64,000 nucleotides of DNA, taken from NCBI RefSeq assembly GCF_000718135.1, contig NZ_JOEM01000016.1, positions 124,001 through 188,000 of the forward strand. The letters run 5' to 3'. Below are positions 1 through 64,000 of the stretch, in pieces (within the stretch, counting starts at the first letter, position 1; every line of letters starts with the position of its first letter). The notes under the pieces are model-generated. The model had not been told where the DNA came from and did not search any database. It saw only the letters and a list, made by a program, of their open reading frames with translations. The stretch comes from Streptomyces cyaneofuscatus (lineage in GTDB: Bacteria; Actinomycetota; Actinomycetes; Streptomycetales; Streptomycetaceae). Position numbers and translations under genes: made by a program.

Positions 1-1410
1 GAACTCGCCGTCGCGCTCGCCGACTTCACCCCGGACGCGGTCGCCGCCGCCTGCGATGTGGACGCGGCCACCATCACCGCGCTCGCCCGCGAACTGGCCG
101 CCGCCCCCACCGCCGCCGTCTACGGGCGGATCGGCAGCTGCACCGTGGAGCACGGCACGCTCGCCAGCTGGCTGGTGGACGTCCTCAACGTCCTCACCGG
201 CAACCTCGACCGCCCCGGCGGCGCGCTGTTCCCGCTCTCCGCGACGGCCCGCGCACCGCGCGCAGCCGCGCCCGGCAAGGGCTTCGCGCTGGGCCGGTGG
301 ACGTCCCGGGTCTCCGGCCACCCCGAGGCCAAGGGCGAACTCCCCACCGCCGCCCTGGCCGAGGAGATCGAGACCCCGGGCGAGGGACGCATCCGCGCAC
401 TGATCGTCCTCGCCGCCAACCCCGTCCTCTCCGCGCCCGACGGCGACCGGCTGGACGCGGCGCTCGCCGGGCACCTCGACTTCATGGTCAGCGTCGACCC
501 GTACCTCAACGAGACCTCCCGCCACGCGGACGTCGTCCTGCCCCCGCCGCCGCCCTCGCAGAGCGCCCACTTCGACTTCGCGTTCAACTCCTTCGCCGTG
601 CACAACCAGGTCCGCTACACCCGCGCCCCCATCCCCCTGGAGGACGGGCGGATGGACGAGAGCGAGATCCACGCCCGGCTGATCCTCGCGGTGAGCGGGA
701 TGCACGGCGCCCCGCCCTCCGCCGTTGACGACCTGGCCATCGCCACCGCGATCACCAAGGCGGGCGCCCCGGAGGAGCTGGCCGACGAGCTCACCGGCCG
801 CAGCGGCCCCGAACGCCGCCTCGACCTCATGCTGCGGCTCGGCCCGTACGGACTGACGCTGGAGCGGCTCCTCGCCCACCCGCACGGCATCGACCTCGGC
901 CCGCTGAAGCCGCGCGTCCCGGAGATCCTGCGCACCCGCTCCGGCCGCATCGAACTGCTCCCCGCCCCGATCGCCGCCGACCTGCCCCGCCTGCGCCGGG
1001 CGCTGGGCGACCGCCCCGCCCCGCTCGTCCTCGTCGGCCGCCGCCATCTGCGTTCCAACAACAGCTGGATGCACAACGTCGTCTCGCTCAGCGGCGGGTC
1101 CAACGTCTGCACCCTCCAGGTCCACCCCGACGACGCGGCCCGGCTCGGGCTCGTGGACGGGGCCACCGTACGGATCGAGTCGGCGGGCGGCGGGATCGAG
1201 GCCCCCGCCGAGATCACGGACACCGTACGCAGCGGAGTGGTGAGCCTCCCGCACGGCTGGGGCCACAGCCGCCCCGGGACCCGGATGGCGGTCGCCGCCG
1301 CCCACCCCGGGGCCAACGTGAACCAGCTGCTCGACGGCACCCTCTTGGACCCGCTCTCCGGCACCGCCGTCCTGAACGCCATTCCGGTGACGGTGACCCC
1401 GTCCCCGTAA
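1..1410 (+). CDS. Molybdopterin oxidoreductase, C-terminal part (5' end outside window)
   Basis: The reading frame is open from base 1 and ends at 1410, so at least 469 codons of a longer protein are present. The visible part holds the end of the catalytic MopB domain, including the asparagine-rich stretch LNETSRHADVVLPP typical of the family, and the C-terminal molybdopterin dinucleotide-binding domain (roughly the last 130 residues, starting near RRHLRSNNSWMHN). Family members are formate dehydrogenase or nitrate reductase-like enzymes carrying bis-MGD cofactor; the substrate cannot be read from this fragment and the N-terminal iron-sulfur motif is not in view. A GTG at 58 is only an internal codon. 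No terminator hairpin is obvious before the next gene. Confidence 0.85.
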   Translation, partial: ELAVALADFTPDAVAAACDVDAATITALARELAAAPTAAVYGRIGSCTVEHGTLASWLVDVLNVLTGNLDRPGGALFPLSATARAPRAAAPGKGFALGRWTSRVSGHPEAKGELPTAALAEEIETPGEGRIRALIVLAANPVLSAPDGDRLDAALAGHLDFMVSVDPYLNETSRHADVVLPPPPPSQSAHFDFAFNSFAVHNQVRYTRAPIPLEDGRMDESEIHARLILAVSGMHGAPPSAVDDLAIATAITKAGAPEELADELTGRSGPERRLDLMLRLGPYGLTLERLLAHPHGIDLGPLKPRVPEILRTRSGRIELLPAPIAADLPRLRRALGDRPAPLVLVGRRHLRSNNSWMHNVVSLSGGSNVCTLQVHPDDAARLGLVDGATVRIESAGGGIEAPAEITDTVRSGVVSLPHGWGHSRPGTRMAVAAAHPGANVNQLLDGTLLDPLSGTAVLNAIPVTVTPSP

Positions 1411-1430
1411 CCCTCTCGGTAACACCACCG

Positions 1431-1471
1431 CGTTGACCTGGGGTTTTGCTCGTATTGCTCACGCGTCAACG
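1431..1471. promoter_or_regulatory. Inverted repeat in the leader of the citrate transporter gene
   Basis: CGTTGAC at 1431-1437 is repeated in inverse orientation as GTCAACG at 1465-1471, 27 bp apart, in the 151-bp gap before the CitMHS gene. The first arm also contains a TTGACC that could serve as a -35 element, but I see no convincing -10 box at correct spacing. A regulator binding site is possible; the assignment is weak. Confidence 0.25.
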
Positions 1472-1561
1472 TCTTGTTAACTCTTCGAGGGGGCCCCTAA
1501 CGTCGTCCGGACCGACCGCCGAGACCGGTGGGAGTTCAAGGATGAACGTTAGGTATCCCCC

Positions 1562-2983
1562 ATGCTGACAATCCTCGGCTTCGCCATGATCGCGACCTTC
1601 CTGGTCCTGATCATGACGAAGAAGATGTCGCCGATCGCGGCGCTGGTACTGATCCCCGCACTATTCTGTGTCGCCGTCGGGCAGGGAGCGAAGCTCGGCG
1701 ACTACGTCATCGACGGCGTCGGCAACCTGGCGCCGACCGCCGCCATGCTGATGTTCGCCATCGTCTACTTCGGCGTGATGATCGACGTCGGCCTCTTCGA
1801 CCCGATCGTCCGGGGCATCCTGCGGTTCTGCAAGGCGGACCCGATGCGGATCGTCGTCGGTACGGCGGTGCTGGCCGCGATCGTCTCGCTCGACGGCGAC
1901 GGCTCCACCACCTTCATGATCACCGTCTCGGCGATGTATCCGCTCTACAAACGCCTCAAGATGAGCCTCGTCGTCATGACCGGTGTGGCGGCCACGGCGA
2001 ACGGCGTCATGAACACCCTGCCCTGGGGCGGCCCCACCGCCCGCGCCGCGACCGCGCTCAAGCTGGACGCCTCCGAGATCTTCGTCCCCATGATCCCGGC
2101 GCTGGCCGTCGGACTGCTCGCCGTCTTCCTGCTCTCGTACGTGCTGGGTCTGCGCGAGCGCAAGCGCCTGGGCATGCTCACGCTGGACGAGGCGCTGGTA
2201 CGGGAGCCGGAGCAGGAGACCGTCCTGGCGGGGGCGGGCACGGGCGCGAGCGGCGGCGACCGCCTTCGCAAGGGCTCCGCCGCCTCGGGCACCGGCTCGG
2301 CGGACCTCACGGAGGACGATGACGAGGAGGACGAGGAGGAGTTCAAGGGCCTCGACCCCGATCGCTCCACCCTGCGGCCCAAGCTCTACTGGTTCAACGC
2401 CGGTCTGACCATCGCCCTGCTGACCGCGATGATCATGGAACTGATGCCGATCCCGGTCCTCTTCCTCCTCGGCGCCGCCCTCGCGCTCACCGTCAACTTC
2501 CCCCACATGCCGGACCAGCGGGCCCGGATCGCCGCCCACGCCGACAACGTCCTCAACGTCTCCGGCATGGTCTTCGCCGCCGCCGTCTTCACCGGCGTCC
2601 TCACCGGCACCGGTATGGTCGAGAACATGGCCGACTGGGTGGTCGGGGCCGTCCCCGACGCGATGGGCCCGCACATGGCCATCGTCACCGGGCTGCTCAG
2701 CCTGCCGCTCACCTACTTCATGTCGAACGACGGCTTCTACTTCGGCGTCGTCCCCGTCCTCGCCGAAGCTGGCGCGGCCCACGGAGTCTCCCCGCTGGAG
2801 ATCGCCCGCGCCTCCCTGGCCGGCCAGGCGCTGCACATGTCCTCGCCGCTGGTGCCCGCCGTGTACGTGCTCGTGGGCATGGCGAAGGTGGAGTTCGGCG
2901 ACCACACCCGGTTCACCGTCAAGTGGGCGGTGCTCACCTCGCTGGTGGTGCTCGGGGCGGGCATCCTCTTCGGCACGATCTGA
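1562..2983 (+). CDS. CitMHS family citrate-metal:H+ symporter
   Basis: This 473-residue membrane protein has the CitMHS layout: hydrophobic segments throughout, a conserved LDGDGSTTFMITVSAMYPL stretch near residue 105, and a second half with MSNDGFYFGVVPVLAE. Family members import citrate complexed with a divalent metal ion (Mg, Ca or Fe) with protons. Between the two halves lies a cytoplasmic loop of about 60 residues (roughly 215-275) rich in Gly, Ser and acidic residues (EDDDEEDEEEF), longer than usual. The ATG at 1562 follows only a weak purine stretch. Its stop TGA overlaps the ATG of the next gene (TGATG), so both are probably translated together. Metal preference cannot be read from sequence. 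Confidence 0.9.
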   Translation: MLTILGFAMIATFLVLIMTKKMSPIAALVLIPALFCVAVGQGAKLGDYVIDGVGNLAPTAAMLMFAIVYFGVMIDVGLFDPIVRGILRFCKADPMRIVVGTAVLAAIVSLDGDGSTTFMITVSAMYPLYKRLKMSLVVMTGVAATANGVMNTLPWGGPTARAATALKLDASEIFVPMIPALAVGLLAVFLLSYVLGLRERKRLGMLTLDEALVREPEQETVLAGAGTGASGGDRLRKGSAASGTGSADLTEDDDEEDEEEFKGLDPDRSTLRPKLYWFNAGLTIALLTAMIMELMPIPVLFLLGAALALTVNFPHMPDQRARIAAHADNVLNVSGMVFAAAVFTGVLTGTGMVENMADWVVGAVPDAMGPHMAIVTGLLSLPLTYFMSNDGFYFGVVPVLAEAGAAHGVSPLEIARASLAGQALHMSSPLVPAVYVLVGMAKVEFGDHTRFTVKWAVLTSLVVLGAGILFGTI

Positions 2984-4272
2984 TGTCACGCGCGCGAGGG
3001 CCCGGGGCCGGGCCCGGCAGGGGCTGGCTGCTGCGCCTCGTCATCGCCTTCGCCTTCGCGCAGGGGGCGGTGTCGATGGCGCGGCCCGCCGTCTCCTACC
3101 GGGCCCTCGCGCTGGGCGCGGACGAGACCGCCGTCGGCGTCATCGCCGGTGTCTACGCGCTGCTGCCGCTGTTCGCCGCCGTCCCGCTCGGCCGCCGCAC
3201 GGACCACGGCCGGTGCGCGCCCCTGCTGCCGCTCGGCGTGGTGCTGATCTCCGGCGGCTGCGCGCTCAGCGGCGTCGTCTCCTCGCTGCCCGCGATGGCC
3301 GCCTGGAGCGGGGTGATGGGCCTCGGCCACCTCTGCTTCGTGATCGGCGCGCAGTCGATCGTGGCCCGCCAGTCCGCCGCGGCCGAACAGGACCGCAACT
3401 TCGGCCACTTCACCATCGGCGCCTCGCTCGGCCAGCTGGGCGGCCCGATCGCGGCGGGAGCGCTGATCTCCGGTGGGAGCGGTGCTCTGGGGCGTACGAG
3501 CTCCCTCGCGCTCCTCGTCTCGGCGGGGGTCTGCGCGGTCGCGCTCACCTCGCTGTGGCGCATCGAGCACCGGCGTACGCCGGGCGCCGGGCCCGGTGCG
3601 CACAAGGCCGCGGCCAAGGTCCCGGTCACCAGGATCCTCGGTGCGCGGGGCGTCCCGGCCGGGATCTTCATCAGCATGGCGGTCCTGTCCTCCACCGACA
3701 TCCTCACCGCCTACCTGCCGGTGGTCGGCGAGCACCGGGGGATCGCCCCCGCCACGGTCGGGCTGCTGCTCAGCCTGCGGGCCGCCGCCACCATCGCCTG
3801 CCGCCTGGTGATGACCCCGATGCTGCGGCTCCTCGGCCGGACGGCCCTGCTGTCCACCAGCTGCCTGCTGGCCGGCCTGCTCTGCGCGGGGATGGTCCTC
3901 CCGGTCCCCGTCCCGGTGCTCGCGGTCATGCTGGCCGCCCTCGGGTTCTGCCTCGGCGCCGGCCAGCCGCTGTCGATGACCACGGTGGTCCAGGCCGCCC
4001 CCGCCGAGGCCCGGTCCACGGCCCTGGCCCTGCGCCTCACCGGCAACCGGCTGGGCCAGGCCGCCGCCCCCGCCGCCGCGGGCCTGATCGCGGGTACGGC
4101 GGGGGCGGCGGCCCCGTTCGCCCTGCTGGGGGCGCTGCTGCTGGTGGCGGCGGGGCTGGGCCTGCGCGGCGGACGGGCGACCCGGGCCTCCTCCGTACCG
4201 CCGGAGCCCACGCCCGTACGTGAACGGGACCAGGCGGACGGCGCGTCCCTGGCCGACCGAAGCCGTTCCTGA
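2983..4272 (+). CDS. MFS transporter
   Basis: This is a 429-residue major facilitator protein with about twelve hydrophobic segments. The loop after segment 2 carries PLGRRTDHGR, the family motif A (GxxxDRxGRR-like). The ATG at 2983 is chosen because it overlaps the stop codon of the citrate transporter (TGATG) and because the preceding in-frame codons would only re-read that gene. The N-terminus is basic and glycine-rich, the C-terminus a hydrophilic tail of about 35 residues. Co-translation with a CitMHS symporter suggests a related solute, such as an organic acid or siderophore-like metal chelate, but that is inference; the sequence alone does not identify the substrate. Confidence 0.8.
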   Translation: MSRARGPGAGPGRGWLLRLVIAFAFAQGAVSMARPAVSYRALALGADETAVGVIAGVYALLPLFAAVPLGRRTDHGRCAPLLPLGVVLISGGCALSGVVSSLPAMAAWSGVMGLGHLCFVIGAQSIVARQSAAAEQDRNFGHFTIGASLGQLGGPIAAGALISGGSGALGRTSSLALLVSAGVCAVALTSLWRIEHRRTPGAGPGAHKAAAKVPVTRILGARGVPAGIFISMAVLSSTDILTAYLPVVGEHRGIAPATVGLLLSLRAAATIACRLVMTPMLRLLGRTALLSTSCLLAGLLCAGMVLPVPVPVLAVMLAALGFCLGAGQPLSMTTVVQAAPAEARSTALALRLTGNRLGQAAAPAAAGLIAGTAGAAAPFALLGALLLVAAGLGLRGGRATRASSVPPEPTPVRERDQADGASLADRSRS

Positions 4273-4410
4273 GACACCGACCCCGTACGCCCCACCCGTC
4301 CCAACCTTCGCGCGAGTCATTCCCTCACCCCGCCCGGTGGGCTAACTTCCCTCCACAGCCGCTCCCCACCGCGACGTACATCTCGTACACCTTGATCCCG
4401 GGGACACCTC

Positions 4411-5784
4411 ATGACGCGCGCCATCGCCCTGCACCACGTCAGCAAGAGCTACGGCCGGGACCGGCGGGCCGTCGACCGGTTCACGCTCTCCATCGAACCC
4501 GGCGAGTTCGTCGTCCTGCTCGGCCCCTCCGGCTGCGGCAAGTCGACCGTGCTGCGCATGATCGCGGGCCTGGAGGAGATCAGCGAGGGTGAGCTGCTGC
4601 TCGACGGCGAGTTCGCCAACCACATCCCGCCGCGCGAACGGGGGATGGCGATGGTGTTCCAGAGCTTCGCGCTGTACCCGAGCATGACGAACCGCGCCAA
4701 CATCGGCTTCCCGCTGAAGCTGGAGTACCCGCGCGAGGACAACAGCGCTCGGATCGAGGCCACGGCTCGGATGCTCGGCATCGAGCACGTGCTCGACCGC
4801 TACCCGGCCCAGCTCTCCGGCGGCGAACGCCAGCGCGTGGCGATGGGCAGGGCGATTTCCCGCAGGCCCTCCGTCTTCCTGATGGACGAGCCGCTCTCCA
4901 ACCTGGACGCCAAGCTCCGCAACCATCTGCGCGCCGAGATCGCCCTGCTGACGAAAGAACTGGGCGTCACCACGGTCTATGTGACGCACGATCAGGCCGA
5001 GGCGATGTCCCTCGGGGACCGGGTGGCGGTGATGCGCGGCGGCGTCCTGCAACAGGTCAGCCCGCCCCGGGAGGTCTACGCGCTGCCCGAGAACGTCTTC
5101 GTGGCCGCGTTCATCGGCACCCCGCGGATCAACCTCCTCCAGGCCGTCGTCCACGCCCCGCTGGAGGGGCGGATGTCGATCGATCTCGGCCGCCAGCGGC
5201 TCGCCCTGCCCGAACCCCTCAGCCCCGACCACCAGTTGCTCCGCATCCAGCAGGGCCGCCGGATCATCGTCGGGCTGCGCTCGGAGGCGGTCCGCATCGC
5301 CCCGCCCAGTCACGCCCGGCCCGGTGAGGTGGCGCTCAGCGGGATCGTGGAGCACGTCGAGTACCAGGGGCACGAGGCACTGGTGCACCTCAACACCGGT
5401 TCGCGGCCCGCCGTCGTCCCGGACCTCGAATCGGCCCAGCCCCGCGCCATGCCCCGCCGCCGCAGAGCCACCGTGGGCCGTACCGGAGGCAGCACGCAAG
5501 GCGCGCTCGGCGTCCTGGACCGGCTGAAGGGGCGGGCCGGGGCGCGGATCAGCGGCCCGGTCGTCACCCTCGACGAACCCGCCCCGGACCCCACGGCGGT
5601 CCGCACCCCGGACCGGCCCTCCGTCATCTCCGGCGACCTGGTGGTGCGCACCGGCCCCGACATGCGGCTGCGCACCGGCGGCCAGGTGCCGCTGCTGGTG
5701 GACCTGGCGCACCTGTACGTCTTCGACCACTACGGCCGCCGTATCTGCCCGCTGCCGCAGGACGTGCCCGGGCTGGACGGCTGA
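4411..5784 (+). CDS. ABC transporter ATP-binding protein, MalK/UgpC type, without adjacent permease
   Basis: Complete nucleotide-binding domain: Walker A GPSGCGKST (residues 38-46), Q-loop Q84, signature LSGGERQRV (135-143), Walker B VFLMDEP (155-161) and H-loop H193. After residue 235 comes a TOBE/OB-fold domain of the carbohydrate-importer ATPase type. It is 457 residues, against about 370 for MsiK/MalK, because of an arginine-rich, probably disordered insert at about 345-385 (MPRRRRATVGRTGG region). No permease or solute-binding gene lies within 5 kb, so the protein may energise permeases encoded elsewhere, as MsiK does for several sugar importers. Start at the ATG in 4411; no strong ribosome site is visible. 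Confidence 0.85.
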   Translation: MTRAIALHHVSKSYGRDRRAVDRFTLSIEPGEFVVLLGPSGCGKSTVLRMIAGLEEISEGELLLDGEFANHIPPRERGMAMVFQSFALYPSMTNRANIGFPLKLEYPREDNSARIEATARMLGIEHVLDRYPAQLSGGERQRVAMGRAISRRPSVFLMDEPLSNLDAKLRNHLRAEIALLTKELGVTTVYVTHDQAEAMSLGDRVAVMRGGVLQQVSPPREVYALPENVFVAAFIGTPRINLLQAVVHAPLEGRMSIDLGRQRLALPEPLSPDHQLLRIQQGRRIIVGLRSEAVRIAPPSHARPGEVALSGIVEHVEYQGHEALVHLNTGSRPAVVPDLESAQPRAMPRRRRATVGRTGGSTQGALGVLDRLKGRAGARISGPVVTLDEPAPDPTAVRTPDRPSVISGDLVVRTGPDMRLRTGGQVPLLVDLAHLYVFDHYGRRICPLPQDVPGLDG

Positions 5785-5854
5785 GCCTTTCCCCTCGGCC
5801 CCGGCGCACGCCTCCCGGCGTGACCGGCGTCTCCGGGAGCTCCCTGGCGCCGGA

Positions 5855-5873
5855 AAACTAACGGCGCTAGTTT
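5855..5873. promoter_or_regulatory. Putative TetR operator before the aldehyde dehydrogenase operon (set A)
   Basis: AAACTAACGGCGCTAGTTT has outer arms AAACTA/TAGTTT and an inner CG/CG match, with one mismatched pair. Its reverse complement shares 13 of 19 bases, including AAACTAGC, with the site at 12257-12275 between the divergent tetR and acyl-CoA dehydrogenase genes. It lies 63 bp upstream of the start codon at 5937, a position suited to repression. Confidence 0.55.
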
Positions 5874-5936
5874 GGGCGGTCGGGGCAGACGACAAGACGT
5901 CGGCGTCGTGCACAACCCGTCCGGGAGGAAACAGCC

Positions 5937-7331
5937 ATGAAGGCCCACGACCAGATGTACATCGGCGGCGCGTGGCGGCCCGCCGTCGGCCAGGACACGA
6001 TCGCGGTCGTGAACCCGGCCGACGAGCAGCTCATCGGCCACGTGCCGGCGGGCACGGCCGAGGACGTCGACGCCGCGGTGAAGGCCGCGCGCGCCGCGTT
6101 CCCCGGCTGGGCCGCCACCCCGCCCGCCGAGCGCGCCGCCCGGCTCTCCGCGCTGAGCGACGCGCTGGCCGCCCGCAAGGACGAGCTGGCCGAGACGATC
6201 ACCGCCGAGCTGGGCGCGCCGCTGCCGCTCTCGCAGATGGTCCACGCCGCCGTTCCGGTCATGGTCGCCGCCTCGTACGCCGAACTGGCCGCCTCCTACG
6301 CCTTCGAGGAGCGGATCGGCAACTCCACCGTCCTGCTGGAGCCGGTCGGGGTCGTCGGCGCGATCACCCCCTGGAACTACCCGCTCCACCAGATCGTCGC
6401 CAAGGTCGCCCCCGCCCTCGCCGCCGGCTGCACGGTCGTCCTCAAGCCGGCCGAGGACACCCCGCTCACCGCCCAGCTCTTCGCCGAGGCCACCGAGGCC
6501 GCCGGGCTGCCCGCCGGGGTCTTCAACCTCGTCACCGGCCTCGGCCCGGTCGCCGGCCAGGCGCTCGCCGAGCACGAAGGCGTCGACCTGGTCTCGTTCA
6601 CCGGATCGACCGCCGTGGGCAAGCAGATCGGCGCCACCGCCGGAGCCGCGATCAAGCGCGTCGCCCTCGAACTCGGCGGCAAGTCCGCCAACGTGATCCT
6701 GCCCGGCGCCGACCTCGCCAAGGCGGTCAACGTCGGCATCGCCAACGTCATGACCAACTCCGGCCAGACGTGCAGCGCCTGGACCCGGATGCTGGTCGAC
6801 TCCGAGCGGTACGACGAGGCCGTGGAGCTCGCGGCGCAGGCCGTGCTCAAGTACGCGCCCGGCGAGCGGGTCGGCCCGCTCGTCAACGCCAAGCAGCAGG
6901 CCCGGGTGAGCGGTTACATCCGCACGGGCATGGAGGAGGGCGCGCGGCTGATCGCGGGCGGCCCCGACGCACCCCTGGAGACCGGCTACTACATCAGCCC
7001 CACCGTCTTCGCCGACGTCACCCCGGACATGACCATCGCGCAGGAGGAGATCTTCGGCCCGGTGGTCTCGATCCTCCGCTACGAGGACGTGGACGACGCC
7101 CTCCGTATCGCCAACGACACCGTGTACGGGCTCGCGGGAGCCGTGTGGGCGGCCGACGACGAGGAGGCGGTGGCCTTCGCCCGCCGGATGGACACCGGAC
7201 AGGTCGACATCAACGGCGGCCGCTTCAACCCGCTGGCCCCCTTCGGCGGTTACAAGCAGTCCGGAGTCGGCCGCGAGCTGGGTCCGCACGGTCTGGCGGA
7301 GTACCTCCAGACGAAGTCGCTCCAGTTCTGA
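5937..7331 (+). CDS. NAD(P)-dependent aldehyde dehydrogenase
   Basis: The 464-residue protein is a full ALDH-superfamily enzyme that oxidises an aldehyde to an acid. Visible active-site elements are N147 in TPWNYP, K170 in VVLKPAE, general base E245 in LELGGKSAN and nucleophile C279 in NSGQTCSAW. The FTGSTAVGK segment is the nucleotide-binding turn. The ATG at 5937 follows GGGAGGAAACAGCC, a good ribosome site. It is 43 bp upstream of a zinc alcohol dehydrogenase on the same strand, a pairing that suggests stepwise oxidation of an alcohol to an acid. A near-palindromic operator at 5855-5873 suggests control by the TetR protein encoded at 11551-12237. Substrate unknown. Confidence 0.92.
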   Translation: MKAHDQMYIGGAWRPAVGQDTIAVVNPADEQLIGHVPAGTAEDVDAAVKAARAAFPGWAATPPAERAARLSALSDALAARKDELAETITAELGAPLPLSQMVHAAVPVMVAASYAELAASYAFEERIGNSTVLLEPVGVVGAITPWNYPLHQIVAKVAPALAAGCTVVLKPAEDTPLTAQLFAEATEAAGLPAGVFNLVTGLGPVAGQALAEHEGVDLVSFTGSTAVGKQIGATAGAAIKRVALELGGKSANVILPGADLAKAVNVGIANVMTNSGQTCSAWTRMLVDSERYDEAVELAAQAVLKYAPGERVGPLVNAKQQARVSGYIRTGMEEGARLIAGGPDAPLETGYYISPTVFADVTPDMTIAQEEIFGPVVSILRYEDVDDALRIANDTVYGLAGAVWAADDEEAVAFARRMDTGQVDINGGRFNPLAPFGGYKQSGVGRELGPHGLAEYLQTKSLQF

Positions 7332-7374
7332 CCCCGTAACCCTTCCCCTGTAATCCCGTGCAAGGAGTCTGTTC

Positions 7375-8454
7375 GTGGTCCGCGCCGCCGTACTGCCCGC
7401 CGTCGGAGCTCCGCTGGAGATCACCGACATCGTCCTGCCCGAGCCCGGCCCCGGCCAGGTGCGCATCGCGCTCGCCGCGGCGGGGGTCTGCCACTCCGAC
7501 CTGTCCCTGTCCAACGGCACCATGCGGGTGCCGGTGCCCGCCGTCCTCGGCCATGAGGGCGCCGGTACGGTCCTGGCGGTCGGCGAGGGCGTCACCCATG
7601 TCGCCCCCGGTGACGGCGTGGTCCTCAACTGGGCTCCCTCCTGCGGTGCTTGCTTCCACTGCGGGATCGGCGAGGTCTGGCTCTGCGCCGACGCCCTGAA
7701 GGGGACCGCCAACCTGCACGCCCGTACGGCCGACGGCACCGACCTCCACCCCGGCCTCAACGTGGCGGCCTTCGCGGAGGAGACCGTCGTCGCCGCGAAC
7801 TGCGTCCTCCCCGCCCCCGACGGCATCCCGCTCACCGACGCCGCCCTCCTCGGCTGCGCGGTCCTCACCGGCTACGGGGCGATCCACCACAGCGCCAAGG
7901 TCCGCGAGGGCGAGAGCGTGGTCGTCTTCGGGATCGGCGGCGTCGGCCTCGCCGTGCTCCAGGCGGCCCGGATCGCGGGTGCCTCCCGGATCATCGCGGT
8001 CGACGTCTCCCCGGCCAAGGAGGAGCTGGCCCGGCAGGCCGGGGCCACCGACTACGTCATCGCCTCCGCCACCACCCCGCGTGAGATCCGCAAGCTCACC
8101 GGCGGCCAGGGCACGGACGTCGCCGTGGAGTGCGTCGGACGGCCCGCGACCATCCGGGCCGCCTGGGAGTCCACCCGGCGCGGCGGCCGTACGACGGTCG
8201 TCGGGATCGGCGGCAAGGACCAGGAGGTCACCTTCAACGCCCTGGAGATCTTCCACTGGGGCCGTTCCCTGACGGGCTGCGTCTACGGCAACAGCGACCC
8301 GGCCCGCGATCTGCCCGCCCTGGCCGACCACATCCGCGCGGGCCGCTTCGACCTGTCGATGATGGTCACCGAACGCATCGCCCTGGACGCCATCCCGGCC
8401 GCCTTCGACAACATGATCGCGGGCAAGGGCGGCCGGGCGCTGGTGGTGTTCTAG
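7375..8454 (+). CDS. Zinc-dependent alcohol dehydrogenase, MDR family
   Basis: This 359-residue medium-chain dehydrogenase has catalytic zinc ligands C39 and H60-E61 (GVCHSDL, GHEGAGTV), and structural zinc cysteines C90, C93, C96 and C104 in CGACFHCGIGEVWLC. The Rossmann motif is VFGIGGVGLAVLQ. It resembles class III-like enzymes such as the mycothiol-linked dehydrogenase also found here at 50368, but is clearly a different protein. The GTG start at 7375 is preceded by AAGGAG at suitable spacing. It follows an aldehyde dehydrogenase by 43 bp and ends 7 bp from the convergent PPK2 gene. It likely supplies the aldehyde for its neighbour; the natural alcohol is not identifiable. Confidence 0.9.
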   Translation: MVRAAVLPAVGAPLEITDIVLPEPGPGQVRIALAAAGVCHSDLSLSNGTMRVPVPAVLGHEGAGTVLAVGEGVTHVAPGDGVVLNWAPSCGACFHCGIGEVWLCADALKGTANLHARTADGTDLHPGLNVAAFAEETVVAANCVLPAPDGIPLTDAALLGCAVLTGYGAIHHSAKVREGESVVVFGIGGVGLAVLQAARIAGASRIIAVDVSPAKEELARQAGATDYVIASATTPREIRKLTGGQGTDVAVECVGRPATIRAAWESTRRGGRTTVVGIGGKDQEVTFNALEIFHWGRSLTGCVYGNSDPARDLPALADHIRAGRFDLSMMVTERIALDAIPAAFDNMIAGKGGRALVVF

Positions 8455-8461
8455 AGCGCCG

Positions 8462-9502
8462 CTAGTAGTCCGTGGTCCGGGAGGTCGAGGCGACCGGCCC
8501 CAGCAGCCGGGCGTCCATCTCGCCCTCCTCGAACAGCCGGGAGGCCGGGCCCACGATCAGCGGGTCCGGCACCCCGACCACCTCCGGGTCCTTGCCCGGG
8601 TAGTCGAAGCGGTCCAGCACATGCCGCATCGCCTCCAGCCGGGCCCGCTTCTTGTCGTTGCTCTTCACCACCGTCCACGGCGCGTCGGCCGTGTCGGTGT
8701 GGAAGAGCATCAGCTCCTTCGCCTCGGTGTACTCGTCCCACTTGTCCAGCGAGGCCAGGTCGACGGGGCTCAGCTTCCAGCGCCGTACGGGGTCGATCTG
8801 CCGGATCATGAACCGGTTGCGCTGCTCGTTGCGGGAGACCGAGAACCAGAACTTCACCAGGTGGATGCCGTCCCGGGCGAGCATCCGCTCGAAGCCGGGC
8901 GCCTGGTGCATGAACTCCAGGTACTCCCGGGTCGTGCAGAACCCCATCACCCGCTCCACCCCGGCCCGGTTGTACCAGGAGCGGTCGAACAGCACGATCT
9001 CCCCGGCGCTCGGCAGATGGGCCACGTACCGCTGGAAGTACCACTGCGTCCGCTCACGCTCGGTGGGCTTCTCCAGGGCCACGATGCGGGCACCGCGCGG
9101 ATTCAGATGCTCGGTGAACCGCTTGATCGTGCCGCCCTTGCCCGCAGCGTCCCGCCCCTCGAAGAGGATTACCAGCCGCTCGTCGCGCTCCTTCACCCAG
9201 TGCTGGAGCTTCAGCAGCTCGATCTGGAGGGCGCGCTTGGCCTCCTCGTAGTCGCGGCGCCGGAGCTTGTACGTGTACGGGTAGTCCTCCCGCCACGCGT
9301 CCCGGGCGTGGCCGTCCGGCTCGACCAGGACCGGGTCGTCGTCACCGCTGTCGGCCACGTGGAAGCCGTCGAGGTAGGGCCCGCCGTAACGGGCCGCCCG
9401 CGCGGCCTCCTCGCGGGCGGTCCTCTTCTTCTTCGCCCCGTTGTCGCCGTTACGGCCGCTGCCGCCGCTACGGTCGCCGTGCGCCTTGGTGCTCCGCGTC
9501 AT
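8462..9502 (-). CDS. ppk2: Polyphosphate kinase 2 (PPK2 family)
   Basis: 346 residues. The P-loop is GRDAAGKGG (116-124, K122), and the Walker B region reads IVLFDRSWYNRAGVE, the signature of PPK2. The family transfers phosphate between polyphosphate and nucleotides; whether this member prefers ADP/GDP or AMP cannot be settled by eye. The first 35 residues are a Gly/Lys/Arg-rich, low-complexity extension. The ATG at 9502 is preceded by GGAGGGAA at good spacing, which supports this start even though it lies inside the 3' end of the EamA gene (35-bp overlap). The two genes are therefore probably translationally coupled. Confidence 0.92.
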   Translation of the reverse strand: MTRSTKAHGDRSGGSGRNGDNGAKKKRTAREEAARAARYGGPYLDGFHVADSGDDDPVLVEPDGHARDAWREDYPYTYKLRRRDYEEAKRALQIELLKLQHWVKERDERLVILFEGRDAAGKGGTIKRFTEHLNPRGARIVALEKPTERERTQWYFQRYVAHLPSAGEIVLFDRSWYNRAGVERVMGFCTTREYLEFMHQAPGFERMLARDGIHLVKFWFSVSRNEQRNRFMIRQIDPVRRWKLSPVDLASLDKWDEYTEAKELMLFHTDTADAPWTVVKSNDKKRARLEAMRHVLDRFDYPGKDPEVVGVPDPLIVGPASRLFEEGEMDARLLGPVASTSRTTDY

Positions 9503-10451
9503 GACGGGTTCCCTCCACCGGGCCGGCCTGATTTCCGCGTGTGGGCCCAGTCTGCTGACGGCTCCGGGAGACCGCCACCCCGGCCAGGCAGAGCAGCCCG
9601 CCGAGAACGCCGAGCGGGGTCGGCACCTCGTCCAGCAGCACCCACGCCATGAGCACCACGATCGCCGGGACCGCGTACGTGGTGGCGCCCATCCGGCCCG
9701 CGGTGGTCCGGGCCAGCGCGTAGCCCCAGGTGGTGAAGGCCAGCGCGGTCGGGAAGACGCCCAGGTAGATCATGTTCAGCGTGGCGGACATCGGCGCGTC
9801 GGCCGCCTCGGAGATCAGCACCCCGGTGAACGGCAGGCAGGCGACGGCGCCGATCAGGCAGCCGAAGGTGTTGATCTGGAGCGAGGAACCGTACGCGAGC
9901 GCCGGCTTCTGGCTCACCACGCCCAGCGCGTACACCACGGCGGCCAGCAGGCAGAGCGCCACGCCCAGCACGGACGAGCTGCCGTGCCCGGACATCGCGA
10001 GGCCGACGACGACGGCGCCGGAGAACGAGATGCCCATCCCGAGCAGGAGGCGGCGGGGCAGCCCCTCGCCGAGCATCCGGGCGCCCATCAGGGCCATCAG
10101 GATCGGCCCGATGTTCACGAGCATCGCGGCCGTCCCGGCGTCGACCTCCTGCTCGCCCCAGTTGAGCGCCACCATGTAGAGCCCGAACCACAGCACCCCG
10201 GACGTGATGATCCCGCGCCAGGCCCCGCGCCCGGGAAGCCCTTCCCTCCGTACGAGGAGGATCGCCCCGAGCACCAGCACGCCCGCCAGCAGCCGCCCGA
10301 GGGCGAGGGCACCGGGGGAGTAGGCCTCGCCCGCACTGCGGATGGAGACGAAGGCGGAGGCCCACAGGACCACGGTGGTGCAGGCGGCGGCGGTGGCGCG
10401 CCAGGATCGGGCGGGGGCGGGGGTGGCCGGGCCGGCCGGGGGCGTCGTCAT
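9468..10451 (-). CDS. EamA/DMT family transporter
   Basis: About 327 residues with ten hydrophobic segments arranged as two EamA repeats, the drug/metabolite transporter fold. The first repeat contains LWASAFVSIRSAGEAYSPG near the N-terminus, a conserved feature of the family. The ATG at 10451 is used; a GTG two codons upstream at 10457 is equally possible and neither has a clear ribosome site. The C-terminal tail is hydrophilic (SRSRQQTGPTRGNQ) and runs 35 bp into the PPK2 gene. Exported solute unknown. The 320-bp gap upstream holds four copies of a Streptomyces intergenic repeat and no gene. Confidence 0.85.
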   Translation of the reverse strand: MTTPPAGPATPAPARSWRATAAACTTVVLWASAFVSIRSAGEAYSPGALALGRLLAGVLVLGAILLVRREGLPGRGAWRGIITSGVLWFGLYMVALNWGEQEVDAGTAAMLVNIGPILMALMGARMLGEGLPRRLLLGMGISFSGAVVVGLAMSGHGSSSVLGVALCLLAAVVYALGVVSQKPALAYGSSLQINTFGCLIGAVACLPFTGVLISEAADAPMSATLNMIYLGVFPTALAFTTWGYALARTTAGRMGATTYAVPAIVVLMAWVLLDEVPTPLGVLGGLLCLAGVAVSRSRQQTGPTRGNQAGPVEGTRHDAEHQGARRP

Positions 10452-10567
10452 GGCCACGACCGTAGGCCCGAAACGCTTCGCCCCCCACCGAATTGTCGGT
10501 CCCCGTCAATCGACGGGAGGCCCCCTCCACCCCGTCCGCGCCCTTCCAACGTGCCCGTGCACCCACC

Positions 10568-10765
10568 CAGCCCGTCCGGCGTTTGAGGACGGAAGCCCGC
10601 CACCCAGCCCGTCCGGCGTTTGAGGACGCAACCGTGCCCCCTCAGCCCGTCCGGCGTTTGAGGACGGAACCGTCGCGGTGGCACCGGGTAATCCCTCCGT
10701 GTCCGGAAAGCACGGGCGCCGCCCATCCCGGGCAAGGGTTCCGTCCTCAAACGCCGGACGGGCTG
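10568..10765. repeat. Four copies of a Streptomyces intergenic repeat (three direct, one inverted)
   Basis: The 20-mer core CCCGTCCGGCGTTTGAGGAC occurs within 26-bp copies at 10568-10593, 10605-10630 and 10643-10668, and inverted at 10740-10765. Copies 3 and 4 can pair as a 26-bp stem around a 71-base loop, which could act as a transcription or mRNA end signal for the ArsR-like gene that stops at 10778. A related copy with GGCGATTGAGG is at 44101. The rest of the gap 10458-10777 holds no gene I can support. Confidence 0.85.
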
Positions 10766-10777
10766 GAGTGGGCACCG

Positions 10778-11536
10778 TTAGGCGTGGTCCGGGAGCGCCG
10801 CCGCCTCCATCCCCAGCACCTCCGACAACGCCCCCACCCCCGACGGAGTCACCCGCACGGCCCGCCCCGACCCATACCTCTCGCACCACCCCACCCCCAG
10901 CACATGCGCACACAGCGCCGCCCCCGCCGCCCCGGCCAGATGCGGCCGCCGTTCCGTCCAGTCCAGGCACCCCCGGGCCAGCGGCCGTCGCCCGCCCCGG
11001 TCCAGCGGGATGCCGAGCGCGTCGAACCAGTCGAGCCCCGCCTCCGTCAGCGCGAACCCGGTGTCCTGCCGCAGCAGCCCCCGTACCGTCATCGCCTCCG
11101 TGATCCGGATGCCGAGCTGCCCGGCGAGATGGTCGTAGCAGGTACGCCCCCGGGCCAGCGCACCGGCCACGCTCGCCGCCCGCAGCGTGCGCGGCGGCTC
11201 GGGCGTGCCGGGCAGGGCGTGCGAGGCCAACTCCTCCACCAACCGCGCGACCCCCTCGTCGGCCAGCCGCACATACCGGTGCCGCCCCTGCCGCTCCTCC
11301 GCGAGCAGTCCGCCCGCCACCAGCCGCCCCAGGTGCTCGCTGGCGGTGGAGGGCGCGACCGAGGCGTACCGGGCCAGCTCCCCGGCCGTCCAGGCCCGCC
11401 CGTCGAGCAGGGCCAGGCAGAAGGAGGCCCGGGTCCCGTCCGCGAGCAGGGCGGCCAGCGCGGCGAGGCGCGACGCGGCGTCATCGTGGGGGCGGGCCCG
11501 CGCCGGGCGACCGGCGGGGCGCGGTGAACGGTCCAT
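10778..11536 (-). CDS. ArsR-like winged-helix transcriptional regulator
   Basis: 252 residues. The N-terminal third carries a winged helix-turn-helix with an ArsR/SmtB look: ASRLAALAALLADGTRASF, then the recognition region VAPSTASEHLGRLVAGGLL (about residues 65-83) and the wing RQGRHRYVRL. The remaining half has no clear metal-binding cysteine pair in the recognition helix, so a metal sensor is not supported; a small-molecule or promoter-specific role is likelier. The ATG at 11536 is chosen because frame upstream of it runs through the tetR gene. It begins 14 bp after the tetR stop codon on the same strand, so the two regulators are probably cotranscribed. Confidence 0.8.
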   Translation of the reverse strand: MDRSPRPAGRPARARPHDDAASRLAALAALLADGTRASFCLALLDGRAWTAGELARYASVAPSTASEHLGRLVAGGLLAEERQGRHRYVRLADEGVARLVEELASHALPGTPEPPRTLRAASVAGALARGRTCYDHLAGQLGIRITEAMTVRGLLRQDTGFALTEAGLDWFDALGIPLDRGGRRPLARGCLDWTERRPHLAGAAGAALCAHVLGVGWCERYGSGRAVRVTPSGVGALSEVLGMEAAALPDHA

Positions 11537-11550
11537 GGGTCCAGGGTGCG

Positions 11551-12237
11551 TCAAGGACGGTTCGGCGCCCGCCGAACCGTTTCCGTGGGCCGCGCGTACT
11601 CCTCGTACTGGAGCGCCAGCCCGTCCAGCAGCGCCCGCAGCCCCGTCTCGAACGCCCCCTCGTCCACCTGCCGCCGGTGATCGGCCAGCAGGTGCGCCTG
11701 GCCCAGGTGCGGGTAGTCGGCCGGGTCGTACGCGCTCTCGTCGTCGACGAAGCCCCCGGCGAAGGAGCCCAGCGCGGAGCCGGTGATGAAGTACCGCATC
11801 AGCGCCCCGATCCGGGTCGCCTGCGCGGGCGGCCACCCCGCCCCCACCATCGCCCCGAACACCGCGTCCGCGACCCGCAGCCCCGCCGGCCGGCGCCCCG
11901 GCCCCCGGGCGAGGACCGGCACGATGTGCGGGTGCGCGGCCAGGGCGGCCCGGTAGGAGAGCGCCCAGTCGTGCAGGGCCTCTCGCCAGTCGCGCGGGTC
12001 CGACGCCTCGAACATCGACAGATCGACCTGTACGGAGACGGCGTCGGCGACCGCGTCCAGGATCTCGTCCTTGTTGCGGAAGTGGTTGTAGAGCGAGGGC
12101 CCGCTGACCCCGAGGACGGCCGCCAGCCGGCGCGTGGAGACGGCGTCGAGCCCTTCGGCGTCCACGAGCGCGCTCGCCGCTTCCACGATGCGGTCTCTGC
12201 TGAGGAGGGGCTTGCGCGGTCGGGCCATGCGGCTCAT
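11551..12237 (-). CDS. TetR family transcriptional regulator (set A)
   Basis: About 228 residues. The helix-turn-helix is at the N-terminus: RDRIVEAASALVDAEG, then STRRLAAVLGVSGPSLYNHF, and the rest is a ligand-binding helical domain. Starts at 12237 (ATGAGCCGC) or 12228 (ATGGCCCGG) are both possible; a GTG at 12285 would lie beyond the operator and is rejected. No ribosome site is evident. It is divergent from an acyl-CoA dehydrogenase, with an AAACTAGCAGTGCTAATT inverted repeat between them. The same kind of site precedes the aldehyde/alcohol dehydrogenase operon, so this protein probably controls both, with an acyl-CoA or aldehyde-derived ligand as a guess. Confidence 0.87.
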   Translation of the reverse strand: MSRMARPRKPLLSRDRIVEAASALVDAEGLDAVSTRRLAAVLGVSGPSLYNHFRNKDEILDAVADAVSVQVDLSMFEASDPRDWREALHDWALSYRAALAAHPHIVPVLARGPGRRPAGLRVADAVFGAMVGAGWPPAQATRIGALMRYFITGSALGSFAGGFVDDESAYDPADYPHLGQAHLLADHRRQVDEGAFETGLRALLDGLALQYEEYARPTETVRRAPNRP

Positions 12238-12256
12238 AGTAGGCGCTGCGAACCAG

Positions 12257-12275
12257 AAACTAGCAGTGCTAATTA
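12257..12275. promoter_or_regulatory. Putative TetR operator between tetR and acyl-CoA dehydrogenase (set A)
   Basis: AAACTAGCAGTGCTAATTA contains TAGC-AGT-GCTA arms that extend imperfectly outward to AACTAGC/GCTAATT. It sits 20 bp before the tetR start and 46 bp before the acyl-CoA dehydrogenase start, the usual place for an operator that controls both directions. It matches the reverse complement of the site at 5855-5873 at 13 of 19 positions. Confidence 0.6.
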
Positions 12276-12320
12276 ATCGGCGCACGAGAAAGCGGTGCGC
12301 GAGAAGGTGGGTGGCGCGCG

Positions 12321-13472
12321 ATGAACCTGGAGCTCAGCCAGGAGCAGGAAGCCGTCCGGCGGCTGGCCGAGGAGTTCGTGGCCCGTGAGGTCACGCCACA
12401 CGTCGTCGCGTGGGACCGGGCCGAGAATGTCGACAGGCCGATCGTGAAGAAGCTCGGCGCGCTCGGCTTCCTCGGCCTGACCGTCCCCGAGGAGTACGGC
12501 GGCTCCGGCGGCGACCACCTCACGTACTGCCTGGTCACCGAGGAGCTCGGCCGAGGCGACTCCTCCGTGCGCGGGATCGTCTCCGTCTCGCTCGGCCTGG
12601 TCGCCAAGACCATCGCGTCCTGGGGCGACGAGGAGCAGAAGCGGCAGTGGCTGCCCCGGCTCACCTCCGGCGAGGCGATCGGCTGCTTCGGCCTCACCGA
12701 GCCCGGCACCGGCTCGGACGCCGGGAACCTCGCCACCCGGGCCGTGCGCGACGGCGGTGACTACGTCATCAACGGCACCAAGATGTTCATCACCAACGGC
12801 ACCTGGGCCGACGTGGTGCTGCTCTTCGCCCGCACCGACGACGCCCCCGGCCACCGCGGTGTCTCCGCCTTCCTCGTCCCCGCCGACACCCCCGGCCTCA
12901 CCCGTCGCACCATCCACGGCAAGCTCGGCCTCCGCGGCCAGGCCACCGCCGAACTGGTCCTGGAGGACGTCCGGGTCCCCGCCGCCACCCTCCTCGGCCC
13001 CGAGGGCAAGGGCTTCACCGTCGCCATGTCGGCCCTCGCCAAGGGCAGGATGTCCGTCGCGGCGGGCTGCGTCGGCATCGCCCAGGCCGCCCTGGACGCC
13101 TCCGTGCGGTACGCCGGTGAGCGCGAGCAGTTCGGAAAGGGCATCGCCGGCCACCAGCTCGTCCAGGAGCTGCTCAGCGACATCTCCGTGGACGTCGAGG
13201 CGGCCCGGATGCTCACCTGGCGGGTCGCCGACCTCGTCGACCGGGGCCAGGAGTTCGCCACCGCCGCCTCCCAGGCCAAGCTGTACGCCTCCGAGGCCGC
13301 CGTCCGCTGCGCCAACAACGCCATCCAGGTCTTCGGCGGCTACGGCTACATCGACGAGTACCCGGTCGGCAAGCTGCTCCGCGACGCCCGCGTGATGACG
13401 CTCTACGAGGGCACCAGCCAGATCCAGAAGCTCATCATCGGCCGCGCGCTGACGGGCGTCTCCGCGTTCTGA
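12321..13472 (+). CDS. Acyl-CoA dehydrogenase
   Basis: 383 residues, the normal length of the FAD-dependent family that introduces the alpha-beta double bond in acyl-CoA. Visible marks are the flavin/substrate segment CFGLTEPGTGSDAG, the FITNGTWADV stretch, GKGFTVAMSALAKGR, the YAGEREQFGKGI region and the catalytic glutamate E363 in LYEGTSQIQKLIIGR. The start ATG at 12321 follows GAGAAGGTGGGTGG. It is transcribed divergently from tetR and shares an operator with it. The chain-length or branched-chain preference cannot be decided by eye; an isovaleryl- or short-chain-like role is plausible given the aldehyde dehydrogenase genes apparently under the same control. Confidence 0.93.
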   Translation: MNLELSQEQEAVRRLAEEFVAREVTPHVVAWDRAENVDRPIVKKLGALGFLGLTVPEEYGGSGGDHLTYCLVTEELGRGDSSVRGIVSVSLGLVAKTIASWGDEEQKRQWLPRLTSGEAIGCFGLTEPGTGSDAGNLATRAVRDGGDYVINGTKMFITNGTWADVVLLFARTDDAPGHRGVSAFLVPADTPGLTRRTIHGKLGLRGQATAELVLEDVRVPAATLLGPEGKGFTVAMSALAKGRMSVAAGCVGIAQAALDASVRYAGEREQFGKGIAGHQLVQELLSDISVDVEAARMLTWRVADLVDRGQEFATAASQAKLYASEAAVRCANNAIQVFGGYGYIDEYPVGKLLRDARVMTLYEGTSQIQKLIIGRALTGVSAF

Positions 13473-13570
13473 CCGCCGTCAGCCGCCGCCCCGGCTCGTA
13501 CGCGTGTCTGAGTAGCTCGCTGAGTACGGGCACGGATGTGGCGCACGCCACGTCGGCGGATGCTGAGCCC

Positions 13571-13861
13571 ATGAGTGACACGACATCGGTCAAGCAGCAG
13601 AGCACCGCCGCCTTCTACGGCCAGGCCGTCGCCTCCTTCCTGGTGGCGATGGGCGCGGTGGCCCTCGGTATCTTCTTCCTCGACGCCGACGCCTGGGTGC
13701 GCGGCTTCCTCGCCATCGGGGTGCTCTACCTCGTGACGTCCTGCTTCACGCTGGCCAAGGTGATCCGGGACCGGCAGGAGGCCGGGCAGATCGTCAGCCG
13801 GGTCGACCAGGCCCGGCTGGAGAAGATCCTCGCCGAGCACGACCCCTTCCAGAAGCTCTGA
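13571..13861 (+). CDS. YiaA/YiaB-like two-helix inner membrane protein
   Basis: A 96-residue protein with two membrane segments: AFYGQAVASFLVAMGAVALGIFFL (about 13-36) and a second at about 43-61. The arrangement, with DADAWVRGF between the helices and a charged tail ending in HDPFQKL, matches the YiaA/B two-helix domain family, whose function is unknown. The ATG at 13571 is preferred over an upstream GTG because the extra residues are unlike the family N-terminus. It lies between the acyl-CoA dehydrogenase and a second tetR gene, with nothing to tie it to either. Confidence 0.7.
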   Translation: MSDTTSVKQQSTAAFYGQAVASFLVAMGAVALGIFFLDADAWVRGFLAIGVLYLVTSCFTLAKVIRDRQEAGQIVSRVDQARLEKILAEHDPFQKL

Positions 13862-13906
13862 CCCTTCCCGAGACCGTGAACCCGCACACCCGCCCCTGAG
13901 ACGCCC

Positions 13907-13922
13907 CTAAGCGCTTGCTCAG
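13907..13922. promoter_or_regulatory. Putative TetR operator, 16-mer identical to that at 21947 (set B)
   Basis: CTAAGCGCTTGCTCAG ends 48 bp before the tetR start at 13970. The core AAGCGCTT is a perfect palindrome. The same 16 bases occur at 21947-21962, 48 bp upstream of the MaoC gene. AGCAAGCGCTT half-sites are typical of TetR-type regulators of acyl-CoA metabolism in actinobacteria. Confidence 0.7.
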
Positions 13923-13969
13923 GTTCGGGGTATGGTGTTCGTCCTGTTGACGGAGAGGGGCCCTGGACG

Positions 13970-14599
13970 ATGAGTACGGCGGAGGAGACGAGCGGCGACG
14001 ACGCTCCCTGGGGCGAGGTCACGCCCGAGGCGGCCAGGCGGCTGCTCGTCGCCGCGGTCGACGCCTTCGCCGAGCGCGGGTACCACGCGACCACCACCCG
14101 CGACATCGCCGGCCGGGCCGGGATGAGCCCGGCCGCGCTCTACATCCACTACAAGACGAAGGAAGAGCTGCTCCACCGGATCAGCAAGATCGGCCACGAC
14201 CGGGCGCTGTACGTCCTGGAGGCCGAGGCCGACCGGGACGGCACCGCCGCCGACCGGCTCGCCGGGGCCGTACGGTCCTTCGTCCGCTGGCACGCCGAGC
14301 GCCACACCACCGCACGCGTCGTCCAGTACGAGCTCGACGCCCTCGGCCCCGAGCACCGCACCGAGATCGTCGAGCTGCGCCGCAGGAGCGACGCGGTGGT
14401 GCGCCGGATCATCAGCGAGGGGGTGGCGGCGGGCGAGTTCGACGTCCCCGACATCCCCGGCACCACCCTCGCCGTGCTGTCCCTCTGCATCGACGTGGCC
14501 CGCTGGTTCAACGCACAGGGCAGCCGCACGCCCGACGAGGTCGGCGCGCTCTACGCCGGCCTCGTCCTGCGGATGGTCGGAGCCCCGCCTCAGCCCTGA
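13970..14599 (+). CDS. TetR/AcrR family transcriptional regulator (set B)
   Basis: 209 residues. The helix-turn-helix lies at about residues 25-70: AARRLLVAAVDAFAERGYHATTTRDIAGRAGMSPAALYIHY. The C-terminal half contains a helical ligand pocket of the type seen in regulators of acyl-CoA metabolism. The start ATG at 13970 follows GGAGAGGGGCCCTGGACG. An operator-like 16-mer 48 bp upstream, repeated exactly before the MaoC-type dehydratase gene at 21899, indicates self-regulation and control of that distant gene. It is followed 43 bp later by the AmiC-like protein gene on the same strand; cotranscription is possible. Ligand unknown. Confidence 0.88.
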   Translation: MSTAEETSGDDAPWGEVTPEAARRLLVAAVDAFAERGYHATTTRDIAGRAGMSPAALYIHYKTKEELLHRISKIGHDRALYVLEAEADRDGTAADRLAGAVRSFVRWHAERHTTARVVQYELDALGPEHRTEIVELRRRSDAVVRRIISEGVAAGEFDVPDIPGTTLAVLSLCIDVARWFNAQGSRTPDEVGALYAGLVLRMVGAPPQP

Positions 14600-14642
14600 G
14601 ACATGTCTTGGCCCGGGCGGACGGTGGGGCAATCATGGGCGC

Positions 14643-15764
14643 ATGTCACCGCCCCCGCCGCCGCGCCTCCGTCCCCCCGAGTGGTTCACCGTGGACGCGT
14701 CGGTGCTGAACGTGGCACTGGTGTATCCGATGCAGGGCCCGGCGGGGATCTTCGGACCGGGGTGCGAGGCGTGCGCCCGGCTGGCCGTGGAGGAGGTCAA
14801 CGCGGCGGGCGGGGTGCTGGGGCGGGAGCTGCGGCTCCTGGAGGTGGACGGCGGGGCGGAGCCGTCGAAGGTCGCCGCGGAGGTCGAGGCGCTGGTGACG
14901 GCGGGGGCCGTGCAGGGGGTCACCGGCTGGCACATCAGCTCGGTACGGCAGGCGGTGGCACCACGGGTGGCGCACCGGGTGCCGTACGTCTACACGGCGC
15001 TGTACGAGGGCGGTGAGCGGACCGAGGGCGTCTTCATGACCAGCGAGACACCGGCGGGGCAGCTGCTCCCGGCGATGCGGATGCTCGCGCGGATCCGGGA
15101 CGTGCGCCGCTGGTTCGTCGTCGGGAACGACTACATCTGGCCGCGCCGCACCGCCCGGGCGGCCCGCCTCTACGCGCGGGAGTCCCGGGGGCGGGTGTGC
15201 GGGGAGGCGTATCTGCCGCTGGGGACGGACGACTTCGCCGACGTCCTGCGCCGGATCGAGCGCGCGGACGCCGACGCCGTGCTGATGCTGCTCGTGGGCA
15301 GCGACGCGGTGCGGTTCAACCGGGCGTTCGCGGCGGCCGGGCTGGACGCCCGCTGTCTGCGGCTGAGCACGTTGATGGACGAGAGCATGCTCCTGGGCAG
15401 CGGCCCCGAGGCGACCGTCGACCTGTACAGCACAGCCGGGTTCTTCGCCTCGCTCGCAGACGGGCACAGCATGGACTTCCACGGCCGTTACGCCGCCCGC
15501 TTCGGCGCGGACGCGCCGGTCCCCGGCAGCCTCGGCGAGTCCTGCTACGAAGGGGTGCTGCTGCTGGCAGCCCTCATCGAGCGGGCCCGCACCCTGGACG
15601 TCTCCGCCATCGGCGCGGCCGCCGAGCACGTCCGGTACGAGGGACCGCGCGGCCTGCTCGGCCTGGACGGGCGGCATGTGCGCCAGCGCATCTATCTGGC
15701 GGAGGCCGACGGACTGGACTTCACCGTGCTCGCCCAACTGGACTCCCCGCAGCGGTTGTCGTAG
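14643..15764 (+). CDS. AmiC/UrtA-like periplasmic-binding fold protein without export signal
   Basis: 373 residues with the type I binding-protein fold used by UrtA, AmiC and Leu/Ile/Val-binding proteins: [35 protein letters not shown] at the start, then HISSVRQAVAPRVAHRVPYVYTALYEGGE and VVGNDYIWPRRTARAARLYA, all closely comparable with UrtA encoded at 16608. Unlike that lipoprotein there is no signal peptide, no Tat motif and no lipobox: residues 1-20 are proline-rich and hydrophilic. It is therefore probably cytoplasmic, like AmiC, which in Pseudomonas senses amides and sequesters the antiterminator AmiR. No ANTAR protein is seen nearby. Its 3' end overlaps the convergent marR gene by 44 bp. 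Confidence 0.75.
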   Translation: MSPPPPPRLRPPEWFTVDASVLNVALVYPMQGPAGIFGPGCEACARLAVEEVNAAGGVLGRELRLLEVDGGAEPSKVAAEVEALVTAGAVQGVTGWHISSVRQAVAPRVAHRVPYVYTALYEGGERTEGVFMTSETPAGQLLPAMRMLARIRDVRRWFVVGNDYIWPRRTARAARLYARESRGRVCGEAYLPLGTDDFADVLRRIERADADAVLMLLVGSDAVRFNRAFAAAGLDARCLRLSTLMDESMLLGSGPEATVDLYSTAGFFASLADGHSMDFHGRYAARFGADAPVPGSLGESCYEGVLLLAALIERARTLDVSAIGAAAEHVRYEGPRGLLGLDGRHVRQRIYLAEADGLDFTVLAQLDSPQRLS

Positions 15765-16206
15765 CCCCCTCCTTGTCACCCCCGTCGGCCAGCGCGCCCG
15801 ACAGCCGCCCGAGCAGCGGCATCAGCTGATTCTCCTCGTCCTCCGTGAGCCCCGGGGACGTCGGTCCCCACTCCGCCCGTACCGCACGGGAGAGCTGACG
15901 CCGCCGCCGTAGTCCCCGGGGGGTGAGCTGGACCAGGACCCGGCGGCGGTCGGCGGGGTCGACGCGGCGGAACACCACGTTCTGGTCGACGAGTTGGTCG
16001 ATGAGCTTGGTGAGGGTCGGCGCGGGCAGGGCGGCGTCCTCGGCGAGGGCCGTCATGCCCCGGCCCTCGTCGCCCGAGAGCAGGTCGAGGACCCGCCACG
16101 CGTCGACGGAGCAGTCGTACGCGTCGAGCACCGACTGGATACGACGCGCCGCGAGGCGCTCGGCCCGGGTCAGCAGGTGGAGCAGGTCCTGGGGCTGCCT
16201 CGCCAT
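15721..16206 (-). CDS. MarR family transcriptional regulator
   Basis: 161 residues with a central winged helix-turn-helix: GMTALAEDAALPAPTLTKLIDQLVDQNVVFRRVDPADRRRVLVQLTPRG, in which the DPADRRRVLVQLT wing is the MarR hallmark. The start ATG lies at 16206. Its 3' end overlaps that of the AmiC-like gene by 44 bp on the opposite strand, an arrangement that can cause transcriptional interference. It is divergent from urtA across a 401-bp gap, so regulation of the urea importer is possible but not shown. Confidence 0.85.
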   Translation of the reverse strand: MARQPQDLLHLLTRAERLAARRIQSVLDAYDCSVDAWRVLDLLSGDEGRGMTALAEDAALPAPTLTKLIDQLVDQNVVFRRVDPADRRRVLVQLTPRGLRRRRQLSRAVRAEWGPTSPGLTEDEENQLMPLLGRLSGALADGGDKEGATTTAAGSPVGRAR

Positions 16207-16607
16207 CGCACTCCTCGAAGCTCACGTCGGCACGGCCCCCGTGGCGGGGGTGCGTCGGAGCCTACAACCGATCACCGTGCTCCCGGCAGGCCGTATGCCG
16301 ATTCTGATCCTTTCCGGTGGAAGTAATGAATACCCGCATCGCGAATTCGTTCCCCCATAGGCCGATTGACGTCGGCTCACATCAGTGCGAAACACGATTA
16401 CTTCCGCCGGAAACTGTTCTTCAACTACGCGGCAACGCACCCGAAACAGTTCCGCCGCAGGCTGTGGACCACTTCAGAGACCAGCCCGGAGGCCACCCCG
16501 GAACGGCTGGGCCCTCCCCTTTCCCCTCCCCTTCCTCCGCTCGCTCCCTCGCTCCCTCGCTCGGAGGAATCCGCTCGTACCGCCCTTCGGGGCAAGGAGG
16601 TATTGCC
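16207..16607. other. 401-bp intergenic region before urtA
   Basis: No gene is supported here. The region between the divergent marR and urtA genes is notably lower in GC between 16310 and 16420 than its surroundings, which suits a promoter region. It contains several GAAAC pentamers (listed separately as a possible GlnR region) and ends with a pyrimidine-rich stretch (16508-16560, repeats of CTCCCTCGCTC) and the ribosome site AAGGAGG at 16594-16600. Confidence 0.6.
16389..16447. promoter_or_regulatory. Candidate GlnR binding region upstream of urtA
   Basis: Three GAAAC pentamers lie at 16389, 16410 and 16443. The last is part of GCAAC-N6-GAAAC (16432-16447), which fits the actinobacterial GlnR half-box pattern GTnAC-N6-GAAAC with one deviation. 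The first two are 21 bp apart, close to the 22-bp periodicity of paired boxes. GlnR is known to control urea uptake and urease genes in Streptomyces. The match is suggestive only. Confidence 0.4.
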
Positions 16608-17855
16608 ATGTCCGGGCTCATCACCAGGCGCGGTCTTCTGGCCGGCATCTCCGCTCTCGGCGCCGGCGCGGCTCTCAGCGCCTGCGGCGCGAAGACCGGC
16701 AGCGACACGTCGAAGGCGGCCGGTGCGAAGGCCGACACCTCGGGCGACACCGTCAGGGTCGGCCTGCTGAACTCGCTCTCCGGCACGATGGCGATCAGCG
16801 AGGTGACGGTCCACAACGCGCTGCTGCTCGCGGTCAAGGAGATCAACGCCGCCGGCGGGGTCCTCGGCAAGCAGCTCAAGCCGGTCAGTCAGGACGGGGC
16901 GTCCGACTGGCCGACCTTCGCCGAGAAGGCGCAGGCGCTCATCACGGACTCCAAGGTCGTCGCGACCTTCGGCTGCTGGACCTCGGCCAGCCGCAAGGCG
17001 GTGAAGCCCGTCTTCGAGCGGAACAAGTCGCTGCTCTTCTACCCCGTGCAGTACGAGGGGCTGGAGCAGTCCCCGTACATCTTCTACTCCGGCGCCACCA
17101 CCAACCAGCAGATCGTGCCCGCGCTCGACTACCTCAAGAAGCAGGGCCTCACCAAGCTCTACCTCGTCGGCAGCGACTACGTCTTCCCGCGCACCGCCAA
17201 CAAGATCATCAAGACGTACGCGAAGGCGAACGGCATGGAGGTGCTCGGCGAGGACTACGCGCCGCTGGGCTCCACGGAGTTCGCGACCATCGTCAACAAG
17301 GTCAGGAGCGCCGGGGCCGACGCGGTCTTCAACACCCTGAACGGCGACAGCAACGTGGCCTTCTTCAAGGAGTACAAGTCCGCGGGGCTGACCGCGAAGA
17401 AGCTGCCGGTGCTCTCCGTCTCCATCGCCGAGGAGGAGGTCAAGAGCATCGGAACGCAGTACCTGGAAGGGCAGTTGACGGCCTGGAACTACTACCAGAC
17501 CACGCCCGGCGCCGCCAACGAGAAGTTCGTCGCCGCGTACCAGGCGGCGTACGGCAAGGACAAGCCGACCAGCGACCCGATGGAGGCGGCGTACATCTCC
17601 GTCCACCTGTGGAAGGCGATGGTCGAGAAGGCGGGGTCCTTCGACGTCGAGAAGGTGAAGGCGGCGTCCGACGGGATCGAGTTCGACGCGCCGGAGGGCA
17701 AGGTGACGGTCGACGGTGCGACGCAGCACGTCCACAAGACCGCCCGCATCGGCAAGGTCACCGCGAGCGGGCTCATCGAGGAGGTCTGGAACTCGGGCGG
17801 GCCCATCAAGCCCGACCCGTACCTGAAGGGCTACGACTGGGCGGCGGACCTGTGA
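16608..17855 (+). CDS. urtA: Urea/short-chain amide ABC transporter, substrate-binding lipoprotein UrtA
   Basis: 415 residues. The N-terminus has a twin-arginine type signal TRRGLLAGI and a lipobox LSAC with C26 as lipidation site, so it is likely a Tat-exported lipoprotein anchored at the outer face of the membrane. The mature part begins [17 protein letters not shown] and contains [17 protein letters not shown] and [21 protein letters not shown], well-known UrtA segments, plus [18 protein letters not shown]. The ATG at 16608 has AAGGAGG 7 bp upstream. It is the first gene of a five-gene operon whose junctions all overlap by 4 bp. It captures urea (possibly also short amides) for UrtBC. Confidence 0.93.
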
Positions 17856-18736
17856 CGGTCATCCTCAACCAGTCCTTCACCGGCGTCAGCATCGGCGCCG
17901 TCCTCCTCCTCATCGCCCTCGGCCTGACCCTCACCTTCGGGCAGATGGGCGTCATCAACATGGCGCACGGTGAGTTCATCATGGCCGGCGCCTACACGAC
18001 GTACGTGCTCCAGAAGCCGATCGGTGACGCCGGTGTCTCGCTGCTCCTCGCCCTGCCGGTCGCCTTCCTCGTCGCCGGGTCGATGGGCGCGCTCCTGGAG
18101 TGGCTGCTGATCCGGCGGCTGTACACGCGTCCGCTGGACACCCTGCTGGTGACCTGGGGCGTCTCCCTGATGCTCCAGCAGTTGGCGCGGGACATCTTCG
18201 GTGCGCCGAACGTGCAGACGACCGCGCCGGGCCTGCTGACCGGGAGCGTCTCGGTCGCGGGGGTCAACCTGGCGACCAGCAGGCTGTTCATCCTCGGGTT
18301 CGCGCTGCTGTGCGTGGCCGGCCTGGCGGCGATCCTGCGGACCACACCGCTGGGCCGCCGGATCCGGGCGGTGGTGCAGAACCGGGACCTCGCGGAGGTG
18401 TCCGGCATCGCGACGGGCCGGGTGGACCGGACGACGTTCTTCATCGGCTCGGGCCTCGCGGGGATGGCGGGGGTCGCGCTGACCCTGATCGGCCCGATCG
18501 GTCCGACGACGGGGACCAACTACATCGTGGACGCCTTCCTGGTCGTGGTCGTCGGCGGTATCGGACGGCTCAGGGGCGCGGTCATCACCGCGTTCGTCCT
18601 CGGCCTGCTCCAGTCGGTCCTCGAATACTCCACGACCGTGAGCGTGGCGAAGGTGGTGGTCCTCGTGGGGATCGTGGCCTTCCTCCAGTGGCGGCCGCAG
18701 GGCCTGTACACCGTGCGCACCAGGAGCCTGGTATGA
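17852..18736 (+). CDS. urtB: Urea ABC transporter permease UrtB
   Basis: 294 residues of branched-chain amino acid/urea permease type, with segments [37 protein letters not shown] (conserved in LivH/UrtB) and [19 protein letters not shown], the cytoplasmic EAA-like loop contacting the ATPases. The GTG start at 17852 overlaps the urtA stop (GTGA), so the pair is translationally coupled. Proteobacterial UrtB often has an extra N-terminal domain of about 200 residues; this form lacks it. It forms the membrane channel with UrtC. Confidence 0.92.
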
Positions 18737-19893
18737 CGACGACGAGCACCCCTCCGACGGCCGCCCCGGCCACCGAACCCCCGGCCGGGCCGCCGGAGAC
18801 ACCCTTCCTGGGGCGTTTCCTGGGCCGTTTCCGGACCCCCGCCGCCTTTCTGCTCGGCGCGGTGCTGCTGGTGGGTGTCGCCCCGCTGGTCCTGTCGGAC
18901 TTCCGGCTCGGCCTGCTCGCCAAGTACCTCTGCTACGGGATCGTCGCGGTCGGCGTGAGCCTCGCCTGGGGCCGGGGCGGGCTGCTGGTCCTCGGGCAGG
19001 GCGTCTTCTTCGGCCTCGGCGGCTACGCCATGGCGATGCACCTCAAGCTCGCCGACGCGGCGGCGACCGGAGAGACGCTGCCGGACTTCATGCTGCTGTA
19101 CGGGACCGAGGGCGGGCTGCCCTGGTGGTGGCAGCCCTTCGCCAACCCGGCCTTCGCGCTCGCCATGACGGTCGTGCTGCCGATGGCCGTCGCCGCGCTG
19201 CTCGGCGCGCTCGTCTTCCGCCGCCGGGTGAAGGGCGCGTACTTCGCGATCCTCAGCCAGGCGCTGGCGGCCGCGCTGGCGATCTGGCTGGTCGGCCAGC
19301 AGGCCACCACGGGCGGCACCAACGGCCTGACCGGCTTCCAGGGCTTCTTCGGCTACGACCTGAACGACCCAATCAACCAGCGGATGGTCTACGTCGTCAT
19401 CGCGGTCGCCCTGCTCCTCCTGATGGCCGCCGCTCGGCAGCTGTTCGTCAGCCGGTACGGCGAACTCCTCATCGCCGTACGGGACTCCGAGGAGCGGGTG
19501 CGCTTCCTCGGGTACAACCCGGCCAACGTCAAGCTGGTGGCGTACGTGGTCGCGGCCGGCATGGCGGGTCTGGCCGGTGCGCTGTTCGTCCCGGCGGTGG
19601 GGATCATCTCCCCGGCGCTCATCGGGATCGTGCCGTCCATCGGCTTCGTCATCGGCGCGGCGGTCGGCGGGCGGGCGTCGCTGGTGGGCGCGGTGCTCGG
19701 GGCGATCGCGGTGGCCTGGGCGCAGAGCACGCTCTCGGACGCGTGGCCGGCCGGGTGGACGTACCTCCAAGGGCTGCTGTTCGTCGTCGCGGTCGGCTTC
19801 CTGCCCGGCGGGCTGGCCTCGCTGAGGACGGTGCTGCGCAGGCGGCGGACCTCCTCCGACCGAGTCGGTGCAACGAAGGGAGTGACCACATGA
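18733..19893 (+). CDS. urtC: Urea ABC transporter permease UrtC
   Basis: 386 residues. A 40-residue cytoplasmic N-terminus rich in Pro and Thr precedes the membrane segments. Family marks are LGQGVFFGLGGYAMAMHLKL and RYGELLIAVRDSEERVRFLGYNPANVKLVAYVVAAGMAG, equivalent to LivM. The ATG at 18733 overlaps the urtB stop (ATGA). It pairs with UrtB in the membrane and receives substrate from UrtA. The TGG-rich loop GGLPWWWQPFANP is normal for UrtC. Confidence 0.92.
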   Translation: MTTTSTPPTAAPATEPPAGPPETPFLGRFLGRFRTPAAFLLGAVLLVGVAPLVLSDFRLGLLAKYLCYGIVAVGVSLAWGRGGLLVLGQGVFFGLGGYAMAMHLKLADAAATGETLPDFMLLYGTEGGLPWWWQPFANPAFALAMTVVLPMAVAALLGALVFRRRVKGAYFAILSQALAAALAIWLVGQQATTGGTNGLTGFQGFFGYDLNDPINQRMVYVVIAVALLLLMAAARQLFVSRYGELLIAVRDSEERVRFLGYNPANVKLVAYVVAAGMAGLAGALFVPAVGIISPALIGIVPSIGFVIGAAVGGRASLVGAVLGAIAVAWAQSTLSDAWPAGWTYLQGLLFVVAVGFLPGGLASLRTVLRRRRTSSDRVGATKGVTT

Positions 19894-20687
19894 GCGGCGA
19901 GGGACTGACCGTCCGCGACCTGCGGGTGACGTTCGACGGGGGCGTCACCGCCGTCGACGGCGTCGACCTGGACATCGGGCCGGGCGACCTGCGTTTCCTG
20001 ATCGGGCCGAACGGCGCCGGCAAGACGACCCTGGTCGACGCCGTCACCGGCCTGGTGCGGGCGAGCGGATCGATCCGCTTCGGCGGTGAGGAGATCATCG
20101 GCGAGCCCGTGCACCGCATCGCCCGCCGGGGCATCGGCCGCACGTTCCAGACGGCGACCGTCTTCGAGCAGCTGACCGTCGAGCAGAACCTCGACATCGC
20201 CGCCGGGGCCGGCCGCAGCGCGCTGACCCTGCTCCGGCGGCGCAGAAACGTCCCCGAATCAGTGGGGAAGGCGCTGGAGATCACCGGCCTGACCGCGCTC
20301 CGCCACCGCCCGGCCGGGGTGCTGGCCCATGGTCAGAAGCAGAGTTTGGAGATCGGCATGCTGCTCGTCCAGGACGTGAAGCTGCTGCTGCTCGACGAGC
20401 CGGTCGCCGGGATGAGCCACGACGAACGCGAGGCCGCGGGCGAGCTGCTCCAGCGGGTCAGCGAGGACCGCACCGTCGTCGTCATCGAGCACGACATGGA
20501 GTTCATGCGCTCGTTCGCCCGCAGCGTCAGCGTCCTGCACGCGGGCAAGGTCCTCAGCGAGGGGACGGTCGCCCAGGTCCAGGCCGACGCCAAGGTCCAG
20601 GAGGTCTACCTCGGCCGCGCCTCCGAGCCCGAGCCGTCAGTAGCCGTTCCCGTTCCCGTCCCCGCCCCCGTCCGCGAAGAGGTGTGA
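19890..20687 (+). CDS. urtD: Urea ABC transporter ATP-binding protein UrtD
   Basis: 265 residues. Walker A is GPNGAGKTT near residue 39, the signature region reads LAHGQKQSLEIGMLL (the UrtD form, with H in place of the usual Gly) and Walker B is LLLLDEPVAGMS. The H-loop follows in VVIEHDMEF. A C-terminal tail repeats Val-Pro (PVPVPAPV), probably unstructured. The ATG at 19890 overlaps the urtC stop. It powers uptake together with UrtE. Confidence 0.92.
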   Translation: MSGEGLTVRDLRVTFDGGVTAVDGVDLDIGPGDLRFLIGPNGAGKTTLVDAVTGLVRASGSIRFGGEEIIGEPVHRIARRGIGRTFQTATVFEQLTVEQNLDIAAGAGRSALTLLRRRRNVPESVGKALEITGLTALRHRPAGVLAHGQKQSLEIGMLLVQDVKLLLLDEPVAGMSHDEREAAGELLQRVSEDRTVVVIEHDMEFMRSFARSVSVLHAGKVLSEGTVAQVQADAKVQEVYLGRASEPEPSVAVPVPVPAPVREEV

Positions 20688-21391
20688 CCGCCGTGCTGGA
20701 GATCAACGACGTCCGCGCGGGCTACGACCGCACCACCGTCCTGCACGAGGTGACCGTGGCGGTGCCGGACGACGGCGTCGCCGCCGTCCTCGGCCACAAC
20801 GGCGCGGGGAAGAGCACCCTCCTGCGCACCGCCATGGGCCTCATCAGGCCATCGCACGGCACGGTTCTCCTCGACGGCGAGGACATCACCCGCCTGGCGC
20901 CCCATCAGCGCGTGGCCCGCGGCATGGCGTACGTCCCCCAGGGACAGCAGTCCTTCCCCCATCTGACCACTGCCGAGAACCTCCGGCTCGTCGCCGACGG
21001 TTCCCCGCGCGGCGGCGGCCGCGACGCCATCGCCGAGGCCCTCGACCTCTTCCCGGTCCTCCGCGAACTCGCCCACCGCCGCGCCGGACTCCTCTCCGGC
21101 GGCCAGCGCCAGCAACTCGCCATCGCCCGCGCCCTCGTCACCCGTCCCCGGATCCTTCTCCTCGACGAACCGACCGAGGGCATCCAGCCCTCCGTCGTCG
21201 CCGAGATCGAGACCACGGTCCTCTCCCTGGCCGCGCGAGGCGGCCTCTGCGTCCTCCTCGTCGAACAGCACGTCGGCTTCGCCATGCGGGCGGCCGAGCG
21301 CTACTACGTCCTGGAGGCGGGCCGGGTCACATCGTCGGGGGAGGGGGGAACGGGTGCGGAGCGGACGGTCCGGGAGGCACTGAGTGTGTGA
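20684..21391 (+). CDS. urtE: Urea ABC transporter ATP-binding protein UrtE
   Basis: 235 residues, LivF-like. Walker A is GHNGAGKST, the Q-loop region reads MAYVPQGQQSFPHLT, the signature is LLSGGQRQQLAIARAL and Walker B is ILLLDEPTEGIQPS. The GTG start at 20684 overlaps the urtD stop (GTGA). It is the last gene of the operon; the gap to the convergent MaoC gene is only 46 bp and shows no strong hairpin. No urease genes are in the window, so urea must be handled by enzymes encoded elsewhere. Confidence 0.93.
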   Translation: MTAVLEINDVRAGYDRTTVLHEVTVAVPDDGVAAVLGHNGAGKSTLLRTAMGLIRPSHGTVLLDGEDITRLAPHQRVARGMAYVPQGQQSFPHLTTAENLRLVADGSPRGGGRDAIAEALDLFPVLRELAHRRAGLLSGGQRQQLAIARALVTRPRILLLDEPTEGIQPSVVAEIETTVLSLAARGGLCVLLVEQHVGFAMRAAERYYVLEAGRVTSSGEGGTGAERTVREALSV

Positions 21392-21437
21392 GCCCTCCTG
21401 GGCCTTCCACGGCGCGGGTCAGACGAAGCGGCGCGGG

Positions 21438-21899
21438 TCAGAAGTAGTAGCGCGACACCGATTCGGCCACGCACGCGGGCTTCTCGCTGCCCTCGCGCTC
21501 GACCGTGACGAGCGCGGTGATCTGCACACCGCCCCCGGCCTCCTCGACGCTCGTGAGGACGGCGGTGGCCCGCAGCCGTGAGCCGACCGGGACGGTGGAG
21601 GGGAAACGGACCTTGTTGGTCCCGTAGTTGATGCCCATCTTCATGCCCTCGACCCGCATCACCTGCGGCACCAGCGCGGGCAGCAGCGAGAGCGTCAGAT
21701 AGCCGTGCGCGATGGTCGTGCCGAACGGCCCGGCCGCCGCACGCTCCGGATCCACATGGATCCACTGGTGGTCGCCGGTCGCGTCGGCGAACAGGTCGAT
21801 CCGCTTCTGGTCGACCTCCAGCCAGTCACTGTGCCCGAGCTGCTCGCCCACTCCGTCGCGCAGCTCCTGTGCGGACGTGAAGATCTTCGGCTCTGCCAT
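21438..21899 (-). CDS. MaoC-like (R)-specific enoyl-CoA hydratase
   Basis: 153 residues with a single hot-dog fold of the MaoC type. The catalytic dyad region reads FADATGDHQWIHVDPERAAAGPFGTTIAHGYLTLSLLP, where the D and H of ATGDHQWIH are the catalytic pair in (R)-hydratases. It would hydrate trans-2-enoyl-CoA to (R)-3-hydroxyacyl-CoA. The ATG at 21899 is used; in-frame sequence upstream belongs to the divergent soxR region. A 16-mer operator identical to that before the tetR at 13970 lies 48 bp upstream, so it likely belongs to that regulator's regulon. Confidence 0.88.
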   Translation of the reverse strand: MAEPKIFTSAQELRDGVGEQLGHSDWLEVDQKRIDLFADATGDHQWIHVDPERAAAGPFGTTIAHGYLTLSLLPALVPQVMRVEGMKMGINYGTNKVRFPSTVPVGSRLRATAVLTSVEEAGGGVQITALVTVEREGSEKPACVAESVSRYYF

Positions 21900-21946
21900 G
21901 TTCCGGGTCCCTGCCTTCCGGCTCGCCGCGCCGTCCGGCGCGATGT

Positions 21947-21962
21947 CTAAGCGCTTGCTCAG
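21947..21962. promoter_or_regulatory. Putative TetR operator upstream of the MaoC gene (set B)
   Basis: CTAAGCGCTTGCTCAG is identical at all 16 positions to 13907-13922. It stands 48 bp from the MaoC start codon at 21899 on the minus strand, the same distance as from the tetR start at 13970. It is 72 bp upstream of soxR in the other direction. Confidence 0.7.
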
Positions 21963-22034
21963 CATCCTTGCGCGGTGGGCTCCTGTCAACGATTCCGGGG
22001 TGGCGTCCGCCGGGGGCGCAGTAGGGTCTGAGGA

Positions 22035-22523
22035 GTGCCACAGATCCCACAGACACTCCACGAACTCTCGGTCGGCCAGCTCTCGGCGCGCAGCGGCGCC
22101 GCGGTCTCCGCTCTGCACTTCTACGAGTCCAAGGGCCTGATCAGCAGCCGCCGCACCAGCGGCAACCAGCGCCGCTACTCGCGTGACGCCCTGCGCCGCG
22201 TCGCTTTCGTACGGGCGGCCCAGCGGGTCGGCATCCCGCTGGCCACGATCCGGGACGCCCTCGCCGCCCTGCCCGAGGAGCGCACACCGAACCGGGAGGA
22301 CTGGGCCCGCCTCTCCGAGGCCTGGCGCCGGGAACTCGACGAGCGGATCACGCAGTTGCACCGGCTGCGCGACCATCTCACCGACTGCATCGGCTGTGGC
22401 TGTCTGTCGCTGGAGACCTGTGTGCTGTCCAACCCCGACGACGTCTCCGGCGATCGGATCACCGGCTCGCGCCTGATGCCCGAGCGCAGGCAGCACCCGG
22501 CGGAGGAGCAGGAGCACGGCTGA
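22035..22523 (+). CDS. soxR: Redox-sensing transcriptional activator SoxR
   Basis: 162 residues of the MerR family: helix-turn-helix [26 protein letters not shown] (12-36), wing with [10 protein letters not shown], a dimerisation helix, and the cluster-binding motif [12 protein letters not shown], cysteines C118, C121, C123 and C129, spaced CX2CXCX5C exactly as in SoxR. These hold a [2Fe-2S] cluster whose oxidation by redox-active compounds activates transcription. In Streptomyces SoxR responds to pigments such as actinorhodin rather than superoxide. The GTG at 22035 is the start. It is convergent with the BKACE gene (21 bp apart). I found no SoxR box in nearby promoters. Confidence 0.93.
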
Positions 22524-22544
22524 CCCGGAGCCCTTCGGCCTGGA

Positions 22545-23267
22545 TCAGGCCGTGCTCGTCCGCCGTAACCGCACCGCCGCGGCGACCAGTTCCGCGTTCG
22601 AGCGCGCGGGGCGGCCGTCCGGCAGCACCGTGACGTCCTCCGCGCCGATCCGTGTCGCCAGGCCGAGCCTGAAGGCCAGCTCCGCCACCGGCCACGCGCC
22701 GCCGTCCTCCCCGTGCAGCAGCACCGGGCGGCCGTGCGCGGTGCCCACCTCGGCGAGGAGCAGCCGGGCCGAGCCGGTCGCCGTCGCCGGGTCGGTGTCG
22801 GTGACCTCGGCCAGCACCCGCAGGACCCGGGGCGCCAGGGGGGACCGCCGGAAGAGGCGGTGCCCCTCCGTGCCCGACCAGAGCCCGGCCTCCACGCCCA
22901 CGCCCCGCTCCAGCAGTGCGGCGGCCAGCTCCTCGGCGCCCGGCTCGTGCCAGTTGACCGAGGCGTGGTCGGGCAGCACCGACCACTCCCGTACGCGCTC
23001 GACCCGGCGCCGCGGATCCGGCTCGGCCCAGGCGCCCGTCGTCACCCCGACCGGGACGCGCACCGCCGCCCGTATCGCCGTCAGCGTCGCGGCCAGCACC
23101 CGGGGCGAGAGCGTGTCCTGCCCGCAGGGGGTCCGCGGATGCACATGGATGTCGGTGGCACCGGCGGCGACGGCCTCGGCCGCCGACCGGGCCAGCGCTT
23201 CGGGGGACAGGGGCGCGGCCGCCGAGGCATCCGCACCACGCCGGCCGTTCAGGCAGACCTGGATCAT
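22545..23267 (-). CDS. BKACE family protein (3-keto-5-aminohexanoate cleavage enzyme-like, DUF849)
   Basis: 240 residues with a TIM-barrel look. The N-terminus MIQVCLNGRRG and the segment AAGATDIHVHPRTPCGQDTL match the zinc site of beta-keto acid cleavage enzymes, in which two histidines of the HxH motif bind zinc, while SVNWHEPGAEELA and GVGVEAGLWSG supply further barrel strands. Enzymes of this family condense a beta-keto acid with acetyl-CoA and split it into acetoacetate and a CoA ester. It is shorter than the usual 270-310 residues. ATG at 23267 follows GGGGAC. Substrate not identifiable. Confidence 0.75.
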   Translation of the reverse strand: MIQVCLNGRRGADASAAAPLSPEALARSAAEAVAAGATDIHVHPRTPCGQDTLSPRVLAATLTAIRAAVRVPVGVTTGAWAEPDPRRRVERVREWSVLPDHASVNWHEPGAEELAAALLERGVGVEAGLWSGTEGHRLFRRSPLAPRVLRVLAEVTDTDPATATGSARLLLAEVGTAHGRPVLLHGEDGGAWPVAELAFRLGLATRIGAEDVTVLPDGRPARSNAELVAAAVRLRRTSTA

Positions 23268-23329
23268 GTCCCCGATGGTGACATCCGCCACTGACAACGG
23301 ACCTGGGCGCGTCCCAGGGGCCCGGAGGC

Positions 23330-24043
23330 CTACGCCGCTGCCGCCGCGGCGAGCCTTCGGTGCCTTACCAGCCGGGCCCTGGCCAGCGTGCGGTCCGTCA
23401 GCACCGGCTGCGGCACCGCGATCCCGCACGCCGTGCACACCGGACCCGACCACGGCTCGTGCCCGCGCTCCCGCTCCTGGCGCCACTCGATCCCGGTGTC
23501 CGCACAGACCGGGCAGGTGGAGCCGGGCCCGGAACCGAGCGCCGCGATCAGCCGGCGCAGCACCTCGGCGAGCGGCTCGCTCGGGTGTACCTCCGGGTCC
23601 GCGCAGCGCGCCACCCCGTGGCCGCCCCAGGTCCGGCGGTGCCAGTCGTCGAAGGCGCCGGGCCGCCGCAGGCCCTCGTGCTTCTCGCGCCGCCGCCGCT
23701 CGGCGAACCCCGCCTCGTAGGCGAGCCAGATCGCCCGCGCCTCCTCCAGCTCCTCCAGGGCGGCCAGCAGGCGCGCCGGATCGGGTGCCCGGTCCTCGGG
23801 ATCGATCCCGTGCCGGGCGCACAGATGGTCCCAGGTCGCCCGGTGACCGTAGGGGGCGAACCTCTCCAGGCACTTGCGCAGCGAGTACCGCCGCAGTGCC
23901 AGATCACCCAGCGGATCACGGACCTGTCTCGCTAGACTCCGGAAACCGGCCACGTCTGCCACCTCCGTCGTTCGTCCATCGGCGTCAAGGAGTGGACGTA
24001 CGCCTGCCCGTTTCGGCTCCATCGAAAGATGGAAACCGTCCAT
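23330..24043 (-). CDS. Unknown protein with C-terminal zinc ribbon
   Basis: About 237 residues (ATG at 24043; ATG at 24022 is an alternative). I do not recognise the family. The middle part is rich in Arg, Leu and Ala and probably helical (DPLGDLALRRYSLRKCLERF, then LLAALEELEEARAIWLAYE). The C-terminal part holds two cysteine pairs, CPVC and CTAC about 27 residues apart, a plausible zinc ribbon, followed by an Arg-rich tail VLTDRTLARARLVRHRRL. Nucleic-acid binding is possible but not shown. It is upstream of the BKACE gene on the same strand, with a 62-bp gap, and divergent from a GNAT gene. Confidence 0.6.
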   Translation of the reverse strand: MDGFHLSMEPKRAGVRPLLDADGRTTEVADVAGFRSLARQVRDPLGDLALRRYSLRKCLERFAPYGHRATWDHLCARHGIDPEDRAPDPARLLAALEELEEARAIWLAYEAGFAERRRREKHEGLRRPGAFDDWHRRTWGGHGVARCADPEVHPSEPLAEVLRRLIAALGSGPGSTCPVCADTGIEWRQERERGHEPWSGPVCTACGIAVPQPVLTDRTLARARLVRHRRLAAAAAA

Positions 24044-24229
24044 TGGCTGAGACTGCCCATGTCGGACGGGGACGGCGGACGGAAGCGGAACGGCGCGCGG
24101 ACGGGTGGTGCGAGGGCGTGCGGCCGTGCGAGGGCCTGTCGGCGCTCCGGCCCCCGGAGACCGTTCGCCCCCACCCTCTGACCAGGAAATCGGTGGCAGA
24201 AGCCCAGGCGGGTGCGGTTGGGTGCCCGT

Positions 24230-24712
24230 ATGACTGCAGTCTCCCCCCGCCTGGAAAAGGTCACGGCCGACACGGTGCTCGACGCCTGTCGGCTGGAAGT
24301 CGCTCCCGCGCAGCGAAAGTTCGTCTCGCCGGTCGCGCAGTCCTTGGCCGAGGCCTATGTGCACCCCGATGTCGCCTGGCCCCGGCTGATCCGTGACGGC
24401 GACCGCATCGTGGGCTTCGTGATGGCCTTCTTCGACGTCACGTTCGACTACGACGCCGGTGTTCCGGACGCCCCGAAGCGCTCCGGCCTCTGGCGGCTGG
24501 CCATAGCCGCCGGTGAGCAGGGCCGGGGGTACGGGCGGTTCGCCGTGGGCGCGGTGAACGAGGAGATCCGCCGCAGGGGCGGGACGGTCTCGACCGTGAC
24601 CTGGCATCCCGGTGAGGGCGGCCCGGAGGAGTTCTACCTCAAGCTCGGCTACCGCAAGCGGGGCCTGACCGACGACGGCGAGTACCTCGGCGACATGGAC
24701 CTCACGGGCTGA
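24230..24712 (+). CDS. GNAT family N-acetyltransferase
   Basis: 160 residues covering one GNAT domain. The acetyl-CoA pyrophosphate-binding loop is the motif A stretch GEQGRGYGRFAVGAV (Q/RxxGxG/A), preceded by LWRLAIAA and followed by TWHPGEGGPEEFYLKLGYRKRG, motif B with the catalytic-side Tyr. The N-terminus VAPAQRKFVSPVAQSLAEAY resembles spermine/spermidine- or diamine-acetyltransferase-like enzymes (SpeG-like/BltD group), so a polyamine substrate is a guess. The ATG at 24230 is used; a GTG 18 bp upstream is possible. It ends at a strong hairpin shared with the convergent muramidase gene. Confidence 0.85.
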   Translation: MTAVSPRLEKVTADTVLDACRLEVAPAQRKFVSPVAQSLAEAYVHPDVAWPRLIRDGDRIVGFVMAFFDVTFDYDAGVPDAPKRSGLWRLAIAAGEQGRGYGRFAVGAVNEEIRRRGGTVSTVTWHPGEGGPEEFYLKLGYRKRGLTDDGEYLGDMDLTG

Positions 24713-24720
24713 GAGGGGCA

Positions 24721-24752
24721 GGCCGGGGCGCGTTCGTGCGATCGCCCCGGCC
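24721..24752. terminator. Bidirectional terminator hairpin
   Basis: GGCCGGGGCG (24721-24730) and CGCCCCGGCC (24743-24752) form a perfect 10-bp stem with a 12-base loop, between the convergent GNAT and NamZ-type genes. There is no T-tract, as is common in Streptomyces. Confidence 0.7.
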
Positions 24753-24761
24753 CCGGCCGCG

Positions 24762-26027
24762 CTACCCCCCGTACCGCAGATACCTCCGCCGCTTCGCCCG
24801 GAACGCCGACAGGTCCCGCTGCCAGGCCTGTACGACCGCGTCCGTGTCCGCGCCCGCGTCGATCATCGTGCGTACCCGGGTGTTCCCGGTGAGCTTGTCG
24901 ATCCAGTTGTCCGGCCGCCAGGCGAAGCCGCTCCACGTCCGCTTCGCGGTCACCAGCAGGGCGATCCCGGTCCGGACCGGGTCGAAGACCTCCCGGTCCT
25001 GGACGTGCACCTGCACCCCGCCCACCGTCTTCCCCTGGAACTTGGAGAACGTCGGCGCGAAGTACGCCTCCCGGAAGGCAACCCCCGGCAGCCGCAGCGC
25101 GTTCACGGCGGCCGCCCAGCGGTGGTCGATGCCCTCAGCGCCCAGCAGCTCGAAGGGGCGTGTGGTGCCCCGGCCCTCGGAGAGGTTCGTGCCCTCGAAG
25201 AGACAGGTGCCGGAGTAGACGAGGGCCGTCTCCGGCGTCGGCATGTTCGGGCTCGGCGGCACCCACGGCAGCCCGGTGTCGTCGAAGAAGTCCGAGCGCC
25301 GCCACCCCGACATCGTCACCACCTCCAGCCGCGCCGGGTTCGCGTGCAGGAACTCCGCGTTGAAGAAGAGCGCCAGCTCCGCCACCGTCATCCCGTGCGC
25401 CTGGGCGATCTCCCGGCGGCCGACGAACGTGGCGAACGCCGGATCCAGCACCGGCCCCAGCGCCGCCCGCCCGGTCACCGGGTTGGGCCGGTCCAGCACC
25501 ACCAGCCGCTTGCCCGCGAGCGCGGCCGCCTCCATGCAGTCGTACAGCGTCCAGATGTACGTGTAGAAGCGCGCGCCTGCGTCCTGGATGTCGAAGACGA
25601 CCGTGTCCACGCCGGACGCGGTGAAGATGTCCGCGAGCGGCTGCCCGCTCTTGAGGTACGTGTCGTAGACCGGCAGCCCGGTCGCCGGGTCGTCGTACCG
25701 CCCCTCCGAGCCGCCCGCCTGCGCGGTGCCCCGGAAGCCGTGCTCGGGGCCGAAGACGGCGGTCAGGTTCACCCGGTCGTCCGGGTGCATCACGTCGACG
25801 ATGTGCCGTACGTCGGCGGTGATGCCGGTCGGGTTGGTGACGACGCCGACCTTCTGGCCCCGCAGCAGCCGGTAGCCGTCGGCCGCCAGCCGGTCGAAGC
25901 CGGTACGGACCCGGCCGCGCCCGGGCCCACGTGCGGCAGCGGCGGCTCCACCGGTGCCGGCCGCCGTCGCCGCGAGCGCTCCCACGGCGCCTCCCGCGGC
26001 CAGCACACCACGTCGGGACAGGCTCAT
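24762..26027 (-). CDS. Exo-beta-N-acetylmuramidase, NamZ-like (DUF1343), Tat-exported
   Basis: 421 residues. The start at 26027 is set by GGAGGTAGCGGA just before it. A Tat-type signal SRRGVLAAGGAVGALAATAA precedes the mature domain. The conserved DUF1343 blocks are VGVVTNPTGITADVRHIVDVM, VFGPEHGFRG, GLPVYDTYLKSGQPL, VVFDIQDAGARFYTYIWTLYD, VLDRPNPVTG and LVYSGTCLFEGTNLSEGRGTTRPFE. The characterised member NamZ of Bacillus (GH171) removes N-acetylmuramic acid from the non-reducing end of cell-wall fragments. Here it probably acts outside the cell in wall turnover or recycling. The neighbour sequence shows no other recycling genes. Confidence 0.85.
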   Translation of the reverse strand: MSLSRRGVLAAGGAVGALAATAAGTGGAAAAARGPGRGRVRTGFDRLAADGYRLLRGQKVGVVTNPTGITADVRHIVDVMHPDDRVNLTAVFGPEHGFRGTAQAGGSEGRYDDPATGLPVYDTYLKSGQPLADIFTASGVDTVVFDIQDAGARFYTYIWTLYDCMEAAALAGKRLVVLDRPNPVTGRAALGPVLDPAFATFVGRREIAQAHGMTVAELALFFNAEFLHANPARLEVVTMSGWRRSDFFDDTGLPWVPPSPNMPTPETALVYSGTCLFEGTNLSEGRGTTRPFELLGAEGIDHRWAAAVNALRLPGVAFREAYFAPTFSKFQGKTVGGVQVHVQDREVFDPVRTGIALLVTAKRTWSGFAWRPDNWIDKLTGNTRVRTMIDAGADTDAVVQAWQRDLSAFRAKRRRYLRYGG

Positions 26028-26181
26028 TCCGCTACCTCCATGATCGCGCCGACTGTCATGGCCACGCACGCTAGCGCGGGTACGGGCCCCACGGAACGAC
26101 CCGGGCCGCGCCGATTCCCCCAGCCGGACCGCCGCCCCCGCCGACCTGGCCCGGGCCCCTTCCCGACCCTTCCCCGATCAC

Positions 26182-26199
26182 ATACCGACCGGTTAGTCT
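26182..26199. promoter_or_regulatory. Putative TetR operator before the SDR-ligase operon (set C)
   Basis: ATACCGACCGGTTAGTCT is an imperfect inverted repeat (ACCGAC/GTTAGT) lying 28 bp before the SDR start codon. It agrees at 13 of 18 bases with the reverse complement of the site at 33280-33297 in front of the kinase-acyl-CoA dehydrogenase operon. A TetR gene closes the SDR-ligase cluster. Confidence 0.5.
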
Positions 26200-26226
26200 G
26201 CCGGTGCAGACGGACCGAGAGGCGGG

Positions 26227-27000
26227 ATGACGATGGATACGGTGCAGGACGCCGGCGTGGTGGTCACGGGAGCCGGAGGCGGCATCGGCGCCGCTCTGGC
26301 CCGCAGGTTCGCCGAGCAGGGCGCGCGGGTCGTCGTCAACGACCTCGACCTCGCGCGCATCGAGCCGCTCGCGAAGGAGATCGGCGGCACCGCCGTCGCC
26401 GGGGACGCCTCGGGCATCGTGGAGGCGGCCCGGGACGCGCTGGGCGGCACGGTGGACGTCTACTGCGCCAACGCCGGACTCGCCTCGCCCGGTGACGCGT
26501 TCGCCGACGAGGAGGTCTGGGCCGCCGCCTGGGACGTCAACGTGATGGCCCACGTGCGGGCGGCCAGGGCCCTGCTGCCGCAGTGGCTGGAGCGCGGCAG
26601 CGGGCGGTTCGTCACCACCGCCTCCGCCGCCGGACTGCTGACGATGATCGGCGCGGCCCCCTACAGCGTCACCAAGCACGGGGCGGTCGCCTTCGCCGAG
26701 TGGCTCTCGCTCACCTACCGCCACCGCGGCATCAAGGTTCACGCCATCTGCCCGCAGGGCGTACGGACGGACATGCTCACCGCCGCCGGTTCGGCCGGCG
26801 AGCTGGTGCTCGCCCCTGGGGCGATCGAGCCGGCCGCCGTCGCCGACGCGCTGTTCGACGCGATGGCGACCGACCGCTTCCTGGTCCTGCCGCACCCGGA
26901 GGTCGCCGGCTACTACCAGGCGCGCGCAGCCGATCCCGACCGGTGGATCGGCAACATGAACCGACTCCAGCAGAAGTGGGAGGGGGTGAGCGGCGCATGA
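26227..27000 (+). CDS. Short-chain dehydrogenase/reductase (SDR)
   Basis: 257 residues, classical SDR: cofactor motif TGAGGGIG (14-21), D39-D41 after beta-2 (VVVNDLDL, pointing to NAD rather than NADP), NAG at 82-84, and the catalytic set S133, Y146, K150 (YSVTK). The starts ATG at 26227 or 26233 are both possible. It overlaps the acyl-CoA ligase gene by 4 bp (ATGA), so the two form an operon. It could serve as a 3-hydroxyacyl dehydrogenase or alcohol dehydrogenase in fatty- or hydroxy-acid breakdown; the family name does not fix the substrate. Confidence 0.9.
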   Translation: MTMDTVQDAGVVVTGAGGGIGAALARRFAEQGARVVVNDLDLARIEPLAKEIGGTAVAGDASGIVEAARDALGGTVDVYCANAGLASPGDAFADEEVWAAAWDVNVMAHVRAARALLPQWLERGSGRFVTTASAAGLLTMIGAAPYSVTKHGAVAFAEWLSLTYRHRGIKVHAICPQGVRTDMLTAAGSAGELVLAPGAIEPAAVADALFDAMATDRFLVLPHPEVAGYYQARAADPDRWIGNMNRLQQKWEGVSGA

Positions 27001-28685
27001 GCGACGCACGCTCCGGCTCCGGCTCCCGCTACGCCGCCAAGCCCTGGCTCGCCCTCCTCAGCGACGCTCAGCGCGCCGAAGTGCACCCCGCCGAGACCGT
27101 GCTCCACGCCTTCCGGGACACGGTCGCCCGGGCCCCCGAGGACCACCCCGCCCTCGCCTACTTCGACGGGCGCCTGACCTACCGAGAGACCGACACGCTC
27201 TCCGACTCGGTGGCCGGACACCTCGCCGCCCGGGGCCTGCGGCGCGGCGACCGGGTCGCGATCATGCTCCAGAACAGCCCGCACTTCGTCCTCGCGCTCC
27301 TCGGCGCGTGGAAGGCCGGAGCCACCGTCGTACCGCTCAATCCGATGTACAAGTCCGGCGAGGTCGGGCACGTGCTGAAGGACGCCGGGGTCACCGCGCT
27401 GATCTGCTCGGACCGGGCCTGGGCGGCGTATCTGCGGGAGACCGCCGAGGCCGCCCCGGACCTCACCATCGCGCTGACCGCCTGCGAGCTGGACCTCCAG
27501 AGCGCGGACGACCCCCGTGTCCTCGGCTTCGAGCGGCTCCCCGCCCCCGGCCCCGACGACCTCGCCGACGACCTGCTCACCGTGGCCCGCGCCGGCCACA
27601 CGCCCCCGGACGGCCGGGAGCTCACCGCCGCCGACGTGGCGCTGATCAGCTACACCTCCGGGACCAGCGGCACCCCCAAGGGCGCCATGAACTCCCACGC
27701 CAACATCATGGTGAACGCCGAGCGGCAGCGCACCGGGCACCCCGTCGCCGAGGGCTCCGCCTACTTCGCGCTCGCCCCGCTCTTCCACATCACCGGCATG
27801 GTCTGCCAGCTCGCCGCCTGTATCGCCAACGCGGGCACCCTGGTCCTGGCCTACCGCTTCGAGGCGGGCGTCGTCCTCGACGCCTTCGCCGCCCACCGCC
27901 CCGCGTACACTGTCGGCCCCTCCACCGCCTTCATGGCCCTGGCCGCCCACCCGGACGTCACCCCGGACCACTTCGCCTCCTTCCAGGTGATCTCCTCCGG
28001 CGGCGCCCCGCTGCCGCCCGCCCTGGTGGAGAAGTTCCGCGCCGGCTTCGGCCCGTACATCCGCAACGGCTACGGACTCACCGAGTGCACCGCCCCCTGC
28101 GCCTCGGTCCCGCCCGAGCGTGAGGCCCCGGTGGACCCGGTCTCCGGCACGCTCTCCGTCGGCGTGCCCGGCCCCGACACCGTCGTACGGATCCTCGACG
28201 AGAGCGGGCAGGAGGTGCCCTTCGGGGAGCAGGGCGAGATCGCGGTGCGCGGTCCCCAGGTCGTCTCCGGCTACTGGAACCTCCCCGAGGCCACCGAGGC
28301 CGCCTTCCCGGACGGCGAGCTGCGCACCGGTGACATCGGGTTCATGGACGCGGCGGGCTGGCTCTACGTCGTCGACCGCAAGAAGGACATGATCAACGCC
28401 TCGGGGTTCAAGGTCTGGCCCCGCGAGGTGGAGGACGTCCTGTACACCCACCCGGCGGTGCGCGAGGCGGCCGTCGTGGGCGTGCCCGACGCGTACCGGG
28501 GGGAGACCGTACGCGCCTATGTCAGTCTGCGTCCGGGCACAACCGTCGAACCGGGCGAGCTGGGGACGTACTGCAAGGAAAGGCTCGCCGCGTACAAGTA
28601 TCCGCGCGAGGTGGAGATCCTGGCCGAGCTGCCGAAGACGGCGAGTGGGAAGATCCTCAGGCGGGAACTGCGTTCCTCCCGTTAG
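26997..28685 (+). CDS. Acyl-CoA synthetase (AMP-forming ligase)
   Basis: 562 residues of the ANL superfamily. The ATP loop is SYTSGTSGTPKGA (218-230), the adenine-binding stretch is YIRNGYGLTECTAPCA, the hinge region GELRTGDIGFMDAAGWLYVVDRKKDMI carries the conserved D and R, and the C-terminal catalytic lysine is K552 in KTASGKILRREL. It activates a carboxylic acid as acyl-AMP and transfers it to CoA. The ATG at 26997 overlaps the SDR stop. A tetR gene follows 49 bp downstream on the same strand. An operator-like site before the SDR suggests joint regulation. Confidence 0.93.
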   Translation: MSDARSGSGSRYAAKPWLALLSDAQRAEVHPAETVLHAFRDTVARAPEDHPALAYFDGRLTYRETDTLSDSVAGHLAARGLRRGDRVAIMLQNSPHFVLALLGAWKAGATVVPLNPMYKSGEVGHVLKDAGVTALICSDRAWAAYLRETAEAAPDLTIALTACELDLQSADDPRVLGFERLPAPGPDDLADDLLTVARAGHTPPDGRELTAADVALISYTSGTSGTPKGAMNSHANIMVNAERQRTGHPVAEGSAYFALAPLFHITGMVCQLAACIANAGTLVLAYRFEAGVVLDAFAAHRPAYTVGPSTAFMALAAHPDVTPDHFASFQVISSGGAPLPPALVEKFRAGFGPYIRNGYGLTECTAPCASVPPEREAPVDPVSGTLSVGVPGPDTVVRILDESGQEVPFGEQGEIAVRGPQVVSGYWNLPEATEAAFPDGELRTGDIGFMDAAGWLYVVDRKKDMINASGFKVWPREVEDVLYTHPAVREAAVVGVPDAYRGETVRAYVSLRPGTTVEPGELGTYCKERLAAYKYPREVEILAELPKTASGKILRRELRSSR

Positions 28686-28734
28686 AACCTCGTCGAAACA
28701 GCGAACGCACGGTATGAAAGGCAGGTGGCGGCTC

Positions 28735-29328
28735 ATGGCCAAGGCGACGGAGCAGAACGGCACGCCCGTCCCTCAGAGGCTGCTGGCCGCCGCCACCCGG
28801 CTCTTCGCCGAGCGCGGGTACGACCGCACCTCGGTGCAGGAGATCGTCGAGGCGGCGGGCGTCACCAAGGGGGCGCTCTACCACTACTTCGGCTCCAAGG
28901 AGGACCTTCTCCAGGAGGTCTACGCCCGGGTGCTGCGGCTCCAGCAGGAGCGGCTGGACGCCTTCGCGGGGGCCGACGCCCCCGTCGAGCAGCGGCTGCG
29001 TGACGCGGCCGCCGACGTGGTCGTCACGACCATCGACAACCTGGACGACGCCGCGATCTTCTTCCGCTCCATGCACCACCTGAGCCCGGAGAAGAACAAG
29101 CAGGTGCGGGTGGAGCGCCGCCGCTACCACGAGCGGTTCCGGGCGCTGATCGAGGAGGGCCAGCGCAGCGGGGTGTTCTCCACCGCCACCCCCGCCGACC
29201 TGGTGGTCGACTACCACTTCGGCTCGGTCCACCACCTCTCCACCTGGTACCGCCCGGACGGCCCGCTCAGCCGCGAGCAGGTCGCCGGCCACCTCGCGGA
29301 TCTGCTGCTGCGGGCCCTGCGCCCGTAA
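28735..29328 (+). CDS. TetR family transcriptional regulator (set C)
   Basis: 197 residues. The N-terminal helix-turn-helix reads QRLLAAATRLFAERGYDRTSVQEIVEAAGVTKGALYHYFGSKEDLL, a clear TetR type, and the C-terminal domain includes FFRSMHHLSPEKNKQVRVERRRYHERF, as in regulators of fatty acid degradation. The ATG at 28735 has AGGTGG upstream; an in-frame ATG at 28714 lacks a ribosome site. It follows the ligase gene closely, so it probably controls its own operon and, through the matching operator at 33280, the kinase-acyl-CoA dehydrogenase operon. An acyl-CoA effector is the likely ligand (inference). Confidence 0.87.
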   Translation: MAKATEQNGTPVPQRLLAAATRLFAERGYDRTSVQEIVEAAGVTKGALYHYFGSKEDLLQEVYARVLRLQQERLDAFAGADAPVEQRLRDAAADVVVTTIDNLDDAAIFFRSMHHLSPEKNKQVRVERRRYHERFRALIEEGQRSGVFSTATPADLVVDYHFGSVHHLSTWYRPDGPLSREQVAGHLADLLLRALRP

Positions 29329-29408
29329 CACCGCCCTGTTCGACTCCGCCCTGATCAGAGCCGGTTGAACACGTCCAAACGCCGATATGTGTTCGTTAAT
29401 GGAACTGA

Positions 29409-30926
<1,518 letters not shown>

Positions 30927-30943
30927 CCTCCCGGCACTCCCGC

Positions 30944-30972
30944 TGCGGCCCCCTCCCCAGGAGGGGGCCGCA
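30944..30972. terminator. Bidirectional terminator hairpin
   Basis: TGCGGCCCCCTC (30944-30955) pairs perfectly with GAGGGGGCCGCA (30961-30972) around a 5-base loop, a 12-bp stem between the convergent aminopeptidase and acyl-CoA dehydrogenase genes. Confidence 0.75.
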
Positions 30973-30979
30973 CACGGTT

Positions 30980-32194
30980 TCACAGGTAGCGCTTGATCTC
31001 CCGCCGGGCCAGCGACCGCTGGTGCACCTCGTCCGGCCCGTCCGCCAGCCGCAGCGTCCGCGCCGACGCCCACAGCTCCGCCAGCGGGAAGTCCTGGCTC
31101 ACCCCGCCCGCCCCGTGCAGCTGCACCGCGGAGTCCAGGATGTCCACCACCGCGCGCGGGGTGGCGATCTTGATGGCCTGGATCTCGGTGTGCGCGCCCT
31201 TGTTGCCCACCGTGTCCATCAGCCAGGCCGTCTTCAGCACCAGCAGCCGCAGCTGCTCCACCGTCACCCGGGCGTCCGCGATCCAGTTCTGCACGACGCC
31301 CTGCTGGGCGAGCGGCTTGCCGAACGCCGTACGTTCCACCGCCCGGCGGCACATCAGCTCGATGGCCCGCTCCGCCATCCCGATCAGCCGCATGCAGTGG
31401 TGGATCCGCCCCGGTCCCAGCCGCGCCTGCGCGATGGCGAAACCGCCGCCCTCCTCACCGATCAGGTTCGACGCGGGCACCCGTACGTCGTGGAAGACCA
31501 CCTCGGCGTGGCCGCCGTGGGAGTGGTCCTCGTACCCGTACACCTGCATGGCGCGCCGCACTTCGAGGCCGGGGGTGTCGCGCGGCACCAGGATCATCGA
31601 CTGCTGGCGGCGGAGGTCATCGCCGTCCGGGTCGGTCTTGCCCATCACGATGAAGATCGCGCAGTCCGGGTTCATCGCCCCGGAGATGTACCACTTGCGG
31701 CCGTTGATGACGTACGAGTCACCGTCCCGCACGATCCGGGTCTCGATGTTCGTCGCGTCGGAGGACGCCACATCCGGCTCCGTCATCGCGAAAGCGGAGC
31801 GGATCTCCCCGGCCAGCAGCGGCTCCAGCCACTGCTTCTTCTGTTCGTCGGTGGCGAACTGGAAGAGCACCTCCATGTTCCCGGTGTCCGGCGCCGCGCA
31901 GTTCAGCGCGGTCGGCGCGAGGTGCGGGGAGCGGCCGGTGATCTCCGCGAGCGGCGCGTACTGGAGGTTCGTCAGCCCGGCCCCGTACTCCGCGTCGGGC
32001 AGGAAGAGGTTCCACAACCCCTGCCGCCGCGCCTCCGCCTTCAGCTCACCGACCACGGCCGGGGTGTCCCACGGCGAGGCGAGCAGCGCCCGCTGCTCGT
32101 GGTCGGTCCGCTCGGCCGGGTAGACGTAGTCGTCCATGAAGGCGAGCAGCCTGCTCCGCAGCTCCTCGGTACGGGCGTCGAATGCGAAGTCCAT
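30980..32194 (-). CDS. Acyl-CoA dehydrogenase, ACAD10/ACAD11-like
   Basis: 404 residues of the acyl-CoA dehydrogenase family. Visible marks: AFAMTEPDVASSDATNIETRI, YVINGRKWYISGAMNPDCAIFIVMGKTDP, GYEDHSHGGHAEVVFHDVRVP and RLGPGRIHHCMRLIGMAERAIELM, which match the subgroup that works with an aminoglycoside-phosphotransferase-like kinase. The C-terminal segment QLHGAGGVSQDFPLAELWASARTLRLADGPDEVH carries the usual end of the fold. It is 6 bp downstream of the kinase gene on the same strand. In ACAD10/11 and in the Pseudomonas Lva system this pair turns 4-hydroxyacyl-CoA into the enoyl-CoA through a 4-phosphoacyl intermediate. Confidence 0.9.
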   Translation of the reverse strand: MDFAFDARTEELRSRLLAFMDDYVYPAERTDHEQRALLASPWDTPAVVGELKAEARRQGLWNLFLPDAEYGAGLTNLQYAPLAEITGRSPHLAPTALNCAAPDTGNMEVLFQFATDEQKKQWLEPLLAGEIRSAFAMTEPDVASSDATNIETRIVRDGDSYVINGRKWYISGAMNPDCAIFIVMGKTDPDGDDLRRQQSMILVPRDTPGLEVRRAMQVYGYEDHSHGGHAEVVFHDVRVPASNLIGEEGGGFAIAQARLGPGRIHHCMRLIGMAERAIELMCRRAVERTAFGKPLAQQGVVQNWIADARVTVEQLRLLVLKTAWLMDTVGNKGAHTEIQAIKIATPRAVVDILDSAVQLHGAGGVSQDFPLAELWASARTLRLADGPDEVHQRSLARREIKRYL

Positions 32195-32200
32195 GGGTGG

Positions 32201-33223
32201 TCAGCCTTCCTGGAGAGTGGTGAGGCCGTGCTCGATGAAGACCGGGACCAGATCGCCGATCTGATCGAAGCCCGCGCCGACGGTCTGGCCGAGGGTGTAG
32301 CGGTAGTGGATGCCCTCCAGGATCACGGCGAGCTTGAACCAGGCGAACGCGGTGTACCAGGAGATGGCGGAGGTGTCCCGGCCCGACCCGGCGGCGTACC
32401 GCTCGATCAGCTCGGCGGGGGAGGGGTGCCCGGCGGCGCCGCTGGTGGTGGAGACGGGGGAGTGCGGCAGATCGAGGTCGGAGCTGTACATCACGAGGAG
32501 CCCGAGGTCGGTCAGCGGATCGCCCAGGGTGGACATCTCCCAGTCCAGGACGGCGTTGATGCGGTCGTCCGGGCCGAGCAGCACGTTGTCCAGGCGGTAA
32601 TCGCCGTGGACGACGGTGGGCGCGGGGGAGGCGGGCAGCTCACGGCCCAGCGAGGCGTGCAGCTCGTCGATGCCGGCCAGGTCGCGGTTGCGGGAGGCGT
32701 CCAGCTGCTTGCCCCAGCGCCGCAACTGCCGGTCCAGGAACCCCTCCGGCCGCCCGAAGTCCCCGAGCCCCACCGCTTCCGGGTCCACCGCGTGCAGGTC
32801 GACCAGCGTGTCGACGAGGGCGAGGACGGCGGCCCGGGTGCGCTCGGGGCCCAGCGGGGCGAGCTGTTCGGCGGTGCGGTACGGGGTGCCCTCGACGTGC
32901 TCCATGACGTAGAAGGGCGCCCCGAGCACCGAGTCGTCCTCACAGAGGAGCACCGGCTCCGGCACCGGGACGGCGGTGGGGTACAGGGCGCTGATCACCC
33001 GGTGCTCGCGCTTCATGTCGTGCGCGGTGGCCAGCACATGGCCCAGCGGCGGTCTGCGCACCACCCAGCGGCCGGTCCCGTCGGTGACGGTGTACGTCAG
33101 GTTCGAGCGGCCGCCCTCGATGAGCCGCGCTTCGAGGGGTCCGCTCACCAGCCCCGGCCGCTCGCGGTCGAGATGGCCGCGCAGCAGCTCCGGGTCGAGA
33201 CCTGGCGGGGGGACTGAGCTCAT
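32201..33223 (-). CDS. Aminoglycoside-phosphotransferase-fold kinase, putative 4-hydroxyacyl-CoA kinase
   Basis: 340 residues with the APH/choline kinase fold. The catalytic loop is VVHGDYRLDNVLL (HGDxxxxN) and the metal-binding motif is VLDWEMSTLGDPLTDLGLL (the DWE of this subfamily). The N-lobe has NLTYTVTDGTGRWVVRRPPLG. Proteins of this type that stand next to an ACAD10/11-like dehydrogenase phosphorylate the 4-hydroxyl of 4-hydroxyacyl-CoA (ACAD10/11 N-terminal domain; LvaA). Start ATG at 33223. The upstream region holds a doubled 15-mer and an ATGCCGAC-type operator related to the one before the SDR-ligase operon. Not an antibiotic-resistance kinase on this context. Confidence 0.85.
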   Translation of the reverse strand: MSSVPPPGLDPELLRGHLDRERPGLVSGPLEARLIEGGRSNLTYTVTDGTGRWVVRRPPLGHVLATAHDMKREHRVISALYPTAVPVPEPVLLCEDDSVLGAPFYVMEHVEGTPYRTAEQLAPLGPERTRAAVLALVDTLVDLHAVDPEAVGLGDFGRPEGFLDRQLRRWGKQLDASRNRDLAGIDELHASLGRELPASPAPTVVHGDYRLDNVLLGPDDRINAVLDWEMSTLGDPLTDLGLLVMYSSDLDLPHSPVSTTSGAAGHPSPAELIERYAAGSGRDTSAISWYTAFAWFKLAVILEGIHYRYTLGQTVGAGFDQIGDLVPVFIEHGLTTLQEG

Positions 33224-33244
33224 GGTGCGTACCTCCGGGGCGAC

Positions 33245-33275
33245 GGAACGATCGCTGACGGGAACGATCGCTGAC
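33245..33275. repeat. Direct repeat of 15 bp upstream of the kinase gene
   Basis: GGAACGATCGCTGAC occurs at 33245-33259 and again at 33261-33275, one base apart, each with a CGATCG palindrome. It lies between the kinase start (33223) and the operator at 33280. It may be a regulator binding site or a small duplication. Confidence 0.6.
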
Positions 33276-33279
33276 CATG

Positions 33280-33297
33280 ATGCCGACCAGTCGGTAT
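33280..33297. promoter_or_regulatory. Putative TetR operator before the kinase-acyl-CoA dehydrogenase operon (set C)
   Basis: ATGCCGACCAGTCGGTAT has matching arms CCGAC/GTCGG and outer AT/AT pairs, an 18-bp near-palindrome. It is 57 bp upstream of the kinase start and 83 bp upstream of the divergent glucarate dehydratase gene. Its reverse complement matches the site at 26182-26199 at 13 of 18 bases. Confidence 0.55.
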
Positions 33298-33380
33298 GTC
33301 GTCCAGTGAACTCCCGCAATCCACCACGGGAACCGCGTCCCACCCCTGTAACGGATCGCATATATGAATACATTTCACGG

Positions 33381-34685
33381 ATGCATACCGACCTGGTGAT
33401 CGAAGACGTCCGGCTCACCCCGATCCTCGTGGCCGATCCGCCCCTGCTGAACACCCAGGGCGTCCACCAGCCGTACACGCCCCGGCTCATCGTGGAAGTG
33501 GTCACCAGGGGCGGAGTGACCGGCGTCGGGGAGACGTACGGCGACGGCACGTACCTGGACCCCGCGAACGCGCTGGCCCGGGCGCTCCCCGGCCGCACGG
33601 TCACCGATCTGAACGGGCTCTTCACCCTGGCTGACGAGGTGTGCGGCGACTCACGGCCCGCCGGGGACCGGGAGGCGGACCTCCGCGTGGACGCCGGCGG
33701 GCTGCGCGGGGTCCGGAGCGCGGAGAAGATCCGCCTCTCGGTCGTCTCCGCCTTCGAGGTGGCCTGCCTGGACGCCCTCGGCAAGGCGCTCGGCCTGCCC
33801 GTGCACGTCCTGCTCGGCGGAAAGGTCCGCGACGCCGTCGAGTACAGCGCGTACCTCTTCTACCGCTGGGCCCACCACCCGCAGGGCGGCGAGCGCGACG
33901 ACTGGGGCGCGGCCCTCGACCCGGCGGGCATCGTCGCCCAGGCCCGCCGCCTCGCCGACACGTACGGCTTCGCCTCCTTCAAGCTCAAGGGCGGCGTCTT
34001 CCCACCCGACCAGGAGATCGCCGCGATCCGCGCCCTGGCCGAGGCCTTCCCCGGCCGCCCGCTCCGCCTGGACCCCAACGGCGCCTGGTCCGTCCCCACC
34101 TCGCTGTACGTCGCCGAGCAGCTCACGGGCGTCCTGGAATACCTGGAGGACCCCACCAGCGGTACGGAGTCCATGGCCGCCGTCTCCGCCGCCACCGACG
34201 TCCCGCTCGCCACCAACATGTGCGTCACCACCCTCGCCGAGGTCCCCGAGGCCTTCGCCACCGACGCCGTACAGATCGTCCTCGGCGATCACCACTACTG
34301 GGGCGGCCTCCACCGCACCCGCGAACTCGCCGCCCTCTGCCGTACGTTCGGCGTCGGGCTCTCCATGCACTCCAACACCCACCTCGGCATCAGCCTCGCC
34401 GCGATGACCCACGTGGCCGCCACCGTGCCCGGCCTCGCGTACGCCTGCGACAGCCACTACCCCTGGCAGACCGAGGACGTCATCACCGAACGCCACACCT
34501 TCACCGACGGCCGGCTCACCGTCTCCGACACCCCCGGCCTCGGCGTCGAGCTGGACCGTGACCGCCTGGCCGCCCTGCACCGCCGCTGGCTGGAGGACGA
34601 CGGCACCCACCGCGAGCGCGACGACGCGGCGGCGATGCGCAGGGGCGACCCTCAGTGGGTGGCGCCGGTGATCCCGCGCTGGTGA
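33381..34685 (+). CDS. Glucarate dehydratase-like enolase superfamily enzyme
   Basis: 434 residues. Enolase-superfamily catalytic groups are in the order expected for glucarate dehydratase: KLK in FASFKLKGG (KxK motif), D and N in LRLDPNGAW, E in LEDPTSGTE, N in ATNMCVTT, D in LGDHHYWGG and H in MHSNTHLGIS. The N-terminal capping domain includes LNTQGVHQPYTPRLIVEV. The enzyme removes water from D-glucarate (and L-idarate) to give 5-keto-4-deoxyglucarate. The ATG at 33381 lies in an AT-rich stretch (CATATATGAATACATTTC) suited to a promoter or weakly structured leader. No glucarate permease or downstream aldolase is adjacent. Confidence 0.8.
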   Translation: MHTDLVIEDVRLTPILVADPPLLNTQGVHQPYTPRLIVEVVTRGGVTGVGETYGDGTYLDPANALARALPGRTVTDLNGLFTLADEVCGDSRPAGDREADLRVDAGGLRGVRSAEKIRLSVVSAFEVACLDALGKALGLPVHVLLGGKVRDAVEYSAYLFYRWAHHPQGGERDDWGAALDPAGIVAQARRLADTYGFASFKLKGGVFPPDQEIAAIRALAEAFPGRPLRLDPNGAWSVPTSLYVAEQLTGVLEYLEDPTSGTESMAAVSAATDVPLATNMCVTTLAEVPEAFATDAVQIVLGDHHYWGGLHRTRELAALCRTFGVGLSMHSNTHLGISLAAMTHVAATVPGLAYACDSHYPWQTEDVITERHTFTDGRLTVSDTPGLGVELDRDRLAALHRRWLEDDGTHRERDDAAAMRRGDPQWVAPVIPRW

Positions 34686-34741
34686 GGGGGTGCCGTGCGC
34701 TCTGAGTTGCGACGACCCCGGCCTGCGCCGAAGGTCGAGGA

Positions 34742-35677
34742 ATGAAGGCGATCAGCTACAGCGCGTACGGCTCGGCCGATGTCCTGGAGTACGGCGAGCG
34801 GCCCGACCCCAAGGTCGGCCCCGACTCCGTGCTGGTGAAGGTGCGGGCGGCCGCCGTCAACCCGGTCGACTGGAAGGCCCGCGAGGGCTACCTCCAGGGC
34901 GGCCTCGACGCCGTCTTCCCGGTGATCCCCGGCTGGGACGTGTCCGGGGTGGTCGTGCAACCGGGCATCGCCGTCGACGAGTTCGGGGTCGGGGACGAGG
35001 TGATCGGCTACGTCCGCGAGGACTTCCTCTCCCGCGGTACGTTCGCCGAGTACGTCGCCGCCCCCGTCCGCACCCTCGCCCGCAAGCCGCTCAGCCTCAG
35101 CTTCGAGGAGGCCGCGGGCCTGCCGCTGGCCGGGCTCACCGCGTACCAGGTGCTGCACCGCACCCTGAAGATCCGCGACGGCGACACCGTCCTCGTCCAC
35201 GCGGCGGCGGGCGGCGTCGGCTCGCTCGCCGTCCAGATCGCCCGCCACACCGGCTGCCGGGTCGTCGGCACCGCGAGCGCCCGCAACCACGACCATGTAC
35301 GGAGCCTCGGCGCCGAACCGGTGGAGTACGGGGACGGCCTCGCCGACCGGCTCCGGGAGCTGGTCCCCGAGGGTTTCGACGCGGCCTTCGACACGGTGGG
35401 CGGCGAGGCGCTGCGGGTCTCGGCCGAGACGCTCGCCGAGGGCGGCCGGCTCGCCTCGATCGCCGACAGCGAGGTCTTCTCCTACGGCGGCCGCTACGCC
35501 TTCGTCCGGCCCGACGCCGCCGACCTGGCGCAGCTCGCGGAGCTGGCCGAACGGGGCATCGTCACCGTCCATGTGGACCGGGTCTTCCCGCTGGAGCAGG
35601 CGGCCGAGGCGTACCGCCTCAACCAGGAGGGACGTACGCGCGGCAAGATCGTGGTCACGGTGGACTGGGACAGCTGA
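34742..35677 (+). CDS. NADP-dependent quinone oxidoreductase-like MDR protein
   Basis: 311 residues of the zinc-free medium-chain reductase group. It lacks the catalytic and structural cysteine sets seen in the two alcohol dehydrogenases here. The nucleotide-binding motif reads VLVHAAAGGVGSLAVQIARHTG, followed by VVGTASARNHDHVRSLGAE; the N-terminal domain has AVNPVDWKAREGYLQGG, a quinone oxidoreductase signature. It reduces quinones or enones with NADPH. The ATG at 34742 follows GGTCGAGGA. It stands 56 bp after the glucarate dehydratase gene; a functional link is not evident. Confidence 0.88.
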   Translation: MKAISYSAYGSADVLEYGERPDPKVGPDSVLVKVRAAAVNPVDWKAREGYLQGGLDAVFPVIPGWDVSGVVVQPGIAVDEFGVGDEVIGYVREDFLSRGTFAEYVAAPVRTLARKPLSLSFEEAAGLPLAGLTAYQVLHRTLKIRDGDTVLVHAAAGGVGSLAVQIARHTGCRVVGTASARNHDHVRSLGAEPVEYGDGLADRLRELVPEGFDAAFDTVGGEALRVSAETLAEGGRLASIADSEVFSYGGRYAFVRPDAADLAQLAELAERGIVTVHVDRVFPLEQAAEAYRLNQEGRTRGKIVVTVDWDS

Positions 35678-35692
35678 CATCTCCGGACGCGC

Positions 35693-36010
35693 TCAGAACA
35701 GCATGGCCACCGCGAACACCGCGAACGCCACCGTGCACAGCGCCGCCGCCAGCGCCCCGCGCGGCGCGAGCGGCTCCGGCCGCGCCACCCCCATGCGCCG
35801 CACCCTGAGGTGGGCCACTGCCAGGAGCCCCAGCCAGGCCACCGCCGTCAGGGCGACCGCCACCAGCGCGGCCGGGGACACACCGCTGTGCAGCGCCTGC
35901 CGCCCGGCGAGCAGGGCCACCACCGTGGCGGACAGCGTCGTACGCCGCCACGCGAGCCGGGTCCGCTCGGGCTGGAGCCCGGGGTCCCGGTCGTGTACCG
36001 CCGCCGTCAC
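35693..36010 (-). CDS. DUF202 family small membrane protein
   Basis: 105 residues with three hydrophobic segments and the family-specific start ERTRLAWRRTTLSATVVALL, as in DUF202 proteins. GTG start at 36010, overlapping the upstream yidH-like stop by 4 bp (GTGA). It is the last gene of a run that begins with the SARP-type regulator at 39759. Function unknown. Confidence 0.75.
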   Translation of the reverse strand: MTAAVHDRDPGLQPERTRLAWRRTTLSATVVALLAGRQALHSGVSPAALVAVALTAVAWLGLLAVAHLRVRRMGVARPEPLAPRGALAAALCTVAFAVFAVAMLF

Positions 36011-36402
36011 CGGCCCTCCCAGCCGAAGAGGACCACCACCACCATCGCCACGGCCACGACCGCCACCACGATCCCCAGCAGCGTCGGGAACCGCGAGACC
36101 GGCAGGTCCTCCCCGCGCCGCATCGCCCGCTCGCACCGCACCCAGTGGTTGACCGCCCGCAGCGCGCACAGCACCCCCGCGGCGAGCAGCCCCAGCGCGA
36201 GTCCCGCCCGGACGCCCCAGGCCAGCTCCGGCAGGAACTGGTCCACGGCGAAGCCCCCGCCGATCAGGGCCAGCGCGGTCCGGATCCAGGCGAGGAACGT
36301 TCGCTCGTTGGCCAGGGAGAACCGGTAGTCGGGGGTGTCCCCCTCGTCCCGGATCCGCTGCGGCGCGAACCACAGGCGTACGCTCTGCGCGATCTTGTTC
36401 AC
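36007..36402 (-). CDS. YidH-like DUF202 membrane protein
   Basis: 131 residues. The hallmark FSLANERTFLAWIRTALALIGGGFAVDQFLP is near the N-terminus, followed by two more hydrophobic segments. DUF202/YidH proteins are small inner membrane proteins of unknown role. The GTG at 36402 begins 9 bp after the SARP-type gene stop; AGGGTTCCCC is the only possible ribosome region. Two DUF202 genes in tandem are common in actinobacteria, and the pair could form a hetero-oligomer. Confidence 0.8.
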   Translation of the reverse strand: MNKIAQSVRLWFAPQRIRDEGDTPDYRFSLANERTFLAWIRTALALIGGGFAVDQFLPELAWGVRAGLALGLLAAGVLCALRAVNHWVRCERAMRRGEDLPVSRFPTLLGIVVAVVAVAMVVVVLFGWEGR

Positions 36403-36411
36403 AGGGGAACC

Positions 36412-39400
36412 CTAGGTCAGGAACGGTTCCACCTGGCCCATGGACTGTTCCGCCTGGCCCAGGAACCGTTCCCCCTGGCCCAGGAGCTGTTCCGCCGGCT
36501 CGCCGCCTCCGGCGAACAGGGTCTCGTACGTCGCCCGGCCGAGGACCTCCACGGCCCGCGCCGCGATGCGGTCGATGTCGTGCCGCTCCCCGTCGGGCAG
36601 CGGTAGACCGACGGTGTCCCTGGCCGCCGCCGCGGCCCCCAGATACCGGGCCGCCGCCTCGGGCCTGCCCCTCAGCAGCTCCGCTCCGGCCAGCCCTTCC
36701 AGGGCCAGCGCGACTGCCCGCGGGTCGCCGGTGGCGCGCGCCACCGTCAGCCCCTTCCGTTGCAGCCGCAGGGCCTCGCCCGCGTCGCCGCGCAGTTCGG
36801 CGATGAACCCCAGCTCGGCCAGGATCAGCGGGGGCGTCTCCGGTTCGTACCCCATCCGCCGGTGCAGTTCGAGGACATGGCGCAGGTGGGCCTCGGCCGC
36901 GTCGAGCTCGCCGGCCCTGCGGGCCCCCAGCCCGAGCCCGATCTCGGCGTACTGCTCCCCGAACGTGTCCGACTGCTCGGCCGCGAGCCGCCGCGCCCGC
37001 TCGTGCAGCTCCCGGGCCCCCGGCAGGTCCCCGGTCAGCAGCGCGAGCCGCCCGAGCCCCGAGAGCTGGAAGGCGACGTCCCGCCACAGGCCGAGGTCCT
37101 CCGCCATGCGCAGCCCGTCCCGGTACAGCCGCCCGGCGTACGCGTAGTCGCCGACGGCCTCCGCCAGGGTCTGGAGCGGAACCATGGCCTGGAGCTGCCC
37201 CCACTGGTCGCCCAGGTCCCGGAACAGGGCGAGGCTCTGCTCGCCGTCGCGCCGCACGGCGCCGAAGTCCCCGCGCAGCTTCGCGTGGTAGGTGCGGCTG
37301 CCGAGGGCCGCGGCCGTGCCCCATCGGTCGCCGAGCGACCGGAACCCGTCCAGGGCGCGGGCGACCAGCTCCGTGCTCGGCGCCACGTCCCCGATGCCGT
37401 AGAGGTGGGAGGCCAGGAACCACTGGGACCTGGCCCGCCCGGCCGGGTCGTCCACCGCCGCGTAGGGCCGGAGCGCGGCCTCGTACACCGCCCGGGGATC
37501 GGTGCTGCCGTGGACCGCCAGCCGGAAGCCCCCCAGCCAGGCGGTGGCCCGGGCCACCGACAGGGCACGCGCGTCGGCCCCCTCGGGGACCGGGAGTCCG
37601 GCCTCGTCGGCCGCGGACAGGGCGAGGGCCAGGGACCGCTCGGCCTCCTGGTTGCGGCCGCGCAGACGCCAGTACCAGGCCACCGCGTTCACCAGCCGCA
37701 GCGCCCGGTCCGCGTCCCCGTCCTGTACGGCGCTGTCGAGCGCCGCCCGCAGATTGGCGGTCTCGGCGTCCATGCGGCGCAGCCACTGCCGCTGGCCGTG
37801 GCCCCGCAGATGCGGATCGGCGCGCTCGGCGAGTGCCGTGTAGTACGCCCGGTGCAGCCGCCTCACCTCGTCGGACTCGCCGTTCTCCCGCAGGCGTTCG
37901 GTGCAGTAGGCCGCCACCGATTCGAGCAGCCGGTAACGGGGGCCGTCCGTCCCCTCGGCCATGACGACCAGCGAGCAGTCCACCAGCCGGGCCAGCAGGT
38001 CGACCACCGGAGCGCGGTCCGGGCCTCCGGCCCCGCAGACCACCTCGGCCGCGTCCAGGGTGGCTCCGTCGCTGTGCACGGCCAGGCGCCGCAGCACCGT
38101 GCGTTCCTGCTCGTCGAGGAGGCCCCAGCTCCAGTCGATCACCGACCGCAGGGTCCGCTGCCGTTCCGGAGCGCTCCGCGAGCCCGTCGCGAGCAGCGGG
38201 AACCGGTCGTCCAGACGGGCCTCCAGCTCGGCCACCCCCAGGGACCGGACCCGGGTCGCGGCCATCTCCAGGGCCAGCGGGATACCGTCCAGCCGACGGC
38301 AGATCGAGACGACCGCCGCCGCATTGCTCCGGTCGAGGACGAAGCGGGGAGCCGCCGCCGCAGCCCGCGCCTCGAACAACCGCACCGCGCTGAACCGGCG
38401 TACGGCCGCCGGGCCGAGGTCGGCCGCAGGGCCGGGGTGCCGCAACGGCGGTACCTCCTGGAGGTGTTCGCCGGTGATCCCCAACGGCTTCCGGCTGGTC
38501 GCCAGGATCCTCAGCCGGGGTGCGGCCTTGAGCAGCCGCTCGGCCAGCTCGGCGGCGTCCTCGACCACATGCTCACAGTTGTCCAGGACCAGCAGCGCGG
38601 GTTCGTCGCCCAGCGCGTGCGCCAGCCGGTCCACCGCGGAGAGCGGCGCGCCCCCGCCCGGGTTCGGCCCGGCGTCATCGCGCACCCCGAGCACCGCACC
38701 GACCACCTCGTACACCCCGGCGGGCGAGGCTCCCGCCGCCGCCCGCCCCGCCGGTACCCGGGGCGGGTCGAGCACGGCGAACTCGGCGAGCCGCACCCCG
38801 CCCGGGAACCGGTCGACGACCTCGGAGGCCATCGCCAGGGCGAGCCGCGTCTTGCCGACACCGCCCACCCCCGTGAGCGTCACCAGCCGGTTGGCGGCCA
38901 GCAGCGTGCGGAGCTGATCCATCGCCCCGGACCGGCCGACCAGCTCCGTGAGGGCGGCTGGGATGTTCGTCGCCGGACGCACGGCGCTGGTCGCGGGCGG
39001 GGGAGCCGCGGTCAGTTGGGGGTCCTGGCCGAGGATCGACCGGTGCAGCGCCTCCAGTCCGGGGCCGGGATCCACCCCGAGGTTCTCCGCCAACTGCTCG
39101 CGCAGCTCCGCGTAACTGCTCAACGCCGCCGCCTGCCGGCCCGCGAGATAGAGGGCCCGGACCTGCGCGGCGCGCAGCCGCTCGCGCAGCGGGTGCAGGG
39201 CGACCAGGTCGCCCAGCTCGTCGGCGACCAGCGCGTGTTCCCCCAACTCCAGCCGCACTTCCGCTTGTTCCTCCAGAGCGGTCAGCCGCTGCTCGTCCAG
39301 CCGGTCCCGCGCGGTGTGGGCGAACTCCTCGTCTGCGAAGTCGGCGAACGCCGGCCCGCGCCACACGGCCAGGGCGTCCGCGAGCAGCGCCGCCCGCTCG

Positions 39401-39759
39401 CGCGGGTCGCCGGCGGCCCGGGCTCCGGCCGCCAGCCGGTGGAACCGGCCGGAATCCACCGCGTCCCCGTCCGCGCGCAGGAGATACCCCGGGGCGAGGG
39501 AGACCACGAGCTCGCGCCCCCCGGGCTCGGCGTCCTCCAGCGCGCGGCGCAGCTGCCAGACCTTGGTCTGGAGCACCCCCGTCGGGTTGCCGGGCGGGTT
39601 GGAGCCCCACAGCGCGTCGATCAGCCGGTCGGCCGAGACCGGCCGCCCCTGCTCGACCAGGAGGAGGGCCAGCAACGCGCGGACCTTCAGCTCGGGCACG
39701 CGGACCGTCCGGCCGTCCGCCGTCCACACCGCCAGAGGACCGAGCACCCCGAAACGCAT
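36412..39759 (-). CDS. AfsR/SARP-type regulator with NB-ARC and TPR domains
   Basis: 1115 residues. Domain order: OmpR-like winged helix (1-95), bacterial transcriptional activator domain (about 98-245, ending LGVDPGPGLEALHRSILG), STAND-type NB-ARC ATPase with P-loop GVGGVGKT (297-304) and LLVLDNCEHVVEDAAELA, then TPR-like helical repeats (about 650-1080). This is the architecture of AfsR and of large SARPs that govern secondary metabolism. The C-terminus ends in a degenerate 8-residue repeat, LLGQGERFLGQAEQSMGQVE, matched by direct DNA repeats at 36419-36495. It is divergent from a DHA2 exporter across 450 bp that contain a tandem repeat array, and is likely to regulate that exporter. Confidence 0.92.
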   Translation of the reverse strand: MRFGVLGPLAVWTADGRTVRVPELKVRALLALLLVEQGRPVSADRLIDALWGSNPPGNPTGVLQTKVWQLRRALEDAEPGGRELVVSLAPGYLLRADGDAVDSGRFHRLAAGARAAGDPRERAALLADALAVWRGPAFADFADEEFAHTARDRLDEQRLTALEEQAEVRLELGEHALVADELGDLVALHPLRERLRAAQVRALYLAGRQAAALSSYAELREQLAENLGVDPGPGLEALHRSILGQDPQLTAAPPPATSAVRPATNIPAALTELVGRSGAMDQLRTLLAANRLVTLTGVGGVGKTRLALAMASEVVDRFPGGVRLAEFAVLDPPRVPAGRAAAGASPAGVYEVVGAVLGVRDDAGPNPGGGAPLSAVDRLAHALGDEPALLVLDNCEHVVEDAAELAERLLKAAPRLRILATSRKPLGITGEHLQEVPPLRHPGPAADLGPAAVRRFSAVRLFEARAAAAAPRFVLDRSNAAAVVSICRRLDGIPLALEMAATRVRSLGVAELEARLDDRFPLLATGSRSAPERQRTLRSVIDWSWGLLDEQERTVLRRLAVHSDGATLDAAEVVCGAGGPDRAPVVDLLARLVDCSLVVMAEGTDGPRYRLLESVAAYCTERLRENGESDEVRRLHRAYYTALAERADPHLRGHGQRQWLRRMDAETANLRAALDSAVQDGDADRALRLVNAVAWYWRLRGRNQEAERSLALALSAADEAGLPVPEGADARALSVARATAWLGGFRLAVHGSTDPRAVYEAALRPYAAVDDPAGRARSQWFLASHLYGIGDVAPSTELVARALDGFRSLGDRWGTAAALGSRTYHAKLRGDFGAVRRDGEQSLALFRDLGDQWGQLQAMVPLQTLAEAVGDYAYAGRLYRDGLRMAEDLGLWRDVAFQLSGLGRLALLTGDLPGARELHERARRLAAEQSDTFGEQYAEIGLGLGARRAGELDAAEAHLRHVLELHRRMGYEPETPPLILAELGFIAELRGDAGEALRLQRKGLTVARATGDPRAVALALEGLAGAELLRGRPEAAARYLGAAAAARDTVGLPLPDGERHDIDRIAARAVEVLGRATYETLFAGGGEPAEQLLGQGERFLGQAEQSMGQVEPFLT

Positions 39760-39899
39760 GTGATCACGCTATCCCGGCGAGGACGGCGGCCGACAGGCCC
39801 CTCCCGGCCTGCCACGGGCCGAGACCGGACCCGGGAGAAGTCCGGGAGCGGACCGGGAGCGGCCGGGCGCACAGTGGCGGCCGAAGAAGCCGGGACTGC

Positions 39900-40036
39900 C
39901 GGGAGCAGTTCGACCACCAGGGCCGCCCGTCGGACCCCAGGGGCCCCTCGACGCGGCCACGTCGATGCTCGACCAGCTCACCTGGTGGGGACGCCTGCTC
40001 CGGGACGCCCGCGCCGAGGGCGCCTACCCCGGCTGA
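39900..40036 (+). pseudogene. Possible remnant of an NADPH-dependent FMN reductase gene
   Basis: Reading from about 39900, one frame gives QFDHQGRPSDPRGP; after a single-base frame change it continues as LDAATSMLDQLTWWGRLLRDA to a TGA at 40034-40036. Joined, this looks like the C-terminal end of an NAD(P)H-dependent FMN reductase (TMLDQLxWWxxALRxAR pattern). No upstream domain is recognisable and no start codon with a ribosome site exists. I read it as a decayed gene end with a frameshift; similarity was judged from memory only. Confidence 0.4.
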
Positions 40037-40044
40037 GCCGCCCA

Positions 40045-40186
40045 CAGATCCCGTACGTCACGCAGATCCCGTACGTCACGCAGACCCCGTACGTCACGCA
40101 GAACCCGTACGTCACGCAGAACCCGTACGTCACGCAGAACCCGTACGTCACGCGAACGCGCACGTCACGCGAACGCGCACGTCACG
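40045..40186. repeat. Tandem direct repeat array upstream of the DHA2 exporter gene
   Basis: Six contiguous 18-bp units (CAGATCCCGTACGTCACG and variants) at 40045, 40063, 40081, 40099, 40117 and 40135 are followed by two 17-bp units CGAACGCGCACGTCACG at 40153 and 40170. Every unit carries ACGTCACG; the first six also carry the CGTACG palindrome. The array ends 23 bp before the exporter start codon at 40210. It lies in the gap 39760-40209 between the divergent SARP-type gene and the exporter, so an array of regulator binding sites is possible. No spacers separate the units. Confidence 0.9.
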
Positions 40187-40209
40187 CACAACCATGGAAG
40201 GAACACCGC

Positions 40210-41754
40210 ATGTCGTCGAAGGCCGCCGCGCCCTCCGCACCCAAGGCGGGCACCCGGGAATGGACCGGGCTGGCCGTGCTGGCCCTGCCCACGCTGCTGA
40301 TCTCGCTGGACCAGAGCGTCCTCTTCCTGGCCCTGCCGCACCTCGCCGAGGCCCTCGAGCCCACCGGGACCCAGACGCTGTGGATGATGGACATCTACGG
40401 CTTCATGATCGCCGGCTTCCTGATCACCATGGGCACGCTCGGCGACCGGGTGGGCCGCCGCAAGCTCCTGATGATCGGTGCCGCCTGTGTCGGTCTCACC
40501 TCCCTGCTCGCCGCCTACTCCACGAGCGCCGAGACGCTGATCGCCGCCCGGGCGCTGCTGGGCATCTCCGCGGCGACGCTGATGCCGTCCACCCTCGCCC
40601 TGATCAGCAACATGTTCCACGACCCGCAGGAGCGCGGCCGTGCCATCGCGGTGTGGGCGAGCTGCTTCATGGCGGGCACCGCGCTGGGCCCCGTGGTCGG
40701 CGGCGTGCTCCTGGAGCACTTCTGGTGGGGCTCGGTCTTCCTGCTGGGCGTGCCGATCATGGTGATCCTGCTGGTCCTGGCTCCGATCCTGCTGCCCGAA
40801 TACCGGGACGCCGGCGCGGGGAAGGTGGACCTGCTGAGCGTGGCCCTTTCGCTCGGCGCGATCCTGCCGGTCATCCACGGACTCAAGGAGCTGGCCAGGT
40901 ACGGCTGGGACCCGCTGGCGGCCGGGGCGATCCTGGCCGGTCTCGTGGTGGGCGCGCTGTTCGTCTCGCGGCAGCGGAAGCTGGAGAGCCCGCTGCTCGA
41001 CCTGCGCCTGTTCAGCAGCGCCTCGTTCAGCTTCGCGCTGGTGGTCCTGCTGGTGTCGATGGTCGCCATGGGCGGGTTCTACCTGTTCGTCACCGGCTAC
41101 TTCCAGATGGTCGAGGGCCTCTCCCCGATGGAGGCGGGGCTGTGGATGGTGCCCTCCGCCCTTGCCTCCATCGTCTCCGCGCAACTCGCCCCGACCCTGG
41201 TGAAGCGGCTGCCGCTCGGGCTCGTCATCGGCATGGGCCTCGGTATCGGCGCCGTCGGCTACGTGCTGATCGCCTTTGTCGGCCCGGTCGGCGGACTGCC
41301 GCTGCTGGTGGCCGGTTTCGTCGTCGTGTTCTTCGGCAGCGGCCCCGCCGGGGCGCTCGGCACCAACCTGGTGGTCAGCTCCGCCCCGCCGGAAAGGGGC
41401 GGATCCGCCGCGGCGCTCTCCTCGATCAGCGGTGACCTGGGCGTGGCCCTGGGCATCGCCGTCCTGGGCAGCATCGGCAGTGCCGTCTACCGCAGCCAGG
41501 TCCAGGTGCCCGAGGGGCTGCCCGAGGGAGCGGCCCGGGCCACCGGGGACAGCCTGGAGAGCACCCTGGCCGCGGCCGGACGGCTCTCCCCGGAGCTGGG
41601 CGACCAGGCTCTGGCCGCCGCCCGTGACGCGTACACCAGCGGGCTGAACACCGTCGCCGTCGTCTGTGCCCTGGTCGCCGCCACCACCGCGGTCATCGCG
41701 ATGACCGCCCTGCGCGGCGTGGGCCCCGGCGTCGCGGATCAGGCGGACCGGTAG
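40210..41754 (+). CDS. DHA2 family drug:H+ antiporter (MFS)
   Basis: 514 residues with about 14 hydrophobic segments. The N-terminal part LLISLDQSVLFLALPHLAEAL carries the family motif D1-like Asp (LDxxxxxxALP), motif A is MGTLGDRVGRRKLLMIG, and motif C is ALGPVVGGVLLEHFWW. This is the QacA/SmvA-like subgroup, which exports cationic drugs or antibiotics using the proton gradient. The ATG at 40210 follows GGAAGGAACACCGC. The tandem repeat array upstream and the divergent SARP regulator suggest regulated expression. It could confer self-resistance to, or export of, a product made elsewhere. Confidence 0.92.
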   Translation: MSSKAAAPSAPKAGTREWTGLAVLALPTLLISLDQSVLFLALPHLAEALEPTGTQTLWMMDIYGFMIAGFLITMGTLGDRVGRRKLLMIGAACVGLTSLLAAYSTSAETLIAARALLGISAATLMPSTLALISNMFHDPQERGRAIAVWASCFMAGTALGPVVGGVLLEHFWWGSVFLLGVPIMVILLVLAPILLPEYRDAGAGKVDLLSVALSLGAILPVIHGLKELARYGWDPLAAGAILAGLVVGALFVSRQRKLESPLLDLRLFSSASFSFALVVLLVSMVAMGGFYLFVTGYFQMVEGLSPMEAGLWMVPSALASIVSAQLAPTLVKRLPLGLVIGMGLGIGAVGYVLIAFVGPVGGLPLLVAGFVVVFFGSGPAGALGTNLVVSSAPPERGGSAAALSSISGDLGVALGIAVLGSIGSAVYRSQVQVPEGLPEGAARATGDSLESTLAAAGRLSPELGDQALAAARDAYTSGLNTVAVVCALVAATTAVIAMTALRGVGPGVADQADR

Positions 41755-42257
41755 GCCCGCAGCCGCCGGTACGCCTCCACCCCGTCCGGCACCCACGGCC
41801 ACTCACCGAGACGCTCCTCAAGCTCCGCATCGTCCAGGAAGGTGTGCCAGGCGACCTCCTCCGCCTGAGGGGCCACCGGAAGCTCGCACCGCACCTGGTA
41901 GACGGCGGACCACCAAGAGTGCTTCTCATCGGTGTAGAGGAACCGGAACAGCGGCTCGGGCATCGGCAGCCCCGAGACCCCCAGCTCCTCCTCCGCCTCG
42001 CGCAGCGCCGCCTCGTCGTAGGACTCGCCCGCGCCCACCACCCCGCCCACGAACATGTCGTAGTGCGAGGGGAAGAGCAGCTTGGTCGCCGTCCGCCGGT
42101 GGACGAAGAGACGCCCCTGCGCATCGCGCGCCTCGACGAAGACACAGCGGTGGCGCAGGCCCCGCGCGGTCGCCTCGCCGCGCGGGGCCTGCCCGATGAC
42201 CTCGTCTCTCTCGTCGACGATGTCCAGGATCTCGTCAGAAGGCGTCATGCGTTTCAT
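41739..42257 (-). CDS. Nudix hydrolase
   Basis: 172 residues. The Nudix box is complete: GVVGAGESYDEAALREAEE at the start of the motif with ELGV following (GX5EX7REUXEEXGU). The N-terminus with EILDIVDERDEVIGQAPRGEATARGLRHRCVFV and the ending WVPDGVEAYRRL resemble isopentenyl-diphosphate-isomerase-like Nudix proteins of the YfcD type, whose substrates are unknown. Starts at 42257 or 42248 are both possible. Its 3' end overlaps that of the exporter gene by 16 bp. Confidence 0.85.
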   Translation of the reverse strand: MKRMTPSDEILDIVDERDEVIGQAPRGEATARGLRHRCVFVEARDAQGRLFVHRRTATKLLFPSHYDMFVGGVVGAGESYDEAALREAEEELGVSGLPMPEPLFRFLYTDEKHSWWSAVYQVRCELPVAPQAEEVAWHTFLDDAELEERLGEWPWVPDGVEAYRRLRAYRSA

Positions 42258-42367
42258 CCAACAGCACCCGGGTGGTTGACGTGGCAGCGGACGGTACCCA
42301 AGATCTGACGCACGGGTAACTTGAACGTTTCTCACACCCCTGAGCCTCCCCGAACAGGATGGAACCC

Positions 42368-44026
42368 ATGGCGTACGACGCTGATGTGATCGTGATCGGG
42401 GCAGGGCTCGCCGGACTCGTGGCCACCGCCGAACTGGTCGACGCCGGCCGTTCCGTGATCGTCCTCGACCAGGAGCCCGAGCAGTCCATCGGCGGGCAGG
42501 CCCACTGGTCCTTCGGCGGCCTCTTCCTCGTCGACTCGCCCGAGCAGCGCCGGCTGCGGGTCAAGGACAGCCGCGAACTGGCCCTCCAGGACTGGTACGG
42601 CACCGCCGGGTTCGACCGCAAGGAGGACCACTGGCCCAAGAAGTGGGCCGAGGCGTACGTCGACTTCGCGGCCGGCGAGAAGCGCTCCTGGCTGCACCAG
42701 CAGGGGCTGCGGATCTTCCCGGTCGTCGGCTGGGCGGAGCGCGGCGGCTACGACGCGACCGGCCACGGCAACTCCGTACCCCGCTTCCACATCACCTGGG
42801 GCACCGGCCCCGGCGTCGTCGCCCCCTTCGAGCGCCGGGTGCGCGCGGGCGTCGCCAAGGGGCTCGTCCAGCTGAGGTTCCGCCACCGCGTCACCGGCCT
42901 CGCCCGCACGGCCGGGGCGCTGGACACGGTCACCGGCGAGATCCTGGAGCCGAGCGCGGCCGAGCGAGGCACCGCCAGCAGCCGCGAGGCCACCGGCACC
43001 TTCGAGCTCAGGGCCCAGGCGGTGATCGTCACCTCCGGAGGCATCGGCGGCAACCACGACCTGGTCCGCTCCCAGTGGCCCGAGCGCCTCGGCACCCCGC
43101 CCGAGAAACTGCTCTCCGGCGTCCCCGCCCACGTCGACGGGCTGATGCTGGGCATCGCCGAGGAGGCGGGCGCCCACCACATCAACCGGGACCGGATGTG
43201 GCACTACACCGAGGGCATCGAGAACTGGAACCCGATCTGGTCCAAGCACGCCATCCGCATCCTGCCCGGCCCCTCCTCCCTCTGGCTGGACGCCCGGGGC
43301 AGGCGGCTGCCGGTCCCGCTCTTCCCCGGCTTCGACACGCTCGGCACCCTCGAACACATCATGCGCACCGGCCACGGCTACACCTGGTTCGTGCTCAACC
43401 AGCGGATCATCGGCAAGGAGTTCGCCCTCTCGGGCTCCGAACAGAACCCGGACCTGACCGGCAAGTCGGTACGTGACGTGATCGGCCGGGCCCGCGCGGA
43501 CGTGCCCGCACCGGTGAAGGCCTTCATGGACCACGGCGCGGACTTCGTGGTGGAGAAGGACCTCGACGCCCTGGTCCGGGGCATGAACGCGGTCAGCGGC
43601 GACGGCCTGATCGACGCGGCCGAGCTGCGCCGCGAGATCACCGCCCGCGACCGCGAGATCGCCAACCCCTTCACCAAGGACCTCCAGGTCACCGCGATCC
43701 ACGGCGCCCGCGCCTACCTCGGCGACCGCCTGATCCGTACGGCGAAACCGCACCGCATCCTGGACCCGGCGGCGGGCCCGCTCATCGCCGTACGCCTCAA
43801 CATCCTGACCCGTAAGTCCCTGGGCGGCCTGGAGACGGACCTCTCCTCCCAGGTCCTGACCGCGGACGGCACCCCGCTCCCCGGCCTGTACGCGGCGGGC
43901 GAGGCGGCGGGTTTCGGCGGCGGCGGAGTCCACGGCTACCGCTCGTTGGAGGGCACGTTCCTGGGCGGCTGCATCTTCTCGGGCCGAGCGGCGGGTCGGG
44001 CGGCGGCAAAGACACTGGCTGACTGA
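42368..44026 (+). CDS. FAD-binding dehydrogenase (KstD-like)
   Basis: About 552 residues. The N-terminal dinucleotide motif ADVIVIGAGLAGLVATAEL is followed by SIGGQAHWSFGGLF, typical of the flavoprotein group with ketosteroid dehydrogenase and fumarate reductase. The C-terminal FAD element is LPGLYAAGEAAGFGGGGVHGYRSLEGTFLGGCIFSGRAAG. The ATG at 42368 is chosen because GGATGGA lies 4 bp upstream; ATG 42359 is an alternative. The C-terminal half is closer to uncharacterised FAD-binding dehydrogenases than to KstD, so steroid activity should not be assumed. The gene ends before a repeat-derived hairpin, convergent with an ASCH-domain gene. Confidence 0.85.
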   Translation: MAYDADVIVIGAGLAGLVATAELVDAGRSVIVLDQEPEQSIGGQAHWSFGGLFLVDSPEQRRLRVKDSRELALQDWYGTAGFDRKEDHWPKKWAEAYVDFAAGEKRSWLHQQGLRIFPVVGWAERGGYDATGHGNSVPRFHITWGTGPGVVAPFERRVRAGVAKGLVQLRFRHRVTGLARTAGALDTVTGEILEPSAAERGTASSREATGTFELRAQAVIVTSGGIGGNHDLVRSQWPERLGTPPEKLLSGVPAHVDGLMLGIAEEAGAHHINRDRMWHYTEGIENWNPIWSKHAIRILPGPSSLWLDARGRRLPVPLFPGFDTLGTLEHIMRTGHGYTWFVLNQRIIGKEFALSGSEQNPDLTGKSVRDVIGRARADVPAPVKAFMDHGADFVVEKDLDALVRGMNAVSGDGLIDAAELRREITARDREIANPFTKDLQVTAIHGARAYLGDRLIRTAKPHRILDPAAGPLIAVRLNILTRKSLGGLETDLSSQVLTADGTPLPGLYAAGEAAGFGGGGVHGYRSLEGTFLGGCIFSGRAAGRAAAKTLAD

Positions 44027-44100
44027 GCTTTTACGGTGCTGGACGGGGCGAGCCCATCATTCAAGCTCTCCCGCGCATGACGGACCGGGGCCACCATTCA

Positions 44101-44145
44101 AGCCCCTCCGGCGATTGAGGAGCGGGGCCCGGGGCGGCGCCCCGG
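44101..44145. terminator. Streptomyces intergenic repeat with terminator hairpin
   Basis: AGCCCCTCCGGCGATTGAGG (44101-44120) is a variant of the repeat at 10568-10765. It is followed by CCGGGGC (44129-44135)-ggc-GCCCCGG (44139-44145), a 7-bp stem. The element lies between the convergent FAD dehydrogenase and ASCH-domain genes and may serve as a bidirectional terminator. A more degenerate half-copy may lie at 44056-44090. Confidence 0.65.
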
Positions 44146-44185
44146 ACCCTCACCCGGCCGAAGGCCCGCCGTACACCCCGGACCC

Positions 44186-44632
44186 TCACCCAGAGGAGAC
44201 CCCGCCCCCGTCCAACCGCTCCACCACCCGAAACCGCTCGGCCACGATCATCGTCCCGTCGTCCACCGTGAACGACGGATCCCCCATCGCCTCCCGCATC
44301 TCCTCCCCGTGCCAGAACGCCTCGTGCCCCGCACGCCATTCGGCCACCGACCGGTACCCCTCGCCCTCGTCCAGCGCATGCTGGAGATCGACCTCCCCGA
44401 GCGGCAGCACCCGTACCTCGGTCATCTCCAGCACCGCCACCTCCCGACCCTCCGAGTCGATCAGCGCGGACCGTTCGCCCACCGGTGGAAGCTCCTCGCC
44501 CTCCAGCTCGTACTCGGCCAACAGCCCGGAGGTGGAGACCTTTTCACCGGAGAGGACCGCCGCCACCAGCCGGTCGCGCAACGGGCCGGGAAAGGCGAGG
44601 AGGAAGGGGGCGAGAGGTTCGCGAGGTTCCAT
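44186..44632 (-). CDS. ASCH domain protein
   Basis: 148 residues matching the ASCH fold, a beta-barrel related to PUA and thought to bind RNA. Key stretches are FPGPLRDRLVAAVLSGEKVSTSGLLAEYELEGEELPPVGERSALIDSEGREVAVLEMTEVRVLPLGEVDLQHALDEGEGYRSVAEWRAGHEAFW, where the GEKVSTS loop and the late HEAFW histidine are family-typical. The start ATG lies at 44632. Some ASCH proteins are RNases or amidohydrolases (N4-acetylcytidine amidohydrolase is an ASCH protein), but the role here is not known. Confidence 0.75.
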   Translation of the reverse strand: MEPREPLAPFLLAFPGPLRDRLVAAVLSGEKVSTSGLLAEYELEGEELPPVGERSALIDSEGREVAVLEMTEVRVLPLGEVDLQHALDEGEGYRSVAEWRAGHEAFWHGEEMREAMGDPSFTVDDGTMIVAERFRVVERLDGGGVSSG

Positions 44633-44836
44633 ACCCTCAGTGTGTCAGGCGTCACTCCGCACCCGCCCATCCCACCCGCACGCTGGGCAAACACCTCTCC
44701 CGGCCCGACGACTTCCGGCCAACTATCCGGAAACGGAGAGCAGTTGGTAGAGACCACCTCTTGACTCGGAGCATTCCCTACCGCTTTGCTGTGCGCGATC
44801 ATCTGCTCGCACACCGCGTCGAAAGAAGTCTGCGGC

Positions 44837-45808
44837 ATGTCCCCGCCTCCGCCGCCCCTGGGCCGCTCCCGCCGCCGGGGCGGCCGCTCGGACCACGCCT
44901 TCGACCCGGCCCTGGACGACCACGAACTCATCGACGCCCGCAGCCAGTTCACCCAGGGACGCTGGGGCGACGCCCGCGCCCTGCTGGTGACCACCGGGAA
45001 CGACTGGGACCGCCGGGGACACCGCGTCCTGGGCCTCGCCGAGATCCCCTCCGCGGTGGACTGGGCCAGCGACTGGCTGCTCGCCGAACCCGAGAGCCCC
45101 GACGCGTCCACCCTCCTCGGCTGCGCCTGTGTCGTACGGGCCCTGCGCCCCAAGGCCAAGGCCGACGACGCCGCCCGCGCCCGGCAGGCCTGTCTCGCCG
45201 CCGCCCGGATCACCCCCGACGACCCCACCCCGTGGCTGGCCCTGCTCCTCCTGGACCGGGGCCGCGACGACGGCGGTGACGAGACCGGCAGGCTCTTCGA
45301 GGAGGTCCGCTCCCGCCACCCCGAGCACCACCACGCCCACCACGTGATGACCGCGCTCCTGGCCGAGAGCCACCCCGACAGCGGCCAGGACCCGCTGCAC
45401 GAGGTGTACGACTTCGCCGCCTGGGCCGCCGAACAGGCCCCGGCCGACTCGCCGCTCGCCGTGCTCCCGGTCGTCGCCCACGCCGAGCGCTACCGCGTAC
45501 TCGTGGCGGCGGGCAGCGAACCGGACGACCCGGTGGCGTCCGGGCACTGGTCAGGACGGCGGGCCCGGCAGGTGATGAAGGCGGCCTTCGACTGGTGGCT
45601 GGAGTGGGAGCGCGAGGACCACCCCCGCCACCGCGTGGACCTCAACTTCCTGGCCCACGCCAAGGTCTGCGAGGGCCGGACCGCCGAGGCCGCCGCCCTC
45701 TTCCACCGCATCGGCCCGCACGCCACGGCCGCCCCCTGGTCGTACTCCGGCCGCGACCCGTACGCCGCGTTCACCGCCGCCCGGGACCACGCACTCGGCA
45801 CCCCCTGA
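44837..45808 (+). CDS. Unknown alpha-helical (TPR-like) protein
   Basis: 323 residues (ATG at 44837 chosen; upstream ATG at 44786 would add a 17-residue cysteine-containing lead). A Pro/Arg-rich start MSPPPPPLGRSRRRGG precedes helical pairs such as DARALLVTTGNDWDRRGHRVLGLAEIP, ARARQACLAAARITPDDPTPWLALLLLDRGR and FEEVRSRHPEHHHAHHVMTALLAESHP. Helix spacing resembles degenerate tetratricopeptide repeats, so protein-protein interaction is plausible. I do not recognise the family further. It precedes the APC permease gene by 71 bp on the same strand. Confidence 0.55.
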   Translation: MSPPPPPLGRSRRRGGRSDHAFDPALDDHELIDARSQFTQGRWGDARALLVTTGNDWDRRGHRVLGLAEIPSAVDWASDWLLAEPESPDASTLLGCACVVRALRPKAKADDAARARQACLAAARITPDDPTPWLALLLLDRGRDDGGDETGRLFEEVRSRHPEHHHAHHVMTALLAESHPDSGQDPLHEVYDFAAWAAEQAPADSPLAVLPVVAHAERYRVLVAAGSEPDDPVASGHWSGRRARQVMKAAFDWWLEWEREDHPRHRVDLNFLAHAKVCEGRTAEAAALFHRIGPHATAAPWSYSGRDPYAAFTAARDHALGTP

Positions 45809-45879
45809 CCAGGGCCTCACCCGAGAAACGAAGACGGAACACCGAGATAGCGAAGACCGAAGAAGGGACCACCCCCGCC

Positions 45880-47460
45880 ATGTCGACGGGCAGTTCATTT
45901 CCAGGCAAGACCCGGCAGACCGGCACCACCAGGCTGACGGGCGATACCGGCGGGATCAACACCTACAAGGGTGAGGAACGCGCCCTGCGGGCGAACCGCC
46001 TCGGCACCCCCGGCCTGCTCCTCTCCGTGCTCGCCGCCAGCGCCCCCCTGATGGTGGTCGCCGGGGTGATGCCCACGGTCTTCGGCGTGATGGGCATCGT
46101 CGGCCAGCCACTCCTCTACGTGATCCTCGGCGCCGTCCTGATGCTGTTCAGCGTCGGCTACGCGGAGATGAGCCGGCACGTCCACAACGCGGGCGCCTTC
46201 TACGCGTACATCGCCCGGGGCCTCGGCCCGACGGCCGGTGCCGGAGCCTCGCTGGTGGCGCTGGTGGCGTACAGCGCGATGCAGGTCGGCATCTACGGGA
46301 TCCTCGGCTTCGAGGTCTCCGTCATCCTCTCCACGTACGCCGGCATCGACGTGCAGTGGTGGATCCCCGCACTGATCTCGGTGGTCGTCGTCGGCATCCT
46401 CGGCTGGCTGAAGATCGACCTCAACGCCAAGGTGCTCGGTGTCCTGCTGGTCATCGAGTGCCTGCTCGTCGTGATCTTCGACATCGCCGCCGTCTCCGAG
46501 CCGGGCCCCGAGGGGCTCTCGTTCGCGGCGTTCAACCCGGAGACCCTCACCGGCGCCGGGCTCTCCACCGCGCTCTGTTTCTGCATCGCCGCGTTCGTCG
46601 GCTTCGAACAGGCCCCGGTCTACGCGGAGGAGACCAGCCGCCCGCAGATCGTGGTCTCCCGCGTGATGTTCCTCGCGGTGGGGTACGCGGCGCTGTTCCT
46701 CGCCATCAGCTCATGGGCCCTGACGGTCGCCGCCGGACCCGGCTTCATCGCCGACACCTCCCTGAAGGAGGGCCCGGGCATGCTGTTCGGCCTGACCGAG
46801 GAGCGGCTCGGCTCGACCTTCACCGACGTCCTGCACATCCTCTTCGTCACCGGCATGTTCGCGGCGCTCCTCAGCTTCCACAACGTGGTCGCCCGCTACG
46901 CGTTCGCCATGGGCCGTGAGGGACTGCTGCCCGCCCGCTTCGGCCGCACCAACCGGGCCAGCGGCGCCCCCGGCATCGGCTCGCTGCTCCAGTCCGTCAT
47001 CTCCGTCGTCATCGTGCTGGCCTTCGCCTTCAGCGACGACAACCACATCGGCGACCCCACCGTCCCCGTCCTGCGCCTGTTCACCTGGATGGGCAACGTC
47101 GGCGCGCTCGGCGTCATCCTGCTGATGGCCGCCGCCTCGTTCGCCGTCATCGCCTTCTTCGTCAAGCGCGGCGCGGGCCGCGCCCAGGCCCCGCGCCTGG
47201 TCGCCTCCGGCCTCGCCGGGATCGCGCTGCTGTCGATCGCCGTCTTCACCGTCCGCGACTTCGACGTCCTCGTGGGCTCCGGCGACGGATCGGCCCTCAA
47301 CTGGCTGCTGCCCGGCGTGATCGTCCTCGCCCTGATCGGCGGGCTCGTCTACGGAGCGGTCCTGCGCAAGGTCAAGCCCGAGGTGCACGCCCGGATCGGC
47401 CTCGGCAACGAGGCGTTCCAGCTGGAGAAGGCGGCCGAGAACGAGGCCAGCCGCCGCTGA
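45880..47460 (+). CDS. APC family amino acid/amine permease
   Basis: 526 residues with about twelve membrane segments. The start of the first segment reads LSVLAASAPLMVVAGVMPTVFG, and the family's unwound segment-6 region FCIAAFVGFEQAPVYAEETSRP (F..GFE) is intact. The transmembrane end ENEASRR is hydrophilic. The ATG at 45880 follows AGAAGGGA. Likely substrate: an amino acid or amine, not fixed by sequence. A hairpin terminates it before the convergent gluconate permease. Confidence 0.87.
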   Translation: MSTGSSFPGKTRQTGTTRLTGDTGGINTYKGEERALRANRLGTPGLLLSVLAASAPLMVVAGVMPTVFGVMGIVGQPLLYVILGAVLMLFSVGYAEMSRHVHNAGAFYAYIARGLGPTAGAGASLVALVAYSAMQVGIYGILGFEVSVILSTYAGIDVQWWIPALISVVVVGILGWLKIDLNAKVLGVLLVIECLLVVIFDIAAVSEPGPEGLSFAAFNPETLTGAGLSTALCFCIAAFVGFEQAPVYAEETSRPQIVVSRVMFLAVGYAALFLAISSWALTVAAGPGFIADTSLKEGPGMLFGLTEERLGSTFTDVLHILFVTGMFAALLSFHNVVARYAFAMGREGLLPARFGRTNRASGAPGIGSLLQSVISVVIVLAFAFSDDNHIGDPTVPVLRLFTWMGNVGALGVILLMAAASFAVIAFFVKRGAGRAQAPRLVASGLAGIALLSIAVFTVRDFDVLVGSGDGSALNWLLPGVIVLALIGGLVYGAVLRKVKPEVHARIGLGNEAFQLEKAAENEASRR

Positions 47461-47482
47461 CCACCTCGTACGTACGTGAGAA

Positions 47483-47513
47483 CGCCCACCCCGATACGGA
47501 ACCGGGGCGGGCG
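47483..47513. terminator. Bidirectional terminator hairpin
   Basis: CGCCCACCCCG (47483-47493) and CGGGGCGGGCG (47503-47513) pair over 11 positions with one mismatch around a 9-base loop between the convergent APC permease and gluconate permease genes. Confidence 0.7.
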
Positions 47514-47536
47514 CTCTCCATCTGCGCGGGGGGCCG

Positions 47537-48934
47537 CTACAGCAACAGCGACAGCAGCATGATGAAGGCCATCGCGACCACCGAGATGATCGTCTCCATC
47601 ACCGACCAGGTCTTCACGGTCTGGCCGACATCCATCCCGAAGTACTCCTTCACCAGCCAGAACCCGGCGTCGTTCACATGGCTGAAGAAGAGCGAACCGG
47701 CGCCGACCGCGAGGACCAGCAGGGCCGCGTGCGAGGTCGACATGTCGGCCGCGAGCGGGGCGACCAGACCGGCGGCGGAGATGGTGGCGACCGTGGCCGA
47801 GCCGGTGGCGAGGCGGATCGCGACGGCGATCAGCCAGCCGAGCAGCAGGGCGGGGATCGACCAGTTCTCGGAGAAGTCCAGGATCATCTGGCCGACCCCG
47901 GCGTCGATCAGCGTCTGCTTGAAGCCACCGCCGGCGCCGACGATCAGCAGGATCCCGGCGATCGGGGCGAGCGACTTCTCCACCGTCCCGGCGAGCTTGC
48001 CCTTGGTGAACCCGGCGGCCCGGCCGAGGGTGAACATCCCGAGCAGGACGGCGGCGAGCAGGGCGATCAGCGGCGAGCCGACCACATCCGTCACCCGCTG
48101 GACGCTGTTCTCCGGGTCGTCCACGACGATCTCGACGAGCGCCTTCAGCAGCATCAGCACGACCGGCAGCAGGATCGTCACCAGCGTGGCGGCGAAGCTG
48201 GGACGGCGGTCCAGCTCCTCGGACGGACGCTGCGGGATCATCTTCTCCGGCGGCTCGATGTCCACCCAGCGCGCGGCGTAACGGGCGAAGACCGGTCCGG
48301 CGATGATCACGGTCGGGATGGCGACCAGCACACCGAGCGCCAGCGTCACACCGAGGTTGGCGTCCAGCGCGTCGATCGCGACCAGCGGGCCGGGGTGCGG
48401 CGGGATGAGCCCGTGCATCACGGAGAGTCCGGCCAGCGCCGGGATGCCGATCCGCATCAGGGAGAAGTTGCCGCGCTTGGCGACGAGCAGCACCACCGGG
48501 ATCATCAGCACGATCCCGACCTCGAAGAAGAGCGGCAGACCGATGATCGAGGCGATGAGGACCATCGCCCACGGCATGGCCCCCCGGCTCGCCTTCGCCA
48601 GGATGGTGTCGACGATCTGGTCGGCCCCGCCGGAGTCGGCGAGCAGCTTGCCCAGGATGGCGCCGAGCGCGATGAGGACGCCGACGCTCGCGACGGTGGA
48701 GCCGAGGCCCGCGGTGAAGCTGGCGATCGTGTCGGCCGGGGCCGCTCCCGCGAAGGAACCGAGCGCCAGCGAACCGATGGTCAGCGCCAGGAACGCGTGC
48801 ATCTTGAGCTTGGTGATCAGGAGAACGATGACGGCGATGCCCGCCAGTACGGCGATGCCCAACTGCGCGTTGCCTGCCGAAGTGATCGGTTCGGCGGCGT
48901 CCGCTGCCAGCATCTCGACGCTGAGACTGGTCAC
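47537..48934 (-). CDS. gntP: Gluconate:H+ symporter
   Basis: 465 residues of the GntP family, with about 12-14 hydrophobic segments. Diagnostic stretches are IGLPLFFEVGIVLMIPVVLLVAKRG, GIPALAGLSVMHGLIPPHPGP and the C-terminal SATVATISAAGLVAPLAADM and FFSHVNDAGFWLVKEYFGMD. It imports D-gluconate with a proton. The GTG at 48934 is the start, with AAGGATCATCACC before it. It lies 11 bp after gntK on the same strand and forms the gntK-gntP operon. Confidence 0.95.
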   Translation of the reverse strand: MTSLSVEMLAADAAEPITSAGNAQLGIAVLAGIAVIVLLITKLKMHAFLALTIGSLALGSFAGAAPADTIASFTAGLGSTVASVGVLIALGAILGKLLADSGGADQIVDTILAKASRGAMPWAMVLIASIIGLPLFFEVGIVLMIPVVLLVAKRGNFSLMRIGIPALAGLSVMHGLIPPHPGPLVAIDALDANLGVTLALGVLVAIPTVIIAGPVFARYAARWVDIEPPEKMIPQRPSEELDRRPSFAATLVTILLPVVLMLLKALVEIVVDDPENSVQRVTDVVGSPLIALLAAVLLGMFTLGRAAGFTKGKLAGTVEKSLAPIAGILLIVGAGGGFKQTLIDAGVGQMILDFSENWSIPALLLGWLIAVAIRLATGSATVATISAAGLVAPLAADMSTSHAALLVLAVGAGSLFFSHVNDAGFWLVKEYFGMDVGQTVKTWSVMETIISVVAMAFIMLLSLLL

Positions 48935-48945
48935 GGTGATGATCC

Positions 48946-49455
48946 TTAGGTGTCGAGCCGGCGCAGTGCGGCGACGGCTCGCTGGGTGATTTCCTCGGGG
49001 GTGCCGGACACGTCGACGTCCACCCCGGCCTCATCGGCCTGGAGCGGCTGCAACGTCGCGAACTGGGAGTCGAGCAGCGCGGTGGGCATGAAGTGGCCCT
49101 TGCGCTCCGCCATCCGCTCCTCGATCAGCGCCCGGTCGCCGGTCAGATGCAGAAACAGGGCGCCGGGCGCCCCGGCCCGCAGCCGGTCCCGGTAGGACCG
49201 CTTGAGGGCCGAGCTGGAGACGACCCCGCCGAGCCCCGCCCGCCCGTGCGCCCACTCACCGATGGCATCGAGCCAGGGCCACCGGTCGTCGTCGTCCAGG
49301 GGGGTGCCGGCCGACATCTTCTCGATGTTCGCCGGGGGGTGGAAGTCGTCGCCCTCGGCGTACGGAACGCCGAGTTCGGCGGCGAGCAGGGGACCGATCG
49401 TGGTCTTGCCGGTTCCTGCTACGCCCATCACCACGACGACGTGGGGGGTGCTCAT
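48946..49455 (-). CDS. gntK: Gluconokinase
   Basis: 169 residues, the size of thermoresistant gluconokinase. The P-loop is GVAGTGKTT (11-19), and the substrate-binding GDDFHPPANIEKMSAGTPLDDDDRWPWL is the family hallmark. It makes 6-phosphogluconate from gluconate and ATP for the pentose phosphate pathway. Start ATG at 49455. It is the first gene of the operon and is divergent from gntR across 140 bp that carry an inverted pair of 12-mers. Confidence 0.95.
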   Translation of the reverse strand: MSTPHVVVVMGVAGTGKTTIGPLLAAELGVPYAEGDDFHPPANIEKMSAGTPLDDDDRWPWLDAIGEWAHGRAGLGGVVSSSALKRSYRDRLRAGAPGALFLHLTGDRALIEERMAERKGHFMPTALLDSQFATLQPLQADEAGVDVDVSGTPEEITQRAVAALRRLDT

Positions 49456-49518
49456 GGGGTGCCTCGCTGTCTCGCTGTCTTCTTCGACATCGGTCCGTCG
49501 CGCTACTGAAACCTATTA

Positions 49519-49559
49519 GGTACGACTTATTCAAGAGTCTGTGACACATACGTCGTACT
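49519..49559. promoter_or_regulatory. Inverted 12-mer pair in the gntK-gntR intergenic region
   Basis: GGTACGACTTAT (49519-49530) and ATACGTCGTACT (49548-49559, inverted) agree at 10 of 12 positions, 17 bp apart. Each contains GT-N3-AC, which fits the usual GntR/FadR half-site form. An additional near-palindrome, ACCTATTAGGT, lies at 49511-49521. They probably are operators for the GntR protein. Confidence 0.55.
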
Positions 49560-49595
49560 TTTTTGTTCCCGAGGGCCGCCCCGTAGGCTTGCCCC

Positions 49596-50297
49596 ATGAC
49601 CACACAGAGCCAGGGGCTGCATACACATGTGCTGGACACCCTGGGTCTGGAGATCTCCTCCGGCCAGTGCCCGCCCGGCAGCGTCCTACGCACCGACGAG
49701 CTGGCCCAGCGCTTCGACGTCTCCCGTACGGTGATCCGCGAAGTGATCCGGGTCCTGGAGTCCATGCACCTGGTCGAGTCCCGCCGCCGGGTCGGGGTGA
49801 CCGTCCGCCCCACCGAGACCTGGAACGTCTACGACCCCCAGGTCATCCGCTGGCGTCTGGCCGGCTCCGACCGCCCGCGCCAGCTGCGCTCCCTCACGGT
49901 CCTGCGCTCCGCCATCGAGCCGGTCGCGGCCGGCCTCGCCGCCCGCCACGCCACCGCCGAGCAGTGCGCCGAGCTGACCGAACGCGCCCTCGGCATGGTC
50001 GCCACCTCGCGCGGCCAGCAGCTGGAGGGCTACCTCGAACACGACATCGCCTTCCACCGGATCGTCCTCAACGCCTCCGGCAACGAGATGTTCGCCCGCC
50101 TCGGGGATGTCGTCGCCGAGGTCCTGGCGGGCCGCACCCACCACCAGGTGATGTTCGAGGACCCCGACCCGGCCGCCGTCACCCTCCACGTACGCCTCGC
50201 CGAAGCGGTCCGCGAGGGCGACCCGGAAGCGGCCGAGCGCATCACCAAGGAGATCGCGGTGGGCGCCCTGCACGAACTGGACGTCCTCGCTCCGTAG
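49596..50297 (+). CDS. gntR: GntR family regulator of gluconate genes (FadR subfamily)
   Basis: 233 residues. The N-terminal winged helix-turn-helix reads [43 protein letters not shown], and a C-terminal FCD domain holds the His/Asp metal and ligand site, with [16 protein letters not shown] as its core. It is divergent from gntK-gntP and separated by a pair of inverted 12-mers. It probably represses the gluconate operon until gluconate or 6-phosphogluconate binds (known behaviour of the group; not shown here). Confidence 0.9.
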
Positions 50298-50367
50298 TAG
50301 GTCTCCCAAGGCGTACGGTGGTCCGCGATCGATCTTCGCGAAGCGCGGGAGCAGGGAGAACAGGGTT

Positions 50368-51453
50368 ATGCCACAGCAGGTGCAAGCGGTCATCGCACCC
50401 GGGAAGAACGAGCCGGTGCGGGTCGAGACGATCGTCATCCCCGACCCCGGCCCCGGAGAGGCCGTCGTGAAGATCCAGGCGTGCGGCGTCTGCCACACCG
50501 ACCTGCACTACAAGCAGGGCGGCATCAACGACGAGTTCCCCTTCCTCCTCGGCCATGAGGCGGCGGGCGTCGTGGAGTCGGTCGGCGAGGGCGTCACGGA
50601 CGTCGCCCCCGGCGACTTCGTCATCCTCAACTGGCGTGCGGTGTGCGGGCAGTGTCGCGCCTGTCTGCGCGGCCGCCCCTGGTACTGCTTCGACACCCAC
50701 AACGCCAAGCAGAAGATGACCCTGCTGGACGGTACGGAGCTGTCGCCCGCCCTCGGCATCGGCGCCTTCGCCGAGAAGACCCTGGTCGCCTCCGGCCAGT
50801 GCACCAAGGTCGACCCCGAAGTGGCCCCCGAGGTCGCCGGACTGCTCGGCTGCGGTGTCATGGCGGGCATCGGCGCCGCCATCAACACCGGCCAGGTCGG
50901 CCGCGGCGACTCCGTCGCCGTCATCGGCTGCGGCGGCGTCGGCGACGCGGCCATCGCCGGGGCCCGCCTCGCGGGAGCGGCGAAGATCATCGCGGTCGAC
51001 ATCGACGACCGCAAGCTGGAGACGGCGAAGAAGATGGGCGCCACCCACACCGTCAACTCCCGCTCCAGCGACCCGGTCGAGGCCATCCGAGCCCTCACCG
51101 ACGGCAACGGCGCCGACGTCGTCATCGAGGCCGTCGGCCGCCCGGAGACGTACGAACAGGCCTTCTACGCCCGCGACCTGGCCGGAACGGTCGTCCTCGT
51201 CGGCGTCCCCACCCCGGACATGAAGCTCGAACTGCCGCTCCTGGACGTCTTCGGCCGCGGCGGCTCGCTCAAGTCCTCCTGGTACGGCGACTGCCTGCCC
51301 TCCCGCGACTTCCCGATGCTCGTCGACCTCCACCAGCAGGGCCGCCTGGACCTCGCCGCCTTCGTCACCGAGACGATCGGCCTGGGCGACATCGAGCAGG
51401 CCTTCGCCCGGATGCACGACGGTGACGTCCTCCGCTCGGTGGTGGTCTTCTGA
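50368..51453 (+). CDS. mscR: S-(hydroxymethyl)mycothiol dehydrogenase
   Basis: 361 residues. Catalytic zinc ligands C42 and H63 ([17 protein letters not shown]), structural zinc cysteines C93, C96, C99 and C107 ([15 protein letters not shown]), and Rossmann motif [19 protein letters not shown]. With [15 protein letters not shown] near the C-terminus it matches the mycothiol-dependent formaldehyde dehydrogenase/S-nitrosomycothiol reductase of actinobacteria, rather than glutathione-type class III enzymes. It detoxifies formaldehyde bound to mycothiol and may reduce S-nitrosomycothiol. It overlaps the metallo-hydrolase gene (TGATG), which may act on the product. Confidence 0.93.
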
Positions 51454-52082
51454 TGACCGTCCGCATCGACCACCTGGTCACCTCCGGCACCTTCGCCCTC
51501 GACGGCGGCGAATGGGACGTCGACAACAACGTCTGGATCGTCGGCGACGACACCGAGGCGATCGTCATCGACGCCGCCCACGACGCCGCTGCCATCGAGG
51601 CCGCACTCGGCGGCCGTACGCTGCGCGCCATCGTCTGCACCCACGCCCACAACGACCACATCGACGCCGCCCCGGCCCTCGCCGAGGCCACCGGCGCCCC
51701 GATCCTGCTCCACCCGCACGACCTCCCGCTCTGGCTGCAGACCCACCCGGAACGGACCCCCGACGGCCCCCTCGCCGACGGCCAGGAACTCACCGTCGCC
51801 GGCACCACCCTCAAGGTCCTGCACACCCCCGGCCACGCCCCCGGCTGCGTCTGCCTCTACGCCCCCGAGCTGGGAACGGTCTTCACCGGCGACACGCTCT
51901 TCCAGGGCGGCCCCGGTGCCACCGGCCGCTCCTTCTCGTCATTCCCCACGATCATCGACTCGATCCGGGACCGCCTGCTCACCCTCCCCGGCGACACCAC
52001 GGTCCGCACGGGCCACGGCGACCCCACCACCATCGGCGCGGAGGCCCCGCAGCTCGACGACTGGATCAAGCGCGGCCACTGA
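51453..52082 (+). CDS. Metallo-beta-lactamase fold hydrolase, partner of mscR
   Basis: 209 residues of glyoxalase II-like fold. The metal site is HAHNDHID (64-71), followed by HTPGHAPGC, TGDTLF and RTGHGDPT, giving the two-metal set of His and Asp ligands. The ATG at 51453 overlaps the mscR stop codon, so both are made together. The partnership suggests hydrolysis of S-formylmycothiol to formate and mycothiol, which would finish formaldehyde oxidation, but this is inferred from gene order; other thioester substrates are possible. Confidence 0.85.
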   Translation: MTVRIDHLVTSGTFALDGGEWDVDNNVWIVGDDTEAIVIDAAHDAAAIEAALGGRTLRAIVCTHAHNDHIDAAPALAEATGAPILLHPHDLPLWLQTHPERTPDGPLADGQELTVAGTTLKVLHTPGHAPGCVCLYAPELGTVFTGDTLFQGGPGATGRSFSSFPTIIDSIRDRLLTLPGDTTVRTGHGDPTTIGAEAPQLDDWIKRGH

Positions 52083-52094
52083 GCACGGCCGCCC

Positions 52095-53039
52095 TCACCC
52101 CTCCGGCCAGGCGGAGAGCCGCAGCCCGCTCACGAAGCGGCGCGGCTCCCCGCTGACCGGATCGGTGAACTCCAGCCGCCGCGCCAGCAGCTGCAAGGGC
52201 CGGGAGAAGTCCTCCACCGCCCCCTCCGCCTCCAACTCCACCACCGGATACAGCGGATCGTGGAGGATCGGCACCCCCAGCGCGTTCATATGCACCCGCA
52301 GCTGATGCGTCCGCCCGGTGGCGGGCACCAGCCGGTACCGTCCCAGCCCGCCCCGCGCCTCCACCAGCTCCACCCGGCTCTCACTGTTCGCCTCACCCGG
52401 CTCCTCCCGGGCGGCGAGCACCCCACGCTCCTTCACGATCCGACTGCGTACGATCCGCGGAAGGGCCACGCCGGGATCGTACGGAGCCACCGCCTCGTAC
52501 TCCTTGCTCACCAGCCGGTCCCGGAACAGCGTCTGGTAAGCGCCCCGCTCCTCCGGCCGCACCACGAAGAGCACGAGCCCCGCCGTCAGCCGGTCCAGCC
52601 GGTGCGCGGGCTGGAGCGCGGGCACCCCCAGCTCCCGCCGCAGCCGGGCCACCGCGGTCTCGGTGACATGCCGCCCCCGGGGCGTGGTGGCGAGGAAATG
52701 CGGTTTGTCGGCGACCACGAGATGCGCGTCCCGGTACACGATCCCGATGGGAAAGGGCACCGGCACTTCGGCCGCGAAGTCCCGATGAAACCAGAGCGAC
52801 AGCCCGGCGGCATACGGATCACCGCCCCGCACAGCGCCCCCGTCGGCCCCCACGAACCGCCCCGCGTCGAGCATCGCCGCGACCCGCCCGGCCCCGATCG
52901 CCCCACCGAACCGCGCGACGAGATACTCCCCGACGCATCCCCAGCGCCCCTCCGGATCCTCCGGCAGCCGCACCCGCACGGCATCGATCCCGTCCCGCTG
53001 GGGCAGAGGCCCGGCGGACGCCTTCCTGCGGCCCCTCAT
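52095..53039 (-). CDS. RluA-like pseudouridine synthase
   Basis: 314 residues. The catalytic motif HRLDR is at 146-150 (D149 forms the covalent RNA adduct); GRTHQLRVHMNALGVPILHDPLYP is the usual family block following. The N-terminal part (about 1-90) is longer than in RluA and includes an S4-like region, perhaps for RNA binding. It isomerises uridine in rRNA or tRNA. The ATG at 53039 is used; upstream sequence belongs to the tRNA and its terminator. Its 3' end lies 12 bp from the convergent mscR operon. Confidence 0.88.
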   Translation of the reverse strand: MRGRRKASAGPLPQRDGIDAVRVRLPEDPEGRWGCVGEYLVARFGGAIGAGRVAAMLDAGRFVGADGGAVRGGDPYAAGLSLWFHRDFAAEVPVPFPIGIVYRDAHLVVADKPHFLATTPRGRHVTETAVARLRRELGVPALQPAHRLDRLTAGLVLFVVRPEERGAYQTLFRDRLVSKEYEAVAPYDPGVALPRIVRSRIVKERGVLAAREEPGEANSESRVELVEARGGLGRYRLVPATGRTHQLRVHMNALGVPILHDPLYPVVELEAEGAVEDFSRPLQLLARRLEFTDPVSGEPRRFVSGLRLSAWPEG

Positions 53040-53075
53040 CCCCGCCCCTTTCCCGCCGAACCCGGTGACGCAAAA

Positions 53076-53097
53076 GAGCCCCACCGAAGTGGGGCTC
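53076..53097 (-). terminator. Rho-independent terminator of tRNA-Leu
   Basis: Read on the minus strand: GAGCCCCAC-TTCG-GTGGGGCTC followed by TTTT, a perfect 9-bp stem with a UUCG tetraloop, just after the tRNA 3' CCA. Confidence 0.85.
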
Positions 53098-53101
53098 CTG
53101 C

Positions 53102-53189
53102 TGGTGTCCGAGGGGGGACTTGAACCCCCACGCCCGATAAAGGGCACTAGCACCTCAAGCTAGCGCGTCTGCCATTCCGCCACCCGGAC
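53102..53189 (-). tRNA. tRNA-Leu (anticodon GAG)
   Basis: On the minus strand the acceptor arms GTCCGGG and CTCGGAC pair (one G-U), followed by discriminator A and an encoded CCA. The anticodon stem CTAGC/GCTAG holds the loop TTGAGGT, giving anticodon GAG (codons CTC/CTT). A long variable arm GTGCCCTTTATCGGGC identifies class II leucine tRNA. It is not bldA, whose anticodon is TAA. A UUCG-loop terminator follows. Confidence 0.95.
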
Positions 53190-53261
53190 AAGGTGTCTGT
53201 TGTGGGCGGTGGGCGCGGGAGGATGGGGAGGAGCACCACAGCGACAGCGGAAGGAAGCAGC

Positions 53262-54596
53262 GTGAGCGAGAGCAGCACGGGCAAGGCCGTCGGCGGCGGC
53301 AACGCCGAGAAGGAGGTCGTGGACCTCTGTCGTGACCTCATCCGGATCGACACCAGCAACTACGGCGACCACTCCGGCCCCGGTGAGCGGCTCGCCGCCG
53401 AGTACGTGGCGGAGAAGCTCGCCGAGGTGGGTCTGGAGCCGCAGATCTTCGAGTCGCACAAGGGCCGTGCCTCCACCGTCGCCCGGATCGAGGGCGAGGA
53501 CCCCTCCCGGCCCGCCCTGCTCATCCACGGGCACACCGACGTCGTCCCGGCCAACGCGGCGGACTGGACGCACGACCCGTTCTCCGGCGAGATCGCGGAC
53601 GGCTGCGTCTGGGGCCGGGGCGCCGTCGACATGAAGGACATGGACGCGATGACCCTCGCGGTCGTACGCGAGCGGATGCGCACCGGCCGCAAGCCCCCGC
53701 GCGACATCGTGCTGGCCTTCGTCGCGGACGAGGAGGCGGGCGGTACGTACGGCGCCCGCTACCTGGTCGACAATCACCCGGGGCTCTTCGAGGGCGTCAA
53801 CGAGGCGATCAGCGAGGTCGGCGGGTTCTCGTTCACCGTCAACGAGAAGCTGCGCCTCTATCTGGTGGAGACGGCCCAGAAGGGCATGCACTGGATGAAG
53901 CTCACCGTGGACGGCACCGCCGGGCACGGGTCGATGATCCACAAGGACAACGCCATCACGGAGCTGTCCGAGGCGGTCGGGCGGCTGGGGCGGCACAAGT
54001 TCCCCGTCCGCGTCACCAAGACGCTGCGGCACTTCCTGGACGAGCTCTCCGACGCGCTGGGCACCGAGCTGGACCCGGAGAACATGGACGAGACGCTGGC
54101 CAAGCTGGGCGGCATCTCCAAGCTGATCGGGGCCTCCCTCCAGAACACCGCCAACCCCACCCAGCTCGGCGCCGGCTACAAGGTCAACGTCATCCCGGGC
54201 CAGGCCACCGCCCATGTCGACGGCCGGTACCTGCCGGGGTACGAGGAGGAGTTCCTCGCCGACCTGGACCGGATCCTGGGCCCCAACGTGAAGCGCGAGG
54301 ACGTGCACGCGGACAAGGCGCTGGAGACCACGTTCGACGGCGCTCTGGTCGACGCCATGCAGACCGCGCTGGTCGCCGAGGACCCGATCGCCCGTGCCGT
54401 GCCGTACATGCTCTCGGCCGGCACCGACGCCAAGTCCTTCGACGACCTCGGCATCCGGGGCTTCGGCTTCGCCCCGCTGAAGCTGCCGCCGGAGCTGGAC
54501 TTCGCCGGGATGTTCCACGGCGTCGACGAGCGGGTCCCGGTGGACGGTCTGCAGTTCGGCGTGCGGGTGCTCGACCGGTTCATCGACAACTGCTGA
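53262..54596 (+). CDS. M20 family metallopeptidase
   Basis: 444 residues. Metal ligands are seen as H91 and D93 in HGHTDVVP, D123 in RGAVDMKDM and E157/E158 in VADEEAGG. The insert GTAGHGSM belongs to the lid/dimerisation domain. This layout fits the M20 (ArgE/DapE/carboxypeptidase) family; actinobacterial homologues are cytoplasmic dipeptidases or amidohydrolases and the substrate is unknown. The GTG at 53262 is backed by GGAAGGAAGCAGC. It is in the conserved neighbourhood between the tRNA-Leu and the chaplin genes. Confidence 0.9.
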   Translation: MSESSTGKAVGGGNAEKEVVDLCRDLIRIDTSNYGDHSGPGERLAAEYVAEKLAEVGLEPQIFESHKGRASTVARIEGEDPSRPALLIHGHTDVVPANAADWTHDPFSGEIADGCVWGRGAVDMKDMDAMTLAVVRERMRTGRKPPRDIVLAFVADEEAGGTYGARYLVDNHPGLFEGVNEAISEVGGFSFTVNEKLRLYLVETAQKGMHWMKLTVDGTAGHGSMIHKDNAITELSEAVGRLGRHKFPVRVTKTLRHFLDELSDALGTELDPENMDETLAKLGGISKLIGASLQNTANPTQLGAGYKVNVIPGQATAHVDGRYLPGYEEEFLADLDRILGPNVKREDVHADKALETTFDGALVDAMQTALVAEDPIARAVPYMLSAGTDAKSFDDLGIRGFGFAPLKLPPELDFAGMFHGVDERVPVDGLQFGVRVLDRFIDNC

Positions 54597-54699
54597 CCGG
54601 CCCGTACGAACCGCCGACCGGACGCGTGCGTAATTCGACTGCCTGTGCGTACGTGACCGAAAGGGTGAAACGCGCCGTTCATGCGTAGCCCCGCTCCAC

Positions 54700-54756
54700 C
54701 CTCCTCGTTACAAGGTTTGCGGTCCGCGGCTGGGACCGCACTTTCCAACTAGGAGG
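54700..54756 (+). promoter_or_regulatory. Possible folded mRNA leader of chpH
   Basis: CCTCCT at 54700-54705 is complementary to the Shine-Dalgarno AGGAGG at 54751-54756. Between them lies a GC-rich hairpin TGCGGTCC-N7-GGACCGCA (54718-54740). The two pairings could hold the ribosome site closed. The transcript start is not known, so this is a candidate only. Confidence 0.4.
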
Positions 54757-54760
54757 AATC

Positions 54761-54994
54761 ATGATCAAGAAGGTCGTCGCAGTTGCGGCTGCCACCGGTG
54801 GCCTCGTTCTCGCGGGTGCGGGCATGGCTTCCGCCGACGCGGGCGCCCAGGGTGCGGCCATCGGCAGCCCCGGCGTGCTCTCCGGCAACGTCGTCCAGGT
54901 CCCGGTCCACGTGCCGATCAACCTGTGCGGCAACACGGTCTCCGTGATCGGGCTGCTGAACCCCGCCTTCGGCAACACCTGCGTCAACGCCTGA
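54761..54994 (+). CDS. chpH: Short chaplin ChpH
   Basis: 77 residues: signal peptide 1-25 (VLAGAGMASA), then one chaplin domain of about 52 residues with the two cysteines C56 and C74 that form a disulfide, and the typical GSPGVLSGNVVQVPVHVPINLCGNT and VIGLLNPAFGN motifs. Chaplins are secreted amyloid-forming surface proteins that lower water surface tension and coat aerial hyphae. ATG at 54761 follows AGGAGGAATC. It stands directly before the long chaplin gene, the chpH-chpC order recalled from S. coelicolor. Base composition and codon use are ordinary. Confidence 0.92.
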   Translation: MIKKVVAVAAATGGLVLAGAGMASADAGAQGAAIGSPGVLSGNVVQVPVHVPINLCGNTVSVIGLLNPAFGNTCVNA

Positions 54995-55030
54995 CGCTGG
55001 TCGTCAACCCGTAAGGGTTTGAGCCCGGCC

Positions 55031-55063
55031 GGTCCCGGAGTGCGTGCCATGCACTCCGGGACC
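55031..55063. terminator. Strong hairpin after chpH
   Basis: GGTCCCGGAGTGC (55031-55043) and GCACTCCGGGACC (55051-55063) form a perfect 13-bp stem with a 7-base loop, 36 bp after the chpH stop. This probably ends or stabilises the abundant chpH mRNA before the chpC gene begins at 55134. Confidence 0.8.
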
Positions 55064-55133
55064 GTTCGGCATTCGGCTCCCGCACGGTCATGTCCGGGGG
55101 TTTTTCGGAAGGCAGAAGGCAGGAAACGAACCT

Positions 55134-55949
55134 ATGCGACAGGTCACTCGTAAAGGCCTGATCACCATGGCGGCGGCGGGCGGGGTCCTCGCTCTCAGTG
55201 GCGGCTACGCCCACGCCGACGCCGGGGCGGCCTCGACGGCCACGGGCTCGCCGGGCGTGCTGTCCGGCAACTCGGTCTCGGTCCCGATCGACATCCCGGT
55301 CAACGTCTGCGGCAACTCGGTCACCGTCGGCGGTCTCATCAACCCCACCTTCGGAAACGACTGCGAGAACGGGTCGGCGCAGTCGCGCCAGGACTCCGGA
55401 CCGCAGAACCGTATCGGCGGCGGCTCCGGCGAAGGCGCCCAGGCCGGCAACGGGGCGCAGGGCGGAAACGCCGCGCAGGCGGGGAACACCACCGCGACCG
55501 ACCGGCACGGCGAGCCCGGCACGGGCCGCCACCGGGCCGGTGGCGCCGGTGCGGAGGGGGTCGCGCAGGGCTCGCCCGGCATCCTCTCCGGCAACGCGAT
55601 CCAGGCGCCCATCAGCGTCCCGGTCAACGTCTGCGGCAACAGCGTCTCCGTCATCGGGCTGCTGAACCCGACCTTCGGCAACAGCTGCTCCAACGACGCC
55701 GAGCCGCCGCCGCCCCCGCCGCCGCCGGTGAAGCCCCCGGTCACGCCGGAGACGCCGGTGGACCCGCCGGTCGAGCCGCCGGCCAACCAGCCGCCCGAGC
55801 CGAATGTCCCCGGGCCCCAGCTCGAGCCGGAGGAGCAGCTCGCGCAGACCGGCGCGGGGGGCGTGGAGATGCTCATCCCGGCGAGCGCCGGACTGCTGCT
55901 GGCCGGGATGGGATCGGTGCTCTACCGCCGCTCCCGCAGCGCCGCCTGA
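55134..55949 (+). CDS. chpC: Long chaplin with sortase signal, ChpC-like
   Basis: 271 residues: signal peptide (about 1-29), first chaplin domain with C59 and C77, a Gly/Asn/Gln-rich linker (80-140), second chaplin domain with C167 and C185, a proline-rich stretch (190-235), then the sorting signal LAQTG (236-240), hydrophobic helix and RRSRS tail. Sortase (SrtE type) should link it to the cell wall, where it anchors short chaplins. AGGAAACGAACCT precedes the ATG at 55134. Ends at a hairpin terminator. Confidence 0.92.
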   Translation: MRQVTRKGLITMAAAGGVLALSGGYAHADAGAASTATGSPGVLSGNSVSVPIDIPVNVCGNSVTVGGLINPTFGNDCENGSAQSRQDSGPQNRIGGGSGEGAQAGNGAQGGNAAQAGNTTATDRHGEPGTGRHRAGGAGAEGVAQGSPGILSGNAIQAPISVPVNVCGNSVSVIGLLNPTFGNSCSNDAEPPPPPPPPVKPPVTPETPVDPPVEPPANQPPEPNVPGPQLEPEEQLAQTGAGGVEMLIPASAGLLLAGMGSVLYRRSRSAA

Positions 55950-55988
55950 TCCGGGCGCACACCGGGCAGCAGAGCAGGACGAACACGG

Positions 55989-56014
55989 ACGGGCCCCGCA
56001 TCCGCGGGGCCCGT
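55989..56014. terminator. Terminator hairpin after chpC
   Basis: ACGGGCCCCGC (55989-55999) and GCGGGGCCCGT (56004-56014) form a perfect 11-bp stem with a 4-base loop, between chpC and the convergent DUF5703-type gene. Confidence 0.8.
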
Positions 56015-56043
56015 TCCGTGCTCTCAGGTGGCGCGTATCCCTG

Positions 56044-56232
56044 TCACCAGGTGGCTCGAAGCTGACGGATGATCCGTCGGCGCAGCCGCACCCTGCGGCT
56101 GCCGTCGCGGCGCAGCGTCAGGCGGTCCAGCTCCCAGTGTCCGTACTCGGCGTGGTCGGTCAGCAGTCGGGCCGCTTCCTTGCGGGAGACCCCGCGCGGC
56201 ACGTACACGTCGACAAATTCGTATTCCGGCAT
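56044..56232 (-). CDS. DUF5703-like small protein
   Basis: 62 residues. MPEYEFVDVYVPRGVSRKEAARLLTDHAEYGHWELDRLTLRRDGSRRVRLRRRI is the compact, conserved actinobacterial small-protein type I know as DUF5703; the C-terminus is strongly basic. Start ATG at 56232. It is divergent from the acidic protein gene across 47 bp. Function unknown; the basic tail could bind nucleic acid or an acidic partner. Confidence 0.7.
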   Translation of the reverse strand: MPEYEFVDVYVPRGVSRKEAARLLTDHAEYGHWELDRLTLRRDGSRRVRLRRRIIRQLRATW

Positions 56233-56279
56233 CGCATCTATTGTGCGGGCAGAGCCCCGGTACGGATAGCGTCTGCACT

Positions 56280-56942
56280 ATGTCTGATGCTGCGCAGCCC
56301 ACCGCTGCCGAGGTACGTGCCGCCGCCGAGGCGGTCAAAGCCGCGATCGACCGTCACCTCGACGCGGTCGAACGCCGTACCGGGGACGACGATCCCGCCG
56401 TCTACGAAGCGTTCAACTCCCTGGCCGCTGCGGCCGAGGTCTACGACGAGCTCCTCTACGACCGCTACGACGAGGTCACTCCCTTCGAGATCCCCGGCGC
56501 GGACGACTCCCTGCCGCCCTACGCCGGACCCGCCGAGCCCAGCGCGCTGAGCGTGCTGATCCGGCGCGACTACGCGGTCGCGGAACCCCAGCGGCTGCTC
56601 GCCCAGGCCCAGCGCCTCGCCGACATCGACGAGGGACCCGGCGCCGACGGCGCCACGACCCCGGTGGTCGGCACCAGCGTCCACGCCGCGCTCGGCATGC
56701 TCTTCGGCGAGTACGAACCGGACGAGATCGCCTCCCGGCACAAGGAGTTCGGCCTGGAGGAGGGGGACTCCACCCTCTGGGTCTCGGCCGCCGACGCGCT
56801 GCCCGAGCCGGGGGAGTGGCTCGGCGCTCCGTTCGAGGACGCCGATCCGGAGCTGGTGGTGTGCCGCTTCGACGTCAGCGCCGTCTTCGACGAGGAGGAG
56901 CTGGACGAGGAGCTCGACGAGCCGGCGGCGGGCCGAGCGTGA
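56280..56942 (+). CDS. Conserved actinobacterial acidic protein, unknown function
   Basis: 220 residues. Helical N-terminal half (EVRAAAEAVKAAIDRHLDAVERR, AFNSLAAAAEVYDELLYDRYDEVTPFEIP), a middle stretch with VLIRRDYAVAEPQRLLAQAQRLAD, and a very acidic C-terminus FDEEELDEELDEP. I recognise it only as a conserved Streptomyces hypothetical protein. Start ATG at 56280. It lies between a small basic protein gene (divergent) and the RecD-like gene (convergent), separated from the latter by an 11-bp hairpin. Confidence 0.7.
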   Translation: MSDAAQPTAAEVRAAAEAVKAAIDRHLDAVERRTGDDDPAVYEAFNSLAAAAEVYDELLYDRYDEVTPFEIPGADDSLPPYAGPAEPSALSVLIRRDYAVAEPQRLLAQAQRLADIDEGPGADGATTPVVGTSVHAALGMLFGEYEPDEIASRHKEFGLEEGDSTLWVSAADALPEPGEWLGAPFEDADPELVVCRFDVSAVFDEEELDEELDEPAAGRA

Positions 56943-56948
56943 CCTGAG

Positions 56949-56985
56949 AGCGGGCCCCGGCGCGGAGAGTGCGTCGGGGCCCGCT
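56949..56985. terminator. Bidirectional terminator hairpin
   Basis: AGCGGGCCCCG (56949-56959) pairs perfectly with CGGGGCCCGCT (56975-56985), an 11-bp stem with a 15-base loop between the convergent acidic-protein and RecD-like genes. Confidence 0.75.
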
Positions 56986-56997
56986 GTCGTACGTGCC

Positions 56998-59286
56998 TCA
57001 GGAAGCCGCGTCAGGCGTCGGGACGGCTTCGAGCAGCGCCCGGAGCCGGGTCGTCCGCTCCTGGGCCGGGATCTGCGCCACCGCGTGGGGGAGCGCCTGG
57101 TCCACCCCGTGCACCACGGACAGATGGCGCTCGCCCCGGCTGAACGCGGTGTAGACCCACGGCCGGCTCAGCCCCGCCGCCGCGTCGCCCGGCAGCACCA
57201 CCACCGCGGCGGGCCAGCGCATCCCGGCCGCCTGGTGGGCACTGAGCGCCCAGCCGTGCCGCACCGCCGACTCCACCCGCTCCTGCGGTACGACGACGGG
57301 GACGCCGCCGCACTCCAGGTGCAGCCCCTCGGCGTCGGCCGAGCGCACCACCCCGGGCACCGCACGGCCGGGTGCGGGGACATGGATCACGCGGTCGCCC
57401 GGGTCGAACCCGCCGAACCGGCCGGGCCCCGGGTTGAGCCGCTGCTTCAGGGCCTCGTTGAGCACCCGGGTCCCGGCCGCCCCGCCATGGCCCACGGTGA
57501 TGACCTGGGTGTCGCCCGCGGGGATGGAGAAGGCCCGGGGCACCGAGTCCGCGACCAGCTGCACCGTGCGGTGGACCGCCTCGCCCGCATCGCGGACCGG
57601 GACGATCACGACCTCCTTGCCGGGGGCCTCGACCTGGGTCAGCTCACCGATGCCGATGCCGGAGACCAGCTCGCCGATCGGCCCGGGGTCCGGCGTACGG
57701 GAGACGACCTGCGGGCACGCGCGTGCGGCCAGCACGTCGGCGAAGACCCGCCCGGCGCCCGCCGAGCCCAGCACACCGGGGTCACCGCTCAGCACCAGCC
57801 GGACGCCGTCCGCCAGCGCCTCGACCAGGACGGCCGCGCCCTCCACGTCCAGCTGGGGGGCGTCCAGAACCACGAGCAGGTCCAGGGCGAGCGCCCCGTC
57901 CTCGTCGCGGCCGGGGCCCTCGGTGCCGGAGAGCAGCCCGGCCAGGGTGACCGCCGCGTCCGGGGCGCCGACCGCTTCGGCCAGCCGGCGGCGGCCGTCC
58001 GCGCTGTGGGTGGCGCCCAGGGCCCGCAGCCCCAGGCACCGCGCCGCCGCGATCAGGGCGGCGGGCTCTGCCCGGGCCGCCTCGCCGCCGCTGTGGGCGA
58101 CGAGCCCGGCGGTGGCCGCCGTACGGATCAGCTCGGCGGCCGAGGGGGAGGGCGCGGCGGCAGCGGCCTCCGCCCAGTCGGCGCCCTTCTCGCAGGCGTT
58201 CATGAGGCGGGCCAGGCCGTCGGCGAGGCTCTCCTCCGCCAGCGCGTACCGGTCCAGGCCCAGGAGCACCTGGACCGGCTCCGGGGTCTCGGTCCCGGTC
58301 TCCGCGTCCGCCGGGGCCTCGCCGTCCTCCTCGTACGCGGCGTCCGACCCCGTGGGGTCCGTGCCCTCCTGGAAGACCAGGGCGACACCCTCCTCCACGG
58401 CGTTGCGCACGGCCTCCTCCGGGTCGCCCACCGCACGTTCGGCGAGCGCCGCCCGGACCGCCTCGGCGTCCAGCGCCGTGTGGCCCTGGAGGGCGGCGCG
58501 CTCCAGCAGCCAGCCGACCAGGGCCGCCGTGCGGCGCCCGTCGTCCGGGCCGCACGCGGCGCCCAGCAGGGCCCGGGCGAAGCCGTCCGCCTGCTCGGGG
58601 CGGACGCCCGGGACCGCCAGCAGTTGCCAGGGGTCGGCGCGCAGCAGCTCGGCGGCCTGTTCGCCCAGGGTCCCGGTGGCGGGGCGGGCCAGGGCCTCGG
58701 GGGCCCCGCCCTCGGTGAGGACCGCCCGCACCGCGTCCACGGCCTCGGGCGAGGCGGTCCGGTCGACGGGGGCGGCCGGGGCGGGCGCGGGGCGGGGAGG
58801 CTGTCCTGCGGGTGCCGGGGCGGCGCGACGGGGCGCGGGCGCGGCGGCGGGGGAGTCGAAGAACTCCGTGCCCGCCTTCTCGCCGCTCTCCACGGCCCGG
58901 ACGGCCGCCAGCAGATCGGCGGCGGGGCCGCTCAGCTTCGTACCGGCGGCGACGGGGCCTTCCTTCTCGGCCTTGCGCTTCGCGATCTTCTCGCGCAGCT
59001 CACGCTGGGCGGCCAGCTCGGCCTGCGCATCGGAGAGCGCGGCGGCCGCGGGCGCTTCACCCGCAGGCCCGTCACCGGCCGCGTCACCGGTCTCGCCGGC
59101 CACTTCAGCCTCAGCCTCAGCCTCAGCCTCGGCCTCAGCCTCCGCCTCAGCTTCAGCCTCCGCCTCGGCAGCGTCGGGCGCTTCGGCGTGCGCGGGGCCT
59201 TCGGCGCCGGTGGCCGCCGGGGGCTCGGCGCCCTGCGGTGTGTCCGTGCCGACGGTGCCGGGGGTCTCCCCGGGAAGCGCAGTCAC
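56998..59286 (-). CDS. RecD2-like helicase-related protein with degenerate P-loop
   Basis: 762 residues. Order: Glu-Ala repeat (41-61), Lys/Arg-rich helix (about 90-108), helix-hairpin-helix-like region (about 205-260), then a helicase core. Core motifs are weakened: where RecD has GGPGTGKT this has SGGEAARAEPA (399-409), with no Gly-Lys-Thr/Ser; Walker B reads LLVVLDAPQLD (470-480), DA in place of DE; motif III GDPGVLGSAGAG (501-512) is kept; motif V is SAHQAAG (682-688), against SVHKSQG; and YTAFSR (712-717) is near normal. It is therefore probably not an active ATPase. GTG start at 59286 overlaps the aldo-keto reductase stop. Confidence 0.75.
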   Translation of the reverse strand: MTALPGETPGTVGTDTPQGAEPPAATGAEGPAHAEAPDAAEAEAEAEAEAEAEAEAEAEAEVAGETGDAAGDGPAGEAPAAAALSDAQAELAAQRELREKIAKRKAEKEGPVAAGTKLSGPAADLLAAVRAVESGEKAGTEFFDSPAAAPAPRRAAPAPAGQPPRPAPAPAAPVDRTASPEAVDAVRAVLTEGGAPEALARPATGTLGEQAAELLRADPWQLLAVPGVRPEQADGFARALLGAACGPDDGRRTAALVGWLLERAALQGHTALDAEAVRAALAERAVGDPEEAVRNAVEEGVALVFQEGTDPTGSDAAYEEDGEAPADAETGTETPEPVQVLLGLDRYALAEESLADGLARLMNACEKGADWAEAAAAAPSPSAAELIRTAATAGLVAHSGGEAARAEPAALIAAARCLGLRALGATHSADGRRRLAEAVGAPDAAVTLAGLLSGTEGPGRDEDGALALDLLVVLDAPQLDVEGAAVLVEALADGVRLVLSGDPGVLGSAGAGRVFADVLAARACPQVVSRTPDPGPIGELVSGIGIGELTQVEAPGKEVVIVPVRDAGEAVHRTVQLVADSVPRAFSIPAGDTQVITVGHGGAAGTRVLNEALKQRLNPGPGRFGGFDPGDRVIHVPAPGRAVPGVVRSADAEGLHLECGGVPVVVPQERVESAVRHGWALSAHQAAGMRWPAAVVVLPGDAAAGLSRPWVYTAFSRGERHLSVVHGVDQALPHAVAQIPAQERTTRLRALLEAVPTPDAAS

Positions 59287-60266
59287 AGCGTGCTCCAGTC
59301 CTGGTCGGGATAGCGGTGCACGGGCGCCGACACATCGTCGAGCGCCTGGCAGATCTCGTAGGGAAGACTAAGCGCCTCCACTGACAAAGCCTCCGCGAGC
59401 TGCCCGGCGTTGCGCGCACCGACGATCGGGGCGGCCACCCCCGGCCGGTCGCGCACCCAGGCCAGCGCCACATGGAGCGGGCTCGTCGCCAGGCCGTCCG
59501 CCGCCGTCGCCACCGCGTCGGTGATCCGGGCCGCCGCGTCGTCCAGATACGGCTCGACGAAGGGGGCGAGCCGTTCGGAGGCGCCCCGGGAGTCGGACGG
59601 GGTGCCCTGCCGGTACTTGCCCGTCAGCACGCCACGGCCCAGCGGCGAGGAGGGCAGTAGCCCGATCCCGAGGTCCAGCGCGGCAGGCAGCACCTCGCGC
59701 TCGATGCCCCGCTGGAGCAGCGAGTACTCCATCTGCGTACTGGCCAGCCGGGTGCGCACCCCGGGCGCGGCGAGCTGCCAGGTGGCGGCCTTGGCCAGCT
59801 GCCAGCCGCAGAAGTTCGACACGCCCGCGTACCGGACCCGGCCGGAGGAGACGGCCAGGTCCACCGCCTGGAGCGTCTCCTCCAGCGGGGTCGCCGGGTC
59901 GAAGGCGTGGACCTGCCACAGGTCCACGTAATCCGTGCCGAGCCGCTCCAGCGAGGCGTCCAGGGCGGCCAGCAGGTGCCCGCGCGAGCCGTTGAAGCGG
60001 CGGTAGGGGTCGGGGACGTTACCCGCCTTCGTGGCGATGACCAGATCCTCGCGCGGCACCAGGCTGCCCACGAGCCGCCCGAGCAGGTATTCCGCCTCCC
60101 CGCCCCCGTACACATCGGCGGTGTCCACCAGGGTGCCGCCCGCGTCCCAGAAGGCCTTCAGCTGGTCGGCGGCGTCGTGCTCGTCCGTGTCCCGGCCCCA
60201 GGTGAGGGTGCCGAGCCCGATCCGGGACACGCGTAGGCCGGTGCGGCCGAGATGCCTCTGCTCCAT
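59283..60266 (-). CDS. Aldo/keto reductase
   Basis: 327 residues. Catalytic tetrad elements are D and Y in DTADVYGGGEAE, K in IATKAG and H in WQVHAFD. The C-terminal NADPH contact segment GARNAGQLAEAL is intact. The start at 60266 (MEQRHLG) is chosen as MEQRxLG is the typical N-terminus; upstream ATG at 60317 is less likely. It overlaps the RecD-like gene by 4 bp (GTGA) and is divergent from the LLM oxidoreductase. It reduces carbonyl compounds with NADPH; substrate unknown. Confidence 0.92.
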   Translation of the reverse strand: MEQRHLGRTGLRVSRIGLGTLTWGRDTDEHDAADQLKAFWDAGGTLVDTADVYGGGEAEYLLGRLVGSLVPREDLVIATKAGNVPDPYRRFNGSRGHLLAALDASLERLGTDYVDLWQVHAFDPATPLEETLQAVDLAVSSGRVRYAGVSNFCGWQLAKAATWQLAAPGVRTRLASTQMEYSLLQRGIEREVLPAALDLGIGLLPSSPLGRGVLTGKYRQGTPSDSRGASERLAPFVEPYLDDAAARITDAVATAADGLATSPLHVALAWVRDRPGVAAPIVGARNAGQLAEALSVEALSLPYEICQALDDVSAPVHRYPDQDWSTL

Positions 60267-60379
60267 GGGCGCTGAGATTACTGGCCATGGCCCCACGGGG
60301 TGCAGGCCTGTGGACAACGGGAGGTCGCGCGGGCCTGCCGGATCGCCGCCACCCGCGCTAGAGTCCCCAGGAAGGGACG

Positions 60380-60393
60380 TTACTGATCAGTAA
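60380..60393. promoter_or_regulatory. Perfect 14-bp palindrome before the LLM oxidoreductase gene
   Basis: TTACTGATCAGTAA is a perfect palindrome, ending 11 bp before the ATG and overlapping the start of the ribosome site (AAGGGGAG). This placement suits a repressor, probably TetR-like, that blocks the promoter or leader. No regulator gene lies beside it. Confidence 0.6.
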
Positions 60394-60404
60394 GGGGAGC
60401 GGCT

Positions 60405-61454
60405 ATGCGGCTCGGCATCAATCTCGGTTACTGGGGCGCGGGCATGGACGGCGACAACCTCGCCGTCGCCCAGGAGGCCGACCGCCTCGGCTACGACGTC
60501 TGCTGGGCGGCCGAGGCCTACGGCTCGGACGCACCGACCGTGCTGACCTGGGTCGCGGCCCAGACCGAATCCATCGACGTCGGCTCGGCGATCATGCAGA
60601 TCCCGGCCCGCCAGCCCGCCATGACCGCGATGACCGCCGCCACCCTGGACTCGCTCTCCGGCGGCCGCTTCCGGCTCGGCCTCGGCGTCTCGGGCCCGCA
60701 GGTCTCCGAGGGCTGGTACGGCGTCAAGTTCGACAAGCCGCTGGCCCGCACCCGTGAGTACGTCGAGATCGTCCGCAAGGCGATGACCCGCGAGCGGCTC
60801 TCCTACGAGGGCCAGCACTGGACGCTGCCGCTGCCCGGCGGCCCCGGCAAACCGATCAAGCTGACCGTCCACCCGGAGCGCGAGCACATCCCGCTCTACA
60901 TCGCCGCGATCGGCCCGAAGAACCTGGAGCAGACCGGCGAGATCGCCGACGGCGCCCTGCTGATCTTCCCCTCCGCCGAGCACCTGGAGGAGACCGCGCT
61001 CACCTATCTGCGCGCGGGCCGCGAGAAGGCCGGGAAGACCATGGAGGGCTTCGACGTCTCCCCGACGCTGCCGCTCGCCATCGGCGACGACGTCAAGGGT
61101 CTCGCCGACATGTTCCGCCCGTACACCGCCCTGTACGTCGGCGGCATGGGCAGCCGGAAGCAGAACTTCTACAACCAGCTCGCGCAGCGCATGGGGTACG
61201 AGAAGGAGGCCGCCGAGATCCAGGACAAGTACCTGGACGGGGACAAGGCCGGGGCCGCCGCCGCCGTACCGCACCAGCTGATCGACCAGACGACGCTGCT
61301 CGGCCCCATCGAGCGCATCGCCGAGCGGATGCAGGCGTACGCGGCGGCCGGGGTCACCACGCTCAACCTCGCCCCCGCCGGGTTCACCCTGGAGGAGCGG
61401 CTCACCGCCCTGCGCGCCGGCACGGACGCCCTGGAGCGCTCCGGCCTCGCGTAA
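60405..61454 (+). CDS. LLM class F420-dependent oxidoreductase
   Basis: 349 residues with the luciferase-like barrel fold. Recognition stretches are LGINLGYWGAGMDGDNLAVAQEADRLGYD, GSAIMQIPARQPAMTAMTAATLDSLSGGRFRLGLGVSGPQVSEGWYG, the typical F420 start region and SGRFxLGLGVSGPQ block. F420 rather than FMN is inferred from the actinobacterial group. The substrate is unknown. ATG at 60405 follows AAGGGGAGCGGCT. A perfect palindrome lies just upstream, and a strong hairpin follows the gene. Confidence 0.9.
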   Translation: MRLGINLGYWGAGMDGDNLAVAQEADRLGYDVCWAAEAYGSDAPTVLTWVAAQTESIDVGSAIMQIPARQPAMTAMTAATLDSLSGGRFRLGLGVSGPQVSEGWYGVKFDKPLARTREYVEIVRKAMTRERLSYEGQHWTLPLPGGPGKPIKLTVHPEREHIPLYIAAIGPKNLEQTGEIADGALLIFPSAEHLEETALTYLRAGREKAGKTMEGFDVSPTLPLAIGDDVKGLADMFRPYTALYVGGMGSRKQNFYNQLAQRMGYEKEAAEIQDKYLDGDKAGAAAAVPHQLIDQTTLLGPIERIAERMQAYAAAGVTTLNLAPAGFTLEERLTALRAGTDALERSGLA

Positions 61455-61492
61455 GCCTCGCGCAACGCCTTCAAGGCTTCGGGGGCAGCACT

Positions 61493-61535
61493 ACGGCCGT
61501 GGTGGGGGCTCGGGGGTCTTCCCCGCCACGGCCGT
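61493..61535. terminator. Terminator hairpin after the LLM gene
   Basis: ACGGCCGTGGTGGGG (61493-61507) pairs with CCCCGCCACGGCCGT (61521-61535), 15 positions with one T-G wobble, around a 13-base loop. The rest of the gap to 61711 shows no gene. Confidence 0.75.
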
Positions 61536-61710
61536 CACCCGGAACAACGCGCCGTACGCCCCGGGGTTACGCCGGGCCGCGCGTCCGACCCCGTACGCTC
61601 ACCCGCCGTTGCTCCGGTTGCCGACTGCTCCCCGGCGCATTTGACTGCTGCTCTGCGCACTACTGCCCCGTGGCGTCCGCCTCGCGGGGACCGGTACGGA
61701 GGTGGCCGTC

Positions 61711-62499
61711 ATGCTCTCAGCCCGCAGCCTTTTCCAGGAGATCCTGGACGACGACGAGGCCTACCGGCTCTTCTGCTCCATCGCCGCCAGCGGGGAGTCC
61801 CAGGGCGGCTGGGAGAACGCCCGGATCGCCACCCTGGTCCCCGAGAGCCGCCGCGCCCTGGCGCCCCGGATCGTCCGGCACGGCGCCGACGAGGACAAGC
61901 ACGGCCGGATCTTCAAAGCCCTGCTGAAGAAGCGCGGGCTGCGGCCGGTGGGCGTCCCGCCGGAGACCGACTACACGATGCTCCTGGAGCAGCAGGGCAT
62001 CGGCCTCGCCCACTCCCGGCTGCGCGGCGAGGAACGCCTCACCGAGCGCGACATCATCACCTATCTGGCCCACAGCCGGATCACCGAGCAGCGCGCCTCC
62101 GAGCAGATGCGGCTGCTGCGGCGCTACTTCGCCGACCACCCCGACATCGGCCGCGCGGTGCGGATGATCTCCGACGACGAGGACAACCACCTCGCCTACT
62201 GCCACGAGGAGCTGCTGCGGCTCGCCCGGGAGGGCCACGGCCGCACCATCCAGCGCGTCATGCGCGAATGCGCCCTGGCGGAGATCCGCGTCTTCCGCGA
62301 CGTCAGCCTCGCGGTGATGGACCACATGGGCCGGCTGCTGGGCTGGCCGCGCCCCAAAGCCCTGGCCCTGGCGGCCGGAATCCACGCCGTGTACGCGTAC
62401 GAGCGTCTGATCGGCTGGCGGCGCATGGTCAGCCTGGAGCTGCCCGAGCGGCGCGACGCGCTCGGCGGCCGCGCCGTACCGGAGCCCGAGTACGCGTGA
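61711..62499 (+). CDS. Ferritin-like diiron-type protein
   Basis: 262 residues, all-helical. The motifs DEDKH (about 62) and DDEDNH (about 157) give two E/D-x-x-H pairs on separate helices, with E in ITEQRASEQ supplying a further ligand: the four-helix pattern of ferritin-like diiron proteins. The C-terminal extension is helical (HAVYAYERLIGWRRMVSLELPERR). Start at ATG 61711, with GGAGG upstream; GTG 61702 is alternative. Enzyme or electron donor function is unknown; some such proteins are monooxygenase-like. Convergent with corA. Confidence 0.65.
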   Translation: MLSARSLFQEILDDDEAYRLFCSIAASGESQGGWENARIATLVPESRRALAPRIVRHGADEDKHGRIFKALLKKRGLRPVGVPPETDYTMLLEQQGIGLAHSRLRGEERLTERDIITYLAHSRITEQRASEQMRLLRRYFADHPDIGRAVRMISDDEDNHLAYCHEELLRLAREGHGRTIQRVMRECALAEIRVFRDVSLAVMDHMGRLLGWPRPKALALAAGIHAVYAYERLIGWRRMVSLELPERRDALGGRAVPEPEYA

Positions 62500-62541
62500 G
62501 CCTGTACGTGCGCGCGTGACCTCAGGAGTCGTGCGTGACCC

Positions 62542-63528
62542 TCACAGCCACCCGCGGCGCTTGAACTGGCGGTGCAGGCCGAACACCGCCAGGGCCATGA
62601 ACAGGATCACGGCCGGGTACGTCCACGCCCAGTGCAGCTCCGGCATGTGGTCGAAGTTCATGCCGTAGATGCCCGCCACCATCGTCGGGACGGCGGCCAT
62701 GGCCGCCCACGCCGAGATCTTGCGCATGTCGTCGTTCTGCCGCACCCCCATCTGCGCGAGATGGGCCGAGAGGATGTCCGACAGCAGCCGGTCCAACCCC
62801 TCCACCTGCTCGTTCACCCGCGTCAGGTGGTCGGCGACATCACGGAAGAACGGCTGCGCCTCCTGGTGGACGAACGGCACCCCGGCCCCCGCGAGCCGGG
62901 TCATCGGCGCCGTCAGCGGACCCGTGGCCCGGCGGAACTCCAGCACCTGCCGCTTGAACGTGTAGATGCTCGCGGCCGTGTTCGAGGAGTCGCCGCCGCC
63001 GCTCGGGGCGAAGACCTCGGTCTCCAGCTCCTCCAGGTCCACCTGGAGCTCCCCGGCCACGTCGATGTAGTGGTCCACCACCGCGTCGCTGATCGCGTAC
63101 AGCACCGCGGTCGGCCCGTGCGCCAGTATCTGCGGGTCCGCCTCCAGCCGGCTGCGCACATCCGCCAGCGGCGCGCTGTCGCCGTGCCGGACCGTCACCA
63201 CGAACGAGTCCCCGATGAAGACCATCAGCTCGTCGGTGCTCACCGTGTCGCTGCTCGACTCGTAGACGACCGGCTTCAGCACCGCGAACAGGGAGTCGTC
63301 GTACACCTCCAGCTTGGGCCGCTGGTGCGCGCGCAGCGCGTCCTCGATCGCGAGCGGGTGCAGCCCGAACTCGTGGCGCACCAGGTCGAACTCCCGCTCG
63401 GTCGGCTCGTGCAGGCCGATCCAGAGGAAGGCGTCGCCGGACTTCCGCGCCTCGTCGAGGGCGTCGGAGAAGTCGGCGGGCCCATCGGTCCGGCGGCCGT
63501 CCTGGTAGATGGCACAGTCCACGATCAT
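62542..63528 (-). CDS. corA: CorA family magnesium/cobalt transporter
   Basis: 328 residues. Large cytoplasmic N-terminal domain, then two membrane helices at the C-terminus separated by the selectivity loop YGMNFDHMPELHW, with GMN at 289-291, the invariant CorA motif. The protein ends with a basic tail HRQFKRRGWL. The family forms pentameric Mg2+ (and Co2+) channels. ATG at 63528. No Mg-sensing leader is evident in the 124-bp gap upstream. Confidence 0.93.
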   Translation of the reverse strand: MIVDCAIYQDGRRTDGPADFSDALDEARKSGDAFLWIGLHEPTEREFDLVRHEFGLHPLAIEDALRAHQRPKLEVYDDSLFAVLKPVVYESSSDTVSTDELMVFIGDSFVVTVRHGDSAPLADVRSRLEADPQILAHGPTAVLYAISDAVVDHYIDVAGELQVDLEELETEVFAPSGGGDSSNTAASIYTFKRQVLEFRRATGPLTAPMTRLAGAGVPFVHQEAQPFFRDVADHLTRVNEQVEGLDRLLSDILSAHLAQMGVRQNDDMRKISAWAAMAAVPTMVAGIYGMNFDHMPELHWAWTYPAVILFMALAVFGLHRQFKRRGWL

Positions 63529-63652
63529 TTCGGCATCCTCGGGAGGTTAAGGACCACAACGTACAAGGTGGGCGGGGTCAGCTCACCGCCCCCTCCTTCC
63601 CCGCGACGGCCGTCCTCGCACCCGCGACCGCGAGACATCTAGGCTGACGGGT

Positions 63653-64000
63653 ATGCCCACGCTGATCCTCGTACGCCACGGACGCTCCACCGCCAACACC
63701 GCCGGAGTGCTCGCGGGCCGCACCCCCGGGGTCCTCCTCGACGAGCGCGGCACCGAACAGGCCGCCGCCCTGCCCGCCCGGCTGTCCGCGCTCGCCCTCG
63801 CCGCCGCCGTCACCAGCCCCCTGGAGCGCTGCCGCCAGACGCTCCAGCCGCTCGTCGACGCCCGGCCCGGGCTGCCCGTGCACACCGAGGAGCGCATCAG
63901 CGAGTGCGACTACGGCGACTGGTCGGGCCGCAAGCTCGCCGAACTCTCCGACGAACCGCTGATGTCCGTCGTCCAGCAGCACCCCTCCGCCGCGGCCTTC
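63653..64000 (+). CDS. Histidine phosphatase family protein (3' end outside window)
   Basis: The frame is open from ATG 63653 to the window edge (116 codons). LILVRHGRSTANTAGVLAGR holds the RHG motif with the catalytic His, and SPLERCRQTLQPL and ISECDYGDWSGRKLAEL are the second arginine and acid segments of the phosphoglycerate mutase-like superfamily. The CDYGDWSGRKLAELS stretch suggests the actinobacterial MSMEG_4193-like group. It is divergent from corA; ribosome site not clear. Confidence 0.85.
   Translation, partial: MPTLILVRHGRSTANTAGVLAGRTPGVLLDERGTEQAAALPARLSALALAAAVTSPLERCRQTLQPLVDARPGLPVHTEERISECDYGDWSGRKLAELSDEPLMSVVQQHPSAAAF

What the first reader, a model, noticed from the sequence alone, without database searches (positions are those of the whole stretch)
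26182..33297. Split regulon for 4-hydroxy acid breakdown: SDR-ligase-TetR cluster and kinase-ACAD operon share an operator
Seen: ATACCGACCGGTTAGTCT (26182-26199) and the reverse complement of 33280-33297 (ATACCGACTGGTCGGCAT) agree at 13 of 18 bases; one precedes the SDR-acyl-CoA ligase operon followed by a tetR, the other the APH-kinase/acyl-CoA dehydrogenase operon. Known: ACAD10/11 and Pseudomonas LvaA/LvaC phosphorylate a 4-hydroxyacyl-CoA and then remove the phosphate to give enoyl-CoA. Inference: ligase, kinase, dehydrogenase and SDR form one pathway under the TetR at 28735, feeding beta-oxidation.
Basis: partly seen in the sequence, partly recalled or inferred. Interest (0 to 1): 0.72.

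Follow-up and report, generated by a model that had tools for sequence, protein, structure and literature searches.

The report
Shared switch for 4-hydroxy-acid breakdown genes
Two gene groups in a soil bacterium, predicted to break down 4-hydroxy fatty acids in the way human ACAD10 and ACAD11 do, carry the same DNA switch for one repressor, and a similar repressor-switch-enzyme set occurs in some distant bacteria, which makes this little-studied pathway easy to test.

Summary
The two 18-mers are the only matches (up to 3 mismatches) to the palindrome ATACCGACCGGTCGGTAT in the window; none arose in 100 shuffles. In 80 Streptomyces loci fetched by the TetR, the site lies upstream of the kinase in 75 of the 75 loci that hold it, and upstream of the SDR in 76 of 78 with upstream DNA.

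The dehydrogenase is of the ACAD11 type with the catalytic Asp; the kinase matches the ACAD11 kinase domain. The TetR's best solved relative is Thermus PfmR, whose measured sites are TACCGACCGGTCGG-like and whose own operon holds SDRs, an AMP-binding protein, a related dehydrogenase and a kinase. Five outgroup actinobacterial loci have SDR-kinase-ACAD as one gene run with the operator.

Corrections: the ligase is accessory (no match in 28 of 80 loci); the M28 peptidase is a bystander. Binding, effector and substrate remain inferred; some related modules use other regulators.

Verdict: a real, conserved actinobacterial variant of the Lva/ACAD10-11 pathway under a PfmR-type repressor.

The parts
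26182..26199 (+). operator 1 (ATACCGACCGGTTAGTCT), before the SDR-ligase-TetR operon
   Evidence: conserved in 76 of 78 Streptomyces loci with upstream DNA
33280..33297 (-). operator 2 (ATACCGACTGGTCGGCAT on the minus strand), before the kinase-ACAD operon
   Evidence: conserved in 75 of 75 loci with the kinase
26170..26175 (+). putative -35 element TTCCCC of the SDR promoter
   Evidence: conserved columns, read by eye; not mapped
26194..26199 (+). putative -10 element TAGTCT of the SDR promoter, inside the right half of operator 1, 18 bp from the -35
   Evidence: conserved columns, read by eye; not mapped
33300..33305 (-). putative -35 element TGGACG of the kinase promoter
   Evidence: conserved CTGGACG, read by eye; not mapped
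33277..33282 (-). putative -10 element CATCAT of the kinase promoter, 17 bp from the -35
   Evidence: partly conserved columns, read by eye; weak; not mapped
26227..27000 (+). SDR oxidoreductase (257 aa)
   Evidence: PF00106; orthologue in 140 of 150 Streptomyces genomes
26997..28685 (+). acyl-CoA ligase (562 aa), accessory member
   Evidence: PF00501; no match in 28 of 80 loci
28735..29328 (+). TetR-family repressor of PfmR type (197 aa)
   Evidence: PF00440 and PF17932; best solved relative 3vpr; 35% identical to T. thermophilus PfmR
30980..32194 (-). ACAD10/11-LvaC-type acyl-CoA dehydrogenase (404 aa), catalytic Asp in LADGPDEVH
   Evidence: ACAD11 8v3u E 2.7e-138
32201..33223 (-). APH-fold kinase of ACAD11/LvaA type (340 aa), motif HGDYRLDN
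   Evidence: PF01636; ACAD11 kinase domain E about 1e-50
29589..30926 (+). M28 peptidase gene lying between the two operons; bystander, not part of the regulon
   Evidence: found in only 12 of 80 loci

Best explanation
A split regulon for 4-hydroxyacyl-CoA breakdown. The PfmR-type TetR at 28735 binds as a dimer to ATACCGACCGGTCGGTAT-like operators placed between (and partly over) the -35 and -10 elements of two promoters, blocks RNA polymerase at both, and represses itself because its gene ends the SDR operon. When an acyl-CoA of the pathway builds up, the TetR lets go. The ligase, or another ligase of the cell, activates the acid; the kinase phosphorylates the 4-hydroxyl of the 4-hydroxyacyl-CoA; the ACAD11-type dehydrogenase eliminates the phosphate to give a 2-enoyl-CoA for beta-oxidation. 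The SDR either makes the 4-hydroxyacyl-CoA from a 4-oxoacyl-CoA (LvaD role) or oxidises a (3R)-hydroxyacyl-CoA downstream. Shown here: operator identity and conservation, gene linkage, family membership, catalytic residues, kinship with PfmR. Inferred: binding, repression, effector, substrate, the SDR's step.
For: Operators at both promoters conserved in 75 of 75 and 76 of 78 loci and lying in conserved promoter-like frames. TetR best solved relative 3vpr has the sequence of Thermus PfmR, which binds CCTACCGACCGGTCGG at 0.3 nM (PMC7022988); in its deletion strain the operon's phosphotransferase TTHB014 (logFC 1.86, adj. p 0.021) and ACAD TTHB015 (logFC 1.68, adj. p 0.020) rise. 16 outgroup TetR loci: 22 sites at 3 mismatches or fewer in 260 kb against 0.025 in shuffles; kinase or this ACAD in 13 of 16; five with SDR-kinase-ACAD in one run. 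Nine of ten SDR-less Streptomyces genomes also lack the kinase orthologue. ACAD11-type dehydrogenase with the Asp; kinase.
Against: No binding, expression or enzyme data exist for these proteins. The ligase has no match in 28 of 80 loci. Three genomes keep the TetR without either operon or a nearby operator. One locus (L091) keeps SDR-ligase-TetR without the kinase within 10 kb, and G018 keeps kinase, ACAD, TetR and both sites without the SDR. Nine other sites in the genome are unexplained. Kinase-ACAD modules occur with other regulators or none nearby and no such operator, and a second TetR-kinase-ACAD group in G097 has no recognisable site. The Thermus kinase is only 28% identical.
Confidence: 0.75

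Rival explanations
1. Same regulon and same enzyme families, but the natural substrate is not a simple 4-hydroxy acid: the kinase and dehydrogenase remove a hydroxyl from another position, or from a branched or cyclic side chain, during lipid breakdown.
For: Some outgroup operons carry one or two further, ordinary acyl-CoA dehydrogenases beside the module; Thermus PfmR is described as a fatty acid and phenylacetate regulator (the latter partly recalled).
Against: The ACAD11 and LvaA/LvaC relatives act on 4-hydroxyacyl-CoAs (PMC11342911, PMC12440821), and the ACAD is far closer to ACAD11 than to ordinary ACADs of the PDB.
Confidence: 0.15
2. SDR-ligase and kinase-ACAD are two separate fatty-acid pathways that merely share a repressor.
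For: They are separate transcription units in Streptomyces, and the SDR operon can occur without the kinase (L091) and the kinase without the SDR (G018).
Against: Five outgroup loci have SDR-kinase-ACAD in one gene run; Thermus, Deinococcus and Cytobacillus also group SDRs, ACAD and kinase; nine of ten SDR losses go with kinase loss, though kinship of the genomes is not corrected for.
Confidence: 0.07
3. Another TetR, for example the one at 13970-14599, binds the operators.
For: A TetR about 29-31% identical to the 28735 TetR lies roughly 1.5-10 kb from it in several Streptomyces genomes.
Against: The same search found no second TetR in the 16 outgroup loci, most of which keep operators beside the PfmR-type TetR; the PfmR relationship and PfmR's measured sites point to the 28735 TetR.
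Confidence: 0.03

Closest known systems
PfmR (TTHB023) regulon of Thermus thermophilus HB8
   Same: TetR with the same class of operator; own operon with SDRs, AMP-binding protein, ACAD with the Asp (YDGPSEVH) and phosphotransferase.
   Different: One long operon with MaoC, thioesterase, DUF6285 and histidine phosphatase; proteins 28-41% identical; described as a fatty acid regulator, with no 4-hydroxy-acid role in the passages I saw.
lva operon of Pseudomonas putida (LvaA, LvaB, LvaC, LvaD, LvaE, regulator LvaR)
   Same: Same set of roles: kinase, ACAD, SDR, CoA ligase, with a dispensable ligase (PMC6692424, passages).
   Different: Single operon with a sigma54-type regulator and the small LvaB; here split in two with a TetR and no LvaB gene between kinase and ACAD. 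LvaD and LvaE sequences were not compared.
ACAD10/ACAD11 of animals
   Same: Kinase plus ACAD of the same types; catalytic Asp.
   Different: Fused in one chain; here two proteins under bacterial transcriptional control.

Membership tests
ACAD10/11-LvaC type acyl-CoA dehydrogenase | closer to ACAD11 than to ordinary ACADs, with Asp as catalytic base | tested here: met
   8v3u E 2.7e-138 against 2e-43 for the best ordinary ACAD; LADGPDEVH aligned to ACAD11, where the mutant chain 8v3v has Asn at that Asp
ACAD10/11-LvaA type kinase | APH-fold kinase related to the ACAD11 kinase domain, catalytic Asp and Asn five residues on | tested here: met
   8v3v E 1.2e-50; HGDYRLDN in the query, compared with D220/N225 named in PMC12440821
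4-hydroxyacyl-CoA pathway (Lva/ACAD10-11) | phosphorylation of the 4-hydroxyl and elimination of the phosphate to a 2-enoyl-CoA | not testable with these tools
   needs enzyme assay
lva operon | LvaB small protein and LvaR sigma54-type regulator | tested here: not met
   only 6 bp between kinase and ACAD genes and the linked regulator is a TetR; LvaB was not searched genome-wide; an lvaB-less lva cluster exists in P. citronellolis
PfmR-type TetR regulator | sequence kinship with PfmR | tested here: met
   best of 196 matched PDB sequences is 3vpr, E 5e-25, whose printed residues agree with TTH_RS10115; 35% identity
PfmR-type TetR regulator | TACCGACCGGTCGG-like operator at its target promoters | tested here: met
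PfmR-type TetR regulator | protein binds the operator and represses | not testable with these tools
   needs EMSA and transcript data

The most novel reading that the evidence does not exclude
The PfmR-type TetR and its TACCGACCGGTCGGTA operator form an old, cross-phylum sensor pair (Actinomycetota, Deinococcota, Bacillota) dedicated to the 4-hydroxyacyl-CoA kinase / phosphate-eliminating dehydrogenase module. Thermus PfmR, described so far as a phenylacetate and fatty acid regulator, is then really a 4-hydroxy-acid regulator, and its effector is an intermediate of that module.
Probability: 0.45. Interest if true: 0.7.

Novelty: new variant of a known kind. Interest (0 to 1): 0.55.

Why it matters
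The ACAD10/11 reaction was assigned in mammals only in 2024-2025 (PMC11342911, PMC12440821), and the bacterial side is known mainly from Pseudomonas. A regulon found in most Streptomyces genomes, with a named repressor candidate and a defined operator, gives a genetic handle on where 4-hydroxy acids and gamma-lactones come from in soil, could serve as a biosensor for them, and suggests a function for the Thermus PfmR regulon. The listings of eight paper searches (at most 20 titles each) showed no paper on this actinobacterial regulon; papers beyond those listings and most subscription journals were not seen.

Tried and rejected
M28 peptidase: rejected as a member, present in 12 of 80 loci.

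Divergent neighbours namZ and the enolase-superfamily gene: rejected as main targets. They share intergenic DNA with the sites, but the enolase gene is found in only 23 of 80 loci while the kinase site is in all 75, and G093 keeps namZ beside the TetR without SDR or operator. Co-regulation of them is not excluded.

Wider regulon: some of the nine other palindromic sites recur by sequence in relatives (for example TTACCGACTGGTCGGTAC or a one-base variant in 7 of 10 genomes; flanks not compared), but the neighbouring genes (GNAT acetyltransferase, HTH_67 protein and GlxA-like regulator, S15 peptidase, DUF5949, a molybdopterin-oxidoreductase-like gene beside another TetR) show no tie to the pathway. 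They may belong to other TetRs; left open.

A second TetR-kinase-ACAD group in G097 gave no recognisable operator. Tsukamurella and Rhodococcus erythropolis plasmid modules have a different TetR (30% and 28%) and no such operator. Deinococcus deserti has the enzymes with no TetR listed nearby and no site. The Cupriavidus pHG1 ACAD has no module around it. Sphingobium has 3-hydroxyacyl-CoA dehydrogenase-ACAD-kinase with no TetR listed in 18 kb. So the module is not always tied to this regulator.

PMC3511530 (TetR context): nothing on this locus in the passages searched. Not run: structure prediction, fold search, homologous-protein search, RNA-family search.
Full report
What is there. The window is high-GC Streptomyces-like DNA (GC 0.67-0.78 in 2-kb steps); its TetR is 99% identical to that of Streptomyces sp. 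CB00316. On the plus strand lie an SDR (26227-27000), an acyl-CoA ligase (26997-28685) and a TetR (28735-29328). On the minus strand lie an APH-fold kinase (33223-32201) and an acyl-CoA dehydrogenase (32194-30980). An M28 peptidase gene lies between the two groups.

The two sites. Both 18-mers are as described and agree at 13 of 18 bases. They are imperfect copies of the palindrome ATACCGACCGGTCGGTAT with 3 and 2 mismatches; no other place in the window comes within 3, and 0 of 100 shuffles had any. The own genome has 11 palindromic places at 3 mismatches or fewer against 1 for the control. Ten other Streptomyces genomes have 3-11 against 0-1. The six genomes without a close TetR orthologue have 0-3 against 0-2.

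Conservation. Gene order is SDR-(ligase)-TetR facing ACAD-kinase in 75; four of the other five end within 3 kb of the TetR and one (L091) lacks the kinase within 10 kb. All 75 kinases have the operator upstream: 18 with 1 mismatch, 34 with 2, 22 with 3, 1 with 4. Of 78 loci with DNA upstream of the SDR, 76 have it (75, L097); L091 has a 6-mismatch version and L027 none. The loci are all Streptomyces and not independent.

Promoter anatomy. 75 distinct sequences aligned at each site show islands of conservation. At the SDR: a CCCTTCC-like stretch, then ACATACCGACYGGTTAGTCTG. The right half departs from the palindrome in the same way in nearly all of them and reads TAGTCT, a plausible -10 element. 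At the kinase: CTGGACG, then ACATACCGACYGGTCGG, followed in the window by CATCAT. I read these as -35 and -10 elements with the operator in between, so that a bound dimer would block RNA polymerase. This is a reading of conserved columns, not a mapped promoter.

The regulator. The TetR (TetR_C_24) has 3vpr as best solved relative. The 3vpr residues printed there agree with TTH_RS10115 of T. thermophilus HB8, whose two upstream sites lie where PMC7022988 tabulates those of TTHB023/PfmR. PfmR binds CCTACCGACCGGTCGG with KD 0.3 nM and TTTACCGACCGGTTGG with KD 1 nM (passages). Its operon holds two ACADs, two SDRs, a MaoC protein, a thioesterase, an AMP-binding protein and a phosphotransferase, followed by DUF6285 and a histidine phosphatase. 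In the deletion strain the operon's second ACAD and the phosphotransferase rise (logFC 1.68 and 1.86, adjusted p about 0.02), while the other genes between them and pfmR do not reach 0.05. Identity to the window proteins is modest: TetR 35%, ACAD 41%, kinase 28%, SDRs about 30%.

Outgroups. Of 148 genomes of the class, 26 have the TetR at E up to 1e-35; 15 are outside the genus, with 16 places. All 16 were fetched. Ten have the kinase, 12 the ACAD, 13 either; L233, L238 and L239 have neither. The 260,285 bases hold 22 sites at 3 mismatches or fewer, against a mean of 0.025 (largest 1) in 40 shuffles. In L229, L230, L234, L236 and L237 SDR, kinase and ACAD form one gene run; L236 adds a thiolase and a FabG-like SDR. 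In Bacillota, Cytobacillus spongiae has SDR, ACAD, TetR, thioesterase, kinase, FabG and two MaoC genes, with ACATACCAACCGGTTAGTATC before the SDR.

Loss together. In 150 Streptomyces genomes the TetR orthologue (E up to 1e-60) is in 144 and the SDR in 140. Nine of the ten SDR-less genomes also lack a close kinase; two of these nine have a more distant kinase (G078 at 52% identity in a 78%-complete genome, G120 at E 1.7e-59), which I did not count as the orthologue. G041 (138-residue match) and G043 (60% match) keep ACAD, SDR and TetR and were counted as present. G018 lacks only the SDR and still has a site before its TetR. Three of the nine (G035, G051, G093) keep an orphan TetR with no operator at 4 mismatches or fewer in about 20 kb; why is unexplained. 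The Fisher value takes no account of kinship.

The chemistry. The ACAD is far closer to ACAD11 than to ordinary ACADs in the PDB and has its catalytic Asp. The kinase matches the ACAD11 kinase domain and shows the Asp and Asn spacing named in PMC12440821. ACAD10/11 phosphorylate the 4-hydroxyl of 4-hydroxyacyl-CoAs and eliminate the phosphate, as LvaA and LvaC do (PMC11342911, PMC12440821, passages). The step is well founded by family; the chain length and source of the acid are unknown. A Tsukamurella plasmid operon with a different TetR joins thiolase, SDRs, MaoC, kinase, this ACAD (74%), two more ACADs, a phosphotriesterase-family protein related to 4if2 and 2vc5, and a ligase. Such proteins are often lactonases (recalled), which would fit gamma-lactones as a source.

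The ligase is not a fixed member: 28 of 80 loci have no ligase match and 78-233 bp between SDR and TetR; one of the other 52 has a 281-bp gap, so its ligase match lies elsewhere. P. putida lvaE is likewise dispensable (PMC6692424, passages). The SDR could be the 4-oxoacyl-CoA reductase (LvaD role) or act on a (3R)-hydroxyacyl-CoA, the name of its best solved relative (E 6.9e-34). There is no LvaB between kinase and ACAD and no LvaR beside them, so this is not an lva operon.

Verdict. Observation confirmed; interpretation supported with corrections; new variant of a known kind. The boldest reading is that PfmR-type TetRs are dedicated regulators of this module in three phyla. Modules with other regulators show that the reverse does not hold.

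Noticed in passing
G000:C16:123158-123175 (about 0.8 kb left of the window start), L014:6159: A 2-mismatch copy of the operator lies downstream of another TetR gene and upstream of a molybdopterin-oxidoreductase-like gene; similar sequences recur in several relatives.
   Followed up: partly
L187, L188, L189 (genomes G035, G051, G093): The TetR persists at 80-83% identity with the HTH nearly unchanged although both operons and nearby operators are gone; its present targets are unknown.
   Followed up: partly
L250 (Streptomyces cathayae linear plasmid NZ_CP121683.1): A plasmid copy of kinase, ACAD and SDR with both operators, near IS3-family transposase genes; the TetR matches in two pieces and is not annotated.
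   Followed up: partly
L248 (Tsukamurella tyrosinosolvens plasmid NZ_LR134470.1): A long operon joins the kinase-ACAD pair with thiolase, MaoC, SDRs, a phosphotriesterase-family protein and a ligase, under a different TetR; suggests lactones as a source.
   Followed up: partly
L194 (genome G097, C1:1043000-1060000): A second ACAD-kinase-SDR-TetR group (kinase 58%, TetR 57%) without a recognisable copy of this operator.
   Followed up: partly
L019:5585 (G000:C20:58584-58601): Palindromic site between an HTH_67 protein gene and a GlxA-like regulator gene; the same or a one-base-different sequence is found in 7 of 10 other Streptomyces genomes.
   Followed up: partly
window 12321-14599: Another acyl-CoA dehydrogenase gene with a TetR gene (13970-14599) nearby; a TetR of this kind lies near the regulon in several related genomes.
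   Followed up: partly
window 33240-33279: A 16-bp tandem duplication between operator 2 and the kinase start, absent from the close relative L021 judging by the shorter distance.
   Followed up: no
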